Shown here in pieces: positions 1 through 64,000 of a stretch of DNA of 64,000 bases. The position numbers and the translations under genes were made by a program. Location of the stretch: the NCBI GenBank assembly GCA_017434525.1, contig JAFRFD010000086.1, positions 1-64,000 of the forward strand, written 5' to 3'. The DNA is from Methanobrevibacter sp. Lineage in GTDB: Archaea > Methanobacteriota > Methanobacteria > Methanobacteriales > Methanobacteriaceae. The notes under the pieces were generated by a model. The model did not search any database, was not told the origin of the DNA, and saw only the letters and a list, made by a program, of their open reading frames with translations. Within the stretch, counting starts at the first letter, position 1. Each line of letters starts with the position of its first letter.

Positions 1-1
1 A

Positions 2-352
2 GAATTAATTGATTTAAAAAAACATATTTTCAAAATATTGGATGCAGAAAACTTAAATGATGCAAAAAATCTACGAAAGAGACTGTTTGAGAGAAAATTC
101 CCTCAAAACACATTCACAATTAAAATTATAGACAAATTCATCATTCCTTACTTTCAAAAATTAACGAACCATCTCGAAAATAAGAATATTCCATCTACAA
201 ACAATAAAATTGAAAATATCTTCCAAAAAATATTTCCAAAACATATAAAAAGAACAATGAAAATAGAACAATGACTTTTAAGCCGATTTATGCTAAAATT
301 AAATTATTGGAACATAAAAAATGAAAAAGAAAAAAATCACACAAGTTTTTGA
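2..352 (+). pseudogene. Transposase C-terminal remnant with internal stop
   Basis: The frame is open from the left edge of the window to a TGA at 272-274. The translated end (for example NNKIENIFQKIFPKHIKR) has the Lys/Arg-rich look of the C-terminus of DDE transposases. Past the TGA the same frame runs on to a second TGA at 350-352 and reads LLSRFMLKLNYWN, which resembles the usual transposase tail (Gly-x-Leu-x-Arg-Ile/Phe-x-Leu-x-x-x-x-Trp-Asn). A single GGA-to-TGA change at 272 would explain this, so I infer a dead or decaying transposase. The N-terminal and catalytic part lies outside the window. Family assignment (ISNCY or IS1182-like) is not possible from this fragment. Confidence 0.5.
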
Positions 353-390
353 AAGTGCCTTTTTTTGTAAACTTTATATGTTTTAAAATC

Positions 391-400
391 TATATAAATA
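391..400 (+). promoter_or_regulatory. TATA box of the 492 surface-protein gene
   Basis: TATATAAATA lies about 90 bases upstream of the ATG at 492, so transcription would begin near 425 and leave a leader of roughly 65 bases. A GGTG ribosome-binding site sits at 481-484. The assignment is by pattern only. Confidence 0.45.
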
Positions 401-491
401 ATGTAGTTTAATTATAGATAATTTGTGATAAAATTATTCAATTTACAATATTATTTGTAGATTAAACTGTAGATTATAAAAGGTGTAAAAA

Positions 492-1265
492 ATGAATTTA
501 AAATCAAACATTTTAAAAATAGGTGTTGTAATTGCATTGATTTTCATGTTAATTCCTGTAATTGCAGCCGAAGATGTTGACGATTCTGCTTATGCAGTTG
601 GCGTTGACGACAGTACTGATGTCGTTTCAGAAGATATCAGCGAAGCAGATGAAGAATTAACTGTTGATACCCAAGATGACTCTGTTGCAGCGGAAGATGA
701 GCCAACTGACGAAGATGCTAATCTTGAATTGACTGCAACCGAAGAAGAAGATGTTGCCACTGGCGTTGGTGCTGCATATGGTGGTGATCCATCAGCGGAT
801 TTACAAATTACAGTAATCAATCCTAATGAACAACTTCAAGTTGGAGATATAGCTAAATTAGGTATTCTTGTATATAACAATGGTCCTGATAAAGCTGATA
901 ATGTACTTGTTCGCTCTGTTCTACTTTCAGGTACAATAGATATATCTAAGTTCATTCCATCTCAAGGCCAAGTATATTTGATAAATGAGACAATATACTG
1001 GGTTGTTGGAGAATTGGAGGCAGGTGAATTTGCATTTTTAGGTATTATTGGCCAAGTTATGACAAATGAAGATATTATAATGTTGGCTACTGTAGTTAGT
1101 GAAACTCCTGATCCAGATTTAAGTAATAACTTTGCATTTGGAATTATTGATGTTGTAAGTGCAGAAGAAAGTGCTGAAGCAATGCCTGCTACTGGTAATC
1201 CAGTTGCATTAGCAATTTTAGCTTTATTATCTGTTGTTGGAGTTTCTTTAAGAAGAAAATTCTAG
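492..1265 (+). CDS. Secreted adhesin-like protein with cell-surface anchor
   Basis: This is a 257-residue exported protein. Residues 1-26 form a signal peptide (Lys near the N-terminus, hydrophobic core, Ala-Ala end). Residues 27-90 are a strongly acidic, Asp/Glu/Thr-rich linker, and residues about 100-225 look like a single beta-sandwich of the DUF11/CARDB kind (ADLQITVINPNEQLQVGD). The C-terminus has the motif PATGNP, a hydrophobic stretch and a final RRKF, an arrangement like a sorting signal and common in Methanobrevibacter adhesin-like proteins. It probably displays one Ig-like domain outside the pseudomurein wall. Ligand is unknown. A GGTG ribosome-binding site precedes the ATG. No partner gene is adjacent. 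Confidence 0.65.
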   Translation: MNLKSNILKIGVVIALIFMLIPVIAAEDVDDSAYAVGVDDSTDVVSEDISEADEELTVDTQDDSVAAEDEPTDEDANLELTATEEEDVATGVGAAYGGDPSADLQITVINPNEQLQVGDIAKLGILVYNNGPDKADNVLVRSVLLSGTIDISKFIPSQGQVYLINETIYWVVGELEAGEFAFLGIIGQVMTNEDIIMLATVVSETPDPDLSNNFAFGIIDVVSAEESAEAMPATGNPVALAILALLSVVGVSLRRKF

Positions 1266-2101
1266 ATATATGAGGAAATAATATCGAATAAAATAATTAA
1301 TATAAATATTATAAAAAGTACAAATTCCGTAAAATGTTTAACGAATAAAGAATTTAAAGACATTAATTAATATATCATAAAGTTTTTCAGTTATATCAGG
1401 TATTATATGTTTGGCATGTTCTATTTGGATATAATATGTAAAGCTGAGTGATTGTGATGCTAATATTATAATGATTTGATACAAACACGAAAAAATATTG
1501 AATAAATAGTTATTAACTAGATAATAAGTTTTAGATTAAAACTCTGAAATTTATCCACATAATTTCAGTTCTAGATGAACTTTTAAATTCAATTGCCTTT
1601 TATAATTCATTTGGTTAGAAATAGCTATTTATATGGGTATTTTTGAAATAAGAAAATCAATTTAGATTTTTATTATTTCTAAATTCTTATATTTAACATG
1701 AATTTAATAATGAAATTTAAATATATGGTTGTTATAATCATTGGTTCACTTTATATTATAATGTCAACTCTAGAAGCATTAACTAGTAAAAATAAATGCA
1801 TTATCTGCATTTAACATAGCCCCATGTTAAAGTAGATGATTGGGAGAACATGTAATTCAAATAAGTAGATAACTATTTACTATTTTGATGTAGTAATGAT
1901 TATTAATCTGATCAGTTATTCTAAATCAACTCGGTTTTTACATTGCTGATTTAGTTATTTATTTTATTTGATTATTCTTTTCTTCAACTATTTTTTAGTA
2001 TAATAGATTGCTATTTTTATAACTTAATTTTTTCAAAATCATATTATTATAAAAGATATTAATGAGATATATATTAATGATTAAATTAATTGTGTGATTA
2101 A
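1266..2101. other. 836-bp non-coding stretch
   Basis: No convincing gene is visible. The stretch is very AT-rich. The longest start-to-stop frame I noted is 34 codons at 1710-1814 (a hydrophobic peptide beginning MKFKYMVVIIIGSLY) without a clear ribosome-binding site. Two overlapping inverted repeats occur at 1794-1831. The last 60 bases hold the ilvD promoter region (TATA-like gatatatatta near 2067 and GTGAT at 2094-2098 just before the ilvD ATG). The rest may be a long leader or decayed sequence. Confidence 0.5.
1794..1831. repeat. Two overlapping inverted repeats
   Basis: AAATGCA (1794-1800) pairs with TGCATTT (1806-1812) across a 5-base loop. TTTAACAT (1810-1817) pairs with ATGTTAAA (1824-1831) across AGCCCC. 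The two perfect stems share bases 1810-1812, so in RNA they cannot both form completely. No T-run follows directly. Function is unknown. Confidence 0.4.
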
Positions 2102-3751
2102 ATGAAAAGTGATAGTGTTAAAAAAGGAATTCAAAGAGCACCACATAGGTCACTTTTAAGAGCTTGTGGGCTTGATGATGAAGATTTTAAAAAACCATTC
2201 ATTGGTATTGCTAATAGTTTTACAGACATTGTACCAGGCCATATTCACTTAAAAGACCTTGTAGAATTTGTAAAAGAAGGAATCATTGCTGCTGGAGGCA
2301 TCCCATTTGAATTTGATACAATGGCGGTGTGTGATGGAATCAGTATGAATCACGAGGGTATGAAATACTCCCTTCCTTCAAGGGAAATCATTGCTGCAAC
2401 AGTAGAGTCAATGACAAAAGGGCATGCATTTGATGGCCTTGTATTAATTCCAAGTTGTGATAAAGTGGTTCCTGGAATGATTATGGGTGCTGCAAGAGTC
2501 AATGTTCCGTCTATTGTTGTTACTGGTGGGCCAATGGCCGCCGGGTCATATAAGGGTAAACCTGCAGATTTAATTACTGTTTTTGAAGCGGTCGGTGCAT
2601 ATTCTGCAGGAACAATGTCTGAAGAGGAAGTCCATGAACTTGAAAAATGTGCCTGTCCTGGTGCTGGAAGCTGTTCTGGTTTGTTTACAGCAAACACAAT
2701 GGCTTGCATTACAGAAACATTAGGTTTATCTCTTCCCACTTGTGCAACTACTCATGCTTTAACAGAAGAAAACAATCAAATTGCTTTTGAATCTGGTAAA
2801 CAAATCATTAAACTCATTGAAGAGGACATTAAGCCATCCGATATAATGACACAAGAGGCATTTAACAATGCTATTGCAGTCGACATGGCTTTAGGCGGAT
2901 CTTCTAATACTGCTTTACATATTCCGGCACTTGCAAGTGAAGTTGAAGGTGTTAATGTCGATTTAGAATTATTTGATGAAATATCTAGAAAAGTTCCCCA
3001 TATTGCTTTAATATCTCCTGCTGGTGAAGATTCAATGATGGATTTACATTTGGCTGGTGGAATTCAAGCCGTGTTAAAAACATTGGGAGATAAAATTGAT
3101 GTTGATCAATTAACAGTAACTGGAAAAACCATTAAAGAAAATTTAGAAACTGTTGAAAACAAAAATACTGATGTAATTCACACTCTTGATAATCCTGTTC
3201 ATGAAGATGGTGGAATTGCAATATTAAAAGGTAATCTTGCACCAAATGGTAGTGTAGTTAAAAAAGGAGCTGTAGCAGACCATTTAATGCACTTAAAAGG
3301 ACCAGCAAAGGTATATGACTGTGAGGAAGATGTAACAAAAGCAATATTTGACCATGAAATAGAAGAGGGAGATATTGTTGTTATTAGATATGAGGGTCCG
3401 AAAGGAGGTCCTGGAATGCGTGAGATGTTAAATCCAACTTCCGCTCTTGCAGGAATGAACATCAAGGATGTCGGTTTGATAACTGATGGAAGATTTTCAG
3501 GCGGAACAAGAGGACCATGCATAGGCCATGTATCTCCTGAAGCAAGAGAGGATGGTCCTATTGCAGCAATTCAAAATGGGGATATAATAGAAATTGACAT
3601 TGAAAACAGATTAATTAATGTAGAGTTATCCGATGAAGAAATTGAAGAAAGGTTAAAAGAAGTTAAACATCCTGAAAGTGATGTTACAGGATGGTTGGCC
3701 ATATATCAAAAATTAGTCCACTCTGCTGATACTGGAGCTATAATGAGGTAG
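2102..3751 (+). CDS. ilvD: Dihydroxy-acid dehydratase
   Basis: IlvD converts 2,3-dihydroxy-isovalerate or 2,3-dihydroxy-methylvalerate to the matching 2-oxo acid, the third common step of valine and isoleucine synthesis. At 549 residues it has the usual length. The iron-sulfur Cys positions are visible: C77 in [12 protein letters not shown]119 in [10 protein letters not shown] and C191 in [14 protein letters not shown]. The C-terminal [20 protein letters not shown] block is also diagnostic. GTGAT before the ATG serves as ribosome-binding site. hisD follows after 5 bases, so the two are surely cotranscribed although they belong to different amino-acid pathways. The upstream non-coding stretch is unusually long. 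Confidence 0.97.
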
Positions 3752-3756
3752 TTATA

Positions 3757-5034
3757 ATGGAAATACTTAAATATTCTGACATTAATTTATCAGAAACCAT
3801 TAAAAGATCAGAAGAAGACGTAAATAATGTCTTGGACGTAGTATCTGATATTTTAAATAATGTTAAAATTAATAAGGATAATGCTATTCGAGAATATACA
3901 GAAAAATTTGACGGAGTTACAATAGAAAATTTGAAAGTATCCAAAGATGAAATTAAAGAGGCTTACGATACTTTAGATGACGAATTGCTTGTCGCTTTAA
4001 AACAAGCTGCATCAAACATTGAAAAATTCCATAAAAAACAAATCCCATCCGAATGGGAAATGGAAGTTAATCCTGGAATTGTTGCAGGTCAAATAGTAAG
4101 GCCTATTAACTCTGCTGGATGTTATATTCCAGGAGGTCGTGCGGCTTACCCTTCATCAATATTGATGACTGTAATACCAGCAAAAATTGCAGGTGTTAAA
4201 AAAGTCGTTTGCGTTACCCCGCCTCAAAAAGATGGTAAAATCTTGGATGCTATTTTGGTTGCGGCTGATATTGCAGGTGCTGATGAAATCTATAAGGTTG
4301 GTGGTGCACAGGCAATTGCCGGACTTGCATTCGGAACAGAATCAATTCCACGTGTTGAAAAAATTGTAGGTCCGGGCAATATATTCGTTACAGCAGCGAA
4401 AAAATTGGTCTATGGTCAAGTAGATATTGAGTTTCCAGCAGGACCATCAGAAGTGTTAATATTGGCTGATGAAACTGCAAATCCAGAATTTTTGGCAACA
4501 GATATATTAGCTCAGGCAGAGCATGACCCTAATGCATCTTGCTTTTTAGTAACAGATTCACAAGATTTAGCTATTAAGACAGACGATTTTGTTAAACAAC
4601 TAACCGATATTGCACCAAGGCGCGAAATTATTGAAGAATCATTAGCTAAAAGTGGAAAAATTATTATCACTGACACTTTTGATGAAGCAATTCATGTTAC
4701 AAATGAATATGCTCCAGAACATTTAATCATATCCACGGCTGATGATGATGAAACACTATCACAAATCAACAATGCAGGTTCAATATTTTTAGGCGCATAT
4801 TCACCTGTTGCAGCAGGAGACTATGGATCAGGAACAAACCATGTCTTACCTACTGGTGGTGGAGCTAAAATGTATTCAGGTCTTTCGACAGAAGCATTTA
4901 TTAAAAAACCAACTGTTCAAAGACTTACAAAGGATGGTTTAAAAGAATTATCAAAAACTTCTGTTCCGATTGCCGAATATGAAGGTTTTTTTGCACATGC
5001 AAATTCATTTAAAACTAGACTAAAGGATGATTAA
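3757..5034 (+). CDS. hisD: Histidinol dehydrogenase
   Basis: HisD carries out the last two NAD-dependent oxidations of histidine synthesis, L-histidinol to L-histidine. The 425-residue length is standard. Family blocks seen are [20 protein letters not shown], the [15 protein letters not shown] segment, the zinc-site [10 protein letters not shown], the catalytic EYAPEHLII and the terminal [13 protein letters not shown]. It starts 5 bases after ilvD and its last 8 bases overlap the acetyltransferase gene, which implies translational coupling. No other his gene is adjacent; hisB and hisI lie elsewhere in this window. Confidence 0.97.
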
Positions 5035-5581
5035 TTTGGATTTTGAAAGAGTTGACATGAGAAATTTGTCTCCAGAAGACATGGAAAATGGTCTCAAGGA
5101 CAATAAATTCATGTTTGAAATTAACCACACGTTGCCAATGAGTGAGGAATATAATGAATTATTAAAGGATTTTTTCGGCGATAATTTAGGAGAAAATTCA
5201 ATGATAGTTGCTCCAATTGCAGGTGCGGCATTATCCCATTTAAAAGTTGGAAAAAATGTATTCATAAATTCAAATTCTTTGTTAATGGCCCGTGGTGGAA
5301 TAACTATTGAAGATGATGTTTTAATGGCGGCCAATGTTCAATTACTATCAAATAATCATGATGAATATGATAGACAGGTTTTAACTTGTAAACCTATTCA
5401 TATTAAAAAAGGAGCATGGATTGGTGCTGGAGCTAGTATTTTAGCAGGGGTAACTGTTGGAAAATATGCTATTGTTGGTGCTGGAGCTATTGTAACTAAG
5501 GATGTACCGGATTATGCGGTTGTCGTAGGTTCTCCCGCACGTGTAGTTAAAACATTGGATAAAGATAAATTTGATGATTAG
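5027..5581 (+). CDS. Hexapeptide-repeat acetyltransferase (maltose/galactoside O-acetyltransferase type)
   Basis: This 184-residue protein has a left-handed beta-helix built from hexapeptide repeats ([20 protein letters not shown], then [20 protein letters not shown] and [20 protein letters not shown]) and ends in the family signature [11 protein letters not shown]. The conserved His region (LLSNNHDEY) is in the expected place for acetyl-CoA-dependent acyl transfer. The family acetylates sugars or other hydroxyl compounds; the acceptor here is unknown. The ATG overlaps the hisD stop by 8 bases, so expression is coupled to histidine synthesis, but I see no functional link. Confidence 0.8.
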
Positions 5582-5714
5582 TTTCAAATTTATTTTTTCA
5601 TTTTTTATTGAAATTTCTATTTTTAACATATATTTATTAAAGATTAAAACTAAACTAAAATTATAATGAAAATTTATCATTATTTTTTATTTTTATAAAA
5701 CCGAGGTGAATAAT

Positions 5715-7034
5715 TTGCAAGGTTTATTACATGATTGGAGAAGAACTAACTACGCTAACCAATGTAATCCTGAAATAGCAGGCAATGATGTTACTATCAT
5801 GGGTTGGGTACATGAAATCCGTGATTTCGGTGGAATCATGTTTGTAATTATCCGTGATGTAACTGGTAGAGTTCAAATAACCGCTCCAAGTAAAAAAGTA
5901 GAAGCAGAAGTTTTAGAACAATTAAGAGACTTAAGAAAAGAATCCGTCGTTGCAATTAAAGGTATGGCTCAAGAAGCTCCAAAAGCTCCAAATGGTGTAG
6001 AAATTTTACCAAAAGAAGTTAAAGTGTTAAACTTAGCTAACCAACCTTTACCAATGGATCCAACAGAAAAAGTTAAAGCTGGAATTGACACTAGATTAGA
6101 TTCAAGATTTTTAGATATAAGAAAAGAAAACGTTTCAGCAATTTTCAAAATCAAAGGACAAATGTTCCATACAATCAGAGATTTCTTCTATGATAATGGA
6201 TTTTATGAAATCAACACTCCTAAACTTGTAGCTTCAGCTACTGAAGGAGGTACAGAATTATTCCCTATTGCTTACTTTGATAAAGAAGCATTTTTAGGCC
6301 AATCTCCACAATTATACAAACAAATGATGATGGCTAGTGGAATGGACAAAGTATTTGAAATTGCTCAGATTTTCAGAGCAGAAGAGCATGATACTTTAAG
6401 ACACTTGAATGAAGCCGTTTCCATAGATGCAGAAGTTTCATTTGCAGATGATGAAGATGTAATGAAAATCTTAAATGACATGCTTGTCAATGTAATCAAC
6501 GACATCAATGACAAATGCGCTGATGAATTGGAAATATTAGGCCATGAATTGGAAATTACTGATGAAAAATTCCCACATGTCACCTATGATGAAGCTGTTG
6601 ATATCGTAAATGCACATGGCGTTGAAATGCCATGGGGTGAAGACTTGTCCCGTGAAGCTGAAAAGGCTTTAGGTGATGAAATGGGAGGATTCTACTTCTT
6701 AACTGAATGGCCATCTGCAATTAAACCATTCTATGTAATGCCTAAAGAAGGAGACGAAAAATACTCCCATGCATTCGATTTAATGTATAACAATTTAGAG
6801 TTGTCTTCAGGTGCTACCCGTGTACACCAACATGACTTACTCGTAAAACAAATTGAAGAAAGAGGATTAAACCCTGAAGGATTTGGAACATACCTTAAAG
6901 CATTTGAATACGGTATGCCTCCTCACGCAGGTTGGGGTGTAGGTGCAGAAAGATTGACCATGGTCATGACTGGATCTGAAAACATCCGTGAATGTGCACT
7001 CTTCCCAAGGGACAGACACAGATTAACCCCTTAA
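5715..7034 (+). CDS. aspS: Aspartyl-tRNA synthetase, probably nondiscriminating
   Basis: This class II synthetase has an N-terminal OB-fold anticodon-binding domain (to about residue 105) and a catalytic core with [24 protein letters not shown] and the motif 3 [17 protein letters not shown]. About 439 residues is standard for archaea. I chose TTG at 5715 because GAGGTGA at 5703-5709 is placed as its ribosome-binding site; a GTG at 5706 lies inside that site. At the two positions known to set tRNA discrimination in archaeal AspRS (Trp26 and Lys85 of the Thermococcus enzyme) this protein has His33 and Pro92, the pattern of enzymes that also charge tRNA-Asn. Confidence 0.96.
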
Positions 7035-7060
7035 TTTCTTTCTTTCTTTTTTAGATTAAT

Positions 7061-8266
7061 ATGGAAGAATATGATATAGCTGTTATTGGCGGCGGTCCGG
7101 CAGGAATCATGGCTGCAATCATTGCAAGTCGTAATTCATCAAGCGTAATATTACTTGAAAAAAACCAGGATTTGGGGCGAAAGCTACTAATGACTGGCGG
7201 CGGAAGATGCAATATCACTAACCTAAAGCCAATAAAAAAGCTATTGAATTTCTATCCTCAAAAAAACTTCCTAAAACACTCTCTTTTCTCATTTACAAAT
7301 GAAATGCTTCTCTCATTTTTTGAAGATAAAGGATTGGATTTCATTGAAGAGGATGATAATAGAATTTTTCCTAGAACCGAAAAATCTAGTGATATCTTAA
7401 AAGTTTTAATCGATTATCTGGACGATGTTGTTATAAGTTATAACTTTGAAGTTAAAACTATTACTGAAGACTTTATTATCAACGATAAAATAAAGGCCAA
7501 TAAGATTATCATCGCCACAGGCGGAGCAACATATCCCCAAACAGGTTGCAATATAGAAAATTATTCTATAACATCACATCCTTTAACGGATATTAAATAT
7601 GGATTGGTGCCATTAATCACTAAAAAAGATCTCTCATCTATTGCTGGAATCACATTATACGATGTTGTTGTAAGTTATAAGAAAAGTAAAGTTAAGGGAA
7701 ATGTTTTATTTTCACATGTTGGTCTGACTGGACCGGGAATTATTAATTTAAGCAATGAAATTTCTCAAGGTTTAACTTATAACCTGTTAGATGACAAAAG
7801 TTTGGATGTAAATTTTGAAGTGGCTATTGATTTATATCCGAATTTAACACGTGAGCAGCTAAATGAAAAATTCAATGCAGATTTTCAGTTGAAAGGCAAA
7901 ATAATGCTTAAAAATTATCTAAAACTATTTTTAACAAACAATTTCATTGATTTCTTTTTAAAAGAATCTAATTTAGATGGTGAAACTCAATTATCCAGAA
8001 TCGATAAAAAAAGTAAAAACAGATTAATTGAGAATTTAAAAAGGTTCACTTTTGAAATAACTGGTTTTAATGAGAATCTTTCAAAAGTAACTATTGGTGG
8101 TGTTGATTTGGATAATGTCAATCCAAAAACAATGGAATCAACAATAATACCCAATCTATATTTTGCAGGAGAGGTTCTGGATTTGCATGGTCCAACTGGC
8201 GGTTATAATCTGCAGATTGCATTTTCAACCGGATACTTGGCAGGCTTTTCAGCTAGTGAAAAATAG
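7061..8266 (+). CDS. HI0933/BaiN-family FAD-dependent oxidoreductase
   Basis: The 401-residue flavoprotein begins with a GxGxxG dinucleotide-binding site (IAVIGGGPAGIMAAI), continues with the family block LGRKLLMTGGGRCNITNL, and ends with YFAGEVLDLHGPTGGYNLQ, which binds the FAD. This is the HI0933 (YhiN/BaiN) family. Members reduce or oxidise small molecules, but the physiological substrate is unknown for archaea. It lies 26 bases after aspS on the same strand, separated by a T-rich stretch that could terminate aspS transcripts. The N-terminal domain is slightly shorter than in bacterial relatives. Confidence 0.85.
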   Translation: MEEYDIAVIGGGPAGIMAAIIASRNSSSVILLEKNQDLGRKLLMTGGGRCNITNLKPIKKLLNFYPQKNFLKHSLFSFTNEMLLSFFEDKGLDFIEEDDNRIFPRTEKSSDILKVLIDYLDDVVISYNFEVKTITEDFIINDKIKANKIIIATGGATYPQTGCNIENYSITSHPLTDIKYGLVPLITKKDLSSIAGITLYDVVVSYKKSKVKGNVLFSHVGLTGPGIINLSNEISQGLTYNLLDDKSLDVNFEVAIDLYPNLTREQLNEKFNADFQLKGKIMLKNYLKLFLTNNFIDFFLKESNLDGETQLSRIDKKSKNRLIENLKRFTFEITGFNENLSKVTIGGVDLDNVNPKTMESTIIPNLYFAGEVLDLHGPTGGYNLQIAFSTGYLAGFSASEK

Positions 8267-8344
8267 TTTTTGCATTCATTAATTTAAATCTCTTTTAAAT
8301 ATAAGACAAAATATTTAACTTATATATTCACTAATAGTTATAAT

Positions 8345-8974
8345 ATGACAGACAAAATGTTCATGGGTGCATCAACTAAACAAGGTTTGGATATAGCAAA
8401 TAAAAGTAGAGAAATTATCCGTGGCCTTATTGGAGATGATGTCAAAGATTTAAATCCTGCAGAAAGAGACATTGTTGAGAGGATTGTTCACTCCACAGCC
8501 GATCCAGAATATGCGAAATTAGTTAAAATTAGTCCTGATTTTGTAGATGTAGCTATGGATTCCCTTAGAAATAAAGAAACTATTTTAACCGACATTAACA
8601 TGGTTAAATATGGTATTACAAGATATGAAGGGGAAGTTGAGTGTTATATTAGAAATGAAGAGGTTATTAAGATAGCTAAAGAAAATCAAATCACAAGGGC
8701 TGCGGCAGCCATGAGATATGCTGCACAAAATGATTTTGAAGGAATTGTAGTTTCTGGTAATGCTCCAACTGCTGTTTTTGAAGCTATGGATTTATACAAA
8801 AATGGTGAAATGAATCTTAAGGCTATTGTAGGGGTTCCTGTTGGTTTTGTAGGAGCCGCTGATTCAAAAGAGGCTTTACATAATTCTGATATTCCTAACA
8901 TTATTGTTGAAGGGCCAAAAGGCGGAACACCTATTGCTGTGGCTTGCGTAAATTCATTAATCCAACATTTATAA
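8345..8974 (+). CDS. cbiC: Cobalt-precorrin-8 methylmutase
   Basis: CbiC moves a methyl group from C-11 to C-12 of the corrin ring, giving cobyrinic acid in the anaerobic cobamide pathway. Methanogens need cobamide for the Mtr methyltransferase. The 209-residue protein contains the catalytic His in [12 protein letters not shown], the block [12 protein letters not shown], and the C-terminal [15 protein letters not shown] with [14 protein letters not shown]. It is followed 10 bases later by hemL, so the start of the tetrapyrrole pathway and a late corrin step are cotranscribed. No clear ribosome-binding site precedes the ATG, and a TATA-like TATATATT about 20 bases upstream suggests a leaderless transcript. 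Confidence 0.95.
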
Positions 8975-8984
8975 GTGTGATAAC

Positions 8985-10259
8985 ATGTATTCTGAAGAAT
9001 TGTTCAATGAATCTAAAAATTACTTTCCGGGTGGAGTAAACTCACCAGTACGTGCTTTTAAACCTTATCCGTTTTTTGTTAAAAGCGCTGGCGGTTCAAA
9101 ACTCACAGATGTAGATGGAAAAACTTATATTGACCATTGTTTAGCTTATGGTCCTTTAATATTGGGACATGCAGACCCTAAAGTTGTAAGGGAAGTTTCA
9201 AACCAATTGACTATTGGAACTGCATATGGTACTCCAACTGAAAATGAAATAACTCTTGCAAAAGAAGTTATTGATAGAATTCCATCTGCTGAAATGGTAA
9301 GATTTTGTAATAGTGGAACTGAAGCTACTATGAGTGCAATTAGACTTGCAAGAGGCTTTACTGGTCGTGATAAAATAGTCAAATTTGAAGGGGCATATCA
9401 TGGAGCACATGATTATGTATTGGTTAAAGGCGGTTCCGGTGCTGCAACCCTACCTGACTCCCCTGGTATTCCAGCCGACACCACTAAAAATACTTTATCT
9501 GTTCCATTTAATGATGAAGAAGCTTTAACAGATTTGATAGAAAAAGAAGGTGAAAACATTGCTTGTATTATTATGGAAATAGTCATGGGCAATGTTGGTT
9601 GTATTGAGCCAAGACCAGGATTTTTAGAATTTATTAGAAAAATTACAGAAGAAAACGGTATTGTATTAATATTTGATGAAGTTATCACAGGTTTTAGAGC
9701 ATCACGCGGTGGGGCTCAGGAATATTATGGAGTTACTCCTGATTTAACAACTCTTGGTAAAATTGTAGGCGGAGGACTTCCAATGGGAGCATTTTGCGGT
9801 AAAAAGGAAATCATGGAATTGATTGCTCCAAACGGTCCGGTTTATCAAGCTGGTACTTTTTCAGGAAATCCTGTATCTGTCCAAGCGGGCATTTCTACAT
9901 TGACACAACTCGATGATGCATTTTACAAAGAATTAGAAAGAAAAGGTAATTTCTTAAGAGGAAATATCAAATCCATCATTGAAGATGAAGAATACAATGT
10001 CCAACCTGTTGGGCTTGCATCAATGTTTCAAATTTATTTCAATCCGGCACCTGTCTATAACTATGCAGATGCTCAGAAATCCGATAGAAAACAGTTCTTA
10101 AGATACTTTAAAACTTTATTAAAAGAAGGCGTATTTATTCCTCCATCTCAATTTGAGTGTAATTTTATATCAAATGCTCATAGTATGGAAGATATACAAA
10201 AAACTTCTGATGCAATTGAATTAGGACTTGAAGCAGCATTTAAAAAAAGAAGAAGGTAA
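8985..10259 (+). CDS. hemL: Glutamate-1-semialdehyde 2,1-aminomutase
   Basis: HemL makes 5-aminolevulinate, the first dedicated precursor for F430, cobamide and haem-type tetrapyrroles. The 424-residue PLP enzyme shows [14 protein letters not shown] at its start, the substrate loop [18 protein letters not shown], the cofactor Asp region [11 protein letters not shown] (here [16 protein letters not shown]) and the PLP-lysine block [24 protein letters not shown] before the ATG is the ribosome-binding site. Its 3' end carries the AGAAGGT that serves the following signal peptidase gene. Confidence 0.97.
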
Positions 10260-10263
10260 TATA

Positions 10264-10689
10264 ATGGAAATAGACTTTAAAGAAGTTGTGTCATATGCAA
10301 TTATTTTAATAATAGTATTAATTGCAGCTCAACACCTGAACGTGGTTGTTTCAGGCAGTATGGAACCTGCATTTTATAGGGGAGATATAGTCCTTGTTGA
10401 AAAAGCAGATTTTTTAGGATTGCACGAATTCAACCCTAAGGATGTTAAAGTAGGTGACGTGGTTGTTTATGATGCGGATTGGTACAACCAGCCGGTAATT
10501 CATAGGGTGATTAATATTGTAGATATAAATGGAACCACGATGTATGTGATTAAGGGAGACAATAATGATTCTCCGGATCCATATTATGTTAAAGCTAGCC
10601 AAATTAAAGAAAAGGTTGTTACATTTGGCGATAATTTGGTAGTTATTCCAAAAATTGGTTATCTTTCACTCTGGTTGAAAGGTTTATGA
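10264..10689 (+). CDS. Signal peptidase I, archaeal/ER (Sec11) type
   Basis: This membrane-bound protease removes signal peptides from secreted proteins. The 141-residue protein has one N-terminal membrane segment (residues 8-25), the catalytic Ser32 in SGSMEP, a His at residue 80 in VIHRV where bacterial enzymes have Lys, and the acidic GDNNDSPD motif (residues 98-105). His instead of Lys marks the archaeal/eukaryotic type. I chose the ATG at 10264, preceded by AGAAGGT that overlaps the hemL end, rather than an upstream in-frame start inside hemL. argS follows after 18 bases. Confidence 0.92.
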   Translation: MEIDFKEVVSYAIILIIVLIAAQHLNVVVSGSMEPAFYRGDIVLVEKADFLGLHEFNPKDVKVGDVVVYDADWYNQPVIHRVINIVDINGTTMYVIKGDNNDSPDPYYVKASQIKEKVVTFGDNLVVIPKIGYLSLWLKGL

Positions 10690-10707
10690 TTATTATAAGG
10701 TGAGTTA

Positions 10708-12408
10708 ATGTATTTTGAAATTGAAAAGCAAGCTATTGAAGCTATTAATAAGGCATTAGACCAATATGATGTAGAAATTGATAGGGATTTCAAGTTGGAA
10801 TTCCCACCAAATCCTAATTTGGGAGATTTAGCAAGCACTATTGCTTTTGCACTTACCAAAAAATTAAGGACTTCACCTCCTGAAGTTGCAAAAGACTTAG
10901 TTGAAAAGATTGAAGTTCCGGAAATTTTTACTAAAGTTCAAAACTTTGGTCCTTATGTAAATTTCTTCATTGATTATGATAAGTTTTCTAAAATGCTTCT
11001 GGATAAAGTTGATGAAAATTACGGTCAACTTCCTGAATATGATGAAAAGATTGTTTTAGAACACACTTCAGCAAATCCTAATGGTCCATTACACATTGGA
11101 CATATTAGGAACTCTATTTTTGGAGATTCCCTTTCAAGATTATTGAAATTAGCTGGAAGAGATGTTGTAACCCAGTATTATGTAAATGATATGGGAAGAC
11201 AAATAGCTATTATTGTATGTGGTATAACTGAATGCGGCCTCAAGATTGAAGATTATGAGGGCGATAAAATTGACCATAAAATTGGAAAACTATACTTTGA
11301 TGCAAATAAGGCCGTAGAAGAAGATGAAGCTTTAAATGCAAAAGTAGATGAATTAATCCAAAAATATGAAGAAGGCGAAGATGAAGAGTTAAATAAAGTC
11401 TTTGAAGATGTAGTGTCAAAATGTATTAGTGGAATGAAGGAATCCCTTTTAAGAATGAATATTGTCCATGACGATTTCGTTTGGGAAGGCCAATTTGTAA
11501 GAAATGGAGAAGTTGATGATTTGGTTAATTATATTCAAAAAGAAGGATTCACAAGAGAAGATGACGTATTATACGTTGATTTAACTGACTTTAACATTGA
11601 AAAAGAGTTTGTTTTAAGAAGATCCAATGGCACTTCACTTTACTCTACAAGAGATTTGGCTTATCACAAATATAAAGCTACTTTAGGTGATACTGTCCTT
11701 GACATTTTAGGTTCAGACCATAAATTAGCAGCAAAACAAATTAAAGTAATTTTTGAAGAAATATTTAGGCAAGAAGCTCCTGAAGTAATATTCTACGAGT
11801 TCATTACTCTTCCCGAAGGTTCAATGTCAACAAGAAGAGGCAAGTTCGTATCTGTCGATGAATTGATTGATGAAGCTGTTTTAAGGGCTCATGATGAAAT
11901 CAAATCAAGAAATCCTGATTTAACAGAAGAAGAAATCGCACCTATGGCTGAAGAAATCGGTGTTGGAGCTATTAGGTTCTTCATTGCCAAATTGTCTCCA
12001 GAAAAACACTTGACATTTAAATGGGATGAAGCGTTAAGCTTTGAGAGAGGTTGTGCTTCTATTCAATATGCTCATGCAAGGGCATGCAAATTACTTAAAA
12101 AATCAGGTAAGGATGTAAGCACTTTAGAAGTCGCCGACGATTGGACTCCTGATGAAGCGGAACAAGACCTTGTAAGACAAATTGCAAAATTCCCACAGGT
12201 TGTTGAAGATTGCGCTAACAAAAAAAGAGTTCACAATATCACTCAATACTGTCAAGATTTAGCAGGTTCATTCAACAAGTTCTACAAATCAGAACAAGTT
12301 ATCGGGTCTGAATTAGAGGACACCAGATTAATTTTGGTTGATAGAGCTAAAACAACTATTAAAAACGCTTTAGATATTTTAGGTGTTTCAGCACCTGAAA
12401 AAATGTAG
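10708..12408 (+). CDS. argS: Arginyl-tRNA synthetase
   Basis: The 566-residue class I synthetase has an N-terminal Add1 domain for tRNA D-loop contact (about residues 1-90), the HIGH motif in PNGPLHIGHIRNS, and SMSTRRGKFVS in place of a canonical KMSKS, as in many ArgRS. The C-terminal helical anticodon-binding domain begins near residue 445 (IQYAHARACKLL). AAGGTGAG before the ATG is a strong ribosome-binding site. It is the last gene of the cbiC-hemL-signal peptidase-argS run and ends in a hairpin plus T-run. Confidence 0.97.
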   Translation: MYFEIEKQAIEAINKALDQYDVEIDRDFKLEFPPNPNLGDLASTIAFALTKKLRTSPPEVAKDLVEKIEVPEIFTKVQNFGPYVNFFIDYDKFSKMLLDKVDENYGQLPEYDEKIVLEHTSANPNGPLHIGHIRNSIFGDSLSRLLKLAGRDVVTQYYVNDMGRQIAIIVCGITECGLKIEDYEGDKIDHKIGKLYFDANKAVEEDEALNAKVDELIQKYEEGEDEELNKVFEDVVSKCISGMKESLLRMNIVHDDFVWEGQFVRNGEVDDLVNYIQKEGFTREDDVLYVDLTDFNIEKEFVLRRSNGTSLYSTRDLAYHKYKATLGDTVLDILGSDHKLAAKQIKVIFEEIFRQEAPEVIFYEFITLPEGSMSTRRGKFVSVDELIDEAVLRAHDEIKSRNPDLTEEEIAPMAEEIGVGAIRFFIAKLSPEKHLTFKWDEALSFERGCASIQYAHARACKLLKKSGKDVSTLEVADDWTPDEAEQDLVRQIAKFPQVVEDCANKKRVHNITQYCQDLAGSFNKFYKSEQVIGSELEDTRLILVDRAKTTIKNALDILGVSAPEKM

Positions 12409-12443
12409 ATGAGTAGTTTTAACTCATCTTTAATTCTTTTTTT
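12407..12443 (+). terminator. argS terminator hairpin
   Basis: AGATGAGT (12407-12414) pairs with ACTCATCT (12422-12429) around a 7-base loop, followed by a T-rich run to 12443. It overlaps the argS stop codon. The convergent nitroreductase gene ends at 12449. Confidence 0.7.
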
Positions 12444-12448
12444 TAAAC

Positions 12449-12982
12449 TTAATCCACAAATTGAATGTAATCTTCTTTTCTAGGTAATGGTTCCGGCGCT
12501 TCCATGTCCGGATAGCCTAAAACCACATGACCAATTCCCTCATAAGTTTCCGGAATTCCCCATTCTTTTAATAATTCTTTACCCTTTTCTGAAGCAAACT
12601 CTTCACGTGCTCTGTGAATCCAACAAGATCCAACACCAACTGCATGTGCCGCATTAACAAGTACAGATAGTACACTAGCTCCATCTTCAACATATGTTGG
12701 AAATTCACTATTTGCAAGAACAATCAAAAGGGTTTTTGCACCGTATAATGGGTCCATGTCTTCAGCCACGTCAACCGGGAAAAAGCTCCTGTTCCATGCG
12801 GAAAATTCTTTAATGGTTTCAGGGTTTTGAATCACAACAATTTTAGGTGATTGTGCACCTCTTCCTGTTGGAGCGTATGTTCCTGTTTCTAAAATCACTT
12901 TTAAATCTTCATCTGAGATTTGTTCATCTTTAAACTTTCTTATGCTTCTTCTTGTTTTTAAATCTTCGATTGTCTGGTTCAT
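12449..12982 (-). CDS. Nitroreductase-family flavoprotein
   Basis: The 177-residue protein opens with the family signature TRRSIRKFKDEQISDEDL, which contacts FMN phosphate, and has the APTGRGAQSPKIVVI loop and the C-terminal VVLGYPD. Family members are FMN-dependent NAD(P)H oxidoreductases acting on quinones, nitro compounds or other electrophiles. Its ATG overlaps the stop of the MarR gene in ATGA, so the two are coupled. In this operon with a MATE pump it may detoxify a compound that the pump also exports; that role is inferred. Confidence 0.85.
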   Translation of the reverse strand: MNQTIEDLKTRRSIRKFKDEQISDEDLKVILETGTYAPTGRGAQSPKIVVIQNPETIKEFSAWNRSFFPVDVAEDMDPLYGAKTLLIVLANSEFPTYVEDGASVLSVLVNAAHAVGVGSCWIHRAREEFASEKGKELLKEWGIPETYEGIGHVVLGYPDMEAPEPLPRKEDYIQFVD

Positions 12983-13392
12983 ATTAGGTCCTCACAAATT
13001 TTTATTAGTAATTTTTTAAAATCTTCAAATTCCTTTTTTGTTAAATTTTTTTTGATTAATTCATCCCATTCTTCATCATAATCCAATACTTTCTGAGCTA
13101 TTTTGGCACCTTCCTGAGTAACATTTATGATTTTTTTCCTTTTTTTGGGAGTTTTGGTAATCAATCCCTTTTTTTCAAGTTTATCTAAGTTCCTTGTTAC
13201 TGTACTCTCGTTTATATGTAAGTGACTTGCTAATTCTTCCTGACTCATGTTTTCATGTTTGTATACATTTATTAGAATAGGATATAACCCCGAACTCAGG
13301 TTTGCATCCTTTAACTTGTCATTAATGTGTGTGGTTTGTTTCCTGTGAAGAAGAGAAACAAGAGGGGATGTCGGAATATCCTCATCAAACAT
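12979..13392 (-). CDS. MarR-family transcriptional regulator
   Basis: This 137-residue winged-helix protein has the MarR layout: dimerisation helices at both ends, recognition region MSQEELASHLHINESTVTRN (about residues 55-75) and a Lys-rich wing (KKGLITKTPKKRKK). I start it at the ATG at 13392, which has AGAGGT properly spaced, rather than a GTG six bases upstream. It overlaps the MATE stop by 8 bases and the nitroreductase start by 4. The two palindromes upstream of the MATE gene are its most likely operators, making it an autorepressor released by a small molecule. Confidence 0.88.
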   Translation of the reverse strand: MFDEDIPTSPLVSLLHRKQTTHINDKLKDANLSSGLYPILINVYKHENMSQEELASHLHINESTVTRNLDKLEKKGLITKTPKKRKKIINVTQEGAKIAQKVLDYDEEWDELIKKNLTKKEFEDFKKLLIKICEDLI

Positions 13393-14752
13393 TTTCACTA
13401 CCTCTGATTAGTTTGTTAATGTAAAGTTCAATGCACGCATAACATATAAGGGATCCTATTCCTCCACCTAAAAGCATTCCGCAATATATTCCGAATTCTC
13501 CCATATTAAATGTAAATCCTAAAAGGTATGCAAAGACTAACACGAGTATAAATTCCCTAAATGTTGTTAATATAAATGATATTGTTCCTTTTCCAACTCC
13601 TTGAAAGACGTTACCCGCACTGGCACCAAATGGAACATACAGGATGAATAGACACATTAACTGTAGGAAACTTGCAATCAAAGGAGCCAAATCAGCACTG
13701 CTTTCTGAATATGAGAAAATTAATGCAATTTGATTAGCAAACACATTTAAGATTATACATACAATTATTGAAGCTATTAATGCAACTTTAACGGCATATC
13801 TTGCAGTAACTCGTAGGTTTTCGTATTTCCTGGCTCCATATGCCACTCCAGCCACTGATATTGCTGCGGTTCCAACACCGATTGCCGGAAGCATTCCAAT
13901 GTTAACTATTCTCCAACCTGCAGTATAAACCGCTACCGCAACTGGGCCTGATACGATAGTAAGCATATAGTTTACAAATATTGTTAAAACAGACAGTACT
14001 AACTGTTCTAGACTGGCCGGAATACCTACAACCAAAATATCTTTATACATTTTAAGCTCATTATGGAAATCTTTAAAGTTATATGAAAGATATGTGTCTT
14101 TTTTAACAAAAATCCAGTAAAACATTAAAAATAAACTTATAAGAGGTCCCAGTACTGTTGCTATTGCCGCTCCTTTAATTCCCATTCCTAAAGTGTAGAT
14201 AAATATCGGATCTAAAATCATGTTAATTATTGCGGCTAATGCGATTGGTAGTGTAGCTCTTTTTATATCTCCTTCAGCTCTAAATGCCCCTCCTACAATT
14301 GGAGGTATTAAAAGGGCGAATGTACATGAAAATATGATGAATCCATAGTCTGTAGCATAGTTTATCACGCTACTTGCTCCCATCATATTGAGCATAGGTT
14401 CCATTAGAATAACAAAGATTATTGAAATAATGACGGATACAACAACGCTTAAAATAAGGTTGTGTATTGCGGCATTGTTTGCTGAAGTTTTATCTTCCGC
14501 TCCAATATATCTTGATATTAGAGAGTTCCCACCAGCTCCCAATCCGTTTCCAAATCCAACTATAATCATAAATAATGGTGTGATATATCCAAGTGCAGCT
14601 AATGGTTCTGCACCAAGTCCCGCTACCCAAATACTGTCAATAATATTGTTCGCGAAAATTAAAAACATACTGGCTATAATAGGCAATGATAACTTATTGA
14701 TAGCTTTTTTAGGGTCTCCTGTAATCATTTCAATGTTTTCGTTTTTTTCCAT
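13385..14752 (-). CDS. MATE-family multidrug efflux transporter
   Basis: The 455-residue integral membrane protein has about 12 hydrophobic segments and the internal two-fold pattern of MATE transporters (for example GLGAEPLAALGYITPLF near residue 43). Such proteins export cationic drugs or dyes using Na+ or H+ gradients. It is the first gene of a three-gene operon with a MarR regulator and a nitroreductase. GAGGTAG before the ATG is the ribosome-binding site. Two palindromic sites lie 15-47 bases upstream of the start. Confidence 0.92.
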   Translation of the reverse strand: MEKNENIEMITGDPKKAINKLSLPIIASMFLIFANNIIDSIWVAGLGAEPLAALGYITPLFMIIVGFGNGLGAGGNSLISRYIGAEDKTSANNAAIHNLILSVVVSVIISIIFVILMEPMLNMMGASSVINYATDYGFIIFSCTFALLIPPIVGGAFRAEGDIKRATLPIALAAIINMILDPIFIYTLGMGIKGAAIATVLGPLISLFLMFYWIFVKKDTYLSYNFKDFHNELKMYKDILVVGIPASLEQLVLSVLTIFVNYMLTIVSGPVAVAVYTAGWRIVNIGMLPAIGVGTAAISVAGVAYGARKYENLRVTARYAVKVALIASIIVCIILNVFANQIALIFSYSESSADLAPLIASFLQLMCLFILYVPFGASAGNVFQGVGKGTISFILTTFREFILVLVFAYLLGFTFNMGEFGIYCGMLLGGGIGSLICYACIELYINKLIRGSENV

Positions 14753-14766
14753 AATCTACCTCATTC

Positions 14767-14799
14767 TTGCATATGCAATTATACTCTTGTATATGCAAG
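14767..14799 (-). promoter_or_regulatory. Paired palindromic operator of the MATE-MarR-nitroreductase operon
   Basis: TTGCATATGCAA (14767-14778) is a perfect 12-base palindrome. CTTGTATATGCAAG (14786-14799) is a 14-base palindrome with one mismatched pair. Their centres are 20 bases apart, about two helix turns, so two dimers would bind on the same face of the DNA. Read on the minus strand they lie just downstream of a TATA-like TTTAAATA, over the expected transcription start, and upstream of the MATE ribosome-binding site. Binding by the operon's own MarR protein is inferred. Confidence 0.75.
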
Positions 14800-14860
14800 T
14801 GTTAGTATTTAAAGTTAATGGAAGAATTTCAAAAAAAGATAAAAAGAGTAGAAAAGGCAG

Positions 14861-15406
14861 TTATTCTAAACTACCATTAACAACATTTGGTTTGTTATTT
14901 TCTATATAATTGGCATCTAAACCATCATTTTGTCCGCCTTGAATTATATTGTTTGAACTACTGCTTTGTCCATTATTTGAAGTATTTTGAGTGGTATAAG
15001 AAGTACTTTCATATGAATCTGAAGTTTTAGAAGCATCACCAATAGTTATTGCTTGATTTGCACTACAACCATTGTGTTTTTCGTCACCTTCATATTTAAC
15101 AATTATACTGTAATTACCGTCGGCTTCTTCATTTAAAACTAAAGCTCCTCTTCCTTGACTATCTGTAGTTATGGTAAAACTTTGCTTTTTCCCGTTACCT
15201 TCAAAAGTGATGCTTATAGTTTGACCTGCAAGCACATTTCCTTGAGCGTCTTTAAGTTCAAATTCTACTTGGTCTCCATTTTCTAAGCTAGTATTGCTTA
15301 AGAAAGTAATTTGTGTATCGCTTTTAACACCACTTGAGAATACAATTAGTCCTCCAAGAATAATTAAAACAATAATTATGAGAGCGATTATTATTTTCCT
15401 TTTCAT
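14861..15406 (-). CDS. Membrane-anchored protein with one Ig-like domain
   Basis: The 181-residue protein has an N-terminal hydrophobic segment (residues 5-26, uncleaved anchor or signal), an Ig-like beta domain at about 30-125 (the pattern AGQTISITFEGNGKKQ then TDSQGRGALVLN is that of Big/invasin-like repeats in methanobacterial adhesins) and a Ser/Asn/Thr/Gln-rich tail. It probably faces outward as a small surface protein. GGTGATTC precedes the ATG. It follows the MATE operon on the same strand but has its own upstream region. No specific partner is known. Confidence 0.6.
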   Translation of the reverse strand: MKRKIIIALIIIVLIILGGLIVFSSGVKSDTQITFLSNTSLENGDQVEFELKDAQGNVLAGQTISITFEGNGKKQSFTITTDSQGRGALVLNEEADGNYSIIVKYEGDEKHNGCSANQAITIGDASKTSDSYESTSYTTQNTSNNGQSSSSNNIIQGGQNDGLDANYIENNKPNVVNGSLE

Positions 15407-15529
15407 TGAATCACCTTTATTACAATTTCTTTAAAATTGTATATATACTATTTGAATTTAGTATTGCAATATAAAATATAATTTTAAATATTTATAAAAA
15501 CATATCTTAAACTAATAGGAGACTATATT

Positions 15530-16840
15530 ATGAAAGTTTTAGTTGTTGGAACCGGTGCCCGTGAACATGCTATTGCTGATGCCTTAAAAGATGATGTGGA
15601 ATTATATTGTTATATGAGTAAGGTTAACCCAGGAATGTCTAAAATTGCTGAATTTAAGCAAGGTGATGAAGGGGAAGTTGAAAAAGTAGCAGAATTTGCT
15701 GTTGAAAATGATATTGAGATTGCATTCATTGGTCCTGAAGCTCCACTCGGAAAAGGAATTGTCGATGAGCTTCAAAAAAATGGAATTAAATGTGTTGGAC
15801 CAACTCAAAGTGCAGCAAGAATTGAAACTGATAAATCATTCATGAGAAAACTCTTTGAAGATTATGAAATCGAAGGATCACTCGTTTACAAAGTCTTTGA
15901 CAACTCTGAAGACGTATCCAAATTCTTGGATGAATTTGACAAGGATGTCGTTGTAAAACCTGTTGGATTAACAGGGGGTAAAGGAGTTAAGATTGTGGGT
16001 GACCACTTAAAAGATAATGAAGAAGCAAAAGAATACTCATGTGAAGTAATTGATAATGTTATGGGTGGATTTGCTCAGGTAATTATCGAAGAGAGATTGA
16101 TTGGTGAGGAATTTACCATCCAGGCATTTTGTGATGGTGAACACTTAGCCCCAATGCCTGCAGCACAGGACCATCCTCATGCATTTGAAGGAGATGTCGG
16201 TGCAATTACTGGAGGTATGGGTTCATACTCTGACGTTGGAGGACTATTACCATTTTTAACTCAAGAAGATTATGATAAAGCAGTGGAAATAATGAAAGCT
16301 ACCTTAAAAGCTATTGCTGAGGAAGCAGAACCATACAAAGGTATCTTATATGGTCAATTCATGCTGACAGCTGACGGCCCTAGATTGATAGAATACAATG
16401 CAAGATTTGGTGATCCTGAAGCAATGAACGTTTTACCACTATTAAAAACTCCATTGGTTGATATTTGCCAGGCCATTGTTGATGGTACTCTTGAAAAGGC
16501 CGAATTTGAAGATAAAGCTAGTGTATGTAAATACATAGTGCCTGATGGATATCCAGAAACAGAATATGCTGGAGAATTAATAGAAGTGGATGAAAAAGCT
16601 ATTGAAGATTTAGGTGCTAAAGTATTCTATGCGGCAGTATCTGAAGAAGATGATGGAATTCATTTGTCCGGTTCAAGAGCATTAGGAATTGTAGCTAGTG
16701 GAGATTCCATTGAAGAAGCTGAGAAAATAGCTGAAAAAGCATGTGAATTTGTAAAAGGTAATGTTTACCACAGAAGGGATGTTGGTACAACAGAACTTGT
16801 TAATAAACGTGTTGAACATATGAAAGAAATTTTAAACTAA
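15530..16840 (+). CDS. purD: Phosphoribosylamine-glycine ligase (GAR synthetase)
   Basis: PurD joins glycine to phosphoribosylamine with ATP, the second step of purine synthesis. The 436-residue protein has the N-terminal [17 protein letters not shown] motif, [14 protein letters not shown], an ATP-grasp core with [13 protein letters not shown] and [15 protein letters not shown], and the small C-terminal domain ending [17 protein letters not shown] before the ATG is the ribosome-binding site. It appears to be monocistronic and ends in a T-rich run. Confidence 0.97.
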
Positions 16841-16874
16841 ATTTCTTTTATCTTTTTTTATTTCATCTGATATT

Positions 16875-17720
16875 ATGCCAGATAAATCCAGTGATTATGA
16901 AAAATATAAGGCTTTAGAACAGTTGAAGTCAGAAATAGACAGTCAAATCAGAAATCTAGAAGAGACAACTGATGAAAAAACTATTGAAAAAATCAATAAA
17001 CTTAAAAGCCGTCTTGATGAAGAGACTGATAATAAAACCGTTGATGAAAATTTAAAATATTTGAAAAAATTTAACAAACGTTTAAGCTATTTTGAAAGAT
17101 TTAAGTTATCTTTTGAAAGAAATATTGATATTAATCCTGGACGATTATTGGGCCTGACAGATGGTATTTTTGGAATGGTAATGACACTTTTGGTTTTTGG
17201 TATTGCCCTTCCTGAAATGTTGATAACTACATATTCTGATTTTATTTTATTTATCTCAACTTTAGCCCCAACTATTGGTGTTACTATAGTTAGTTTTGTT
17301 TTAATAAGTTCATTTTGGATTTATCATCATGAATTTATCAAAGTAAAAAGTCTTAATATTCCTTATTTATGGTTGAATATATTCTTTTTAATTTGTATTT
17401 CATTTATTCCATTCACGACTTCCTTAATAGGTAATTATTCTCACTTTTTCCTATCTGAAGCATTGTTTGGTTTAAATATATTTTTAACAATTGTAGCATT
17501 CATGTTAATGTATTATTATGCATATAAAAGGAATTTTCTTGATCCAATGCCTTCAAAAAAAGAAGTTAGTCGTGTTGCACATACTTTCTATATAATTATG
17601 GGTTTGACTGTTATTGTAAATCTCTTGGACTTCAATGTTTCCAGCAGCTTCATTTATTTATTTTTATTAGTCCCAGTGGTTTCTACAGTTAGGGACATAC
17701 TCTTTAGAATGCAATCATAG
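16875..17720 (+). CDS. TMEM175/DUF1211-like membrane protein with N-terminal coiled coil
   Basis: Residues 1-75 are highly charged and predicted coiled coil (Lys/Glu-rich). From about residue 90 the sequence RLLGLTDGIFGMVMTLLVFG matches the first helix of the TMEM175 (DUF1211) family, whose usual motif is Arg-x-x-x-Phe-Ser-Asp; here Phe-Ser is Leu-Thr and Asp is kept. About six membrane segments follow to residue 280. Family members include lysosomal and prokaryotic K+ channels. The changed FSD motif makes channel function uncertain. It lies 34 bases after purD without an evident link. Confidence 0.65.
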   Translation: MPDKSSDYEKYKALEQLKSEIDSQIRNLEETTDEKTIEKINKLKSRLDEETDNKTVDENLKYLKKFNKRLSYFERFKLSFERNIDINPGRLLGLTDGIFGMVMTLLVFGIALPEMLITTYSDFILFISTLAPTIGVTIVSFVLISSFWIYHHEFIKVKSLNIPYLWLNIFFLICISFIPFTTSLIGNYSHFFLSEALFGLNIFLTIVAFMLMYYYAYKRNFLDPMPSKKEVSRVAHTFYIIMGLTVIVNLLDFNVSSSFIYLFLLVPVVSTVRDILFRMQS

Positions 17721-17782
17721 AAACATTTAATATCTATATTTTACAAATATTCTTTTTTACACTATATAAAAGGGGAATTTAA

Positions 17783-18691
17783 ATGGGTAGTTTATTATCT
17801 ATTTGTGATATTAAAGAAGATGTTAGACATATTCTAGATTTGGCTATTAAAATCAAAGCGGGAGAGATGGAAGAAAAGCCTCTTGAAGGTAAAACATTAG
17901 CAATGATATTTCAAAAATCATCAACAAGAACTAGGGTTTCTTTTGATGTTGGAATGTATCAATTAGGTGGAAGGGCTATTTTTTTATCATCTAATGACCT
18001 GCAAATGGGAAGAGGAGAACCTATTTCAGACACTGCAAAAGTTTTAAGCCGTTTCGTTGATGGAATAATGATTCGTGCTGTAGAACACGACGATGTTGTG
18101 GAGCTAGCTAAATATTCTGATGTTCCTGTTATCAGCGGATTGACTAACATTGAACACCCTTGCCAAGCGCTTGCCGACATGTTGACAATTAAAGAACATT
18201 TAGGTGATTGGGATGGTAAGAAAATCTGCTTTGTCGGTGATGGAAATAATGTATGTAATTCCCTTTTATTGATTGCTCCACTCCTTGGAATGGACATGTC
18301 TGTCGCTTGCCCAAAAGGTTACGAACCACCTGAAGATATTTTAAAAACCGCTAACGAATGGGCAGATGAAAATAACACTCAAATCACAGTCACTGATGAT
18401 ATTGGAGTTGCTCTTGAAAATGTTGATGTAGTTTACACTGATGTTTGGGTAAGCATGGGTGATGAAGCTGAAGCAAAACAAAGAGAAATAGATTTAGCTC
18501 CTTTCCAAGTGAATGAGGATTTAATGAGTTTAGCCAACGATGGAGCCATATTTATGCATTGTTTACCTGCAATTAGAGGTCAGGAAGTTACAGCAGATGT
18601 CATTGATGGCGATCAATCTGTAATTTATGATGAAGCAGAAAACAGAATGCATGCTCAAAAAGCTGTTTTATATTATTATATGAAAGATTAA
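17783..18691 (+). CDS. argF: Ornithine carbamoyltransferase
   Basis: ArgF makes citrulline from ornithine and carbamoyl phosphate in arginine synthesis. The 302-residue protein shows the carbamoyl-phosphate site KSSTRTRVSFDVGMYQLGG, the HPCQALADMLTI block, SMGDEAE for ornithine binding and HCLPAIRG with the catalytic Cys. GGGGAATTT is the ribosome-binding site. It stands alone and runs into a T-rich end convergent with the zinc-ribbon gene. Confidence 0.97.
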   Translation: MGSLLSICDIKEDVRHILDLAIKIKAGEMEEKPLEGKTLAMIFQKSSTRTRVSFDVGMYQLGGRAIFLSSNDLQMGRGEPISDTAKVLSRFVDGIMIRAVEHDDVVELAKYSDVPVISGLTNIEHPCQALADMLTIKEHLGDWDGKKICFVGDGNNVCNSLLLIAPLLGMDMSVACPKGYEPPEDILKTANEWADENNTQITVTDDIGVALENVDVVYTDVWVSMGDEAEAKQREIDLAPFQVNEDLMSLANDGAIFMHCLPAIRGQEVTADVIDGDQSVIYDEAENRMHAQKAVLYYYMKD

Positions 18692-18713
18692 ATCCTTAAC
18701 TCTAAATCTTTTT

Positions 18714-18974
18714 TTAAATTCCACTGAACAGTGCGGAAATAATAAATACTACAATTAAACCTAGACAACAACAGCCTATCCACATTGAACTGTCAGAGGA
18801 ACTGCTTGATGTAGTGGTTGCAGTCTTGTGTGTACTTTGATGAGTATTTTGATTATTTATTGGTTCTTCAATTATTTCAACTTTTTTAGCTTTTTCTTCT
18901 TTTAGTAATGCACCACAATTTTTACAGTATTTTGCTTCTTCTGGATTGTCTTCTCCACATTTATAACAAAACAT
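18714..18974 (-). CDS. Zinc-ribbon protein with C-terminal membrane anchor
   Basis: This 86-residue protein has an N-terminal zinc ribbon (CYKCGEDNPEEAKYCKNCGA: two CxxC knuckles at residues 3-6 and 17-20), a charged and Ser/Thr-rich linker and one C-terminal membrane helix (WIGCCCLGLIVVFII). The ribbon would face the cytoplasm. Function is unknown; such proteins are common in methanogens. Its start overlaps the DUF2085 gene by 14 bases, and AGAGGG upstream is the ribosome-binding site, so the two are coexpressed. Confidence 0.7.
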   Translation of the reverse strand: MFCYKCGEDNPEEAKYCKNCGALLKEEKAKKVEIIEEPINNQNTHQSTHKTATTTSSSSSDSSMWIGCCCLGLIVVFIISALFSGI

Positions 18975-19296
18975 TTAAAATCCCTCTAATTACTATTTTT
19001 AAAAATATTATTAAACCAATTCCACCAATGAAACCTGTAATGAATCTTAGGGTATTTGTACTCTCCCTTGGACCAAAATATTGTGTAAAACCATCGATTG
19101 CCACGGGAATCATTAATGCCATTGAAATTATCAAGACATTGATATTATAGTTGAACTTGAAGAAGTGATTCCATACTAAAAACACAGCTAAACCAGTATA
19201 AAATCCAGTACATCTCGCACAAACCGGAAATTGATGGTCTTTAATAAAGAAGCTTCTTTCAGGCATCCTATGACAAATATATTTTGTTAATTCCAT
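18961..19296 (-). CDS. DUF2085 membrane protein
   Basis: The 111-residue protein begins with a Cys/His-rich segment (ICHRMPERSFFIKDHQFPVC then ARCTGFYTG) that is the hallmark of DUF2085, followed by three membrane helices. The conserved Cys and His residues could bind a metal. Function of the family is unknown. It is the first gene of a two-gene unit with the zinc-ribbon membrane protein, so both may act at the membrane together. Confidence 0.75.
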   Translation of the reverse strand: MELTKYICHRMPERSFFIKDHQFPVCARCTGFYTGLAVFLVWNHFFKFNYNINVLIISMALMIPVAIDGFTQYFGPRESTNTLRFITGFIGGIGLIIFLKIVIRGILNVLL

Positions 19297-19394
19297 GATA
19301 TCAACACAAGTTTAGTACATTAATTATATTTTCAATAATTATATATATTTTTGTATTCATAAGTTATTGTATAATATATAAAAAGGTTATTACA

Positions 19395-21089
19395 ATGAGA
19401 GGCGGAGAAGCGATAATTGAATCCCTCAAAAATATGGGGGTAAAAACAATATTTGGTTATCCTGGTGGACAAACCATACCATTCTATGATATGTTATATG
19501 ATGCAGATTTGGATCATATATTAGTTAGACACGAACAATGCGCAGCTCATGCAGCAGATGGATATGCAAGAGCTTCTGGTAAAGTTGGTGTGTGTTTGGC
19601 GACTTCAGGTCCGGGTGCAACAAACCTCGTCACTGGTATTGCAACCGCATATATGGATTCTTCTCCAATTTTGGCTATAACTGGACAGGTTCCAACTCAT
19701 TTAATTGGAAATGACGCATTTCAAGAGGCGGATATTATTGGAATTACCATGCCCATTACAAAGCATAGTTTCCAACCAAAAAATCCAGATCTAATTCCTT
19801 CAATGGTTAAGTCTGCTTTTGAAATAGCCGCAAGCGGAAGGCCAGGTCCAGTTTTGATAGATGTTCCAAAAGAAGTTCAAGAAGGAGAACTCACAAAATT
19901 TGATGATTCTTTAATTGATACACCAGGTTATAATCCAACCACAAAAGGAAATATTAGACAGATTAAAAAAGCTCGCGATTTAATTAAACAGGCAAAAAAA
20001 CCATTAATTTTAGCTGGAGCAGGGGTGATTATTTCTGGTGCATGTAAAGAGTTAAAAGAATTAGCATACACAATTAATGCTCCTGTAATGACTTCCTTAT
20101 TAGGTAAAGGAGCTATAGATGAAACTGATGACTTAGCATTAGGAATGCTGGGAATGCATGGAAGAAAAGTATCAAACGATTCAATAAATGAGTCAGATTT
20201 ATTGATAGCTATCGGTATAAGATTTTCAGATAGAACCACAGGAAGACTGGATAGTTTTGTCCCTAATACTAAAGTTATTCACATTGATATTGACCCTGCC
20301 GAAATTGGTAAGAATGTAGATATAGATTTACCGATTGTAGGCGATGCTAAAAACATTTTAGCTTCATTGAATAAGACTTTAAAAGATTATGAAATTCCAA
20401 ATGAAGTAAATGCTTGGACCAACATGATTAAGCAAAGAAAGCAAGATTTGCTTCCAAGAGTTACATATGATGATGTTCCATTAAAACCGCAAACCGTTAT
20501 TAAAGAGATTTCAGAGGTTTTAACTCCTGAATCTATCTTAACAACTGACGTTGGTCAAAACCAAATGTGGGCAGCACATTTCTATGACACTCAAAGGCCA
20601 CGTAAATTTATCTCATCCGGTGGTCTTGGAACTATGGGATTCGGATTCCCATCAGCTATAGGTGCTAAAGTAGCTTGTCCTGATGATCCTGTTGTGTCCA
20701 TTAATGGGGATGGCGGATTTTTAATGGTTTGTCAAGAATTAGCTACTGTTAAAGAATATGATATACCTGTTATTGCAGTTGTTTTAGAAAATAGGACTTT
20801 AGGAATGGTATATCAATGGCAAAGTTTATTATATAATGAAAGACACTCTCAGACTTTACTCGGAAATAGTCCTGACTTTGTCAAGTTAGCTGAAAGCTTT
20901 GGTATTAATGGTGTTAGAATTACAAAACCTGGCGAAACTAAAGAAGCACTATCTTCAGCAATTAAAGACAATGAGCCAATATTATTAAATGTCGTAATTG
21001 ATTCTGAAGAGGCTTTACCTATGCTTCCTCCAGGAGCTGGAATTAATGAGATGATTGGCGAATATAAGCTCGAAAAGGATGTGATTTAA
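19395..21089 (+). CDS. ilvB: Acetolactate synthase, large (catalytic) subunit
   Basis: IlvB condenses two pyruvates, or pyruvate and 2-oxobutyrate, with CO2 release to begin branched-chain amino acid synthesis. The 564-residue TPP enzyme has the catalytic Glu in VRHEQCAAHAADGYARASG, GPGATNLVTGIA, the central FAD-binding-like domain, and the TPP/Mg motif NGDGGFLMVCQELATVKEY. ilvN follows with no gap and a carbonic anhydrase comes one base later. A TATA-like region lies near 19340. Confidence 0.97.
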   Translation: MRGGEAIIESLKNMGVKTIFGYPGGQTIPFYDMLYDADLDHILVRHEQCAAHAADGYARASGKVGVCLATSGPGATNLVTGIATAYMDSSPILAITGQVPTHLIGNDAFQEADIIGITMPITKHSFQPKNPDLIPSMVKSAFEIAASGRPGPVLIDVPKEVQEGELTKFDDSLIDTPGYNPTTKGNIRQIKKARDLIKQAKKPLILAGAGVIISGACKELKELAYTINAPVMTSLLGKGAIDETDDLALGMLGMHGRKVSNDSINESDLLIAIGIRFSDRTTGRLDSFVPNTKVIHIDIDPAEIGKNVDIDLPIVGDAKNILASLNKTLKDYEIPNEVNAWTNMIKQRKQDLLPRVTYDDVPLKPQTVIKEISEVLTPESILTTDVGQNQMWAAHFYDTQRPRKFISSGGLGTMGFGFPSAIGAKVACPDDPVVSINGDGGFLMVCQELATVKEYDIPVIAVVLENRTLGMVYQWQSLLYNERHSQTLLGNSPDFVKLAESFGINGVRITKPGETKEALSSAIKDNEPILLNVVIDSEEALPMLPPGAGINEMIGEYKLEKDVI

Positions 21090-21575
21090 ATGGATTTGGA
21101 TTACCATATTATTTCTACATTAGTTGAAGACAAACCGGGTGTCTTACAAAAAGTCGCTGGATTATTTAATAGAAGAGGTTTCAACATTGATAGCATTACT
21201 GTTGGGGAATCAGAGGTAGAGGGCCTATCTCGTATGATTATTTCACTACATGCTGATCAAAAAGGTTTGGAGCAAGTCACAAAACAACTAAACAAATTAG
21301 TTGATGTAATCAAGATTAAAGATATTACTAAAAATGCTGTTAAAAGGGAATTATGTCTTGTCAAAGTCAATATTCCTAATGCAAAAGCAAGAGCTGAAAT
21401 AATGCAATATTCAAATATTTTCAGGGCAAAAGTTGTTGATGTTACTGAAGAAACATTATTGATTGAGCTTACTGGAGATAAACAGAAGATTAATGCATTT
21501 ATATCTTTATTAAAAGGTTATGGAATCAAAAAGATTTCACGTACCGGCCTTACTGCAATGGCAAGGGGAGTATAA
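21090..21575 (+). CDS. ilvN: Acetolactate synthase, small (regulatory) subunit
   Basis: IlvN activates the large subunit and confers feedback control by valine. The 161-residue protein has an N-terminal ACT domain (residues 3-78: ISTLVEDKPGVLQKVAGLFN and RRGFNIDSITVG) and the C-terminal ALS_ss domain. The ATG is directly after the ilvB stop, with the ribosome-binding site GGATGTG inside ilvB. Confidence 0.96.
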   Translation: MDLDYHIISTLVEDKPGVLQKVAGLFNRRGFNIDSITVGESEVEGLSRMIISLHADQKGLEQVTKQLNKLVDVIKIKDITKNAVKRELCLVKVNIPNAKARAEIMQYSNIFRAKVVDVTEETLLIELTGDKQKINAFISLLKGYGIKKISRTGLTAMARGV

Positions 21576-21576
21576 A

Positions 21577-22104
21577 ATGACAATATTAGAAAATGTTTTA
21601 GAAGATAATAAGAAATTTGTAGAAAATTTTGAAGGCGAAGAAATGTCTCACCATGCAGCTAAAAAATTAGCTATTTTAACCTGTATGGATTGCAGATTAA
21701 TTGATTTCTTTGAACCTGCTCTAGGGCTTGAAAGAGGAGATGCAAAAATAGTCAGAAATGCAGGAAACTCCATTGTTGGCGAAGATGCAATCAGATCTAT
21801 TGGAGCAGCTCTTTACAATTTGGGTTGTGAAGAAGTTTTAGTTGTAGGTCACACTGAATGTGGTATGGCAGGTGCAGATGCAGAAGCTTTAAAAGAAAAA
21901 ATGCTTGCAAGAGGCATCGCTGAAGAGGATATTGCAAAATATGATTTGGCTGAATGGATTGGTGGATTTGAAGATGAGGAAGAAAACGTTAAAAATGTTG
22001 TAGAAAAAATCAAAAACCACCCATTAATCCCAGATGTACCAGTGCATGGTCTTATAATTGATATTGTGACTGGTGAGTTGAAAGTTTTAGTAGATGGTTA
22101 CTAA
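21577..22104 (+). CDS. Beta-class carbonic anhydrase
   Basis: This enzyme interconverts CO2 and bicarbonate. The 175-residue protein has the beta-class zinc ligands Cys36, His92 and Cys95 (TCMDCR and GHTECGM) and the Asp38-Arg40 dyad. Its length and motifs fit the short archaeal Cab type. The ATG at 21577 is one base after the ilvN stop and is preceded by AAGGGGAG inside ilvN, so it is translated from the ilvBN message. Placement between ilvN and ilvC is unusual; acetolactate synthase releases CO2, but the need for a hydratase is only inferred. Confidence 0.9.
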   Translation: MTILENVLEDNKKFVENFEGEEMSHHAAKKLAILTCMDCRLIDFFEPALGLERGDAKIVRNAGNSIVGEDAIRSIGAALYNLGCEEVLVVGHTECGMAGADAEALKEKMLARGIAEEDIAKYDLAEWIGGFEDEEENVKNVVEKIKNHPLIPDVPVHGLIIDIVTGELKVLVDGY

Positions 22105-22218
22105 TCATCTATTTTTTTTATTTTTTAGTTACTTTTATTAACATTAAAAATTATATTATTAAGTGATATTTTATTAATATCTTAACTTTTATCAAATTAT
22201 TATAAAGAGATGATTTAA

Positions 22219-23211
22219 ATGAAAATGTATTACGACGCAGATGTAAATACAGACGCTCTTGAAGGTAAAACCATTGCTGTAATTGGTTATGGTTCTCAAG
22301 GAAGAGCACAATCTAGAAACATGGCTGATAGTGGAGCTAATGTTATTGTTGGTGTAAGAGAAAACGGTAGTTCTTGGAAATTAGTTCAAGAAGATGGAAT
22401 GACTGTAAAAACTATTGAGGATGCTGCAAAAGAAGCTGACATCATCCATATTTTACTTCCTGATGAAATCCAAGAAAAAGTGTACAATGAACAAATTGCA
22501 CCATATGTTGAAGCTGGAAACACTATTTCATTCTCTCACGGTTACAACATTCACTTTGGTTTAATCAAACCTGGTGAAGATGTAAATATTGTTATGTTTG
22601 CACCAAAAGGACCTGGATCCATGGTAAGAAGAACTTATGAGGAAGGATTCGGTATTCCTGGTTTAGTTGCTGTCGAACAAGATGCTACTGGAGATGCAAT
22701 GCAACTCGCATTAGGTATGGCTAAAGCTTGTGGATTAACCAAAGCTGGTGTTTTAGAAACCACTTTCCAAGAAGAAACCGAAACTGATTTATTCGGTGAA
22801 CAAACTGTATTATGCGGAGGTATCACTGAATTAATCAACGCTGGATTTACTACCTTGGTTGAAGCAGGCTACCAACCTGAAATCGCTTACTTTGAAACTT
22901 GCCACGAAGTAAAACTCATCGTAGATTTAATCTATGAAAAAGGATTTGCTGGAATGTGGACCGATGTAAGTAACACTGCTGAATATGGTGGTTTAACTAG
23001 AGGAAATAGAATTATTACTCAAGAAGCAAAAGACGGTATGAAAGCAGTTTTAAAAGAAATCCAAGATGGCACTTTCAAAAAACAATGGGCTGATGAAAAC
23101 GCTACCGACGGAGCTAACTTAAAAGAAATGAGAGCTGCTGAAGGTAAAAAAGAAATCGAAATTGTTGGAGAAAGACTTAGAAAAGCTTGCGGATTACAAA
23201 AAGACGATTAA
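22219..23211 (+). CDS. ilvC: Ketol-acid reductoisomerase
   Basis: IlvC rearranges and reduces acetolactate to dihydroxyisovalerate with NADPH and Mg2+. The 330-residue class I enzyme has [17 protein letters not shown] for nucleotide binding, then the all-helical knotted domain with [14 protein letters not shown] and [24 protein letters not shown] before the ATG is the ribosome-binding site. A 114-base gap with T-runs separates it from the carbonic anhydrase, so it may have its own promoter. Confidence 0.97.
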
Positions 23212-23254
23212 GTCTTTTTATTCTTTTTTTTATTTTAAAATTTTTGTGATAATA

Positions 23255-24259
23255 ATGGCATTTATTGGAATGGACCATGGAACTACTGGAATCTCTTTTT
23301 GCATAATGTCTGATGATGGGGACGTTATTGAAGTTTTTAAAATTGGAAGAGAGGAAAGTAAAAAAGGTTTGGTTTCTGCAGCTGAAGAGCTTGCAAAACG
23401 GGTTGATTTTAAGGATGTTAAATTAATGGCCATTACTTATGCAATGGGCGATGACATCAATAAGATTTTACCTACAGATAAAGTTGAGAATAGGGGAATT
23501 TTATCAATCAATGGCGCTGGAAAGGTTACAGGTGGAGGAACATCTGTATTTTCTGAGTTGGAACAATTAGATATAGATTCAATCATGATTCCCGGCCTTC
23601 ATAAAGATTCAGAATCTTTGGATAGGTTATTTAGAGCAGCTTATTCTCATCAAGCAAGTCCCGAAAAGGTAAGTATTTCTTATAATGCGGTTAAAGAAAC
23701 CGGATGGTCTAATTTTATTGTGGCAGATATCTCATCTAATAGTGTTGATATTTTAATAGAAGATGGTAAAATCAAAGGCGCAATGGATGCATGTGTCGGT
23801 GCGATGGGTATTGTTCATGGACCAATAGATTTGGAAATGATTAGAGACATCGATGAAAATAATGCATCTGCTAATGAATGTTTTTCACATGCCGGTGCTA
23901 TTAAAATAGCAGATATTGATGGTAAAGTGGCTAACATGAAAGATCAGCTTTTGGAAAACTATAGGAATGGTGATGAAAAGGCAAAATTGGCCATCGATAC
24001 TTTAATCATGACTGTAGCTATGGAAATAGCAGGTCTTGATGTTGTATGTGAAAATGAAATAGAAGGTATAGTATTGACTGGTTCTATTGGAAGTGCAAAA
24101 GAGCCATTCGATTTTGAAGATGAAATAAATAAATATTTCAAAAACAAATATCCTTTAAAAGTTATTTCAAAAGATTCTGGAGCTATTGGTGCAGCTCAAA
24201 TAGCAATGGATGTTTATAATGGTGAAAAAGAAATATTAGGTATTGAAGTAAATATCTAA
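23255..24259 (+). CDS. Methanogenesis marker 12 protein
   Basis: The 334-residue protein has an acetate/sugar-kinase (ASKHA) fold: a phosphate-1 motif at the start (FIGMDHGTTGISFCIMSDDG) and an adenosine-type motif near the end (IEGIVLTGSIGSAKEP). This arrangement and sequence match the methanogenesis marker 12 family, found almost only in methanogens and of unknown function. The ATG at 23255 has GTGAT upstream; an in-frame start further upstream would lie inside ilvC and is rejected. It converges with the LSm gene, overlapping its end by 4 bases. Confidence 0.82.
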   Translation: MAFIGMDHGTTGISFCIMSDDGDVIEVFKIGREESKKGLVSAAEELAKRVDFKDVKLMAITYAMGDDINKILPTDKVENRGILSINGAGKVTGGGTSVFSELEQLDIDSIMIPGLHKDSESLDRLFRAAYSHQASPEKVSISYNAVKETGWSNFIVADISSNSVDILIEDGKIKGAMDACVGAMGIVHGPIDLEMIRDIDENNASANECFSHAGAIKIADIDGKVANMKDQLLENYRNGDEKAKLAIDTLIMTVAMEIAGLDVVCENEIEGIVLTGSIGSAKEPFDFEDEINKYFKNKYPLKVISKDSGAIGAAQIAMDVYNGEKEILGIEVNI

Positions 24260-24459
24260 TCTTCTTTTAAACTTATGAATATAATGTTTCCGCCTTTAAC
24301 GGTTTCTAAACCATTTTCATTTTCTAAAACGAGGTTTAAGTAATTATCAATAGCGACTACTTTTCCTTCGCTTTGATAGTCTCCTCTTAAATCAACAGTT
24401 ACATATTTATTTTTAAATTGTCTAAAAAGTTTATTTACATTTTCTTTATCTTGACTCAT
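24256..24459 (-). CDS. LSm-domain RNA-binding protein
   Basis: This 67-residue protein has the Sm1 and Sm2 motifs of archaeal Sm-like proteins: VTVDLRGDYQSEGKVVAIDN, then NLVLENENG and VKGGNIIFISL. Such proteins form heptameric rings that bind U-rich RNA. I start it at the ATG at 24459 because the only TATA-like element (24506-24513) lies upstream of this and inside the region that a longer form starting at 24522 would need as leader. It is divergent from the 47-codon gene at 24536. Confidence 0.82.
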   Translation of the reverse strand: MSQDKENVNKLFRQFKNKYVTVDLRGDYQSEGKVVAIDNYLNLVLENENGLETVKGGNIIFISLKED

Positions 24460-24505
24460 TTTCTTCAATCCTTGAGTAATTCTATTTTTACTTTGATATT
24501 TCAAC

Positions 24506-24513
24506 TTTAAATA
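24506..24513. promoter_or_regulatory. Shared symmetric TATA element between LSm and the 47-codon gene
   Basis: TTTAAATA on the plus strand reads TATTTAAA on the minus strand. The plus-strand ATG at 24536 is 26 bases from its centre, the usual TATA-to-start spacing, so that transcript would be leaderless. On the minus strand transcription would start near 24484, giving LSm a leader of about 25 bases. One box could serve both directions. Confidence 0.5.
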
Positions 24514-24535
24514 CTTTGACATTCTATATAATATT

Positions 24536-24679
24536 ATGGCAATAAATCAATTAGAAAGTAATTTGGAAGCTATTACCCGCACAATAGCTCAGTTAAAAAA
24601 AGATGGATGTACTGATGAAAAAATTTTAAATGAGCTTAGAGAAGAAAGAGAAAAAATACTTAAAGATTTAAATTTATAA
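24536..24679 (+). CDS. Small 47-residue helical protein
   Basis: The frame runs from ATG at 24536 to TAA at 24677-24679 and encodes a charged, probably all-helical peptide (begins MAINQLESNLEAITRTIAQL, ends KILKDLNL) that could form one coiled-coil hairpin. The spacing from a TATA-like box suggests a leaderless message. Composition is that of a real soluble protein, and it fills an otherwise empty stretch between divergent LSm and convergent surE. Function is unknown. Confidence 0.65.
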   Translation: MAINQLESNLEAITRTIAQLKKDGCTDEKILNELREEREKILKDLNL

Positions 24680-24684
24680 GTATT

Positions 24685-25461
24685 TTAACTAATCCATTCT
24701 TTTAACAAACTCATATCACTTGTTAAATCTATTTTCAGTGGTGTTACTGTAGTTTTTTGAAATTTACATAATTCATAACCATCGCTTCCAGGTTCATCAA
24801 AATCATATGGTTCACCACCAATCCAGTAATATGGTTTTTCACGCGGATCTAATCTTTTTTCTATTATCGGAACATACATTCTTTTTCCGAGTTTAGCAAC
24901 TTCAAATTCTTCATCAATCGGGTTTGCTGGGACATTAACGTTTAACAAATCAATTCCTTCAGGCAAACCTTTTTTTAATATTATTTTAGCTAGTTTTTTA
25001 AGCATTTTTCCTGCAAAATCAAAATCAATCTCTACTTCTCCGTTGTCAAACTTAATGTCGTCACGTGTTACTTCCTGTGAAATAGCTATTGTTGGAATAT
25101 TAAAGCTTGCAGCTTCAATTGCAGCTCCCAGTGTTCCGGATGTTGTTAATTCTGCTTGTCCTAGATTAAATCCTGTATTTATTCCGGATATCATTAGGTC
25201 TGGTTTTTCATCTAGGATTTCAAAAAGTGCAATGGTCACTGCATCTGTTGGAGTTCCGGTCACACCATGACCTAAACTTCCATCTCTCAATATATGATCA
25301 TTAACTCTTAAAGGTTCATTTAAAGTTATTGCATGGCCTATTCCACTTTGTTGGGTTTCAGGGGCTATTACATAAGTATCACATAATTCATCAATCGCCT
25401 TTTTTGCAGCCAATATTCCAGAAGCAGTTATTCCATCATCATTACTTATTAACACTTTCAT
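24685..25461 (-). CDS. surE: 5'/3'-nucleotidase SurE
   Basis: SurE is a metal-dependent phosphatase acting on nucleoside monophosphates and short polyphosphates. The 258-residue protein begins VLISNDDGITASG with the catalytic Asp pair, and has PETQQSGIGHAIT, SGINTGFNLGQAELTTSGTL and NVNVPANP. Length is typical. It ends 6 bases from the end of the convergent 47-codon gene. Confidence 0.95.
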   Translation of the reverse strand: MKVLISNDDGITASGILAAKKAIDELCDTYVIAPETQQSGIGHAITLNEPLRVNDHILRDGSLGHGVTGTPTDAVTIALFEILDEKPDLMISGINTGFNLGQAELTTSGTLGAAIEAASFNIPTIAISQEVTRDDIKFDNGEVEIDFDFAGKMLKKLAKIILKKGLPEGIDLLNVNVPANPIDEEFEVAKLGKRMYVPIIEKRLDPREKPYYWIGGEPYDFDEPGSDGYELCKFQKTTVTPLKIDLTSDMSLLKEWIS

Positions 25462-25590
25462 ATATTTATTAAGGCATTTCTTTTTTTAAATAATTTTAGG
25501 TTTTGAACATGATATAAAAAACTTTAATAATAATTTCAATTATAAAATATAATATTAATATTCTATGAAAAAACACACACGGGTGGAAAC

Positions 25591-26493
25591 TTGGAAAAAC
25601 CACAATTGATTAATTTTATAGCGAAAGTAATGGAGGACTCTGGTTTCAAGGTTTACAAGAATTTTAAAACCTCACAGAAAGTCATAGATATATATGCTAT
25701 ACTGCCAACAACAATAGGGGATTTTGGTGTAGTTGTAGCATGTAAAAATTATGATAAGGACTTTGAAATTGGAGTGGATGTATTAAAAGAAATGGAAGAT
25801 GTTCAACAAAGTTTAAAAGCTTCTAAAGTCACTATTGTTTCTTCTTCATATTTTTCCAATCAAGCAAAGAATTATGCGCTTAGAAAAAATATTAAGTTGG
25901 TGGATAGGGATAATTTACTTGAACTTGCAAAACGTTATCAAGATAGAACTTCTCAAACTACTTTAGATAACACCCCATACGATGGCGGGGCATCTGCCTA
26001 TATTGAGGAACAATATCCTGATTATGAATATGATGCTTCCGATATGGAATATATAATGCAAAGAAGAGATGCTAATCCCAATGTTTACAAAAGTTCATTA
26101 TACAGGCAAATTGATGAACCGAGGCCTAGTATATTATCTTCTGTTTTGAATAGGGGAAGAGCTTCTGGAAGAAAACTCGCATCTACTCAATCTAACTTAT
26201 ATAATTATAATTCCCAAAATCATTCAAGTTATGAACCTATTATCTTTAAATTAGTTAGTAATCCAATTATATTAATTATATTGGTTGTAGTTATTTCATA
26301 CATTCTTGCATTTATATTTGGAAATCTTTTAGGTGTTAATCCAAGTATCAGTGGTTTAATTGAGATGGTTGTAGCTTTACTTCTGTCTTATGGTTTATCT
26401 TTATACACTGAGAGAAATAGTGATTTCATTATTAAAGGAACCTTTGTGTTCTTTATTTCATTAATTATTTTGATTATATTAATTTTCGTTTAA
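25591..26493 (+). CDS. Mrr-like restriction-endonuclease-fold protein with three membrane helices
   Basis: Residues 1-115 have the Mrr-type PD-(D/E)xK fold: an N-terminal helix, Asp33 in VIDIYAI, the core strand VVVACKNYD, and the C-terminal pattern SSYFSNQAKNYALRKNIKLV. The usual catalytic Glu of Glu-x-Lys is Ala50, while Lys52 is kept. A disordered linker (about 120-210) leads to three membrane helices (about 222-300). TTG at 25591 with GGGTGG upstream is the likely start. It would hold the nuclease-like domain at the inner membrane face. Cleavage activity is doubtful; DNA binding or sensing is possible. Confidence 0.68.
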   Translation: MEKPQLINFIAKVMEDSGFKVYKNFKTSQKVIDIYAILPTTIGDFGVVVACKNYDKDFEIGVDVLKEMEDVQQSLKASKVTIVSSSYFSNQAKNYALRKNIKLVDRDNLLELAKRYQDRTSQTTLDNTPYDGGASAYIEEQYPDYEYDASDMEYIMQRRDANPNVYKSSLYRQIDEPRPSILSSVLNRGRASGRKLASTQSNLYNYNSQNHSSYEPIIFKLVSNPIILIILVVVISYILAFIFGNLLGVNPSISGLIEMVVALLLSYGLSLYTERNSDFIIKGTFVFFISLIILIILIFV

Positions 26494-27540
26494 TTTAATA
26501 TAATTAAAATTTATTAATATTAAAACAAATCCAATAAGGTATAAAAACCAAATCATAATGTCGGTTGGTCCAGTTTCTATCCAAATTAGTGTGTGGGTTA
26601 GAATTATAGAATAAATGCCAACCCCAATTCCTTTTTTTAATTTATGAACTAATCCCAAAAACAATCCCATAAACAACATTTGAATTGTTAGTCCGATCAA
26701 TCCGAAATCAAGATAGACAGGTCCAAAAAGAGTTGATGTTAAACAAACGTTGTCTGACAATACATATTGGCCAATGAATGTCCTTGGACTTCCTGATGAG
26801 AAGATCATGCTTAAGATATGACCATGCGTTGTTCCAGCCAATGGAAGAATTCTTTCAAATACTTCTAATGTAAAACCGGCCCTATAAAATAGAAGTTCAA
26901 TAGGATTCAATGTCCAATGTTGGGTTGCTATTGATTGTGAGGCAATATATCCAATCATTATTACTCCAACCACAATTAAAGCGATGAATCCGATTCCAAC
27001 TTTTTTAGAGATTTTTTCAAGGTAATATAATGTTATAAATGTACTTCCTAAAATTCCAAGAACTGAAGTTCTATATCCATTTAAACCGAAAATTATTGCC
27101 CCAAGTAAAACCAGGACTAAATATTTCCTATCATAATACTTCGCAAGCAATATATTAATCATTATTAAAAATAAAGGATAGGCTATTCTCCAAATATTTG
27201 TTGTTGCGTTTGATTTTAAAACACTATTAAAAAGAGGAATTCCACCTATCAATACTAAATTTAGAGTTTGCAGAACTAATGCTGTTATAACAAGTATTGT
27301 CAGCGCCTTTTCAGTTAAAAAGTTAATTTCTTTAGTATTTCCAACATTGATTTTATATTTGACGATTAATGCTCCAGCTGCAAAGATTATACAAGAAAAG
27401 ACAACTGTTAAAATCACTTCCAAATCAAGAGGGTCTTCAAATCTGTAGTTGAATGACCCAATATAACCCATTAAAAGAAAAGCAATTATTGCAACAACGA
27501 CTATGAATGGTTGGAAATAATCAACTTTTTCAAGTTTCAT
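26479..27540 (-). CDS. Multi-spanning membrane protein, candidate O-antigen-like polymerase
   Basis: The 353-residue protein has about ten hydrophobic segments and a long extracytoplasmic loop near residues 205-265 (containing HWTLNPIELLFYRAGFTLEV and HGHILSMIFSSGSPRTFIG), a layout seen in Wzy/oligosaccharide repeat-unit polymerases. The ATG at 27540 follows GGAGGATGAT and is one base from the cfbB stop, so the two genes are coupled. If it polymerises a surface glycan, its pairing with a tetrapyrrole amidase is unexpected. Function is inferred from topology only. Confidence 0.5.
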   Translation of the reverse strand: MKLEKVDYFQPFIVVVAIIAFLLMGYIGSFNYRFEDPLDLEVILTVVFSCIIFAAGALIVKYKINVGNTKEINFLTEKALTILVITALVLQTLNLVLIGGIPLFNSVLKSNATTNIWRIAYPLFLIMINILLAKYYDRKYLVLVLLGAIIFGLNGYRTSVLGILGSTFITLYYLEKISKKVGIGFIALIVVGVIMIGYIASQSIATQHWTLNPIELLFYRAGFTLEVFERILPLAGTTHGHILSMIFSSGSPRTFIGQYVLSDNVCLTSTLFGPVYLDFGLIGLTIQMLFMGLFLGLVHKLKKGIGVGIYSIILTHTLIWIETGPTDIMIWFLYLIGFVLILINFNYIKLNEN

Positions 27541-27541
27541 A

Positions 27542-28897
27542 TCATCCTCCAAGTTCCAGTGATGATATCGCGAGATTTCCTCCAAAATTCGGCATTGCCG
27601 CTACATGGGTGTGAACGTAACTTGCAAGCGTATTTCTCTCTATGAATCCATCTTTGTTATTATAAGACCCTTTTCCTCTTAAAATGTTGAAAGCCAATTC
27701 ATTTTTGATGTTACTTTCATCAACAATCACTTTTGAGTAATGGAACTCGTGGCCATGGAATTTTTCACCTTTTTTTGAAATGATGTTGTCCTGGGTCACC
27801 TCAGCTATTGTATATTTCAGTGCTTGCACTCTATCTGTTAGAATAGCCTTGTAAGGATATACATTTACTACTTTATCCTCATGGATAGAATTCATAAGAT
27901 ACATTAAACCACCACACTCGGCAAAGATGGGCCTATCTTCTAGGTGGAACTGCTTGATTTCTTTGAGCATATTTTCATTTCCACTGAGTTGTTTTGAAAA
28001 TAGTTCAGGATATCCTCCACCAATATATAATCCATCAACATCCGGCAATCCTTCATCCTTTAAAGGTGAAAAATATTTGATTTTAGCATTATTTGCTTCT
28101 AATGATTCAATATTTTCTTTGTAATAAAAATTAAAAACTTCATCAAATGCTACTCCAATTTTAACTGGTTGTTTATTTAGTTTATTCCAGATAGGAATAA
28201 TATCTGATGTAATTTTGGGAGCGGTTTTTGCAATTTCAACCAATCTATCTAAATCAATTGAATTTTTAATGACTTCACTCCATATGTCAATAAATTTAAG
28301 TGAGTTTTCTCGTTCAACAGCAGGAACAAGTCCCAAATGTCTTTGTTCTATTGAAATGTTATCATCACGGATTATTCCACCAATTACTTCGGTTTTTGTT
28401 AACTCTTCAATAGATTTCTTGGTTTTTTCATAGTGTGCTTTATTTTTAACTTTATTTAGGATAACTCCTGCAATATTTATTTCAGGATCTAATGCTTTAA
28501 ATCCTAAAACAAGTGCCGCAGCACTTTTGACTAAGCTTCGAGAATTAATGATTAAAATAACAGGAGCATTCAATGATTTTGCAACTGATGCAGTACTTCC
28601 AATGTCATTAACAGAGTCTATTCCTTCATAAAGTCCTCTCACACCTTCAATAACTGCAATATCTTTTCCTTCCATACCTTTTAGAAATGAATCTCTTACT
28701 TGTCCTTCCTTCATAAAAAATGAATCCAAGTTTCTAGAGGTATTTCCTGTTGCTAATGTATGGTATGAGGGATCAATATAGTCGGGTCCAACTTTAAAAG
28801 GTTGTACATTGTATTTTTCACTTAATGCTTTCATGATTCCGGTAGCTATTGTAGTTTTTCCAACAGCACTGCCAGTTCCTGCTAAAATAATTCTCAT
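27542..28897 (-). CDS. cfbB: Ni-sirohydrochlorin (or cobyrinate) a,c-diamide synthase
   Basis: The 451-residue protein amidates the a and c acetate side chains of a tetrapyrrole using glutamine and ATP. It has the P-loop [27 protein letters not shown], and a C-terminal class I glutaminase domain with the Cys in [10 protein letters not shown] and the His in [11 protein letters not shown]. In methanogens this family acts in F430 synthesis (CfbB) and in cobamide synthesis (CbiA); sequence alone does not separate them here, and one protein may do both. It is divergent from thrS; a TATATAA about 25 bases upstream of the ATG suggests a leaderless message. Confidence 0.88.
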
Positions 28898-28998
28898 AAA
28901 TATTAATTTGAATCTTTTTATATAACAAATTTTTGTATAATTAAATCATTTTATATAATATTAAAACTAAAATTTAAATCATAATATATGGTGGTATA

Positions 28999-30822
28999 AT
29001 GAGAATTTTATTAATCCATTCTGATTATTTAAATTATAATGTAAAAAATAAAACACCTGTAGCTGAAGAAATTGAAGAAGCCAAAAAAGAAGGGTCCTTT
29101 GATGATTCTTTAGTAGTATTTACAGCTGTTGAAAAAGAAGATGAAAATAATCCCGAAGGTATTGTTAAAAATTTAGTCAAAGAAGTTAAAAAAGCTAATG
29201 ATCAAGTTAAAGCTGAAAATATAGTATTATATCCTTATGCTCACTTATCTTCATCATTAAGCTCTCCAAAAGTAGCTGTAGACATCTTAAAAGATGCTGA
29301 AGAAGCTTTGCTTGCTGAAAATTTAACTGTTAAAAGAGTACCTTTCGGATGGTATAAAGCATTTGAGATTTCCTGTAAAGGACACCCATTAAGTGAACTT
29401 TCAAGAACCATAACTGCTGAAAAAGAGGAAACCAAAGTTGAAAGAAAACCTTCAACATGGCAAATTCTTGAAGGAGATAAAATCACTCAAATTGAAGACT
29501 TTAAATTTGATAACAGAGCTTTCAAACAACTTGTTGATTATGAACTTGGATGTGGTGCATCTGATGAAGGCGAACCTCCACATGTTAAATTAATGAGAGA
29601 AAAGGAAATTTGTGATTACGAGCCTGCTTCCGATGTTGGAAACCTCAGATGGTATCCTAAAGGAAAATTAATCAGAGATTTGCTTGCAGATTATGTTTAT
29701 GACTTGACTGTTGAACGTGGAGCTATGCCTGTTGAAACTCCAATTTTCTATGATTTGGACAATCAGGCTATTTATGAGCATGCTTATAAATTCGGTGAAA
29801 GACAATACAGAACAGACACAAAAAAGAAATTGATGCTCAGATTTGCAGCTTGTTTCGGTGCATTCAGATTAATGTCCGATTCATATTTAACATGGAAAAA
29901 CTTGCCTGCTAAAATTTTTGAATTAACTAGATATAGTTTTCGTTTTGAGAAAAAAGGAGAAGTTGTAGGTCTTAAAAGACTTAGAGCATTTACCATGCCT
30001 GATTGTCACTCTTTCTGTGCTGATATTCCTTCTTCATTAGAAGAATTCTCTAACCAAACTGATATGTGTATGCAAACTGGAAAAGACTTAGATTTAGACT
30101 TTGAGGTAATTTTCAGAGCTACTCAAGATTTCTTCGAAGATAATGAAGAATGGATGTATGAAATCGCTCATAAATTCAATAAACCTATTCTTTTAGAAAT
30201 TTTACCAGAAAGACACCATTATTGGGTATGTAAAATTGATTTAGCAAATATTGATGCTTTAGGTCGTCCAATTGAAAACCCAACAGTTCAAATTGATGTT
30301 GAAAGTGGTAAAAGATTCGGTATCACTTACTTAGGCGAAGACGGTGAACAACACAACCCAACAATTTTACACACTTCACCAACTGGAAGTATTGAAAGGG
30401 TTTTATGTGCAATGCTTGAAAAAACAGCTATTGAACTTAATGAACGTGCGCCAATGTTACCAACTTGGTTAAGCCCGATTCAAGCAAGAATCCTCACTGT
30501 TGGAGATGCTCATGAAGAATTTGCAAACGAATTATATGATAAAATCAATGCTTCTAATATTCGCGTAGATATTGATGATAGGGATGAAAGTGTTGGTAAA
30601 AAAATTAGAAACGCAGCTAAAGAATGGATTCCATACATTTTTGTTGTTGGAGACAAAGAAGTTGAATCAGGTAAATTCCAAGTAACTGTACGTGAAACTG
30701 GTGAAAAAGTCGACATGACAGCTGAAGAATTGATAGCTGAAATTAATGAAAAATGTGAAGGAAAACCTTTCAGAAGATTACCTTTACCTAAAGATATCTC
30801 AAGAAGAATTAACTTCCAATAA
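28999..30822 (+). CDS. thrS: Threonyl-tRNA synthetase, archaeal type
   Basis: The 607-residue synthetase has the archaea-specific N-terminal editing domain related to D-Tyr-tRNA deacylase (residues 1-140, with [13 protein letters not shown]), which removes mischarged serine. The class II core contains [12 protein letters not shown] with the zinc-site Cys, [13 protein letters not shown] and the motif 3 [18 protein letters not shown]. The anticodon-binding domain begins near residue 490. GGTGGT precedes the ATG. Confidence 0.97.
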
Positions 30823-30879
30823 TTATATTTATCAATAAAAATATATTATTAAATGTTATATTATAACGGAGGAAATTTA

Positions 30880-32127
30880 ATGGACCCAATGTATAAAATA
30901 GGAGAAGCTCTTATTGGAGACGGCCCTGAATTAGCACACATTGATTTATTAATCGGTGATAAATTTGGCCCTGTCGGCCAAGCTTTCGCCAATGGTTTAT
31001 CAAACCTTTCTGTAGGCCACACTCCATTAACAAGTGTAATTAGACCTAACTTAATGACCAAACCAGCTACTTTAATCATTCCTAAAGTAACTGTTGGAGA
31101 TTTAGATGATGCAAGTAAAATATTTGGACCTGCACAAACAGCTGTTGCAAGAGCAGTAGCTGATGCAGTAGAAGATGGATACATTCCTAAAGATATTGTA
31201 GAAGACATTGTTATTAATGTAAGTGTATTTATTGATCCTTCTGCTAAAGATTACAGAAAAATCTATCAATACAACTATGGAGCAACTAAATTAGCAATCA
31301 GAAGGGCAATGGATGGATACCCATCAATTGAAAAAGTGCTTGCAGAAAAAGACCGTGGAACTCACCCAATTATGGGATTCAAAGTCAAAAAACTTTGGTC
31401 ACCACCATACTTACAAGTTGCACTTGACTTAGATAATGAAGCTGCAATGGAAAGAATCATCAAAGACTTACCTGACAATGATAGAATTCTTCTTGAAGCT
31501 GGTACTCCACTTGTTAAAAAATTCGGTGTTGGAATTATTGGTAAAATTAGAGCTTTACGTCCAGATGCGTTCATTATTGCTGACTTAAAAACTTTAGATG
31601 TTGGTCGTGTTGAAGTTAAAATGGCTGCAGATGAAACTGCTGATGCAGTAGCTATTTCTGGTCTTGGTACAGTGGAATCTATTGCTAAAGCTATCCACGA
31701 AACTCAAAAACAAGGTATTTACTCTATCCTTGATATGATGAATGTTGCTGAATTTGAGAAAAAATTATCCAAACTCCCTGAAGACTTAAAACCAGACATT
31801 GTTTTATTACACAGAAATGTTGATTTAGAAACCTATAAAGCAGAACATGGTGAAGATACTGGTGACATGACTGAATGGGGTAACATCAAAGATATCAAAG
31901 CAGCACTTGGTAAAAAAGGCCTTATTGCTGTTGCTGGTGGAATTAAACCTAATAATGTTGAAGAAGCTATTGAAAAAGGTGCAAACATCATTATTGCTGG
32001 AAGATACATTATTGGTTCCAGAGACGTAAGAAGAGCTGCACAAGACTTCTTAGAACATTTCGATCCAGATCCAGACAACATGAGACTTGCAATGGATGAG
32101 GACGAAAATATTGAAGTGAAAGACTAA
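30880..32127 (+). CDS. Bifunctional formaldehyde-activating enzyme / 3-hexulose-6-phosphate synthase
   Basis: This 415-residue fusion joins Fae (residues 1-160; [20 protein letters not shown] with the active-site His, then [10 protein letters not shown]) to Hps (about 170-400; a TIM-barrel with [32 protein letters not shown] and [10 protein letters not shown]). Fae links formaldehyde to tetrahydromethanopterin; Hps in archaea mainly works in reverse to make ribulose 5-phosphate from hexulose phosphate. The fusion thus supplies pentoses and captures the formaldehyde released. The ATG at 30880 has GGAGG at 30868-30872. A perfect 11-base hairpin follows. Confidence 0.95.
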
Positions 32128-32129
32128 AC

Positions 32130-32172
32130 AATAAATTAGATTTATTCTAATTTATTTTCTATTTTTTTTAAA
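32130..32172 (+). terminator. fae-hps terminator hairpin
   Basis: AATAAATTAGA (32130-32140) pairs perfectly with TCTAATTTATT (32146-32156) around TTTAT, followed by a T-rich run to 32172. This 11-base stem is a clear transcription end signal. Confidence 0.75.
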
Positions 32173-32188
32173 AAGGAGTTTTTTTATT

Positions 32189-32470
32189 ATGGGATTTTGT
32201 AATTCATGTGGTAGGCCTATTGTAAAAGAAGATTATGGGACTAACAAAGATGGGAGCCTTAATCCTGAGTTTTGTAAAGATTGTTATCAAGACGGAGAAT
32301 ATACAGAACCAGATATAACTCTTAATGAAATGATTGTTAGAAAAACAAAAGAGATGATGGAAAAAAATCCAAGATTGCCAGAAACTCAAGCAACTGGTAT
32401 TACTGCGATGTTTATTCCTGGGTTAAAAAGATGGAATCCTGAATTTCAGGATGATTACGAAACTTTTTAA
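32189..32470 (+). CDS. Putative zinc-ribbon protein (Zn_ribbon_2 type)
   Basis: The 93-residue protein begins FCNSCGRPIVKEDYGTNKDG and continues NPEFCKDCYQDGEYTEPD, i.e. two CxxC pairs separated by about 24 residues with the conserved Gly-Thr-Asn and Asp-Gly-Glu-Phe/Tyr. This is the pattern of the small zinc-ribbon family often found in archaea and Firmicutes. Function is unknown. GGAG precedes the ATG. It converges with the coiled-coil gene, overlapping it by 4 bases. Confidence 0.75.
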   Translation: MGFCNSCGRPIVKEDYGTNKDGSLNPEFCKDCYQDGEYTEPDITLNEMIVRKTKEMMEKNPRLPETQATGITAMFIPGLKRWNPEFQDDYETF

Positions 32471-33321
32471 CTTTTACTTTTTAAAATAAATTCTTTAACT
32501 TTATTGGCTATATACTCGTCACGGGATTTGGTAGTTTTAATGTTATATAGCTCTTCTTCTAATGCATTGTATTTGTCAACTAAATCGTTGTATTCAAGGC
32601 GAAGAGAATCATAATCTTTTTCTAAACCTTCATTAAGTTCATACATTTCGGCATAGCTTGTTTTAGTGTTAAGATTTTCTTGTTTTAATTGATCATATTT
32701 TGAACTTACCTGGTTGTAACTTTCTTTAATAGAGGAGTGTTCTTCTCTTAGAGTTGAGCATTTTGTTTTAAGATTTTTGTTTTCTTCTTTAATGCTTGAA
32801 TATTTGGTTTTGAGGTTTTCATTTTCAGTTTTTATGTTAACGAATTTGGTTTTGAGGTTTTCATTTTCAATGATTAATTTTGAATGTTTGTCTCTGATTA
32901 AATCATTTTCATGCTTTAAGTCGTTAATGTTATCTTTATGCAAAGTATTAAATTTATTTTCCATTTCAGCTAATTCATTATTCCTTTGAGCAAGTTCAGC
33001 TTTTAAATTTTCAATTTCACTTTGAAACTCTAAAGCAGATGGGTTTAAATTTTCTTCTAGTTGTTTTTCCAATTTTTTCACTTCCTCAATATATAAATAA
33101 TTAACTATCTTTAATACCTGGTTTTCTTCCTCTATACTTTTAAAATTTTCAATTTCGGATTGAGGTATGATTAATACTTCTTCTTTATTTTCGTAGATAT
33201 CCTCATTTTTCGGTACTGTGATTTGGATTTGCTCTGTTGTGTACTTTTTCCTCTCACCGTTTTTTAGAGTTCTATTATACTCCCGTGAATATTTCTTTAC
33301 AATACCTTTACCTACTTTCAT
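32467..33321 (-). CDS. Coiled-coil protein with 14-residue repeats
   Basis: The 284-residue protein has a small basic N-terminal beta-rich domain (residues 1-60, GKGIVKKYSREYNRTLKNG and EEVLIIPQSEIENF) followed by a long coiled coil to residue 270. Within it three consecutive 14-residue units share the core ENLKTK or KNLKTK, for instance ENENLKTKYSSIKE. The start is the ATG at 33321 with GAGG upstream; a TTG two codons earlier is weaker. It may be a structural or tethering protein. It is divergent from the secreted protein at 33634. I do not recognise a family. Confidence 0.65.
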   Translation of the reverse strand: MKVGKGIVKKYSREYNRTLKNGERKKYTTEQIQITVPKNEDIYENKEEVLIIPQSEIENFKSIEEENQVLKIVNYLYIEEVKKLEKQLEENLNPSALEFQSEIENLKAELAQRNNELAEMENKFNTLHKDNINDLKHENDLIRDKHSKLIIENENLKTKFVNIKTENENLKTKYSSIKEENKNLKTKCSTLREEHSSIKESYNQVSSKYDQLKQENLNTKTSYAEMYELNEGLEKDYDSLRLEYNDLVDKYNALEEELYNIKTTKSRDEYIANKVKEFILKSKS

Positions 33322-33327
33322 ATTCAA

Positions 33328-33633
33328 ATCCTCATTTTTATGATATGTTTTTTTATAATTATAAATCTTATCCTATTTCAAGATTGAAGTGACATCATAA
33401 TCTTATTGAATTTAGACAATATTTTATTCATTTTCATTTTTTCAGATTTTTTTCATTAAATGTAAAAATTTTTAAGTCTGAAATACTATACTATATTTGT
33501 ATAAATTTTTGTATGGCAGTGATAATCTCTAGTGTATTGTTGCTGTATAAATTTTTATGGTGGTGATAAGACTAGTTAAATGATTAAAGTTGCTGTATAA
33601 ATTTTTATATATTAATTGTGGGGGTAAAAAAAT
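33328..33633. other. Divergent intergenic region
   Basis: This 306-base stretch separates the coiled-coil gene from the secreted-protein gene. The right half holds the three tandem promoter-like units. The left half is AT-rich and must carry the coiled-coil promoter, though I cannot place a single TATA box with confidence. I see no RNA gene. A 17-codon frame at 33513-33566 lies within the repeat and is probably chance. Confidence 0.5.
33498..33613 (+). repeat. Three tandem promoter-like units
   Basis: The core TGTATAAATTTTT occurs three times, starting at 33498, 33544 and 33594. The first two copies are followed by ATGGCAGTGATAA or ATGGTGGTGATAA, which resemble ribosome-binding sites, and copies two and three are preceded by TTGC. 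Copy spacing is 46 and 50 bases. The core reads as a TATA box. The array ends about 20 bases before the ATT start of the secreted protein. It may be duplicated promoters or remains of a repeated gene start. Confidence 0.65.
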
Positions 33634-35475
33634 ATTAAAAAACTATTAGCTCCACTTATAATTATTAGCGTTTTGCTTATAGTAAGTATAAGCGGAGTTT
33701 ATGCAGAAGATATAGATGTCGAGTCATCAGTCGTGACCGAAAGTCCGATTTCTGCTGATGTTGATACAAGTTTATCTTCCTGTAATGCTTTTAATGACGA
33801 TTTATCTAATATTTATGAACCTTCGGATTCATCTAATTCATATGGATCATTTGATTCGTATGGTTATTTTGGATCTTCGGATGTACCTCAAATTAATGAA
33901 AAAATTGGTTATACCCTTCTTAATTCATACGGCTATTATGAATCATACAACGGTAAGGTAATTGATGTTGAGTATAATAATATAGATTCATTTGAATCTG
34001 TGGATGTGCCTGTTGTCGATGTTGATTACTCCTTTGGTGGTACACTTGGCTTTTGTGAATTTGTTGATGGAACTGTAACTGATATTGATGTTGATTATGT
34101 AGATGTTAATTATGGCGCATTGAAAATGCCTATGATTGATGTGTATGATGAGGAAGGTGAATTAAATCAAGCAATTAAGATTGTTGATGATAATGTTATT
34201 ATAAATAATTATAATAGTTTTTCTAGAAATATTTTAGAAAATATTCCTGTTTCGACTAAAGAAAATTTAAATCAACGCGCCAGTGTTGATATAAATGTTG
34301 TCGACACGATTATATCTGAAGTTACTGATGATATGGGAACTTCTGAAAGTTATAAATTAATTAGAGATGTAACTCAAGCAGATAATTTACTTAAATTTGA
34401 AAATGTTGATGCTATTTTAGCTATAGATGTGTCTAGCGTACCAATGGCTAGTGAGCCGGTATTCGATGGTATTTTAAGGGCATCTGAATATATTTCTAAT
34501 GTGGAAGAGGTATATTTCGGAACTTTATCTCAGGAGGATAATGAAATACTTTTAAAATCTATTGGTTCTGAAAACACATTATTGTTCGCAGGTATAGCTA
34601 ATTGGTATTCTGATGTAACATTTGAAAAGCTACAAAATTTAGCGAATCATGGACAAATCTGTGAAGATATCCTTGATGGTTGCACAGTTACTAAAGCATT
34701 ACTCCAATATTATCCGCTAACTAATGAATTATATATCTATAAACTTAGTAGCGATGAAGATGAACATAATCATGTAATTAATGATACTAACTCTCATGGT
34801 TTGGATTATGCATATGGGAAACACGTAGATGTGATCTATAAAGATATGCCTAATTTAATGGTCTTAACTTCCTATGGAGTTGTTTTTATTGAAAAACAAT
34901 TATCCGCAGGTTCTTGGGACAGTTTAAATGATGTTCTAGGGGCTAGAATATCAAGCGAAACTTTATTGCCGGATCATAAAGCAATATGGACTCCATTATT
35001 GTTGTTAAAACAACAAGATTTGCAAAAATCGGTTTTAGACAGTCATGCTGATGATAACGGGAAATTTAAAAAAATAAATGCTACAAATAAAATGGATAAT
35101 GATAATACGAACGGTTCTAATTCAAGCAATAAATCCCATAACGGTAAAGTTTACCAATGTTATAAGGAATGGCTTAATTGGGGACATTCAGGTCATTGTT
35201 GTCATTATGCAAGTGCTAATGTGGCTGCTTCCAGCAGTTCAGTTCAATTAGATAACATTAATATGAATTCAACTGGTAATTCAACTAAGAATTCAAAAAA
35301 GAATTCAACCAATAATTCTACTAATGTTACTAATGGAGGTATGAAGAAAAGTATCGGATCTCCGAAAACTAACGTGGAGGAAGCCGAACCGACATATACC
35401 TTGATATATGCGATCATTGGTATTGCAATTGTTTGTTATTTATTTAACTCAAGTTATATGAGACGTGATGACTAA
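33634..35475 (+). CDS. Large secreted membrane-anchored protein, apparent ATT start
   Basis: The protein has a signal peptide, an Asp/Ser/Tyr-rich region to about residue 200, an unrecognised folded middle part (about 220-420), an Asn/Ser/Thr-rich low-complexity segment and a C-terminal membrane helix with a short basic-acidic tail. A Cys/His group (VYQCYKEWLNWGHSGHCCHY) lies near residue 510. No ATG, GTG or TTG can start a full signal peptide: the frame opens after a TAA at 33625, and the codon in the right place is ATT at 33634, giving 613 residues beginning (M)KKLLAPLIIISVLLIVS, with GGGGGT upstream. A TTG at 33673 would cut off most of the signal peptide. Probably a surface protein; function unknown. 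Confidence 0.6.
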   Translation: MKKLLAPLIIISVLLIVSISGVYAEDIDVESSVVTESPISADVDTSLSSCNAFNDDLSNIYEPSDSSNSYGSFDSYGYFGSSDVPQINEKIGYTLLNSYGYYESYNGKVIDVEYNNIDSFESVDVPVVDVDYSFGGTLGFCEFVDGTVTDIDVDYVDVNYGALKMPMIDVYDEEGELNQAIKIVDDNVIINNYNSFSRNILENIPVSTKENLNQRASVDINVVDTIISEVTDDMGTSESYKLIRDVTQADNLLKFENVDAILAIDVSSVPMASEPVFDGILRASEYISNVEEVYFGTLSQEDNEILLKSIGSENTLLFAGIANWYSDVTFEKLQNLANHGQICEDILDGCTVTKALLQYYPLTNELYIYKLSSDEDEHNHVINDTNSHGLDYAYGKHVDVIYKDMPNLMVLTSYGVVFIEKQLSAGSWDSLNDVLGARISSETLLPDHKAIWTPLLLLKQQDLQKSVLDSHADDNGKFKKINATNKMDNDNTNGSNSSNKSHNGKVYQCYKEWLNWGHSGHCCHYASANVAASSSSVQLDNINMNSTGNSTKNSKKNSTNNSTNVTNGGMKKSIGSPKTNVEEAEPTYTLIYAIIGIAIVCYLFNSSYMRRDD

Positions 35476-35485
35476 AACTTTAAAG

Positions 35486-35530
35486 GATTATTAACTTTTT
35501 AAGTTATTAATCTTCTTTTTTATTTTTTTT
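35486..35530 (+). terminator. Terminator of the secreted-protein gene
   Basis: GATTATTAACTT (35486-35497) pairs with AAGTTATTAATC (35501-35512) over a TTT loop with one mismatch in 12, followed by a long T-rich run. Confidence 0.7.
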
Positions 35531-35574
35531 ATTTTCAAAAAATTTTTTAATAATTGTATTACAAACTATTTTTT

Positions 35575-36159
35575 ATGAAAGTTTTTGGTATTTGTGCTAG
35601 TCCTAGAAATAACACTACAGAGCACGTTTTGAAAAATGCTTTAAGTCAGCTTGAGGAAGATGGTTTTGAATGTGAAATATTCACTTGTCAAGCAAAATCC
35701 ATTAAACCTTGTATGCATTGTGACTATTGTTTGGAAAATAAAAGATGCATAATAGAAGATGACATGGTTGAGGTTTATAGAGGCCTTCAAGAAGCTGATG
35801 GCATTATTTTAGCCACTCCAATTCAAAGTGGAGGAATAAGCAGTAATTTGTCTGCCATAATGGATAGGACAAGGGCATTGGAGGCAATAGACTACAATTT
35901 GCTTCGAGGAAAAATAGGCATGAGCATTGCCGTTGGTGGCGATAGGACCGGCGGTCAGGACTTTGCTCATTTAAAAAATATAACCTACTTCATGATACAC
36001 GGCATAATTCCGGTAAGTGGGGGACCGTTTGGTTCTAATTTAGGGGCTTCATTCTGGTCCAATGATTCGTTAGAGGACATTATAGAGGACAATTATGGTT
36101 GGGAGTCATTGGATAGGACTTTAATTGAATTTAAAAATTTCTTAAATAAATATATTTAA
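35575..36159 (+). CDS. Iron-sulfur flavoprotein (NADPH-dependent FMN reductase family)
   Basis: The 194-residue protein has a flavodoxin-like fold with the FMN loop GICASPRNNTTEHVL and the compact cluster motif CMHCDYCLENKRC, the C-x2-C-x2-C-x5-C that binds [4Fe-4S] in methanogen iron-sulfur flavoproteins. Such proteins move electrons between ferredoxin and FMN and may reduce O2 or peroxide; the substrate here is unknown. The ATG at 35575 has no ribosome-binding site but a TATA-like TTTTTAATA lies about 26 bases upstream, which points to a leaderless transcript. Confidence 0.88.
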   Translation: MKVFGICASPRNNTTEHVLKNALSQLEEDGFECEIFTCQAKSIKPCMHCDYCLENKRCIIEDDMVEVYRGLQEADGIILATPIQSGGISSNLSAIMDRTRALEAIDYNLLRGKIGMSIAVGGDRTGGQDFAHLKNITYFMIHGIIPVSGGPFGSNLGASFWSNDSLEDIIEDNYGWESLDRTLIEFKNFLNKYI

Positions 36160-36208
36160 ATATTAAAATCAATTTATATTAATAATAACTAATTTTTAAA
36201 GGTATATT

Positions 36209-37771
36209 ATGGCAAATAAGTTAGTAAGAGGCAGTTTGATAATTTTTATTGGTAATATAATTTTCCGTATTGGAGGTTATTTGTACCGTTTTTTAATGGC
36301 TACATTGTTGGGTCCTGTTAATAATGGTATTTTAGGGACTACAATGTCAGTTCAGGGGATTTTTCAAACTTTATCCTCTGGTGGCCTTCCTCCTGCTATA
36401 TCTAAATATATTGCAGAATATGAGGCTGTTGAAGACCATAACATGGCCCGGCAGACAATTTATACTGCACTAAAAATTATGGTTTTCCTGGGTTTGTTTT
36501 TAGGATTCTTAATGATTTTTGTCATAGCTCCGTTATTAGCTAATAATTTTATGGGCAAACCGGAAGTTATGGTTCCATTACAGATTATTGGTTTGATTAC
36601 TCCTTTCAGTGTTGTTTTAGGCGCATTTAGAGGCGCATTTCAAGGAGTATATAAGATGGAATATATTGTTTATACTCGTGCTATCGAGCAGTTAGCAATG
36701 ATTTTATTTGCGACAGGATTTGTTATAATAGGATTTTCTGTTGTTGGTGCTCTATGGGGTACGGTTATTGGTTATGCTCTTGCAGCAGTTTCTTCCGTTT
36801 TAATATTCAAGTTCTACATGCCAAAATATATACCTAAAGCTAGTGATGATTTTGAATTTCCATTGCGTGATGAGTTAAAGTTAGGTTTGATGTTAGTGAA
36901 ATTTTCCATTCCGGTTATTATTACAGCAATTGCCGAAATGCTCATTTATAATATTTGTACTCTTATCATGGGTAGATTTTTAACATTGGAAAGCATTGGT
37001 TTTTTCACAGCAGCAGACCCTATTGCTAGGTTGCCTTTAATGATTTCCATTTCTGTTGCAACTACAATTTTACCGGCTTCTTCCGAGGCTTTTAAACTTA
37101 AGGATATTTCTGCACTTCAAAAATATGTCGGCGAATCTTATAAGATTTCATTATTGTTCGTAGTTCCAATGTGTATCGGACTGGCCTTATTTTCAGCACC
37201 TATTTTAAGATTACTTTATTTCAAGATTCCTGCATACGTTGCTGGGGCTTCTGCTTTAGCAATATTGTCCATTGGAATGACTTTTTATTCAATATTTGCC
37301 ATATCTACTAGTATTATTCAAGGTATTGGAAATCCTAGAATTCCAATGTATATTTTAGTATTCGGATCCATTGTAACTGGTGTTCTTTGCTGGATATTTG
37401 CACCGATTTTAGGAATTGCCGGTGGTGCGGCGGCTACAACTATCGCTTGTTTTTTAATGATGGTTCCATGCATCTACTTTGTATTCAAACTGACTGAAAC
37501 AAAAGCTCCAAAAGTTCCAGTTCTAAAAATATTGTCTGCAACTACAATCATGGGCATAGTCGGACTTCTAATCCCAAAAACAACATTATGGCTATTTCCG
37601 GGAATATTTATATGCATGATTGTCTATTTCTTTGCATTGATTTTTGTTAAATTTTTCACAGAAGAGGATATCGTGACCTTAAGGGAATATGGTACTAAGT
37701 TAGGTCCTTTGTCTAAAATAGTCAATAAACTATTAAATTTTGTTGAGAAAATTGAATTTAGAAATAAATAA
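36209..37771 (+). CDS. Polysaccharide-type flippase (MOP/Wzx superfamily)
   Basis: The 520-residue membrane protein has about 14 membrane segments and the MOP-superfamily start (LVRGSLIIFIGNIIFRIGGY, then LLGPVNNGILGT). Members of this branch flip lipid-linked oligosaccharides or cell-wall precursors; in Methanobacteriales it could move a surface glycan or pseudomurein intermediate. GGTATATT precedes the ATG. No glycosyltransferases are adjacent, so the substrate cannot be read from context. It is clearly distinct from the MATE exporter at 13385. Confidence 0.85.
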   Translation: MANKLVRGSLIIFIGNIIFRIGGYLYRFLMATLLGPVNNGILGTTMSVQGIFQTLSSGGLPPAISKYIAEYEAVEDHNMARQTIYTALKIMVFLGLFLGFLMIFVIAPLLANNFMGKPEVMVPLQIIGLITPFSVVLGAFRGAFQGVYKMEYIVYTRAIEQLAMILFATGFVIIGFSVVGALWGTVIGYALAAVSSVLIFKFYMPKYIPKASDDFEFPLRDELKLGLMLVKFSIPVIITAIAEMLIYNICTLIMGRFLTLESIGFFTAADPIARLPLMISISVATTILPASSEAFKLKDISALQKYVGESYKISLLFVVPMCIGLALFSAPILRLLYFKIPAYVAGASALAILSIGMTFYSIFAISTSIIQGIGNPRIPMYILVFGSIVTGVLCWIFAPILGIAGGAAATTIACFLMMVPCIYFVFKLTETKAPKVPVLKILSATTIMGIVGLLIPKTTLWLFPGIFICMIVYFFALIFVKFFTEEDIVTLREYGTKLGPLSKIVNKLLNFVEKIEFRNK

Positions 37772-37834
37772 TGAAAAGGTTATTATATATAAACTACATA
37801 TAATTATCATATTATATGATTGGGGGATTATATA

Positions 37835-38527
37835 ATGGCTGATGTGAGTGCAGGTGTTGAATATAAAATCAATGTAGATGGCAATTCTTTCTTGCTAGAC
37901 AGTAAGAAATACCAGTTATTGGAATACATTTTAGACACTGGTTCTTTGACTGAAGCGGCAAAATCTATCAGTGTTTCCTATAGAACCGCCTTAAACTACA
38001 TTGAAAAAATAGAATCAACACTTAATGTAAAAATTGTAAATACAACAAAAGGTGGAAAAGGTGGGGGTGGTGGAACTACCCTTACAGAAGAAGGATATTC
38101 TATTTTAAAAGAATGCAAGAAAATTAACGCAATTATGGAACTCCATAAGGATGTTAATGAAATAGAAGCAGAGATTGTAGATATTAATAAGGTTAAAGGC
38201 GTCATGACAATTAAGATGGAAGACTTCCAGATTAATGCTCCTTTAAACAGAAAATATGAAATTGGAGATAAGATATTAGCATTAATCAGTTATGATAATA
38301 TCTTTTTAATGTTGGAACCACAAACTTCTAGCATCCGTAATATTCTCAAAGGTCAAATTGTTGAAATGAGACTTGAAAATGAGATTATTCGCGTTAAAGT
38401 TAATGTTGGTGGAGTTGTACTATGTTCCGATATCACCGTCTCCGCCGAAAAAGAATTAAATCTTAACATTGGAAAAGAAGTGTATATAGGATTTAAAGCA
38501 ATGTCTGTTGCTACTTTAAAATTATAA
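37835..38527 (+). CDS. ModE-family molybdate-responsive regulator
   Basis: The 230-residue protein has a LysR/ModE winged helix (residues 15-95: TGSLTEAAKSISVSYRTALN and the glycine-rich wing KGGKGGGGGTTLTEEGYSIL) and a C-terminal part with two TOBE/Mop-like repeats (from about 108 and 173) that bind molybdate or tungstate. It likely controls uptake or use of Mo/W, needed for formylmethanofuran and formate dehydrogenases. The ATG at 37835 has GGGGGA upstream; a TTG five codons earlier overlaps that site and is rejected. A ferredoxin gene follows after 9 bases. Confidence 0.88.
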   Translation: MADVSAGVEYKINVDGNSFLLDSKKYQLLEYILDTGSLTEAAKSISVSYRTALNYIEKIESTLNVKIVNTTKGGKGGGGGTTLTEEGYSILKECKKINAIMELHKDVNEIEAEIVDINKVKGVMTIKMEDFQINAPLNRKYEIGDKILALISYDNIFLMLEPQTSSIRNILKGQIVEMRLENEIIRVKVNVGGVVLCSDITVSAEKELNLNIGKEVYIGFKAMSVATLKL

Positions 38528-38536
38528 GGTGATTGC

Positions 38537-38737
38537 ATGTTACAAATTTTAGTCGATGAGGATAAATGTATCGCATGTGGAAATTGTGAGGAGATTTGTC
38601 CGAAAGCCGCTAAAATTTGGAAAATTACAGATGTTGCACATATATTGGATTTAAGATATTGTCATGTTTGTACATTATGTGCAATGGAATGCCCTACAGA
38701 TTGTATTAAAATTATACGTCCTGGTGAAGAAGCATAA
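38537..38737 (+). CDS. 2[4Fe-4S] ferredoxin
   Basis: The 66-residue protein carries two cluster motifs: Cys11, 14, 17, 21 (CIACGNCEEICP) and Cys42, 45, 48, 52 (CHVCTLCAMECP), with an extra Cys56. It would shuttle electrons in the cytoplasm. AGGTGAT precedes the ATG. It is cotranscribed with the ModE-type regulator, which suggests service to a Mo- or W-enzyme, though that is inference. Confidence 0.92.
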   Translation: MLQILVDEDKCIACGNCEEICPKAAKIWKITDVAHILDLRYCHVCTLCAMECPTDCIKIIRPGEEA

Positions 38738-38776
38738 ATGCTTGAAACTAAAATCAATTTAAAGATAGGTTAGATT

Positions 38777-39355
38777 ATGACTAGAAGTTCAAATGTTTCA
38801 AGAAAAACATCCGAAACAGAAATTGATATAAAAATGAATCTAGATGGCAATGGAAATTATAATATTTCCACTGGTGTAAACTTTTTTAATCACATGTTGG
38901 AATCTTTCTCAAAGCATAGTATGATTGATTTGGACATTCAAGCTAGTGGTGACATTGAAATAGATGACCACCATACAATTGAAGATGTTGGAATATTACT
39001 TGGTGAAGCTTTCAGCGAAGCTATTGGCGATAAAAAAGGAATTAAAAGAATGGCACATGCCATTGTTCCTATGGATGAATCAGTAGCCACTGTAGCTATT
39101 GATATTGGCGGTCGCAGCTATTGTAATATGAATCTTGATTTCAATAATGAAAAGATTGGGGACATGACATCCGATATAGTGATTCACTTTTTTGAATCTT
39201 TTGCAGGCAGTGCTAAAATAAATATTTATGGTACTGTTGAGGGGGCAAATGATCATCACAAGGCTGAAGCTGTTTTTAAAGCGTTTGCTAAATCTTTAAA
39301 AGAAGCCGTTAAAATAGAACATGATCAAATTCCTTCTACAAAAGGAGTATTATAA
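38777..39355 (+). CDS. hisB: Imidazoleglycerol-phosphate dehydratase
   Basis: HisB dehydrates imidazoleglycerol phosphate in histidine synthesis. The 192-residue monofunctional enzyme has the Mn-binding His clusters [28 protein letters not shown] and the second-half copy [18 protein letters not shown]. Length is standard. It lies 39 bases after the ferredoxin gene and ends in a strong hairpin terminator. Confidence 0.96.
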
Positions 39356-39381
39356 ACCTATAATACTTTTTCTTTTTTTTA
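39346..39381 (+). terminator. hisB terminator hairpin
   Basis: AGTATTATA (39346-39354) pairs perfectly with TATAATACT (39359-39367) over an AACC loop, then TTTTCTTTTTTTT. It overlaps the hisB stop codon. Confidence 0.75.
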
Positions 39382-39472
39382 AATTTTCATTAAATTGTCT
39401 ATATTCAAAAATAGTCTTTTTTCGATGGTTTGGTATTAAAAAATAAAAAAATAAAGTAGTAAATAATACTAC

Positions 39473-40300
39473 TTATTGTGGTTTTGAGATTAAGTCAGTT
39501 TTACAACCTGGGTTACCTTCTTTCATGTGAGGGGTTCTTAAAACTGTGTCGTTTGCTTTTTCGATTTCTCTTGCTTCTTGTGCTAATTTAGCAGCGCATG
39601 CAGCAATTTCGTGAGCAGCAGCTACTAATGGGATGAAGTTTTCGAAACCTTTAGTCATGAAACAACCTTTCATGTCTAAGTTAGCAACGGATCCTGCCAT
39701 TTCGTAAGCAGCAATAGCTTTTGCTTTTGCGTATGGGTTTGCAAATCCACCAGCTTCTGCAGCTTTTTCAGCAGTAATGATGAGTTTAGGTAATTCGATT
39801 TCACCTGCTTCTGCTTGTTCAATAACAGTGTCGATAGTTTTTTGAACTAATCTTAAAGCACCGGTTTCTGCGAGTACTTTTAAGATGTCGGAGTTGAAGA
39901 TAGCCATTTCAGTTGGGTCTAACCATTCTCTTTTTGCACCAATCATAGGGTCAGACATTACAATGATGTAACCTAATCCTTGTTCGTCCATTTCGTCTTT
40001 CTTACCTTTACCAGGTGCGTCACCAATGATAATAGCAGGAATGTCTTTTGCAGATAATAATTCTCTTGCTTTAGCTGGTCCAGGTGCTCCTGGGTTTGGG
40101 CTAATGAAAATTGCGAAATCAGGTTCGAAAGCGTCTATTTTAGGAACAACGTCTTCTACTTGTTCTGGGTTCATTTTTGCTCCAGATCCAAAGGTTCTTA
40201 CATCGATATTTGGTCTGTCTGCTCTTTCGTCTAACAATAGGTCAATTACTGGTGAAGTACCAATATTACCACTTTTAATAATAGCAATTTTAACTACCAT
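39473..40300 (-). CDS. mtd: F420-dependent methylenetetrahydromethanopterin dehydrogenase
   Basis: Mtd reversibly reduces methenyl-H4MPT to methylene-H4MPT with reduced F420, a core step of CO2 reduction to methane. The 275-residue protein begins VKIAIIKSGNIGTSPVIDLL and contains FAIFISPNPGAPGPAKAREL and the DAPGKGKKDEMDEQGLGYII segment, all diagnostic. GGAGATTT precedes the ATG. Codon choice is more uniform and GC-richer than in neighbours, as expected for a highly expressed gene. Confidence 0.98.
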   Translation of the reverse strand: MVVKIAIIKSGNIGTSPVIDLLLDERADRPNIDVRTFGSGAKMNPEQVEDVVPKIDAFEPDFAIFISPNPGAPGPAKARELLSAKDIPAIIIGDAPGKGKKDEMDEQGLGYIIVMSDPMIGAKREWLDPTEMAIFNSDILKVLAETGALRLVQKTIDTVIEQAEAGEIELPKLIITAEKAAEAGGFANPYAKAKAIAAYEMAGSVANLDMKGCFMTKGFENFIPLVAAAHEIAACAAKLAQEAREIEKANDTVLRTPHMKEGNPGCKTDLISKPQ

Positions 40301-40569
40301 AATTAAATCTCCTTTTTCGATAGTTATAACTTTAATTCAAAAACTATTTAAATTTTATTATTTATACTTTTTAATCATTGTATTAATTATTTTAATGAAT
40401 ATTATTCAATATTTTAATTAATTTAATAAAAATATATACAATTTAATAATTTTTTAAAAATTTATTGGGAAAAATAATGTTAGAAATGCCAAAATTTCAG
40501 AGAAAAAATACTGTCGAAAATATGTGGAGAGGTAATCATAATTGAAAAATTCTTAAAAATTAGAATGAG

Positions 40570-40641
40570 TGGTTCCGACGAGACTCGAACTCGTGATCCC
40601 CTCCTTGTAAGGGAGGTATCATACCACTAGACCACGGAACC
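40570..40641 (-). tRNA. tRNA-Val (anticodon TAC)
   Basis: On the minus strand GGTTCCG at the 5' end pairs with CGGAACC at the 3' end, followed by discriminator A. The anticodon arm is CCTCC-CTTACAA-GGAGG, giving anticodon TAC (codon GTA). The T arm is ACGAG-TTCGAGT-CTCGT. No CCA is encoded and there is no intron. The 269 bases between it and mtd hold no supported gene. Confidence 0.95.
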
Positions 40642-40761
40642 AACAAACATTATTATGAATTTACTATTATATATAGCTTTCTATTTTTGTAATTTTTGTT
40701 AAGAAAATTTTATTAGTAAAAAATATTATATTTATAAACATAAAAAATTTGAAGTGATAAA

Positions 40762-41685
40762 ATGGCATGGGACGATAAAGAAACTAAAATTTGGATGGAT
40801 GGAGAATTTGTTGAATGGAAAGATGCAAATATATCAGTACTTTCCCACGTTGTCCATTATGGTACTAGTGTTTTCGAAGGCATTCGTGCATATGAAAATA
40901 AAAATGGAGTAGCCGTATTTCGCCTAAAAGAACACGTACAACGTTTATTTGATTCTGCAAAAATTTATAAAATTGATATTCCTTTTACACAAGAAGAAAT
41001 TGAAGAAGCTATTTTAGAAACCCTTCGTGTCAATGACTTAGGAGCATGTTACATACGCCCAATTGTATTCAGAGGATATGGGGAATTAGGAGTAAATCCA
41101 TTAGGTTGCCCTGTCAATGTAGTAATTGCCGCTTGGGAATGGGGATCATATTTAGGAGAAGAAGGAATGGCAAACGGTGTAGACATTGGTGTTTCATCAT
41201 GGAGAAAACCAGCACCCGACACCTTCCCTGCACTTGCAAAATGTGGTGCAAATTACATGAACTCCCAATTAGCCAAACTCGAAGCAATCGACAATGGATT
41301 TGATGAAGCAATCATGCTTGATTACGAAGGACATGTTTCTGAAGGTAGTGGGGAAAACATTTTCCTCGTTGAAGGTGAAAAACTATTCACACCAGCAATG
41401 TCCTCATCTAACCTTAAAGGTATTACAAGAGATTCAATCATGACTATTGCTAGGGATTTAGGTCATGAAGTTGTTGAGGAAGTTATTTCAAGAGAAAGAT
41501 TATATTCTGCAAATGAAGTATTCTTCACTGGAACTGCAGCTGAAGTAACTCCAATTCGTTCAATTGACCACAGACAAATAGGAATTGGAAAAAGAGGACC
41601 AATCTCTGAAAAAATACAAACTGCTTTCTTTGATATCGTTGAAGCTAAAGTCGAAGATAAATACAACTGGTTAAGTTATATCTAA
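40762..41685 (+). CDS. ilvE: Branched-chain amino acid aminotransferase
   Basis: IlvE performs the last step of valine, isoleucine and leucine synthesis. The 307-residue class IV PLP enzyme has [21 protein letters not shown], the PLP-lysine region around [39 protein letters not shown] and [24 protein letters not shown] precedes the ATG. uppP follows after 12 bases, so the two are probably cotranscribed. Confidence 0.96.
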
Positions 41686-41697
41686 GCGGTGTAATTT

Positions 41698-42531
41698 ATG
41701 GATATACTTCAAGGAATTATAATTGGTATTGTTCAGGGGTTAACTGAATTTTTACCGGTTAGTAGTTCAGCACATTTAGTCTTTATCCAAAATATATTGG
41801 GTGTTGAAAGCTCTCTCGCTTTCGATACTTTTCTTCATTTAGGATCTTTGCTCGCTGTTTTATGGTTCTTCAGAGGGGACATTATTAAAATGCTTAGGTC
41901 ATGGTGGTTAAGCATTGGTGACATTCTTCAGGGAAGATTCAGGCAAGGATTAATTGATGACCCTTACAAAAGACTCGCTTGGTATGTTATTTTAGCTACT
42001 ATTCCTGTTGGTATTGTTGGAATATTGTTTAATGATGCTGTAGAATCATTGTTTGCCGGTGCTTTATATGTTCCTGCATTCTTTTTGTTTGTAACAGGTA
42101 CAATTCTTTATTTATCTCAAAGAATGGCAAGTGATGAAATCAATCTAAAAAATATTGGTCCTAAAGAATCATTATTTATGGGTCTAGGTCAAGCATGTGC
42201 AATTCTACCTGGTCTTTCACGTTCAGGTACAACAATTGCTGCAGGTCTTGTAATGGGTCTTGATAAGGAATTTGCTGCTAAATTTAGTTTTATATTATCC
42301 ATTCCAGCTATTTTGGGAGCATTTCTATTGCAAATTAAAGATATTGGTGGTGCACTTGATGTGAATTTTATACCAATTATATTAGGTTTCATTGCAGCAT
42401 TTATTGCAGCATATGCCGCCATCAAATGGATGCTTGAATTAATTCAAAAAAGAAGTTTGGACATTTTTGCTTACTACTGTTGGATAGTTGGTATAATAGT
42501 ATTTATGGGTTCAATTGCCCATATATTCTAA
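41698..42531 (+). CDS. uppP: Undecaprenyl-diphosphatase (BacA/UppP type)
   Basis: This membrane enzyme removes a phosphate from undecaprenyl diphosphate, regenerating the lipid carrier for wall and glycan synthesis. The 277-residue protein has the two conserved active-site blocks GLTEFLPVSSSAHLVF and LPGLSRSGTTIAAGL and about eight membrane segments. Methanobacteriales use polyprenyl carriers for pseudomurein, which fits. GGTGTAAT precedes the ATG. It ends in a hairpin shared with convergent cobT. Confidence 0.95.
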   Translation: MDILQGIIIGIVQGLTEFLPVSSSAHLVFIQNILGVESSLAFDTFLHLGSLLAVLWFFRGDIIKMLRSWWLSIGDILQGRFRQGLIDDPYKRLAWYVILATIPVGIVGILFNDAVESLFAGALYVPAFFLFVTGTILYLSQRMASDEINLKNIGPKESLFMGLGQACAILPGLSRSGTTIAAGLVMGLDKEFAAKFSFILSIPAILGAFLLQIKDIGGALDVNFIPIILGFIAAFIAAYAAIKWMLELIQKRSLDIFAYYCWIVGIIVFMGSIAHIF

Positions 42532-42543
42532 AAAATAAGATTA

Positions 42544-42562
42544 TAGAGATTTAAAATCTCTA
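42544..42562. terminator. Bidirectional hairpin between uppP and cobT
   Basis: TAGAGATT (42544-42551) pairs perfectly with AATCTCTA (42555-42562) over a TAA loop. It overlaps the cobT stop codon and lies 12 bases after uppP, so it can mark the 3' ends of both convergent messages. Confidence 0.55.
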
Positions 42563-43627
42563 TTTACATACTTTTTCTATTTTTTTTCTAAGTTTTTCTA
42601 CAGAATTTCCTAAAACAAGTGCGGTATACATCGCCCCTCCGGCTCCGGCTCCTTCCTTAACAAATCCTTTCAAGTAATTTTTCAAACCGCCGTGTTCTGA
42701 TTCTTCAAATCTAGGGTCCACTACATTCACGGTGATTCCGTCATCAATTTGTTTTAATATTCCGAATAAATCTGCGGTTTCATCTCCCGCTACAAATACG
42801 GTAGTTGCTAAATTTATCCTTGAAAAATCAAAGTTAGGCTGTATTGATTTTATAATTGCACAAGCGGCCGCCATTTGAGTTCCACCTGCTAGGATAATTG
42901 GAATATCTGAACCTAAAACTATTCCTGCGATTGCAGGCAGTGTTGGGTCACCTACTGCGCCAATTGCCTGTATAGCATCTATATTATCTTTTTTAGGGTC
43001 AAGTCCTGCATTTTTGAGTCCTTCGTCTACAACTTTTGTTTTCATATCATGGGGGTTATGCGGCATGCTTCCGCTAACTTTTTCATTTGCATCATAACCT
43101 AAAGCCCTTAACACTCCCAAAGCGGTTGTGGTTCCTGCAGCTATGCTTTCACCTATGATGAGCATTTCATGTCTTCTGGACAGTTCAGCACCTAAATCTT
43201 TCGCGTTTTCAAATATTTCTAATGGGTTTAAAACTCCTTTTCCAGTTCTTATGTCTCTTCCATATTCTTTTCCAAAGCTGACATACTCAACATCAGGCTT
43301 AATTTTGGAACCTGCATCAACAATAACAAATGGGATATTTGCAAGCTGGAGTGCTGCTTTTGTAAGTCTTGCAGGTGTTGGTGCCGCTTCATCGCCCACC
43401 ACAGTTTCAGCTGGAGCATCGCAGCATCTCACTTCACCCAAAACCATAAATTCAACATCGGAAGCTGGAGTAAATTCGGTAAGGTCTGCTGATGGACCTG
43501 CTCCTGAAATTCCCTCAATCAATGAGGTTTCAGTTGTTCCGATTGTGAGTAAAAATACAGGATCATCACATTCTTGCAATTTTTTAGTCAGTTCTTCTGA
43601 CCCATATGTTGTAATTCCATCAATCAT
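42560..43627 (-). CDS. cobT: Nicotinate-nucleotide phosphoribosyltransferase, archaeal CobT family
   Basis: CobT activates the lower-ligand base for cobamide assembly. The 355-residue protein matches the archaeal CobT branch: LTIGTTETSLIEGISGAGPS at the start, IIGESIAAGTTTALGVLRAL and the glycine-rich VGDPTLPAIAGIVLG and ILAGGTQMAAACAII blocks. I use the ATG at 43627 with AGGTGA properly spaced; a GTG three codons upstream is part of that site. It overlaps the upstream hypothetical gene by 8 bases, so the two are coupled. Confidence 0.9.
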   Translation of the reverse strand: MIDGITTYGSEELTKKLQECDDPVFLLTIGTTETSLIEGISGAGPSADLTEFTPASDVEFMVLGEVRCCDAPAETVVGDEAAPTPARLTKAALQLANIPFVIVDAGSKIKPDVEYVSFGKEYGRDIRTGKGVLNPLEIFENAKDLGAELSRRHEMLIIGESIAAGTTTALGVLRALGYDANEKVSGSMPHNPHDMKTKVVDEGLKNAGLDPKKDNIDAIQAIGAVGDPTLPAIAGIVLGSDIPIILAGGTQMAAACAIIKSIQPNFDFSRINLATTVFVAGDETADLFGILKQIDDGITVNVVDPRFEESEHGGLKNYLKGFVKEGAGAGGAMYTALVLGNSVEKLRKKIEKVCK

Positions 43628-44123
43628 CTTTTTCACCTTGCTTTTTCAACAAATCTATGATAATCTTATTCTGATTAATAATCTTTTTATTTTGAAGCAT
43701 GATTTTTTTAAGCATTTCAATTTCTGGCAGTTCATCGTCCCTATAGAATTTTTGACCGTCCCTTGCCCTTGGAGGAATTTTTATTTGGTCTTTTGGAGGA
43801 AGTGATGTTTTTTCATCTGACCTTGGAGGTATGACTCCTTTAGAAGCACTGTCCTCATTTGAAATGAAGTCTACATATCTGTGTGTTACTTTATTTTTTG
43901 ACCTTTCATCAAGTAATTCCATCAATCTGTCATCCACTTCTTTAACACCATGAAGCTGTTCCTGTTCTACTTCGTGAAGTAATCTTTTTTGAATGTTATA
44001 AGCATTATAAATTGGAATTCCACGAGTTTCACATTCGTTTTTAAACATATCACTGATGTTAATATCTCCGGTTAATTTTTTAACTCTTTTTTGCTCTGGA
44101 GTATTCGCACTATAAAATCCCAT
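43620..44123 (-). CDS. Conserved-looking hypothetical protein upstream of cobT
   Basis: The 167-residue soluble protein is rich in Lys, Glu and Asp. It has a helical N-terminal part (about 1-85), a Pro-rich middle (VIPPRSDEKTSLPPKDQIKI) and a basic helical end with Asn/Ile/Lys repeats (MLQNKKIINQNKIIIDLLKK). No catalytic motif is visible and I do not recognise the family. It overlaps cobT by 8 bases and is probably cotranscribed; a role in cobamide synthesis is not shown. Confidence 0.6.
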   Translation of the reverse strand: MGFYSANTPEQKRVKKLTGDINISDMFKNECETRGIPIYNAYNIQKRLLHEVEQEQLHGVKEVDDRLMELLDERSKNKVTHRYVDFISNEDSASKGVIPPRSDEKTSLPPKDQIKIPPRARDGQKFYRDDELPEIEMLKKIMLQNKKIINQNKIIIDLLKKQGEKDD

Positions 44124-44212
44124 AATTTCACTTATGTTTTTTAAATTTAAAAAATATTTTTATATGTATAACTTACTAAATAATAATTAATTAATTTTTT
44201 TAGTTGATTATT

Positions 44213-45802
44213 TTGATAAGTTTAGGAATTGAAGGAACTGCAGAAAAAACAGGCGTAGGCATTGTTGATAGTGATGGAAATATATTGGCCATTGCAGGAA
44301 AACAATTGTTTCCCGAAGAGGGTGGCATTCATCCTAGAATTGCAGCTGAACATCATGCAGAATGGATTCCTAAATTAATTCCCGAAGCTATTAATCAAGC
44401 AGGAATTTCATATGATGATGTTGATTTAATTTCATTTTCTCAGGGTCCAGGGTTAGGCCCCGCTTTAAGAATCGTTGCGACTTCAGCAAGAACTCTTGCA
44501 TTATCCTTAAAAAAGCCAATCATTGGTGTCAATCATTGCATTGGACATGTTGAAGTTGGAAAGCTTGACACTGGTGCAGTCAATCCAGTTGCTCTTTATG
44601 TGAGTGGGGGCAACAGCCAAGTCATTGCTTATGAAAGCGGAAGGTATAGAATTTTTGGAGAAACCTTGGATATAGCTATTGGAAATTGTCTTGATCACTT
44701 TGGCCGTGAAACCGGTTTAGGTCATCCTGGAGGTCCAGTAATAGAAAAATTAGCTAAGCAAGGTTCTTATATTGATTTGCCATATGTTGTCAAGGGTATG
44801 GACTTTTCTTTTTCAGGATTATTATCTGCGGCATTAAGAGAAGCCGAAAAAGGAACTCCGATGGAAGATATTTGTTTTTCACTTCAGGAAACCGCATTTT
44901 CAATGTTAGTTGAAGTGACTGAAAGAGCACTGTCACACACTCAAAAAGATGAAGTGATGCTTTGTGGTGGAGTATCTGCCAATTCTCGCTTACGTGAAAT
45001 GCTTAAAACAATGTCAGAAGAGCATGGCGCTAATTTTTACATGCCTGAAATGAAGCTCTGTGGAGACAACGGGGTAATGATTGCATGGTTAGGGCTGTTG
45101 ATGTGTAATGAGTTCGGTCCAATGGATTTAAAAGATACGGGAATAATTCAAAAATTCAGAACAGATGAAGTGGATATTCCCTGGATAGAAAACTCTAAAA
45201 GCTATTTAAAGCTAAGCGAAGATTTAATAGCAAAAGGTGCAGAATCCAATATTGTCAAATCAAACTATTTGGGGGAGCCGGCAGTCTTAAAGGATAGAAT
45301 TGCTAAAGGATATAGGATTGCTGAAATCGATGATAAAATTAGAAAATCCAGATGCAAACTTGAAGCCAAACTTTTATCCGATGCAAAAAGAGCGGGTGTT
45401 GTTACTCCAGTTTTGTATGATGTTAATTTAGAAAACAAGTCAATATTGATGGAAGAAATTGAGGGGGTCATGCTAAAAGACATCATTGATGAGGATTTAG
45501 CATTTAAAATAGGAGTTGAAATCTCCAAACTTCACTCAGAGGGCATTATTCACGGTGACATTACCTCTTCAAATATAATGCTTAGGGATGGTCAATTGGT
45601 TTTCATAGATTTCGGTCTTGGAAGGTATTCTCAACTGGATGAGGATAAGGCGGTTGATTTGCTAGTTTTAAAAAAATCATTGCAAAGTATTGACTATAAT
45701 CTTGCGGTCAGGTACTTTGATTGTATTTTGAAAGGTTATAATAATAAGAAGGTCTCCGACCATATTGATGACATCGAATCCCGTGGAAGATATACTCACT
45801 AA
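44213..45802 (+). CDS. Kae1-Bud32 fusion: tRNA threonylcarbamoyladenosine synthase with kinase domain
   Basis: The 529-residue protein fuses Kae1 (residues 1-325; SLGIEGTAEKTGVGIV, metal-binding HCIGHVEVGK, YVSGGNSQVIAYESGRY) to the Bud32 small kinase (about 340-529; GIIHGDITSSNIML with the catalytic Asp and VFIDFGLGRYS). Together they form the heart of the KEOPS complex that makes t6A37 on ANN-decoding tRNAs. No ATG is available; TTG at 44213 gives the expected start (M-Ile-Ser-Leu-Gly-Ile-Glu-Gly), and a TTG at 44204 is possible. Fusion is known in several archaea. Confidence 0.96.
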   Translation: MISLGIEGTAEKTGVGIVDSDGNILAIAGKQLFPEEGGIHPRIAAEHHAEWIPKLIPEAINQAGISYDDVDLISFSQGPGLGPALRIVATSARTLALSLKKPIIGVNHCIGHVEVGKLDTGAVNPVALYVSGGNSQVIAYESGRYRIFGETLDIAIGNCLDHFGRETGLGHPGGPVIEKLAKQGSYIDLPYVVKGMDFSFSGLLSAALREAEKGTPMEDICFSLQETAFSMLVEVTERALSHTQKDEVMLCGGVSANSRLREMLKTMSEEHGANFYMPEMKLCGDNGVMIAWLGLLMCNEFGPMDLKDTGIIQKFRTDEVDIPWIENSKSYLKLSEDLIAKGAESNIVKSNYLGEPAVLKDRIAKGYRIAEIDDKIRKSRCKLEAKLLSDAKRAGVVTPVLYDVNLENKSILMEEIEGVMLKDIIDEDLAFKIGVEISKLHSEGIIHGDITSSNIMLRDGQLVFIDFGLGRYSQLDEDKAVDLLVLKKSLQSIDYNLAVRYFDCILKGYNNKKVSDHIDDIESRGRYTH

Positions 45803-45846
45803 TTTTTTGGTTAACTATAATAAAAATATAATTCATATTTAAAAAT

Positions 45847-46398
45847 ATGATAACATTTATAACTGGTAACGAACATAAAGTTAAAGAAGCAGAGAATATT
45901 TTCAAAGATTATGACATTAACTTAAAGCATATTGATTTAGGTTACACAGAACCTCAGGGGACTCTTGAGGAAGTGGCCATATCAGGCGCAAAATATGCTT
46001 GTCATGAACTTGACTGTCCTGTGATTGTTGAAGATGCTGGTTTATTCATTAAAGCTTTAAATTGGTTTCCGGGAACATATTCACATTATGTTCAAGATAC
46101 TATTGGGAATCAAGGAATTTTAAAGTTATTAGCAGATTCTGATGACCGTTATGCCGAATTCAGGTCAGTTATTGGGTACTGTGCCCCCAATTCTGAGCCC
46201 AAGATCTTTTTAGGCAAGGTATCAGGTGAAATCGCAGTTGAAGAGAAAGGAGATTTAGGATTTGCCTTTGATCCGATTTTTTATGTTCCTAGTGAAGGTA
46301 AGACATTCGGAGAACTTACAACTGATGAAAAAAACCAATTTTCACATAGAAAAAATTCTTTAGAAAAGTTTATTAAATGGTATTCTAGTCAAGAATAG
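45847..46398 (+). CDS. rdgB: XTP/dITP diphosphatase (Ham1/RdgB family)
   Basis: This house-cleaning enzyme hydrolyses XTP, ITP and dITP to monophosphates. The 183-residue protein starts [16 protein letters not shown], has [19 protein letters not shown], and the [19 protein letters not shown] and [10 protein letters not shown] blocks. It lies 44 bases after kae1-bud32, and rps15 follows. Function assignment is secure from motifs. Confidence 0.95.
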
Positions 46399-46466
46399 CA
46401 TTATTTTTCTAATAACTGCTTAATTGGGCTTATTTAAGATTTAAAAAATTTAAAGAGGTTTATATT

Positions 46467-46865
46467 ATGGCAAGACCAGAATGGGTAACTTATAGTGATG
46501 AAGAAATTGAAGAAATGATTTTAAAATTTAACAGAGAAGGTAAAAGTACTTCCGAAATTGGTATTATATTAAGAGACCAATATGGAATTCCTTCAGTTAA
46601 AGATGTAACTGGTGAAAGAATTACTGAAATTTTAAGAAGAAACGGTCAAGCTGGAGACTACCCAGAAGACTTAATGAATTTAATTAGAAGAGCAGTAAAC
46701 ATCAGAGATCACTTAGAAGAAAACCCTAAAGACTTACACTCAAAAAGAGGTTTAACTATTATTGAATCTAGAATCAGAAGATTAGCTTCTTACTATGTAA
46801 GTGAAGGTAAATTACCAGAAGGATGGAGATATAATCCAAGAGAAGCAGCACTCCTTGTTAAATAG
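46467..46865 (+). CDS. Small ribosomal subunit protein S15
   Basis: The 132-residue archaeal uS15 has the archaeal/eukaryotic N-terminal extension ([20 protein letters not shown]), then [20 protein letters not shown] and the core block [19 protein letters not shown] that binds 16S rRNA. Codon use is strongly biased as in highly expressed genes. GAGGTTTATATT precedes the ATG. The GAN/RecJ gene begins inside its last codons, a linkage that is common in archaea. Confidence 0.97.
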
Positions 46866-48189
46866 AGCTAGTGAAGCTTGTAATATGCTCAAAGAGCATA
46901 TTGAAAATGATACTGTTATAAGATTAATTTCTCATAACGATGCTGATGGAATTTCAGCGGCGGCAGTTATAGCGAATGCTTTGGCTGAAGAGAATGTTCA
47001 ATTCCATGCTACCCTTATTCCACGTCTTAAGGAGGATATTGTAAATCAATTAAGAAGTGAAAAAAATGATTTATTCATATTTTCCGATATGGGCAGTCCA
47101 TTTATTAAGGAATTTAACACTTACAAGCATGATGTTATAGTCGCTGACCACCATCAAGTAAACGATACTGAAGCTGATAGCAATGTTGTCCATGTAAATC
47201 CCCATTTATTTGGAGTAGATGGAAGTAAAGATTTATGTGGTGCGGGATCAGCTTATTTAACTATTCGTGATTTGGACAAAAAACATTTGGCGTATTATGC
47301 TTTAGTTGGTGCATTTGGTGATATGCAAGGTCAGGATGGTTTTACAGGTGTAAACAAATTGATTCTTGATGATGCATTAGAAAGTGGTAATTTAGAAATT
47401 CATGAAGGTTTAAAGATTGTTTCCAAATCAACAGAACCAATTTTTAAATCTCTCGCTTATACTTTTTCACCACCTCTTCCAGGAATTAGTGGAGATTTTG
47501 ATGGTGCTCGTGAGTTTTTAGAGCGTATGAACTTATCTTATGGGATAAAATTCACTGATCTTGAGGATGAAGAAAAAGACTTGTTAAAGGATGCTCTGAT
47601 TAACATTAATCCCGATATCTTTGGGGATTGCTATACTGTTGTAAAGGAATCTCCAATGTTACGTGATTTGGAGGAATATTCGTATATTCTCGATGCATGT
47701 GGAAAAAATAAAAAACAGGGGTTAGGTTTAAGCATTGCTTTAGGTGAAAAAGACCAAGCTCTTGACGCTGCTTTAAGATTGCAACGCCAATACCGTGATC
47801 AAATTGTTAAAGGCCTTGAATGGATTAAAAGGGAAGGTGCTCAACAATTGAATTCAATACAATACTTATATAGTGAAGATAAGGTTTTAAAATCAGTAAT
47901 GGGAACTATTGCAAGTATTGGATTATCAGTTGAGTTATTGGATAATTCCAAACCTGTACTTGGACTTTCAAGACTCCACAAGGATATTAAGATTTCCGGT
48001 AGAACCACTAGAGATATGGTTGCAAAAGGCGTTAATCTAGGTAAAGCACTGCAGGATTCATCCAACAATTTTGGAGGTACTGGTGGCGGTCACGATATTG
48101 CGGCCGGTGCAATGATACCGTATGACAGTAAGGATAATTTCTTACACTTAGTTGATGAAATGGTTGAATACCAATTAAATAGTGATTAA
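46855..48189 (+). CDS. DHH-family RecJ-like nuclease (GAN, GINS-associated)
   Basis: The protein of about 444 residues has the DHH motifs: [37 protein letters not shown], and the C-terminal DHHA1 block [18 protein letters not shown]. It matches the archaeal RecJ-like exonuclease that binds GINS at replication forks and trims 5' ends. The start is uncertain: TTG at 46855 gives (M)[13 protein letters not shown] and overlaps rps15 by 11 bases; ATG at 46885 is an alternative. AcnX begins 2 bases after its stop. Confidence 0.88.
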
Positions 48190-48190
48190 T

Positions 48191-49378
48191 ATGTTTTTAA
48201 CAGATAAAGAGCAACAAATGTGCGATGGAGAATTTGGAGAGACTATCAGAAAAAGTATGGATATCCTGGTTGCATTAGGCGATATCTATGGTGCTCCCAA
48301 ATTAGTTGATATTACATCCGCACAGGTATCTGGTGTTTCTTACAAAACTATTGGGGATGCCGGTTTAGAATATCTTGAAGATTTGGCCTTGGATGGTTCC
48401 GGTAAGGCAACTATCAACGCGTCTTTAAACCCTCCTGGAACCGATTTGGATAATTGGGAGGCATTAGGGTTTCCAAAGGACTTTGCAATTAAACAGAATC
48501 AAATTGTAGACGCATATGCTAAACTCGGAATTTCTAAAACATGTACCTGCACTCCGTATTTGGTGGGCAATGTTCCAAGATTTAGGGACCATGTTTCATG
48601 GTCTGAATCATCTGCTGTGGCTTATGTTAATTCTGTAATTGGTGCTAGAACTAATCGTGAAGGCGGTCCGGCAGCACTTGCGGCAGCTATTGTCGGCAAA
48701 ACTCCGTTATATGGTTTCCATTTAGACCAAAATAGGAAAGCTAACTTGGTTGTTAATGTTTCAACAGAGTTGAAGGGCGCTGATTTTGGTGCATTAGGTT
48801 ATATAATTGGTAAAGTTGTCGGTGGAGGAGTACCTTACTTTAAACTTCAAAATACTCCTAACAATAATGACTTGAAGACTCTTGGTGCGGCTTTAGCTTC
48901 ATCAGGTTCAGTTGCGCTTTATCATATTGATAACGTGACTCCTGAATTTGACAAGGCAGATGAAGCGGAAGTTGAGGACATAATGTTTATATCTGAAAAG
49001 GAAATCCAAGAAACCCGTCAAAAATTGTCAACAACTGATAAGGAACCTGATTTAATCTGTTTAGGTTGCCCTCATGCATCACTTGAAGAAATTAAACAGG
49101 TAGCTAGTATCGTACAAGGAAAAACTATTAAAAATAAATTATGGATTTGCACATCAGTTAGCGTTAAAGCGACTGCCGACAGAATGGGATATACTGAAAC
49201 AATCGAAAAAGCAGGTGGAAACGTCGTGTGTGACACCTGTATGGTTGTAGCTCCTATTGAAGATATGGGCTTTGAAGTAATTGGTGTAAATTCAGCAAAG
49301 GCAGCAAACTATGTTCCATCAATGTGTGGACTTGATGTTGTTTATAATGATGTAGAAAATCTTATTCAATTTGAATAG
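48191..49378 (+). CDS. Phosphomevalonate dehydratase large subunit (aconitase X)
   Basis: In archaea AcnX dehydrates mevalonate 5-phosphate to trans-anhydromevalonate phosphate in the modified mevalonate route to isoprenoid lipids. The 395-residue protein has the AcnX catalytic blocks [62 protein letters not shown] and [15 protein letters not shown]; the last three contribute Cys to the iron-sulfur site. GTGAT before the ATG at 48191 is the ribosome-binding site. The small subunit is not next to it and not elsewhere in this window. Confidence 0.9.
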
Positions 49379-49473
49379 GTTTTCTTTAACTTTTTTTTTT
49401 AAAAACTGCTTAACCTTTAAATTAGATAAAATCCATAAAGTATACCAGTAAAAATTTTTAGGAAGACTTTTTT

Positions 49474-50859
49474 ATGAATTATTTAGTTGTTGGTGCTGGA
49501 AATGCAAGTCGGCCTGTTGCAAGATTGCTTAATTATTTAGGCCATAAAGTTGTAATAACCGATTTAAAAGATATTTCAGATTTTAAAATTGAATTTCAAC
49601 GAAGTTTAATTGAAATGGAAAAGGAAGGAGTTATACTAGACTTGCCTAATAAAGACCCATCCATTGATGGTTTTGATGCGGTTTATATGCCTCCGACATT
49701 ACCTGATTCCGCTCCAATAGCAAAGAAAGTTAAAGATTCAGATTTGAAAGTCTTAACTAATGAAGAATTTTCCAAAACAGTCAATGATTTGATTCCTGTT
49801 GACATTATTGGCATTACCGGAACAATGGGAAAGACAACCACCACCTTTATAACCACAAGCCTTTTCAAACAGGCAGGCTATAAAGTTTGGTCATGTTCAT
49901 CCCTTGTCAACAACTTAGTTTCAGAAGCCATAATTGATGGTATCGTTAAGGAAAAAGCTCAAAATTGCGATATTGCTATTTTTGAACTTCCTCACGGCAC
50001 AATAGGTCTTTTAAATAGATTGGATATTAAAATAGGTCTTTTAACAAATATTGCAGAAGACCATTTATCCGAATTTGGAGGTTCTCTTGAAAAGTACCAG
50101 CAACGCAAACTGGTCTTGGAGGCCATGAGTGAAACTTTCATAGCCAATAATTCATGTCGCGATATTATCGAAAGCGTTCGTGATGATGCAATATTCTATG
50201 CATTAGATGAGGATGTTGATTTTAAAGGAACTGTTGGGGATAAATCTTTAACAATCAAATCAAAGGATGTGGAATTTACCACACCATTCCATATGATGAG
50301 CTATTTCTTTGAAAACTCTGTTGCGGCATCAGCCGTTGCATTAACATATGGCGTTAATAAAGAAGATATCATTGATGCATTGACAGTATTTAAAGGCTTG
50401 CCTGCTCATATGGAAGATGTTGGAGATTATAATGGCAGAAAAGTTATTTTAGATTCTGCATTTTTATATGATGGAATGAAAATCACATTGGATTACTTTA
50501 AAGATGAAAGCGTAGTGTTATTCTTAGATCATTTTGATACTTTGTCTGTAAGAGATAAAGCAGAAGTTGGTGAATTGGTAAGCAACTATGACATTAAAGT
50601 TGTTATAGCTAGCGGATTTAATGAAGTTACTCAGGAAGTGGAGATGGAAGCCGCCCAGGAAATTTTAGATGCAATCACTAATCCGAACATAGAAAAAGTT
50701 GCGGTTGAAAATATTGAGATAGCTGCCTGCGAGACATTTAAATACTCAAAACCTGGAGATATCATTTTGCATATGGGGCCGCTCATAGCTTACGATAGGC
50801 TAACTACTGTTGAAAAAATCATGAAAGGATTGGATGAAGGGAGTAAAAAATATGAATAA
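49474..50859 (+). CDS. Mur ligase family protein, MurD-like
   Basis: The 461-residue protein has a Rossmann-like N-terminal domain (VVGAGNASRPVARLLNYLGH, as in MurD), the ATP-binding P-loop GTMGKTTTT (residues 116-124), the central block LTNIAEDHLSEFGGSLEKYQ and a C-terminal domain from about residue 300 (VILDSAFLYDGMKIT). Mur ligases join amino acids to a carrier with ATP. In Methanobacteriales such proteins include pseudomurein peptide ligases and the F430 synthase CfbE; the tandem with a second Mur ligase favours cell-wall peptide synthesis. A TATA-like region lies near 49430. Confidence 0.72.
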   Translation: MNYLVVGAGNASRPVARLLNYLGHKVVITDLKDISDFKIEFQRSLIEMEKEGVILDLPNKDPSIDGFDAVYMPPTLPDSAPIAKKVKDSDLKVLTNEEFSKTVNDLIPVDIIGITGTMGKTTTTFITTSLFKQAGYKVWSCSSLVNNLVSEAIIDGIVKEKAQNCDIAIFELPHGTIGLLNRLDIKIGLLTNIAEDHLSEFGGSLEKYQQRKLVLEAMSETFIANNSCRDIIESVRDDAIFYALDEDVDFKGTVGDKSLTIKSKDVEFTTPFHMMSYFFENSVAASAVALTYGVNKEDIIDALTVFKGLPAHMEDVGDYNGRKVILDSAFLYDGMKITLDYFKDESVVLFLDHFDTLSVRDKAEVGELVSNYDIKVVIASGFNEVTQEVEMEAAQEILDAITNPNIEKVAVENIEIAACETFKYSKPGDIILHMGPLIAYDRLTTVEKIMKGLDEGSKKYE

Positions 50860-52360
50860 AAACAAAACCTTTGGTGTTATAGGCGTTTGCGGAGCAAATG
50901 GTAATTTAATTGCTAGAATTCTTAAACAAAGAGGCTATAATGTTATAGGAACCGATTTGTCATTTAAAAAGGATTGCAGGTTCGCAAAAGCTTTAGAAGG
51001 TTATGATATTGATATTTTTTATGGTCAAACTCCCGAGACATTTTTCAAAAAGGCAGACTATATCATTCCCCCTGCAAGCTTATCAAAGGATTCCGAAATT
51101 CTTAAAAATTGCGGAAAACCAATCTTGGAATTACATGATATAATTGATATGTTAAAGCCTGAAAAGCCGGTATTCGGCATAACAGGTACAAATGGTAAGA
51201 CAACCACAACAACATTGCTTAAAAAAATTGCTTATGATAATGGAATAAAGCCTTGTGAACATGATTTGGAAGGTATGCAGGGTAATGCTGAATTTATTCC
51301 TATTTTACAGTCCAGATTGAATGGGGATGTCGGTATTTTGGAAGTTGGAACTTTCGGTGTTCCAGGTACAGTTGGAAGAATTGTTAAAAATACTGACATG
51401 GCATCAGGTTTGATTACAAACATCACTCCCGACCATTTAAACGACCTTGGAAGCTTTATGGATTATGCTAATGTAAAAGGGGAATTTATTTCCGAGTTAG
51501 GTCTAGGTCAATTGATTGTCAATGGTCAGGACCCGACTATAATGGGGCTTTTAAGGGATCTCGACTTTAAAGGTGAAGTTATAACATTTGGTGTTGACGA
51601 GCTTCCGGATTCAATAGGTATGAAGGAATGTGTTTGCGGTGCCGAAATTGCCGTTAAGGAAATCATTTCCGGTTGTGGCTATTACTTCTGTAAATGTGGA
51701 ATAACAACCCCTCAAGTGGACTATATCGCTACAAACATCGATTTGCCTAACAGGACTTTCGATTTGCATACTCCTAGTGAAAAATTGACAGTTAAAATGG
51801 GAGTTGATGGACTTCACAATGTTTATAACTTGACTGGAGTTATTATTGCAGCTCACATCTTCCTTGAGTTGCCTTATGATAAGATTTTGCCTACAATCGC
51901 CAGTTTCACTGGGGTAAGCGGAAGGATGGAAGAAGTGACAAAAGTTAAAGGAAAAGACATTTTTGTTGATTATGCTCACAATCCTGCAGGAGTAGAAACT
52001 GTTTTGAAAGAATTTAAAAAATTATTCGGCGAATTTACCACCGTGATTACTGTTTCATCCGAATCAGGATATGTTGGAGACTTGGACATATTCAATAGTG
52101 TTTTGAAGTTTTCAAAATTCATTGTCCCCGCTTCAGTCGCTTCTCAAAAAATAGCTTTGGAAAAATTGAGAGCCAACCCTAAACTAAATGACAGGATTTT
52201 CTTAAACCATGTTGATGATTTTGAAAAAACTGGAACTCTTGGAGCTTCTGAGGAAGAAGTGCGTGATGGTTTAAGAAAAGCGCTGAATTTGGATTGTGAA
52301 ATGGTAATAGCTATTGGTGAGGCCGCTACCAAATTCAAATACATTGCATTTGAATTATAA
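50852..52360 (+). CDS. Mur ligase family protein with Cys-rich insert (MurT/pMurE-like)
   Basis: The 502-residue protein has an N-terminal MurC/D-like Rossmann domain, P-loop GTNGKTTTT (residues 112-120), NITPDHLNDLGSFMDYANVK and the C-terminal block GVSGRMEEVTKVKGKDIFVD and YAHNPAGVETVL that binds the amino acid in the MurE/MurT branch. Between them Cys260, 262, 275, 280 and 282 form two CxCG knuckles, placed like the Cys4 zinc ribbon of MurT. The ATG at 50852 has GAAGGGAG upstream and overlaps the first Mur ligase by 8 bases. A pseudomurein peptide ligase is the best guess. Confidence 0.72.
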   Translation: MNKNKTFGVIGVCGANGNLIARILKQRGYNVIGTDLSFKKDCRFAKALEGYDIDIFYGQTPETFFKKADYIIPPASLSKDSEILKNCGKPILELHDIIDMLKPEKPVFGITGTNGKTTTTTLLKKIAYDNGIKPCEHDLEGMQGNAEFIPILQSRLNGDVGILEVGTFGVPGTVGRIVKNTDMASGLITNITPDHLNDLGSFMDYANVKGEFISELGLGQLIVNGQDPTIMGLLRDLDFKGEVITFGVDELPDSIGMKECVCGAEIAVKEIISGCGYYFCKCGITTPQVDYIATNIDLPNRTFDLHTPSEKLTVKMGVDGLHNVYNLTGVIIAAHIFLELPYDKILPTIASFTGVSGRMEEVTKVKGKDIFVDYAHNPAGVETVLKEFKKLFGEFTTVITVSSESGYVGDLDIFNSVLKFSKFIVPASVASQKIALEKLRANPKLNDRIFLNHVDDFEKTGTLGASEEEVRDGLRKALNLDCEMVIAIGEAATKFKYIAFEL

Positions 52361-52512
52361 TTTAAATTTCTCTCTAAAACCATCTATTTTTTCTTTTTTT
52401 TCATATATTATTACTTATCAAATGCTCTCACTAAATGTTTTATAAGGGTTAGATTAAAATATGTAAATAAGGGTTATTGGTAAACTCATTTTTAAATCAC
52501 GAAGGTTGAATT

Positions 52513-54831
52513 ATGGTTAGTTATATTTCACATCCTTTAATTAAGAAAAATTCAATTGAATCCAGATTATATCAGCAAGTTTTAGCCGGGGATGTTTTAA
52601 AAAAAGGAAATACGATGGTTGTTGCACCTACTGCATTAGGTAAAACTATAGTTGCTATTTTGGTAGCTGCAGATAGGTTGCAAAAAGTTAAGAATTCTAA
52701 AATCCTAATTCTAGCACCATCAAAACCGCTGGCAATACAACATGAAGACAGTTTTAAGGAATTTTTAACACTTCCTTGTTCATCAATAACCGGAGCCGTA
52801 AAAACTGATGAGAGAGTTAAGAGATGGGAAGAGTCAAGGATTATTTCTGCAACCCCTCAAACTGTCGAGTCTGATTTGTTAAACGGACGTTATGACTTAA
52901 GTGATGTCTCATTAATCGTGTTTGATGAATGCCATCATGGAGTCGGATCTTATTCTTATGTTTATTTGGCTTCCCGTTATGTTCAAGAGTCTAATTATAA
53001 CTTAATTTTAGGACTTACTGCTTCTCCAGGTTCCGATAAAGCTAAAATTAAAGAGGTATGCGAAAATCTTTATATTCAAAATATCGTTGTCAAAACCGAA
53101 GAGGATTCGGATGTCAGACCTTACTTCAATCCGGTTGAAATAAATTGGGTTCGAGTCAAAATGAGTTCAGAACTCGAAAAAATTAAGGAATATGTTGATA
53201 AAGCATTGAAAGTTAGATTAAAAGCCTTAAAAAATATGGGAATAATCAGAACAGTTTCCGTTGGTAAGGTTGATATCTTAAAGGCACGTGGAAGAATTCA
53301 GGGAGAAATTGCAAGATCCGTTAATCCGGATAAGGACCTATTCCAAGCCATTTCCATTTTAAGTGCGGTAATCAATATTCAGCATTCACAGGAGCTAATA
53401 GAAACTCAGGGAATCCAGACTTTTAACAAGTACATTTCCCGTTTACGCAAGAAAAAAACCAAGGCGGCCAAATCTCTAATGTGGGATGATAATTTTGGTA
53501 GGGCCGTTAAAATGGCTCGCGATGCCGAAAAACATGGTTGGGAGCATCCTAAACTTCGTGAAGTAACTAACATTTTGAAAAAGGAGTTGGGTACTGAAGA
53601 CGGACAAACCAAACTTCAATCTACAAGATTCAAGGATAAGGATGAAAAATCCTCAAAAATCATCATATTTACACAATATCGCGACACTTTAGAGATGATC
53701 CACCAAAAGCTTGAAAAAGAGGGCATAAAATCTGTCAAATTTTTTGGTCAAGCGGCAAAAGATGGTGAGAAAGGACTAACCCAAAAAGAGCAAAAAGCAA
53801 TCATAAAATCTTTTAGAATGGGAGAATATGATGTGCTGATTTCTACAAGCGTTGCTGAAGAGGGCATCGATATTCCTGCCGTGGATTTGGTTATTTTATA
53901 TGAACCAGTTCCATCCGAAGTTCGTATGATTCAAAGAAGAGGCAGGACAGGCCGTAAAAGGACAGGTCGTGTAAAGGTATTAATCACTAATGGAACCAGG
54001 GATGAAGCCTATTACTGGTCAAGTGTCAGAAAAGAGGACCGTATGAAATATCAGTTGATTGACCCTAAGGTTTTAGAGGAATTGAATGCCTCGGCGGTTG
54101 AGAGAATGGAGAATCAAAAGAGAATTAAAGTGATCGATAGGCCAAAAGTTGAAAAGACCAATCCTGTTGTTTATGCCGATTCAAGAGAGGGCAATTCAAA
54201 AGTAATTAGACATTTATCAGAAATGGAAATCGATGTTCAGGTTCGTTCAATGGCAGTTGGCGACTATCAGGTAAGCGATGAGGTTGTAATCGAGAGAAAA
54301 ACTGCCAAGGATTTTGTTGATTCAATAATCGATAAAAGATTATTTAAACAAGCCCGTGAATTGTCTGAAGAGTTTAAACGACCATTGCTTATTTTAGAGG
54401 GTGATGATATTTACAATGGAATGATTCATCCAAATGCTGTAAGAGGAACAATTGCAGCTATAGCAATTGATTTTGGCATTAGCATCATTCCAACTAGAAA
54501 CTCTCAAGACACTGCTGCAATGATTAAAAGAATAGCCGTTCGTGAGCAAAGCGGTGAAAAAGTCAATATACAAATTAGGACTGATAAAAAGCCTACCAGT
54601 TTATGGGAACAGCAGTTATTCATAATTGAATCCTTACCTAACATAGGTCCGGTCAATGCAAAGAATTTACTGCAGCATTTCGGTACTGTTGAAAAGGTAA
54701 TCAATGCTTCTGAAAGCGAACTTCAGGAAGTCGATGGTATTGGTGAAAAAACTGCGAAAAATATTAGAAAGGTAGTAGAATCCAAATATTTGTACTTCCA
54801 AAAAGAGATTAAAGAAGAAAAACTTCTTTAA
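52513..54831 (+). CDS. hef: Hef: helicase-nuclease for stalled replication forks
   Basis: The 772-residue protein has a superfamily 2 helicase (Walker A PTALGKTI near residue 41, Walker B FDECHHGVGS, motif VI MIQRRGRTGR near 478), an XPF/ERCC4 nuclease (VGDYQVSDEVVIERKTAKDF, the ERKxxxD active site near residue 600) and a C-terminal double helix-hairpin-helix (LPNIGPVNAKNLLQHFG and VDGIGEKTAKNI). Hef processes stalled forks and joins the GINS/GAN network in archaea. AGGTTGAATT precedes the ATG. It is full length. Confidence 0.96.
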   Translation: MVSYISHPLIKKNSIESRLYQQVLAGDVLKKGNTMVVAPTALGKTIVAILVAADRLQKVKNSKILILAPSKPLAIQHEDSFKEFLTLPCSSITGAVKTDERVKRWEESRIISATPQTVESDLLNGRYDLSDVSLIVFDECHHGVGSYSYVYLASRYVQESNYNLILGLTASPGSDKAKIKEVCENLYIQNIVVKTEEDSDVRPYFNPVEINWVRVKMSSELEKIKEYVDKALKVRLKALKNMGIIRTVSVGKVDILKARGRIQGEIARSVNPDKDLFQAISILSAVINIQHSQELIETQGIQTFNKYISRLRKKKTKAAKSLMWDDNFGRAVKMARDAEKHGWEHPKLREVTNILKKELGTEDGQTKLQSTRFKDKDEKSSKIIIFTQYRDTLEMIHQKLEKEGIKSVKFFGQAAKDGEKGLTQKEQKAIIKSFRMGEYDVLISTSVAEEGIDIPAVDLVILYEPVPSEVRMIQRRGRTGRKRTGRVKVLITNGTRDEAYYWSSVRKEDRMKYQLIDPKVLEELNASAVERMENQKRIKVIDRPKVEKTNPVVYADSREGNSKVIRHLSEMEIDVQVRSMAVGDYQVSDEVVIERKTAKDFVDSIIDKRLFKQARELSEEFKRPLLILEGDDIYNGMIHPNAVRGTIAAIAIDFGISIIPTRNSQDTAAMIKRIAVREQSGEKVNIQIRTDKKPTSLWEQQLFIIESLPNIGPVNAKNLLQHFGTVEKVINASESELQEVDGIGEKTAKNIRKVVESKYLYFQKEIKEEKLL

Positions 54832-54832
54832 T

Positions 54833-55588
54833 TTAAATTTTAAAATTTTTTTTCATATATTCATAACTTTTTTCAATGGAATCATAATCATTTACTTCAA
54901 TGATATAGATGCCATCAAAATTATTTTTCTCTAAAGTATTGATTATAGTGTTTAATTCAATAGAGCCTTCACCTAGTGCAAGGTGTGAGTCATCATCACC
55001 AAAATTATCATGGCAATGTATGTGTTTAATTGAATCAAAATACATTGCTTCTGCAGAATATCCCACATGATTGGCATGGCCAATGTCTAAAGTCATGGAC
55101 ATGTCAAGTGAAACTAATAATTCATGCAAATCCTGCATATTATTGTAAAGCATTCCTTCAAAGGCAGGCATATTTTCAATTGTGGTTAGAACTCCCAAAT
55201 CTTTTCCATACTCTCCAAGTTCTTTTATTGAATCATTTGCGAATTGATAAACCTTATCGATAAAGTATTTTCTCGCCAAAAAAGAACCTAATCCCGGATG
55301 CACAACAACTGCTTCGGCATCGATTTCATTGGCTAAATCTATTGATTCTTTAATTTGATTAATGGAATTCAATCTACTTTTATCTTGCACTGCAGCAATG
55401 TTAACATCCATGAAGGGGGAATGAATTGTGTATTTTAAGTTATAACTTTCTAAAACATCAACATCAATGTTTTCTGATGGAAACTGATGCACTAGTTCGG
55501 CATATTCGATTCCTAAGTTTTCAATGAATTCCAATGTATTTTCTAATGGATATTCTATTCCTGCTAGAGATGATGCTCCAATTTTCAT
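54833..55588 (-). CDS. TIM-barrel protein of the sugar isomerase / AP endonuclease 2 family
   Basis: The 251-residue protein has the metal-binding residues of this fold: VVVHPGLGS with His, TIENMPAFEG with Glu, LDIGHANHVG with Asp and His, HIHCHDNFGDDDSHL with the His pair, and IIEVND near the end. This metal set fits either an isomerase/epimerase or an endonuclease IV-like enzyme. Absence of the full endonuclease IV length and its extra His suggests a sugar or metabolite enzyme. It lies 7 bases after the PIN-ATPase stop on the same strand. Confidence 0.75.
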   Translation of the reverse strand: MKIGASSLAGIEYPLENTLEFIENLGIEYAELVHQFPSENIDVDVLESYNLKYTIHSPFMDVNIAAVQDKSRLNSINQIKESIDLANEIDAEAVVVHPGLGSFLARKYFIDKVYQFANDSIKELGEYGKDLGVLTTIENMPAFEGMLYNNMQDLHELLVSLDMSMTLDIGHANHVGYSAEAMYFDSIKHIHCHDNFGDDDSHLALGEGSIELNTIINTLEKNNFDGIYIIEVNDYDSIEKSYEYMKKNFKI

Positions 55589-55595
55589 ATTATCA

Positions 55596-57437
55596 CTATT
55601 TTCTAACGGCTGTAATTTTTAATCCCATTTCAATCGCTTCTAAAATGAAGTCAGATAATTCGATTCCGTTTTTAATTTTGATTTCTCCTTTTTTGGAGGT
55701 TGTTGCTGTAAGTAGGTATTCTCCTTCTATAAGAATGTCAAAGTTTTGCCTTCCGTTTTCTCTTCCAAGCTCCAAAATCATCTGTTTTCTTGTATGGGTG
55801 ATATCAACTTCAATCGGTGTTTTGTCAACCGGTTTTTCATCAATCACTTCCACACCTAAGCTTATTCCGATATCACATTCTATTTCAGCTATTCTTTTCC
55901 CGTTTTTACCGATGATTTTTGGAACGTATTCGTCAGGAATGTAAATGTTTGCTCTGTCAGGTGAAACTACTTCCACGTCCACTTTGGCCTTTTTTGGAAG
56001 CAGTCGTTTTATTTTCCTTAGAATTTCAGCTTCAGCTATTAAATCCACTGAGGATTTGTGGGTTTCTTCACTTCCTCCTCCGTTAACGAGGTCCAGGTCC
56101 ATTACAATGGTCTGCTCACCATATGTGTAGATTTCATTTTTAAGCTCACCGGTTTCGAAATCCCTAACTTCAATGACTGGTCTTGCAAGATCTGCTTCTT
56201 TCATTCCACTTGGAACCTTAACGGTCATTTTTGTCTCATAAACACTTGTTACTTTACCGTCTTCAATATAAATGCTTGTATCTACAATTGATGGGATTAC
56301 ACCAAGCTCCACTCTTGAGGCAATTCTTTGTATTGCATCTATTGGACGTGTTGCATGCACAACTCCAATCATTCCAACACCTGCCAGTCTCATGTCCGCA
56401 AAGATGTTAAAGTCAGTATTTTTTCTAAGTTCGTCGTAAATAGTATAATCTGGCCTTACAAGAAGTAAAACGTCAGCAGTATTTTCCATGCTTCCTTCAA
56501 GTGGAGCATACTGGGTTATTTCATCTGGAAGCTGCAAATCTCTTGGTGATTCCATTGTTTTTACAACTTTATTTAGTTTGGAAGAGTAATATTTAGCTAT
56601 TGCTTGAACAAATGTTGATTTACCAGCACCCGGCGAACCTGAAATCAATATTCCTTCTGCACTGGTTCTGATTCTGTCCAATAGTTTATCTGATAAGTTA
56701 TATTCATTTAAATCAATGTTTGCTACAGGTCGGACTGCAGTTATTTCCAAACCTTCAGCAAATGGAGGGTATGCAATTGATATTCTATATTCTCTTGATT
56801 GAACAACAAATGACCCTTCCTTATCAGATTCCAGATATGTCTTCGAATCGCTTTTTGCCTTATCGAGTATTTCATCCACGATTTTTTTAAGTTCTGAGTA
56901 AGAGTAAGGTTTATCGCTTAGCTTTACAAAGTCGATATGGCCGGGTGTTCCCTTTTTAGCCATTGGAACTACATTTTCCTTAAAATGCACAGACATTGTA
57001 GTGTCATCAAAAAATTCCTCAATTGAGAGAGCTTTATGGACGTATTTCTGTTCGAAATAATAAACTGGAATTCCTTGAGCCTTAGCTACTTCGGCCTGTA
57101 CCTTGTCATTTGTCAGTAATGTTCCGAATTCGGACCTTGCAAGGTCTCTTATAATGCTGTCTATTTCCCCGCTTTTAGCATATCTGATGTCGTAGTTGGT
57201 TGGGCGCTTACCCTTAAAAGTAACTGCCAATTCACCATCATCCTGCATCTGCTGCAATTTTTTAAGTTCGTTTAATCCTTTTATTCCTTCGGATCTTTTA
57301 GCGTTTGCTTGATGTTCAAGTTCGCAAACTACCGCTTCAGGCACAATAATTTCTGGGTAATCAAAATCTCCATTTTCTATCAGTTCACTTACTGCACCTA
57401 TTATCACTGCACTTGTATCGGGGATTATACATTTCAT
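55596..57437 (-). CDS. PIN domain - ATPase - KH domain protein
   Basis: This 613-residue protein combines an N-terminal PIN nuclease domain (residues 1-140: IIPDTSAVIIGAVSELIENG, with acidic LLTNDKVQAEVA), a PilT/VirB11-like ATPase (about 200-450: Walker A GSPGAGKSTFVQ, ATRPIDAIQRIASRVELG) and a KH RNA-binding domain (about 495-545: YVPKIIGKNGKRIAEIECDI). The combination is conserved in archaea and is thought to act on RNA, possibly in ribosome assembly or decay. The ATG at 57437 is chosen over a start four codons earlier. It follows hisI with 1 base between. Confidence 0.88.
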   Translation of the reverse strand: MKCIIPDTSAVIIGAVSELIENGDFDYPEIIVPEAVVCELEHQANAKRSEGIKGLNELKKLQQMQDDGELAVTFKGKRPTNYDIRYAKSGEIDSIIRDLARSEFGTLLTNDKVQAEVAKAQGIPVYYFEQKYVHKALSIEEFFDDTTMSVHFKENVVPMAKKGTPGHIDFVKLSDKPYSYSELKKIVDEILDKAKSDSKTYLESDKEGSFVVQSREYRISIAYPPFAEGLEITAVRPVANIDLNEYNLSDKLLDRIRTSAEGILISGSPGAGKSTFVQAIAKYYSSKLNKVVKTMESPRDLQLPDEITQYAPLEGSMENTADVLLLVRPDYTIYDELRKNTDFNIFADMRLAGVGMIGVVHATRPIDAIQRIASRVELGVIPSIVDTSIYIEDGKVTSVYETKMTVKVPSGMKEADLARPVIEVRDFETGELKNEIYTYGEQTIVMDLDLVNGGGSEETHKSSVDLIAEAEILRKIKRLLPKKAKVDVEVVSPDRANIYIPDEYVPKIIGKNGKRIAEIECDIGISLGVEVIDEKPVDKTPIEVDITHTRKQMILELGRENGRQNFDILIEGEYLLTATTSKKGEIKIKNGIELSDFILEAIEMGLKITAVRK

Positions 57438-57438
57438 T

Positions 57439-57846
57439 TTAATACACATCTTCTGGATTTACAAGTCTTTCTAAAACTATTTCTAAATCGTCATCTTTTA
57501 AATCTTCAATGTCTACTTCATTGTCGGTGTTGATTTTTCTAAAGAAGCATGAAAGGTATCCTTCATGGCATGCAGCTCCGGTTTGTTTTATTTTCAAAAC
57601 GATTGCATCCATGTCACAGTCAACAAGAATTTCCTGAACTTCCTGGAAATGTCCTGATGATTCACCTTTTAACCATAGTTGGTTTCTTGAGGTACTCCAG
57701 TAATGGGCTTTCCCTGTTTCAATTGTTTTTTGAAGTGCCTCCTTATTCATGTTTGCCAACATCAATATTTGGTCGCTATCAGCATCCTGTGCAATTGCTG
57801 TAATAACTTTAACACCGTTTATTTCATGTCTAAAGTTAATTTCCAT
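57439..57846 (-). CDS. hisI: Phosphoribosyl-AMP cyclohydrolase
   Basis: HisI opens the purine ring of phosphoribosyl-AMP in histidine synthesis. The 135-residue monofunctional enzyme has the metal motif [15 protein letters not shown] and [12 protein letters not shown] with the zinc Cys residues, and [29 protein letters not shown] precedes the ATG. It lies 2 bases after hisS, so a histidine biosynthetic gene and the histidyl-tRNA synthetase share a transcript. Confidence 0.96.
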
Positions 57847-57848
57847 AC

Positions 57849-59144
57849 TTATTCCTCTTTAATATAATCGATAATATTGTCAATGTCGACTAATTCCTGG
57901 TTTCCACTAACCATGTCCTTTATTGTAATTTTATTTTCTTTAAGGTCGTTTTCACCAATAATGGCTATTTTTGAAACTTTGATTTTGTCGGCATAGTTCA
58001 TCAATTTCTTGAATTTTTTACCATTCAAATCAACATCTGCCTTAATGTTGTTTTTCCTTAGTGTTTGGGTTATTTCATAAGCTTTAGGCCTTACGCTATC
58101 TGAAATTGGAGCTACATAAATATCTAAATGTGAAGGTAACTCCTCATCATCGGTTAACTCTTCAATTGCATTCATCAATCTGTCAAAACCAAGTGCAAAT
58201 CCTGTTGATTCGACTTCTTGGCCTCCGAAGAGTTTTACTAGGTTGTATGATCCTCCACCACAAATCTGCTTTTGGGCACCAAGTTCAGGGACATAAATCT
58301 CGAATACAATTCCTGTGTAGTAGTCAAGTCCTCTTGCAACACCGAGGTTCAATGTGTAGTTGGTAACATCGAAAGATTCTAAAAGTTCAATTAATTGTTT
58401 AAATTCATCTAAAGCATTTTTAGGTTCTTCATAAGGAGCAATTAATTCCTCAACGTCACTTAAGATTGATTTGTCACCAACCATATCAATTAATTTTAAC
58501 AGAATTTGGTTTAATTCATCATTGTCGATGACAGGTTCGTCTCCACTTAAGGATTCGATTAATAATTCTTTATCTCCTTTATCAATCACGACCATAATTT
58601 CCCTTTGGGTTTCGGTTGATATTTCAAAGTGTTTGAATAATCCTCTTATGATTCCCAGGTGGTTGAGGTTAACGTCGGCGGTTGTAATTCCAAGTGCATT
58701 GATTGCATCTGTACAGAGTGCAATAACTTCAGCTTCACCCTGAGGGGAATTGGCTCCAATCAATTCACAACCAAATTGCCAAAACTGTCTGAATCTTCCT
58801 TTTTGAGGTCTTTCATATCTAAAACAGCTTCCATAATAATAAAGCTTGATTGGTTTTGTAGCTGTTTTTTCAAGTTCGTTCAAGTATAATCTTGCGACCG
58901 GTGCAGTAATTTCAGGTCTTAATGTTAATTCTCTGTCTGATTTGTCTTTAAAATTGTATAATTGATTTACGATTTCTTCTCCAGATTTGGTTGTAAATAG
59001 TTTCAATTCCTCAAATAATGGAGTTTTAATCTCTTGATAACCGTAATTTTCGAATATGTTTCTTAAGGTACTTTCTGCTTTTTTTCTTTGTCTCATTTCG
59101 TCAAATAAGAAATCTCTAGTACCTCTTGGTCTTGTAAATTCCAT
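57849..59144 (-). CDS. hisS: Histidyl-tRNA synthetase
   Basis: The 431-residue class II synthetase has [13 protein letters not shown] at the start, [36 protein letters not shown] (motif 2), the histidine motif [17 protein letters not shown] and [28 protein letters not shown] at motif 3. The C-terminal anticodon-binding domain starts near residue 335. GGAGAGC precedes the ATG. It is the first gene of hisS-hisI-PIN ATPase-TIM barrel on the minus strand. Confidence 0.97.
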
Positions 59145-59415
59145 TTTTGCTCTCCTATGATTAAATTTATTATAATTAAACTATGTTTTTTAGATGTTAT
59201 ATAATCTTTTGTTATATTGCTTATCAAACGCTCTTTGACAATTTGCTAATATTTTAATTTCATATTATTCATGTAATTTTTGGAAGTTCACATTCATGTA
59301 TTTGTGTTTTTACACATTTTTGCATTTACTGGACAAAATATCTAATCATTTAAGAATATTGTTTAAAAATGGGAATTGGGAGAAAATAAAGTAATTATAA
59401 TCTATAAAGAGGTAT

Positions 59416-59544
59416 TTGAATTCAAGAAAGGAAGTCGATGAATTTGTTAGATTGGAATATGAAAAATTCAGACCAGTTCAAGACAAACTTTTCAAGTCCG
59501 ATTATAACAAATTTGATGAAGAGACTAAAAAGTTTTTAGTATAA
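59416..59544 (+). pseudogene. RhuM-like C-terminal fragment
   Basis: A 42-residue frame from TTG at 59416 to TAA at 59542-59544 reads LEYEKFRPVQDKLFKSDYNK, which resembles the C-terminal Glu-Tyr-x-x-Phe-Arg-x-x-Gln-Asp-x-x-x-x-Ser-Asp-Phe/Tyr motif of the RhuM virulence-associated family. A stop at 59398-59400 cuts it off from any upstream part, so it is probably a remnant of a much larger accessory gene. The remaining 271 bases back to hisS hold the hisS promoter and nothing else I can support. Confidence 0.45.
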
Positions 59545-59563
59545 CATAAATCAATTATTAATT

Positions 59564-60412
59564 ATGAATATTAAAGGCAGTACAAATATTGTAGGGTTGA
59601 TTGGCCATCCTGTTGAACATAGTTTTTCACCACCAATGCATAATGCGGCATTTGATGCATTGGGAATGGATTGGGCTTATGTCGCTTTTGATGTCAACCC
59701 TAATGACTTGTCATCAGCTATTGAGGGAGCTAAATCATTGAACATCGAGGGCTTCAATGTCACCATTCCTCATAAAATTGAGGTAATGCAATATTTGAAC
59801 GAGTTGGATGAAGTTGCAAGTTTAATCGGTGCCGTAAATACAATTGACCTTAAAAATTTAAAGGGATACAACACTGATGGAATTGGCGCTGTAAGAGCTA
59901 TTGAAGAAGTTTCCCCTATTAAAGATAAAAACGTCATTGTTGCTGGTGCAGGAGGTGCTTCAAGAGCAATTTCATTTTACCTTGCAAAATTCGGTGCTGA
60001 TTCAATTACAATACTGAACAGAAATGTCAATAAGGCTCAAAACTTAGCAGAGGATGTTTTAAAATCTGATTTGATAAGTGATGTTAAATCGGATTCCATA
60101 TCACAGATCAACGGTTATTTGGGCAATGCGGATATTTTAGTTGATACAACACCTTTAGGAATGGATCCTCATATTGATGATGAACCAATTGCTCGGGCTG
60201 ACAATATGCATGAGGATTTGGTTGTTTTTGATGCAGTTTATAATCCTAATGAAACGGTTTTAATAAAAGAGGCCATTAAGGCTGGTGCAAAACCAGTTTA
60301 TGGAATTAAAATGCTATTGTATCAGGGTGCTGAAAGCTTTAAGATATGGACAGACCAGGATGCGCCGGTTGATGTAATGGAAAAAGCGCTTAATGAATAT
60401 CTGGGACGATAA
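59564..60412 (+). CDS. aroE: Shikimate dehydrogenase
   Basis: AroE reduces 3-dehydroshikimate with NADPH in aromatic amino acid synthesis. The 282-residue protein has GLIGHPVEHSFSPPMHNAAF with the shikimate-binding Ser, FNVTIPHKIEVMQYL with the catalytic Lys, NTDGIGAVRAIEE, the Rossmann motif VAGAGGASRAISFYLAKFG and DTTPLGM. Length is standard. The downstream gene begins 1 base after its stop. Confidence 0.96.
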   Translation: MNIKGSTNIVGLIGHPVEHSFSPPMHNAAFDALGMDWAYVAFDVNPNDLSSAIEGAKSLNIEGFNVTIPHKIEVMQYLNELDEVASLIGAVNTIDLKNLKGYNTDGIGAVRAIEEVSPIKDKNVIVAGAGGASRAISFYLAKFGADSITILNRNVNKAQNLAEDVLKSDLISDVKSDSISQINGYLGNADILVDTTPLGMDPHIDDEPIARADNMHEDLVVFDAVYNPNETVLIKEAIKAGAKPVYGIKMLLYQGAESFKIWTDQDAPVDVMEKALNEYLGR

Positions 60413-60413
60413 T

Positions 60414-61103
60414 ATGGAGTTAATGTTTAACATATCTGGATTAACATCTGATGAAGAGGAATTTTCAAGTTCTAAAAAGGACGTATTGAAATTTCTAAAA
60501 ATTATTGGAGTAGACACTCGTTTTATTTCTTATACTCCTGAAAAGATTTACATTAACAACTTAAGATTTTCAAAGTTTTCAAGAACCCGTGAGAAGACAT
60601 TTAAAAAACAGTATCCTGATATTGAAGTTGTAAGAAACTCATTGTTTCAAAAGATTTGCTCAAAGTCAGCTAAAAACCTGACATTGGAAATCAAGCCTAA
60701 CTCAACAATATTGATGCCTGATGATAATTTCATTTGCGAATTATTGTTAGAGCCTTATACTCGTAAATATGGCGCTAATCTAGTTTATGAAGGAGATTAT
60801 GACTTAAAAGTCAATCCATTGATTTTGGACGATAAGGTAAACACCATATTTGAAGGAATTTTTTCAGGCGAGGGTTTAAATTTGATTGACGGAGAAAACG
60901 AAATCTATCCCTTGGCTAATGTTTCACTAGATTGGATAAATTCATTTTTAGAAATGGACGGTCAGAATTTAATCGAATGTGAAAATAAAAATGAGTTAGC
61001 TAATTCATTTTCCGAATTCTTGGAGGATGTCGCTCCGCAATTTAGGGAAAATGTCATCAGCGCTTCTGAGTTTATCGCTTCAAAAAATAAAATTAAAAAC
61101 TGA
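60414..61103 (+). CDS. Uncharacterised protein coupled to aroE
   Basis: The 229-residue protein is acidic and soluble, with an N-terminal alpha/beta-looking part ([38 protein letters not shown]), a basic middle ([20 protein letters not shown]) and a Glu/Asp-rich helical end. I see no catalytic motif and do not recognise the family. The ATG at 60414, one base after the aroE stop, was preferred to an earlier in-frame start inside aroE. Its last 11 bases overlap the convergent rfcL gene, so both 3' ends share sequence. Confidence 0.65.
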
Positions 61104-62604
61104 AAAGTGATACTTGCTTGTCAGTTTTCTTTTTAGGCTTTTCTTCTTTTTCAATTTCTTTTTCTTCCTCAGCAACCTCTTCTATCTCTTCTTCAATAGG
61201 TTCATCTGTGATTCCCGGAATTTCAAATGGAAGTTCTTCCTCAACAGGAGCTTCAATAGCAGTTTCAGTAATTTCCTCTTCGCCAACTTCCTGAGGTGCA
61301 TTCATCATTTGATTTTGAAGTTCCTCAAACCTTCTGTCACGCTCTTCAACTCTCATCTGAGCTTTTTGCTTTTCCATTTTGTCAACGACTTTCTTAGGAA
61401 TTTTCTTTTTCCTGAATCGTTTGATTTCATCATCTTCCAATTCTAAAAAGTCAGAGATTTCCCATGCAAGCTCATCATTTTTAAACATTATCTCCAGATA
61501 AGGGAACATTGAAATGCCCACAGCATGTGAAACGTGCATCTTTTGTGTCATCTTTTCGGCAATTCCGTCTCTCAGGTTTCTTTTGCCTCTGTTTCTCCCC
61601 ATTAATGTGAAGATTGTTGGACTTTGAATCTTTGTGAATTTTTTATAGGTCTCTTTTTTGGATGAGCTTACTCCAATTCCCATAAAGTCACTTGCATACT
61701 TCCAGTAACCGTAATTTCTGCTGTTTCGAGCCCTTGCAAAGTATAAATCGGCTTTGGCTATATTTTCGTAAGCCTTTTTGATTTCATCTTTTTTGCTGTA
61801 TTCCCTTGGAATGTTTTCTGCAATGTATTCCATTACAAGTGTCGGATCCTCGTCAACCCTTAGGGCATCTCTTACATGCTTAGGATTTTTACTCTTTAAA
61901 ACTCCGGTTATTGCATTGAAGATATCTGACCTGTCATCCTTTATTCTCAAATCTTCAACATCTCTCACTTCCAATATTGAATCTTTATCGGATAGTGCTT
62001 GAAGAGTATTTATTGCTGATCTGACGTCTCCTTGGGACTTTACAGCTATCTCCTTCATTGCTGCAGGGTTTACTTTTATCTCTTCAGTTTTAGCAATCTT
62101 TTTTAGCAATGCATTGATACTGTTCCATCGGGCTTTTTTCATTTTAATGACAGTGCATTTTGGTTTAATTGATTGCAGGCGTTTTGAGTAAAAATCATTG
62201 GCAATTAAAATCATTGGATGTTTGGAGTTTTTGATTATCTCTCCAATTGCCCTTACTCCACCACGGTCGTTGGTTCCGTGAATTCCGTCCACCTCGTCCA
62301 TGATGATGAGTTTGTATTCATCTCCAAAAAGTGACCTTGTAGATGATGATTCACCAATCGTATTTTTAATAACGTCCTGTGAACGTTTGTCACTTGCATT
62401 AAGCTCAATGTATTCTGAAAACTCCTTTGCAATAATGAGTGCGAGTGTGGTTTTTCCAATTCCGGGAGGTCCAACTAAAAGTAGGGGGTGCTGTGGATTT
62501 CCCTTTTTCCAATTTCCAACCCAATCAAGGATTATCTTTTTCTCTTTATTATTGCCAACCACTTCATCTAGGGTCTGTGGTCGGTACTTGTCAGTCCATA
62601 ACAT
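61093..62604 (-). CDS. rfcL: Replication factor C large subunit
   Basis: RfcL is the AAA+ large clamp-loader subunit that with RfcS loads PCNA. The 503-residue protein has Walker [15 protein letters not shown], Walker [11 protein letters not shown], and a long Glu/Lys-rich C-terminal tail. It ends KQVSLFSF, a PCNA-interacting (PIP) motif with Gln, Leu and Phe at the expected positions. I start it at the ATG at 62604, properly spaced from AAGGT at 62611-62615, giving [16 protein letters not shown]; an ATG two codons earlier is too close. It follows rfcS by 9 bases. Confidence 0.96.
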
Positions 62605-62613
62605 TTCCATACC

Positions 62614-63561
62614 TTAAATGAATTTGGTTAGAAGAGCTTCAAGTTGGATTCTTGGATTTGCTCCTTCCCTTATTCTAAAATCACAATCTGCTATTGAATT
62701 AATCAGGTCAATATAAAAATCAGGTTCCATTTTTCCTTCAACAACTCTTTTTGAAACTTCCTGATATATTTGGGTAACCATATCCTCTCCGCTGGTTCCT
62801 TGAAGAACCATGGTTTCTCTTAAAATTGTCCTAGCGCCCAAGAAGTCTCCCATAAGCGCTTTATTAATCATATTTCCAATCTCTTGCGGTTTTGCTTTGG
62901 ATACCACTTCGTAAATTGCATCTTCAGTTATTGTTTCTCCTTCTGAGGCTGCAGCCTGTAAGACGTTGACTGCCTTTCTCATATCTCCTTCAGCAAAGTA
63001 GACTATTGTTTCAAGACCTTTGTCATCTGCTTCAAACCCTTCTGATTCGCATATGAATTGCAGTCTTTCTTTTATTTCTTCTCCTTTAATTGGAGCAAAT
63101 CTGAATATTGCACATCTTGATTGGATCGGGTCAATAATTTTTGATGAGTAATTACATGAAAGTATAAATGAAGCGGTTTTTGTATACATTTCCATTTCAC
63201 GTCTAAGTGCATGTTGGGCATCCTTGGTCATGTTGTCTACTTCATCCAGAAAGATTATTCTGAATGGGGCGCCGACAGGTTTTAGTCTACAGAAGTTTTT
63301 AATGCGATCCCTTACTGTGTCAATTCCTCTTGCATCTGATGCATTCAATTCTAAGAAGTTTTGTCTCCAGTATTCTCCTAAGATGGATCTGACTAATGCA
63401 AGTGCAGTTGTGGTTTTTCCAACACCTGCTGGGCCTGTAAACATTAAGTTAGGCATACTTCCTTCGCCTACATATTTTTCAAGTCTGGTAATGATTTGTT
63501 TTTGTCCTACAATGTCTTCTAGCTTTTGTGGTCTATATTTTTCTACCCATGGTCCGCTCAT
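62614..63561 (-). CDS. rfcS: Replication factor C small subunit
   Basis: RfcS is present in four copies in the archaeal clamp loader. The 315-residue AAA+ protein has [17 protein letters not shown], Walker [17 protein letters not shown], Walker [11 protein letters not shown] and the sensor/arginine-finger [12 protein letters not shown] (the conserved SRC). GGTGATTAA precedes the ATG. rfcL follows on the same strand, a standard archaeal operon. No intein is present. Confidence 0.97.
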
Positions 63562-63710
63562 TTAATCACCATTTTATTATAGTAAGATTTATGTATCATG
63601 TTGTTAAATTATTTTTTGCTTAACTTTTTTAATATATGAACTCCAATTAATATATAGTTAAAGTGAGCATTTGAAAACTAATGTTTATTATAAAATTTAA
63701 GGTGTTAAAA

Positions 63711-64000
63711 ATGAAAGGCACATGGAAACTTAAATTAAGAATGTGGTTAACATCCATTTTAATGTTTACAATTGTATATTTCCTGGTCATGCTTGCAGGA
63801 TGGTATTTGGGCGTCCGCAGTTATATGATTTGGTTATTTGCAAGTTTAGTAATTGTATTTTTACAATATTGGTTTGGACCAAGTCTTGTAAAACGTTCAA
63901 TGAATGTAAGGCCGTTATCTGAAGCTGAAGCGCCTCATATTCATAAGATGGTAGCGGAACTTGCACAGGAAGCGGGCATTCCTAAACCTGAAGTAGGACT
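63711..64000 (+). CDS. htpX: HtpX-like membrane zinc protease, N-terminal part
   Basis: The gene is cut by the right edge after 96 codons. It begins MKGTWKLKLRMWLTSILMF, shows two membrane segments (about residues 13-32 and 37-55) and the family block EAEAPHIHKMVAELAQEAG with IPKPEVG, typical of the region before the HExxH motif of HtpX. The enzyme degrades damaged membrane proteins. GGTG before the ATG at 63711 is the ribosome-binding site. The catalytic motif lies beyond the window. Confidence 0.85.
   Translation, partial: MKGTWKLKLRMWLTSILMFTIVYFLVMLAGWYLGVRSYMIWLFASLVIVFLQYWFGPSLVKRSMNVRPLSEAEAPHIHKMVAELAQEAGIPKPEVG

Follow-up and report, generated by a model that had tools for sequence, protein, structure and literature searches.

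We found that the gene at positions 33634-35475 of the window (the whole stretch of DNA analysed, 64,000 nucleotides of a Methanobrevibacter sp. contig) very probably starts at an ATT codon, ATT 33634. AUU is here most likely a real and selected start, one of a set of AUU, AUC, AUA and ACG starts on genes for surface proteins. This reading follows from the conservation of the ATT, from the start codons counted in the protein family and from the pattern obtained when the start codon is left free.

Probable start site and leader of the window gene

A mechanical ORF list that allows only ATG, GTG and TTG starts opens the frame of the window gene at TTG 33673. Read from ATT 33634 on the + strand, the frame stays open for 613 codons, and the translation begins with IKKLLAPLIIISVLLIVSISGVYA-ED, judged by eye to be a full signal peptide. 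The full signal peptide of the predicted 613-aa protein is encoded only if translation starts at this ATT. The original prediction had said the same, and the translation from ATT agrees with it; its placing of GGGGGT at 33620-33625, TAA at 33625-33627, ATT at 33634 and an in-frame TTG at 33673 was also correct. No ATG, GTG or TTG lies between TAA 33625 and ATT 33634 in the window gene. The features of the gene and its leader are as follows.

33498..33516 (+): AT-rich leader repeat 1, TGTATAAATTTTTGTATGG, used as a 19-mer to search 67 genomes of the genus
33513..33566 (+): possible upstream ORF, MAVIISSVLLLYKFLWW, with a conserved start
33544..33560 (+): AT-rich leader repeat 2, TGTATAAATTTTTATGG, absent in this form from G020
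33594..33613 (+): AT-rich leader repeat 3, TGTATAAATTTTTATATATT, from the leader alignment
33620..33625 (+): GGGGGT, resembling a Shine-Dalgarno sequence (GGAGGT with one G-U pair) and unchanged across the aligned leaders of the six species
33625..33627 (+): in-frame TAA blocking any upstream start, from the sequence
33634..33636 (+): putative ATT start codon, with ATT at that position in 6/6 species having the gene
33634..33705 (+): predicted signal peptide, IKKLLAPLIIISVLLIVSISGVYA, first residue expected to be Met; from the translation, with the cleavage site placed by eye
33634..35475 (+): predicted secreted, C-terminally anchored protein of 613 aa, from homology to a family of 950-1020 aa
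33673..33675 (+): TTG, the first canonical codon downstream, rejected as start; codon 14, mid-signal peptide, inside the hydrophobic stretch
34147..35019 (+): stretch (residues 172-462) with homology to the first half of long relatives, which contains FmdE; from blastp against the L068 protein
35392..35445 (+): predicted C-terminal transmembrane anchor, from alignment of the tail with the long-form anchor; extent by eye

The spacer of the window gene is 8 bases after GGGGGT, or a gap of 9 counted from the last G of GGGGG. In sampled stretches, 800 kb in all, of two related genomes (G004 and G008), ATG codons behind a Shine-Dalgarno (SD) match of at least 6 stood at gap 7 in 46/116 cases and at gap 9 in 17/116, so the window gap falls within the range used by ATG and off its mode. 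The SD of the window gene (GGGGGT, gap 9) is weaker and further off than in most relatives: in the long relatives it is GGAGG or GGGGG, usually with a gap of 7, and in other surface genes it is GGAGGTGA with a gap of 7-8.

Orthologues were searched for in 67 genomes of the genus. The short protein was recovered over its whole or nearly whole length in six, the window's included, and one of them (G013) has two contigs with the gene. ATT occupies this position in all six species that carry the gene. A comparison with homologues was among the checks proposed by the original prediction, and its outcome, together with the family counts given below, strongly supports the claim that ATT initiates. 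The signal peptide features (basic residues, a hydrophobic stretch and a VYA/VSA site) are retained in the orthologues. An in-frame stop stands ahead of ATT, with two codons in between, in 5/6 short forms, and the sixth (G020) has TTG and GTG codons in frame upstream. The SD stretch and the ATT are unchanged in the six-species alignment while the protein diverges.

The orthologues also bear on whether translation truly starts at a canonical codon downstream, leaving the ATT stretch untranslated. TTG 33673 is in frame and heads the mechanical ORF list, but starting there would cost the signal peptide its basic n-region and half its hydrophobic core, and no SD was seen before it by eye. In two orthologues (L007 and L009) the first ATG, GTG or TTG does not come before codon 33, beyond the cleavage site, so TTG 33673 is not a conserved alternative; across relatives in general, the downstream canonical codons lie at differing places. 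We regard a start at this TTG, which the original prediction had set against its own reading and which is without counterpart in L007 and L009, as highly unlikely.

Gene order around the window gene is shared up to the end of every contig, with thrS, fae-hps, a small ORF, a divergent coiled-coil gene and the window gene, followed by genes for an FMN reductase, a MATE-type protein, a ModE-like regulator and hisB (the last three named by reading the sequences). The neighbouring threonine--tRNA ligase and fae-hps fusion are consistent with Methanobrevibacter. Orthologues share 42-72 percent identity with the window protein, against 78-97 percent for the syntenic neighbours, and the window protein therefore evolves fast. 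The dN/dS between short forms, 0.45-0.63, shows constraint of only moderate strength. The coiled-coil gene (32467-33327, -), whose frame opens at TTG, is 89-97 percent identical in the four orthologous loci with contigs reaching it, unlike its fast-evolving neighbour.

Some features of the assemblies were noted in passing. The window lies on contig C164 of a genome bin that is contaminated (7.93), and tRNA typing in this bin, which bears on a possible altered initiator tRNA, covered 30 tRNA loci. An identical copy of the gene (L035) is found in a contig filed under an Erysipelotrichaceae MAG, and contig C119 of the window's own bin (G000) holds a dense tRNA cluster of bacterial look (e.g. loci L171, L175 and L186).

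The original prediction had also noted a tripled AT-rich element upstream, and three copies of TGTATAAATTTTT were confirmed at 33498, 33544 and 33594. Five species keep the repeats, G059 and G060 with a few changes; the G020 leader is without the stretch from copy 2 to copy 3, reducing the repeats to two. On/off control with a tripled promoter, as had been suggested, finds no support in this conservation of the repeats in five species and of two copies in the sixth. Without mismatch, the 19-mer of repeat 1 occurs only before the window gene, in six genomes of 67, with four other sites at 1 mismatch, and it was rejected as a genus-wide element. A sigma-70 scan, with a model not meant for archaea, gave nothing above chance. 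The repeats may be TATA boxes or operator sites. An SD-like GGTGGTGAT follows copy 2 within 33498-33613, and the start of the possible upstream ORF, ATGGCAGT, is retained in 6/6 leaders with a peptide length varying from 6 to 17 aa; this ORF may encode a leader peptide or be a mere part of the DNA element.

If repeat 3 were a TATA box, the transcript could begin near the ATT and AUU would be read by a leaderless or near-leaderless route. The TATA-like repeat 3 (33594-33613) does lie some 20-40 bases ahead of the ATT, close to the spacing usual in archaea between TATA box and transcript start. Against this route, GGGGGT is invariant in the six species, long relatives carry GGGAGG at the same place, and no similar repeats were seen by eye in the 60 bases before the long ATT-start relatives. 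The route is accordingly improbable, and the SD-led start at ATT 33634 is the reading followed below.

Probable ATT starts in the FmdE-like family

No Pfam or NCBIfam match above cut-off was obtained for the window protein. In blastp against the long L068 protein, its residues 172-365 and 350-462 aligned with E values of 2e-27 and 7e-26, and of the second FmdE region of the long form just a weak match (E 0.004) is left. The long relatives, of about 950-1020 aa, in which a C-terminal anchor and a signal peptide can be seen by eye, are FmdE-domain proteins: the members tested (L068, L078 and L079) match PF02663 in two stretches, with E values of 5e-21 to 3e-16. The window protein aligns with their first half but, unlike them, has no FmdE match, as is also the case for the short forms L082 and L083, and it reads HGQICED where L068 has HGHICEG. 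Based on the unclear second FmdE region and this changed motif, the window protein is, as judged from sequence, a short, fast-evolving and reduced derivative of surface FmdE-domain proteins, and the original metal site has probably been lost. It shares with the adhesin-like proteins of Methanobrevibacter the plan of a large secreted protein with a signal peptide and an anchor; inspection of the sequence found both the signal peptide and the C-terminal anchor.

Our table of starts for the larger family has 52 entries, drawn from the genus as well as from further genera of its archaeal family: 32 are ATT, 18 ATG and 2 GTG. None of the 52 is ATA or ATC, and every Ile-codon start is thus ATT. The 32 genes were collected as ATT starts and agree in this by construction; what carries information is that ATA and ATC are missing from the 52. 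For comparison, the 32 genes have nine other columns with at least 90 percent Ile, of which eight mix ATT, ATA and ATC and the ninth is all ATT (24/24 Ile codons). The SD of these 32 relatives, counted by eye, is GGAGG in 20 and GGGGG in 12. No ATG, GTG or TTG stands between the in-frame stop and the ATT in 23/32; in 9 of these 23 a single codon separates a TAA from the ATT, eight times as GGGAGGCTAA. The other 9/32 have a canonical codon in frame upstream and for that reason are no proof of the start by themselves.

Several sequences were left out of the 52: L063/L216 of G006, with an ambiguous start, having in-frame ATT and TTG codons and no SD; L198 (G009), whose start was not assigned; L311 (G136), with its N-terminus out of frame; the second G013 copies (C49 and C50); the record copies L035 (window gene) and L036 (G020 gene); and weaker matches such as G006:C72 and G062:C1:514171. 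L310, the N-terminal piece of the G070 gene with an ATG start, was counted among the 52 and was too short for the tree. The gene in question (G070:C340, L235 and L310) is an FmdE-like surface gene broken by a TAA. Possible inverted repeats TGTATTC...GAATACA were seen by eye before several long FmdE-like genes (L070, L072 and L073) and are perhaps an operator.

A protein tree was built from 51 rows with the signal peptide excluded and a midpoint root used for drawing only. On it the ATT label needs 5 changes, compared with a mean of 15.7 for shuffled labels, and 0/500 shuffles were as low. ATT prevails in a group of 35 (30 ATT and 5 ATG) across several genera, and a more distant paralogue group starts with ATG (12) or GTG (1). 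From the few changes and the spread of the ATT group over several genera, ATT appears to be old in the FmdE-like family, with some switches to or from ATG.

These data also decide on the suggestion of the original prediction that an ATG-to-ATT mutation had silenced the gene, and on the T being a sequencing error. ATT does lie outside the starts allowed by common annotation. The same ATT in six species and in 32/52 starts of the family, long forms included, the open frames and the dN/dS given above leave this explanation with almost no credibility, and an error at 33636 in particular is excluded by the ATT of the other species.

Non-AUG codons at the apparent starts of other surface-protein genes

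A pattern scan for an SD, ATT and basic codons led to further secreted-type proteins with ATT. An earlier pattern with GGGG and a loose spacer had given 3 sites and was of no use, and a first signal-peptide scan was over-strict, returning mostly several offsets of one ORF. Two ATT-start genes gave a match to POMP repeats and a weak one, under the cut-off, to NosD. The second family recognised is a NosD-like surface protein of about 1,900 aa, named from its weak NosD match below cut-off. The search listed 30 places for it; of 25 loci in the genus one (L268) is cut at its 5' end and was omitted, and the 24 readable loci start with ATC (7), ATA (6), ATT (5) or ATG (6), with L265, where an ATG stands directly ahead of ATT, counted as ATG. 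GGAGG precedes 13 of the 18 Ile-codon starts at a gap of 7 or 8, and 12 of the 18 are without an in-frame canonical codon upstream. The remaining 6/18 have such a codon, in five cases a GTG within the SD itself, and because of it these six AUH (AUU, AUC or AUA) genes alone do not prove the start. L254, of this family, lacks a canonical codon upstream, and downstream it has no such codon ahead of codon 34. With L205 as query a third family was found, which has ATT at two readable starts (L237 and L238) and apparently TTG at L245.

We then left the start codon free in the pattern (GGAGGTGA, four free bases, any codon and two basic codons). The genus gave 39 sites, versus 7 for the reversed pattern. 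The codon at these 39 sites is ATC in 11, ATA in 5, ACG in 5, ATT in 4 and others in 14, and in no case ATG. Across the order (150 genomes), 59 sites lie outside the genus, with ATG 17, TTG 8, AAT 8, ATA 6, ATT 4, GTG 4, ATC 3, CTG 3 and others 6. ATG at gap 7 thus occurs in 0/39 sites of the genus and in 17/59 of the rest of the order (Fisher p 7e-5, uncorrected for kinship and a guide only, since related sequences are not independent).

Reading 30 of the 39 genus sites showed that 22 precede secreted-type ORFs of at least 240 aa, at gap 7 in 16 and gap 8 in 6. Their starts are ATA (9), ATC (8), ACG (3) and ATT (2); five of the 22 (L092, L274, L280, L289 and L293) also belong to the NosD-like family. 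Eight of the 30 are not long secreted-type ORFs: L275 (ATA) and L287 (ACG) resemble broken secreted genes, L296 (100 aa) has an ATG one base nearer the SD, at gap 6, and the remaining five are other sites. The secreted-type ORFs with an apparent ACG start behind GGAGGTGA are L276, L290 and L297 (position 1513). Two ACG-start ORFs resemble, by eye, proteins with an ATC start such as L277, and for this reason ACG and ATC may be interchangeable.

Six sites were read in other genera. ATT (L304, L305 and L306) and ATA (L301) precede secreted-type ORFs, L302 has ATA at gap 8 before a secreted-type ORF, and L303 has TTG; AUH starts are thus, by the five Ile-codon cases, not confined to the genus. An ORF in G004 (L122:7676, +), beginning IIHPRPSPIAATLYTLRD, has ATT or the next ATA as its apparent start behind GGTGAT. 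It is a possible non-secreted AUH start, on a product that we take to be nitrogenase-like.

These codons could also have arisen by neutral relaxation: a strong SD would make the start codon nearly irrelevant, and AUG would have drifted to AUH or ACG without a selected function. The free exchange of ATT, ATC and ATA in the NosD-like family fits such a drift, as does the association of prokaryotic GUG and UUG starts with a stronger SD described in parts of one survey (PMC5622118). The same drift is hard to square with the FmdE-like family, where ATT is the only Ile codon among the starts (32, against no ATA and no ATC), with the absence of ATG from the 39 gap-7 sites of the genus though it is one mutation away, and with the window gene, which retains ATT behind only a modest SD. 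We therefore hold relaxation to be unlikely as the explanation, and selection for the near-cognate codon remains the preferred one.

General use of AUH starts throughout the genome was rejected. In the 800 kb of sampled sequence from G004 and G008, with frames of at least 150 codons, gap 6-8 and SD at least 6, ATG took 71/120 positions, AUH and ACG together 8, and TTT alone 7. Of 604 ORFs in these stretches, 191 have an SD-anchored codon, among them ATG 80, TTT 9 and ATT 8. Because AUH and ACG stay at background level, such starts are special to some genes and do not reflect a loose genetic code.

Proposed initiation at AUU and known systems

At the window gene, the SD and an A-rich spacer would set AUU in the P site, where the ordinary initiator tRNA (anticodon CAU) would pair with it through the first two bases, and Met would be inserted as the first residue. 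By analogy with bacterial cases, the mismatch at the third base would be disfavoured by the initiation machinery (aIF1 in archaea), and the gene would consequently be translated at a fraction of the AUG rate, with an output depending on how strict start-codon proofreading is. We propose that a strong SD combined with a weak codon would make this proofreading the limiting step, and that the genes could thereby be coupled to the state of the initiation machinery. The wider set of AUU, AUC, AUA and ACG starts ahead of surface proteins, often with a full-strength SD, suggests that such a throttle acts on a class of these genes. More tentatively, and with somewhat less than even expectation, Methanobacteriaceae and above all Methanobrevibacter might possess a start-codon regulon, in which many surface genes carry a full-strength SD and a near-cognate codon starting with A (AUU, AUC, AUA or ACG); their output would be set by the stringency of aIF1, aIF1A and aIF2 and could rise and fall together.

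Starts other than AUG, GUG and UUG are regarded as rare in passages of a survey of 36 groups of related bacteria and archaea, where 1 AUG-to-AUU switch was counted among 61,358 ancestral AUG starts (PMC5622118). Among open-licence papers, no paper on AUU or alternative start codons in Methanobrevibacter was found, and no report of such genes was recognised among the matches listed for archaeal AUU, non-canonical or near-cognate starts. 'AUU' is absent from the available portion of a review of archaeal recoding (PMC8211752), and in the portions available of two Methanobrevibacter genome papers 'start codon' refers only to the base with which the genome begins (PMC2812497, PMC4987999). We found no prior report of AUU, AUC, AUA and ACG starts on a set of archaeal surface-protein genes with AUU conserved in one family. 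If the reading is true, the N-termini and signal peptides of methanogen surface proteins, which have been considered as vaccine targets against rumen methanogens in a genome paper seen in part (PMC2812497), are mis-annotated or missed; a class of genes would be read from codons that gene-finding software usually ignores, and would offer a natural test bed for start-codon selection in archaea.

The likeness to E. coli infC drawn in the original prediction is apt as to the kind of start: the AUU of infC lowers initiation, as proposed here for the window gene. infC is bacterial and encodes the factor (IF3) that censors its own start, whereas the window gene is archaeal and its predicted product is a secreted, FmdE-related surface protein and not a start-codon proofreading factor. 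In archaea the fidelity role is attributed to aIF1 in the sections available of two papers (PMC5472188, PMC6237735), the second of which describes aIF1 as destabilising archaeal complexes on non-AUG mRNA (PMC6237735). The GTC start of Streptomyces sigR is likewise rare and non-canonical, lowers output and was overlooked by annotation, as far as the account in PMC5472188 goes; it differs from the window gene in being GUC, bacterial and IF3-dependent. Staphylococcus aureus cvfC1 (AUU) and ccpN (AUA), whose SD is extended, resemble the archaeal set in pairing a conserved start with a strong SD; the SD of the window gene itself is the more modest GGGGGT at gap 9. In the available part of the S. 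aureus study, the two starts yield roughly 10 percent of the AUG level when the medium is poor, and in rich medium one gene reaches up to 30 percent (PMC13009471). Conservation of a non-AUG start across species, as in these two genes, was found here by comparison in 6/6 species and in 32/52 family starts. The S. aureus case comprises two genes and infC in a bacterium, with measured output, whereas the present one is an archaeal set of secreted-protein genes that includes AUC and ACG as well and is known from sequence.
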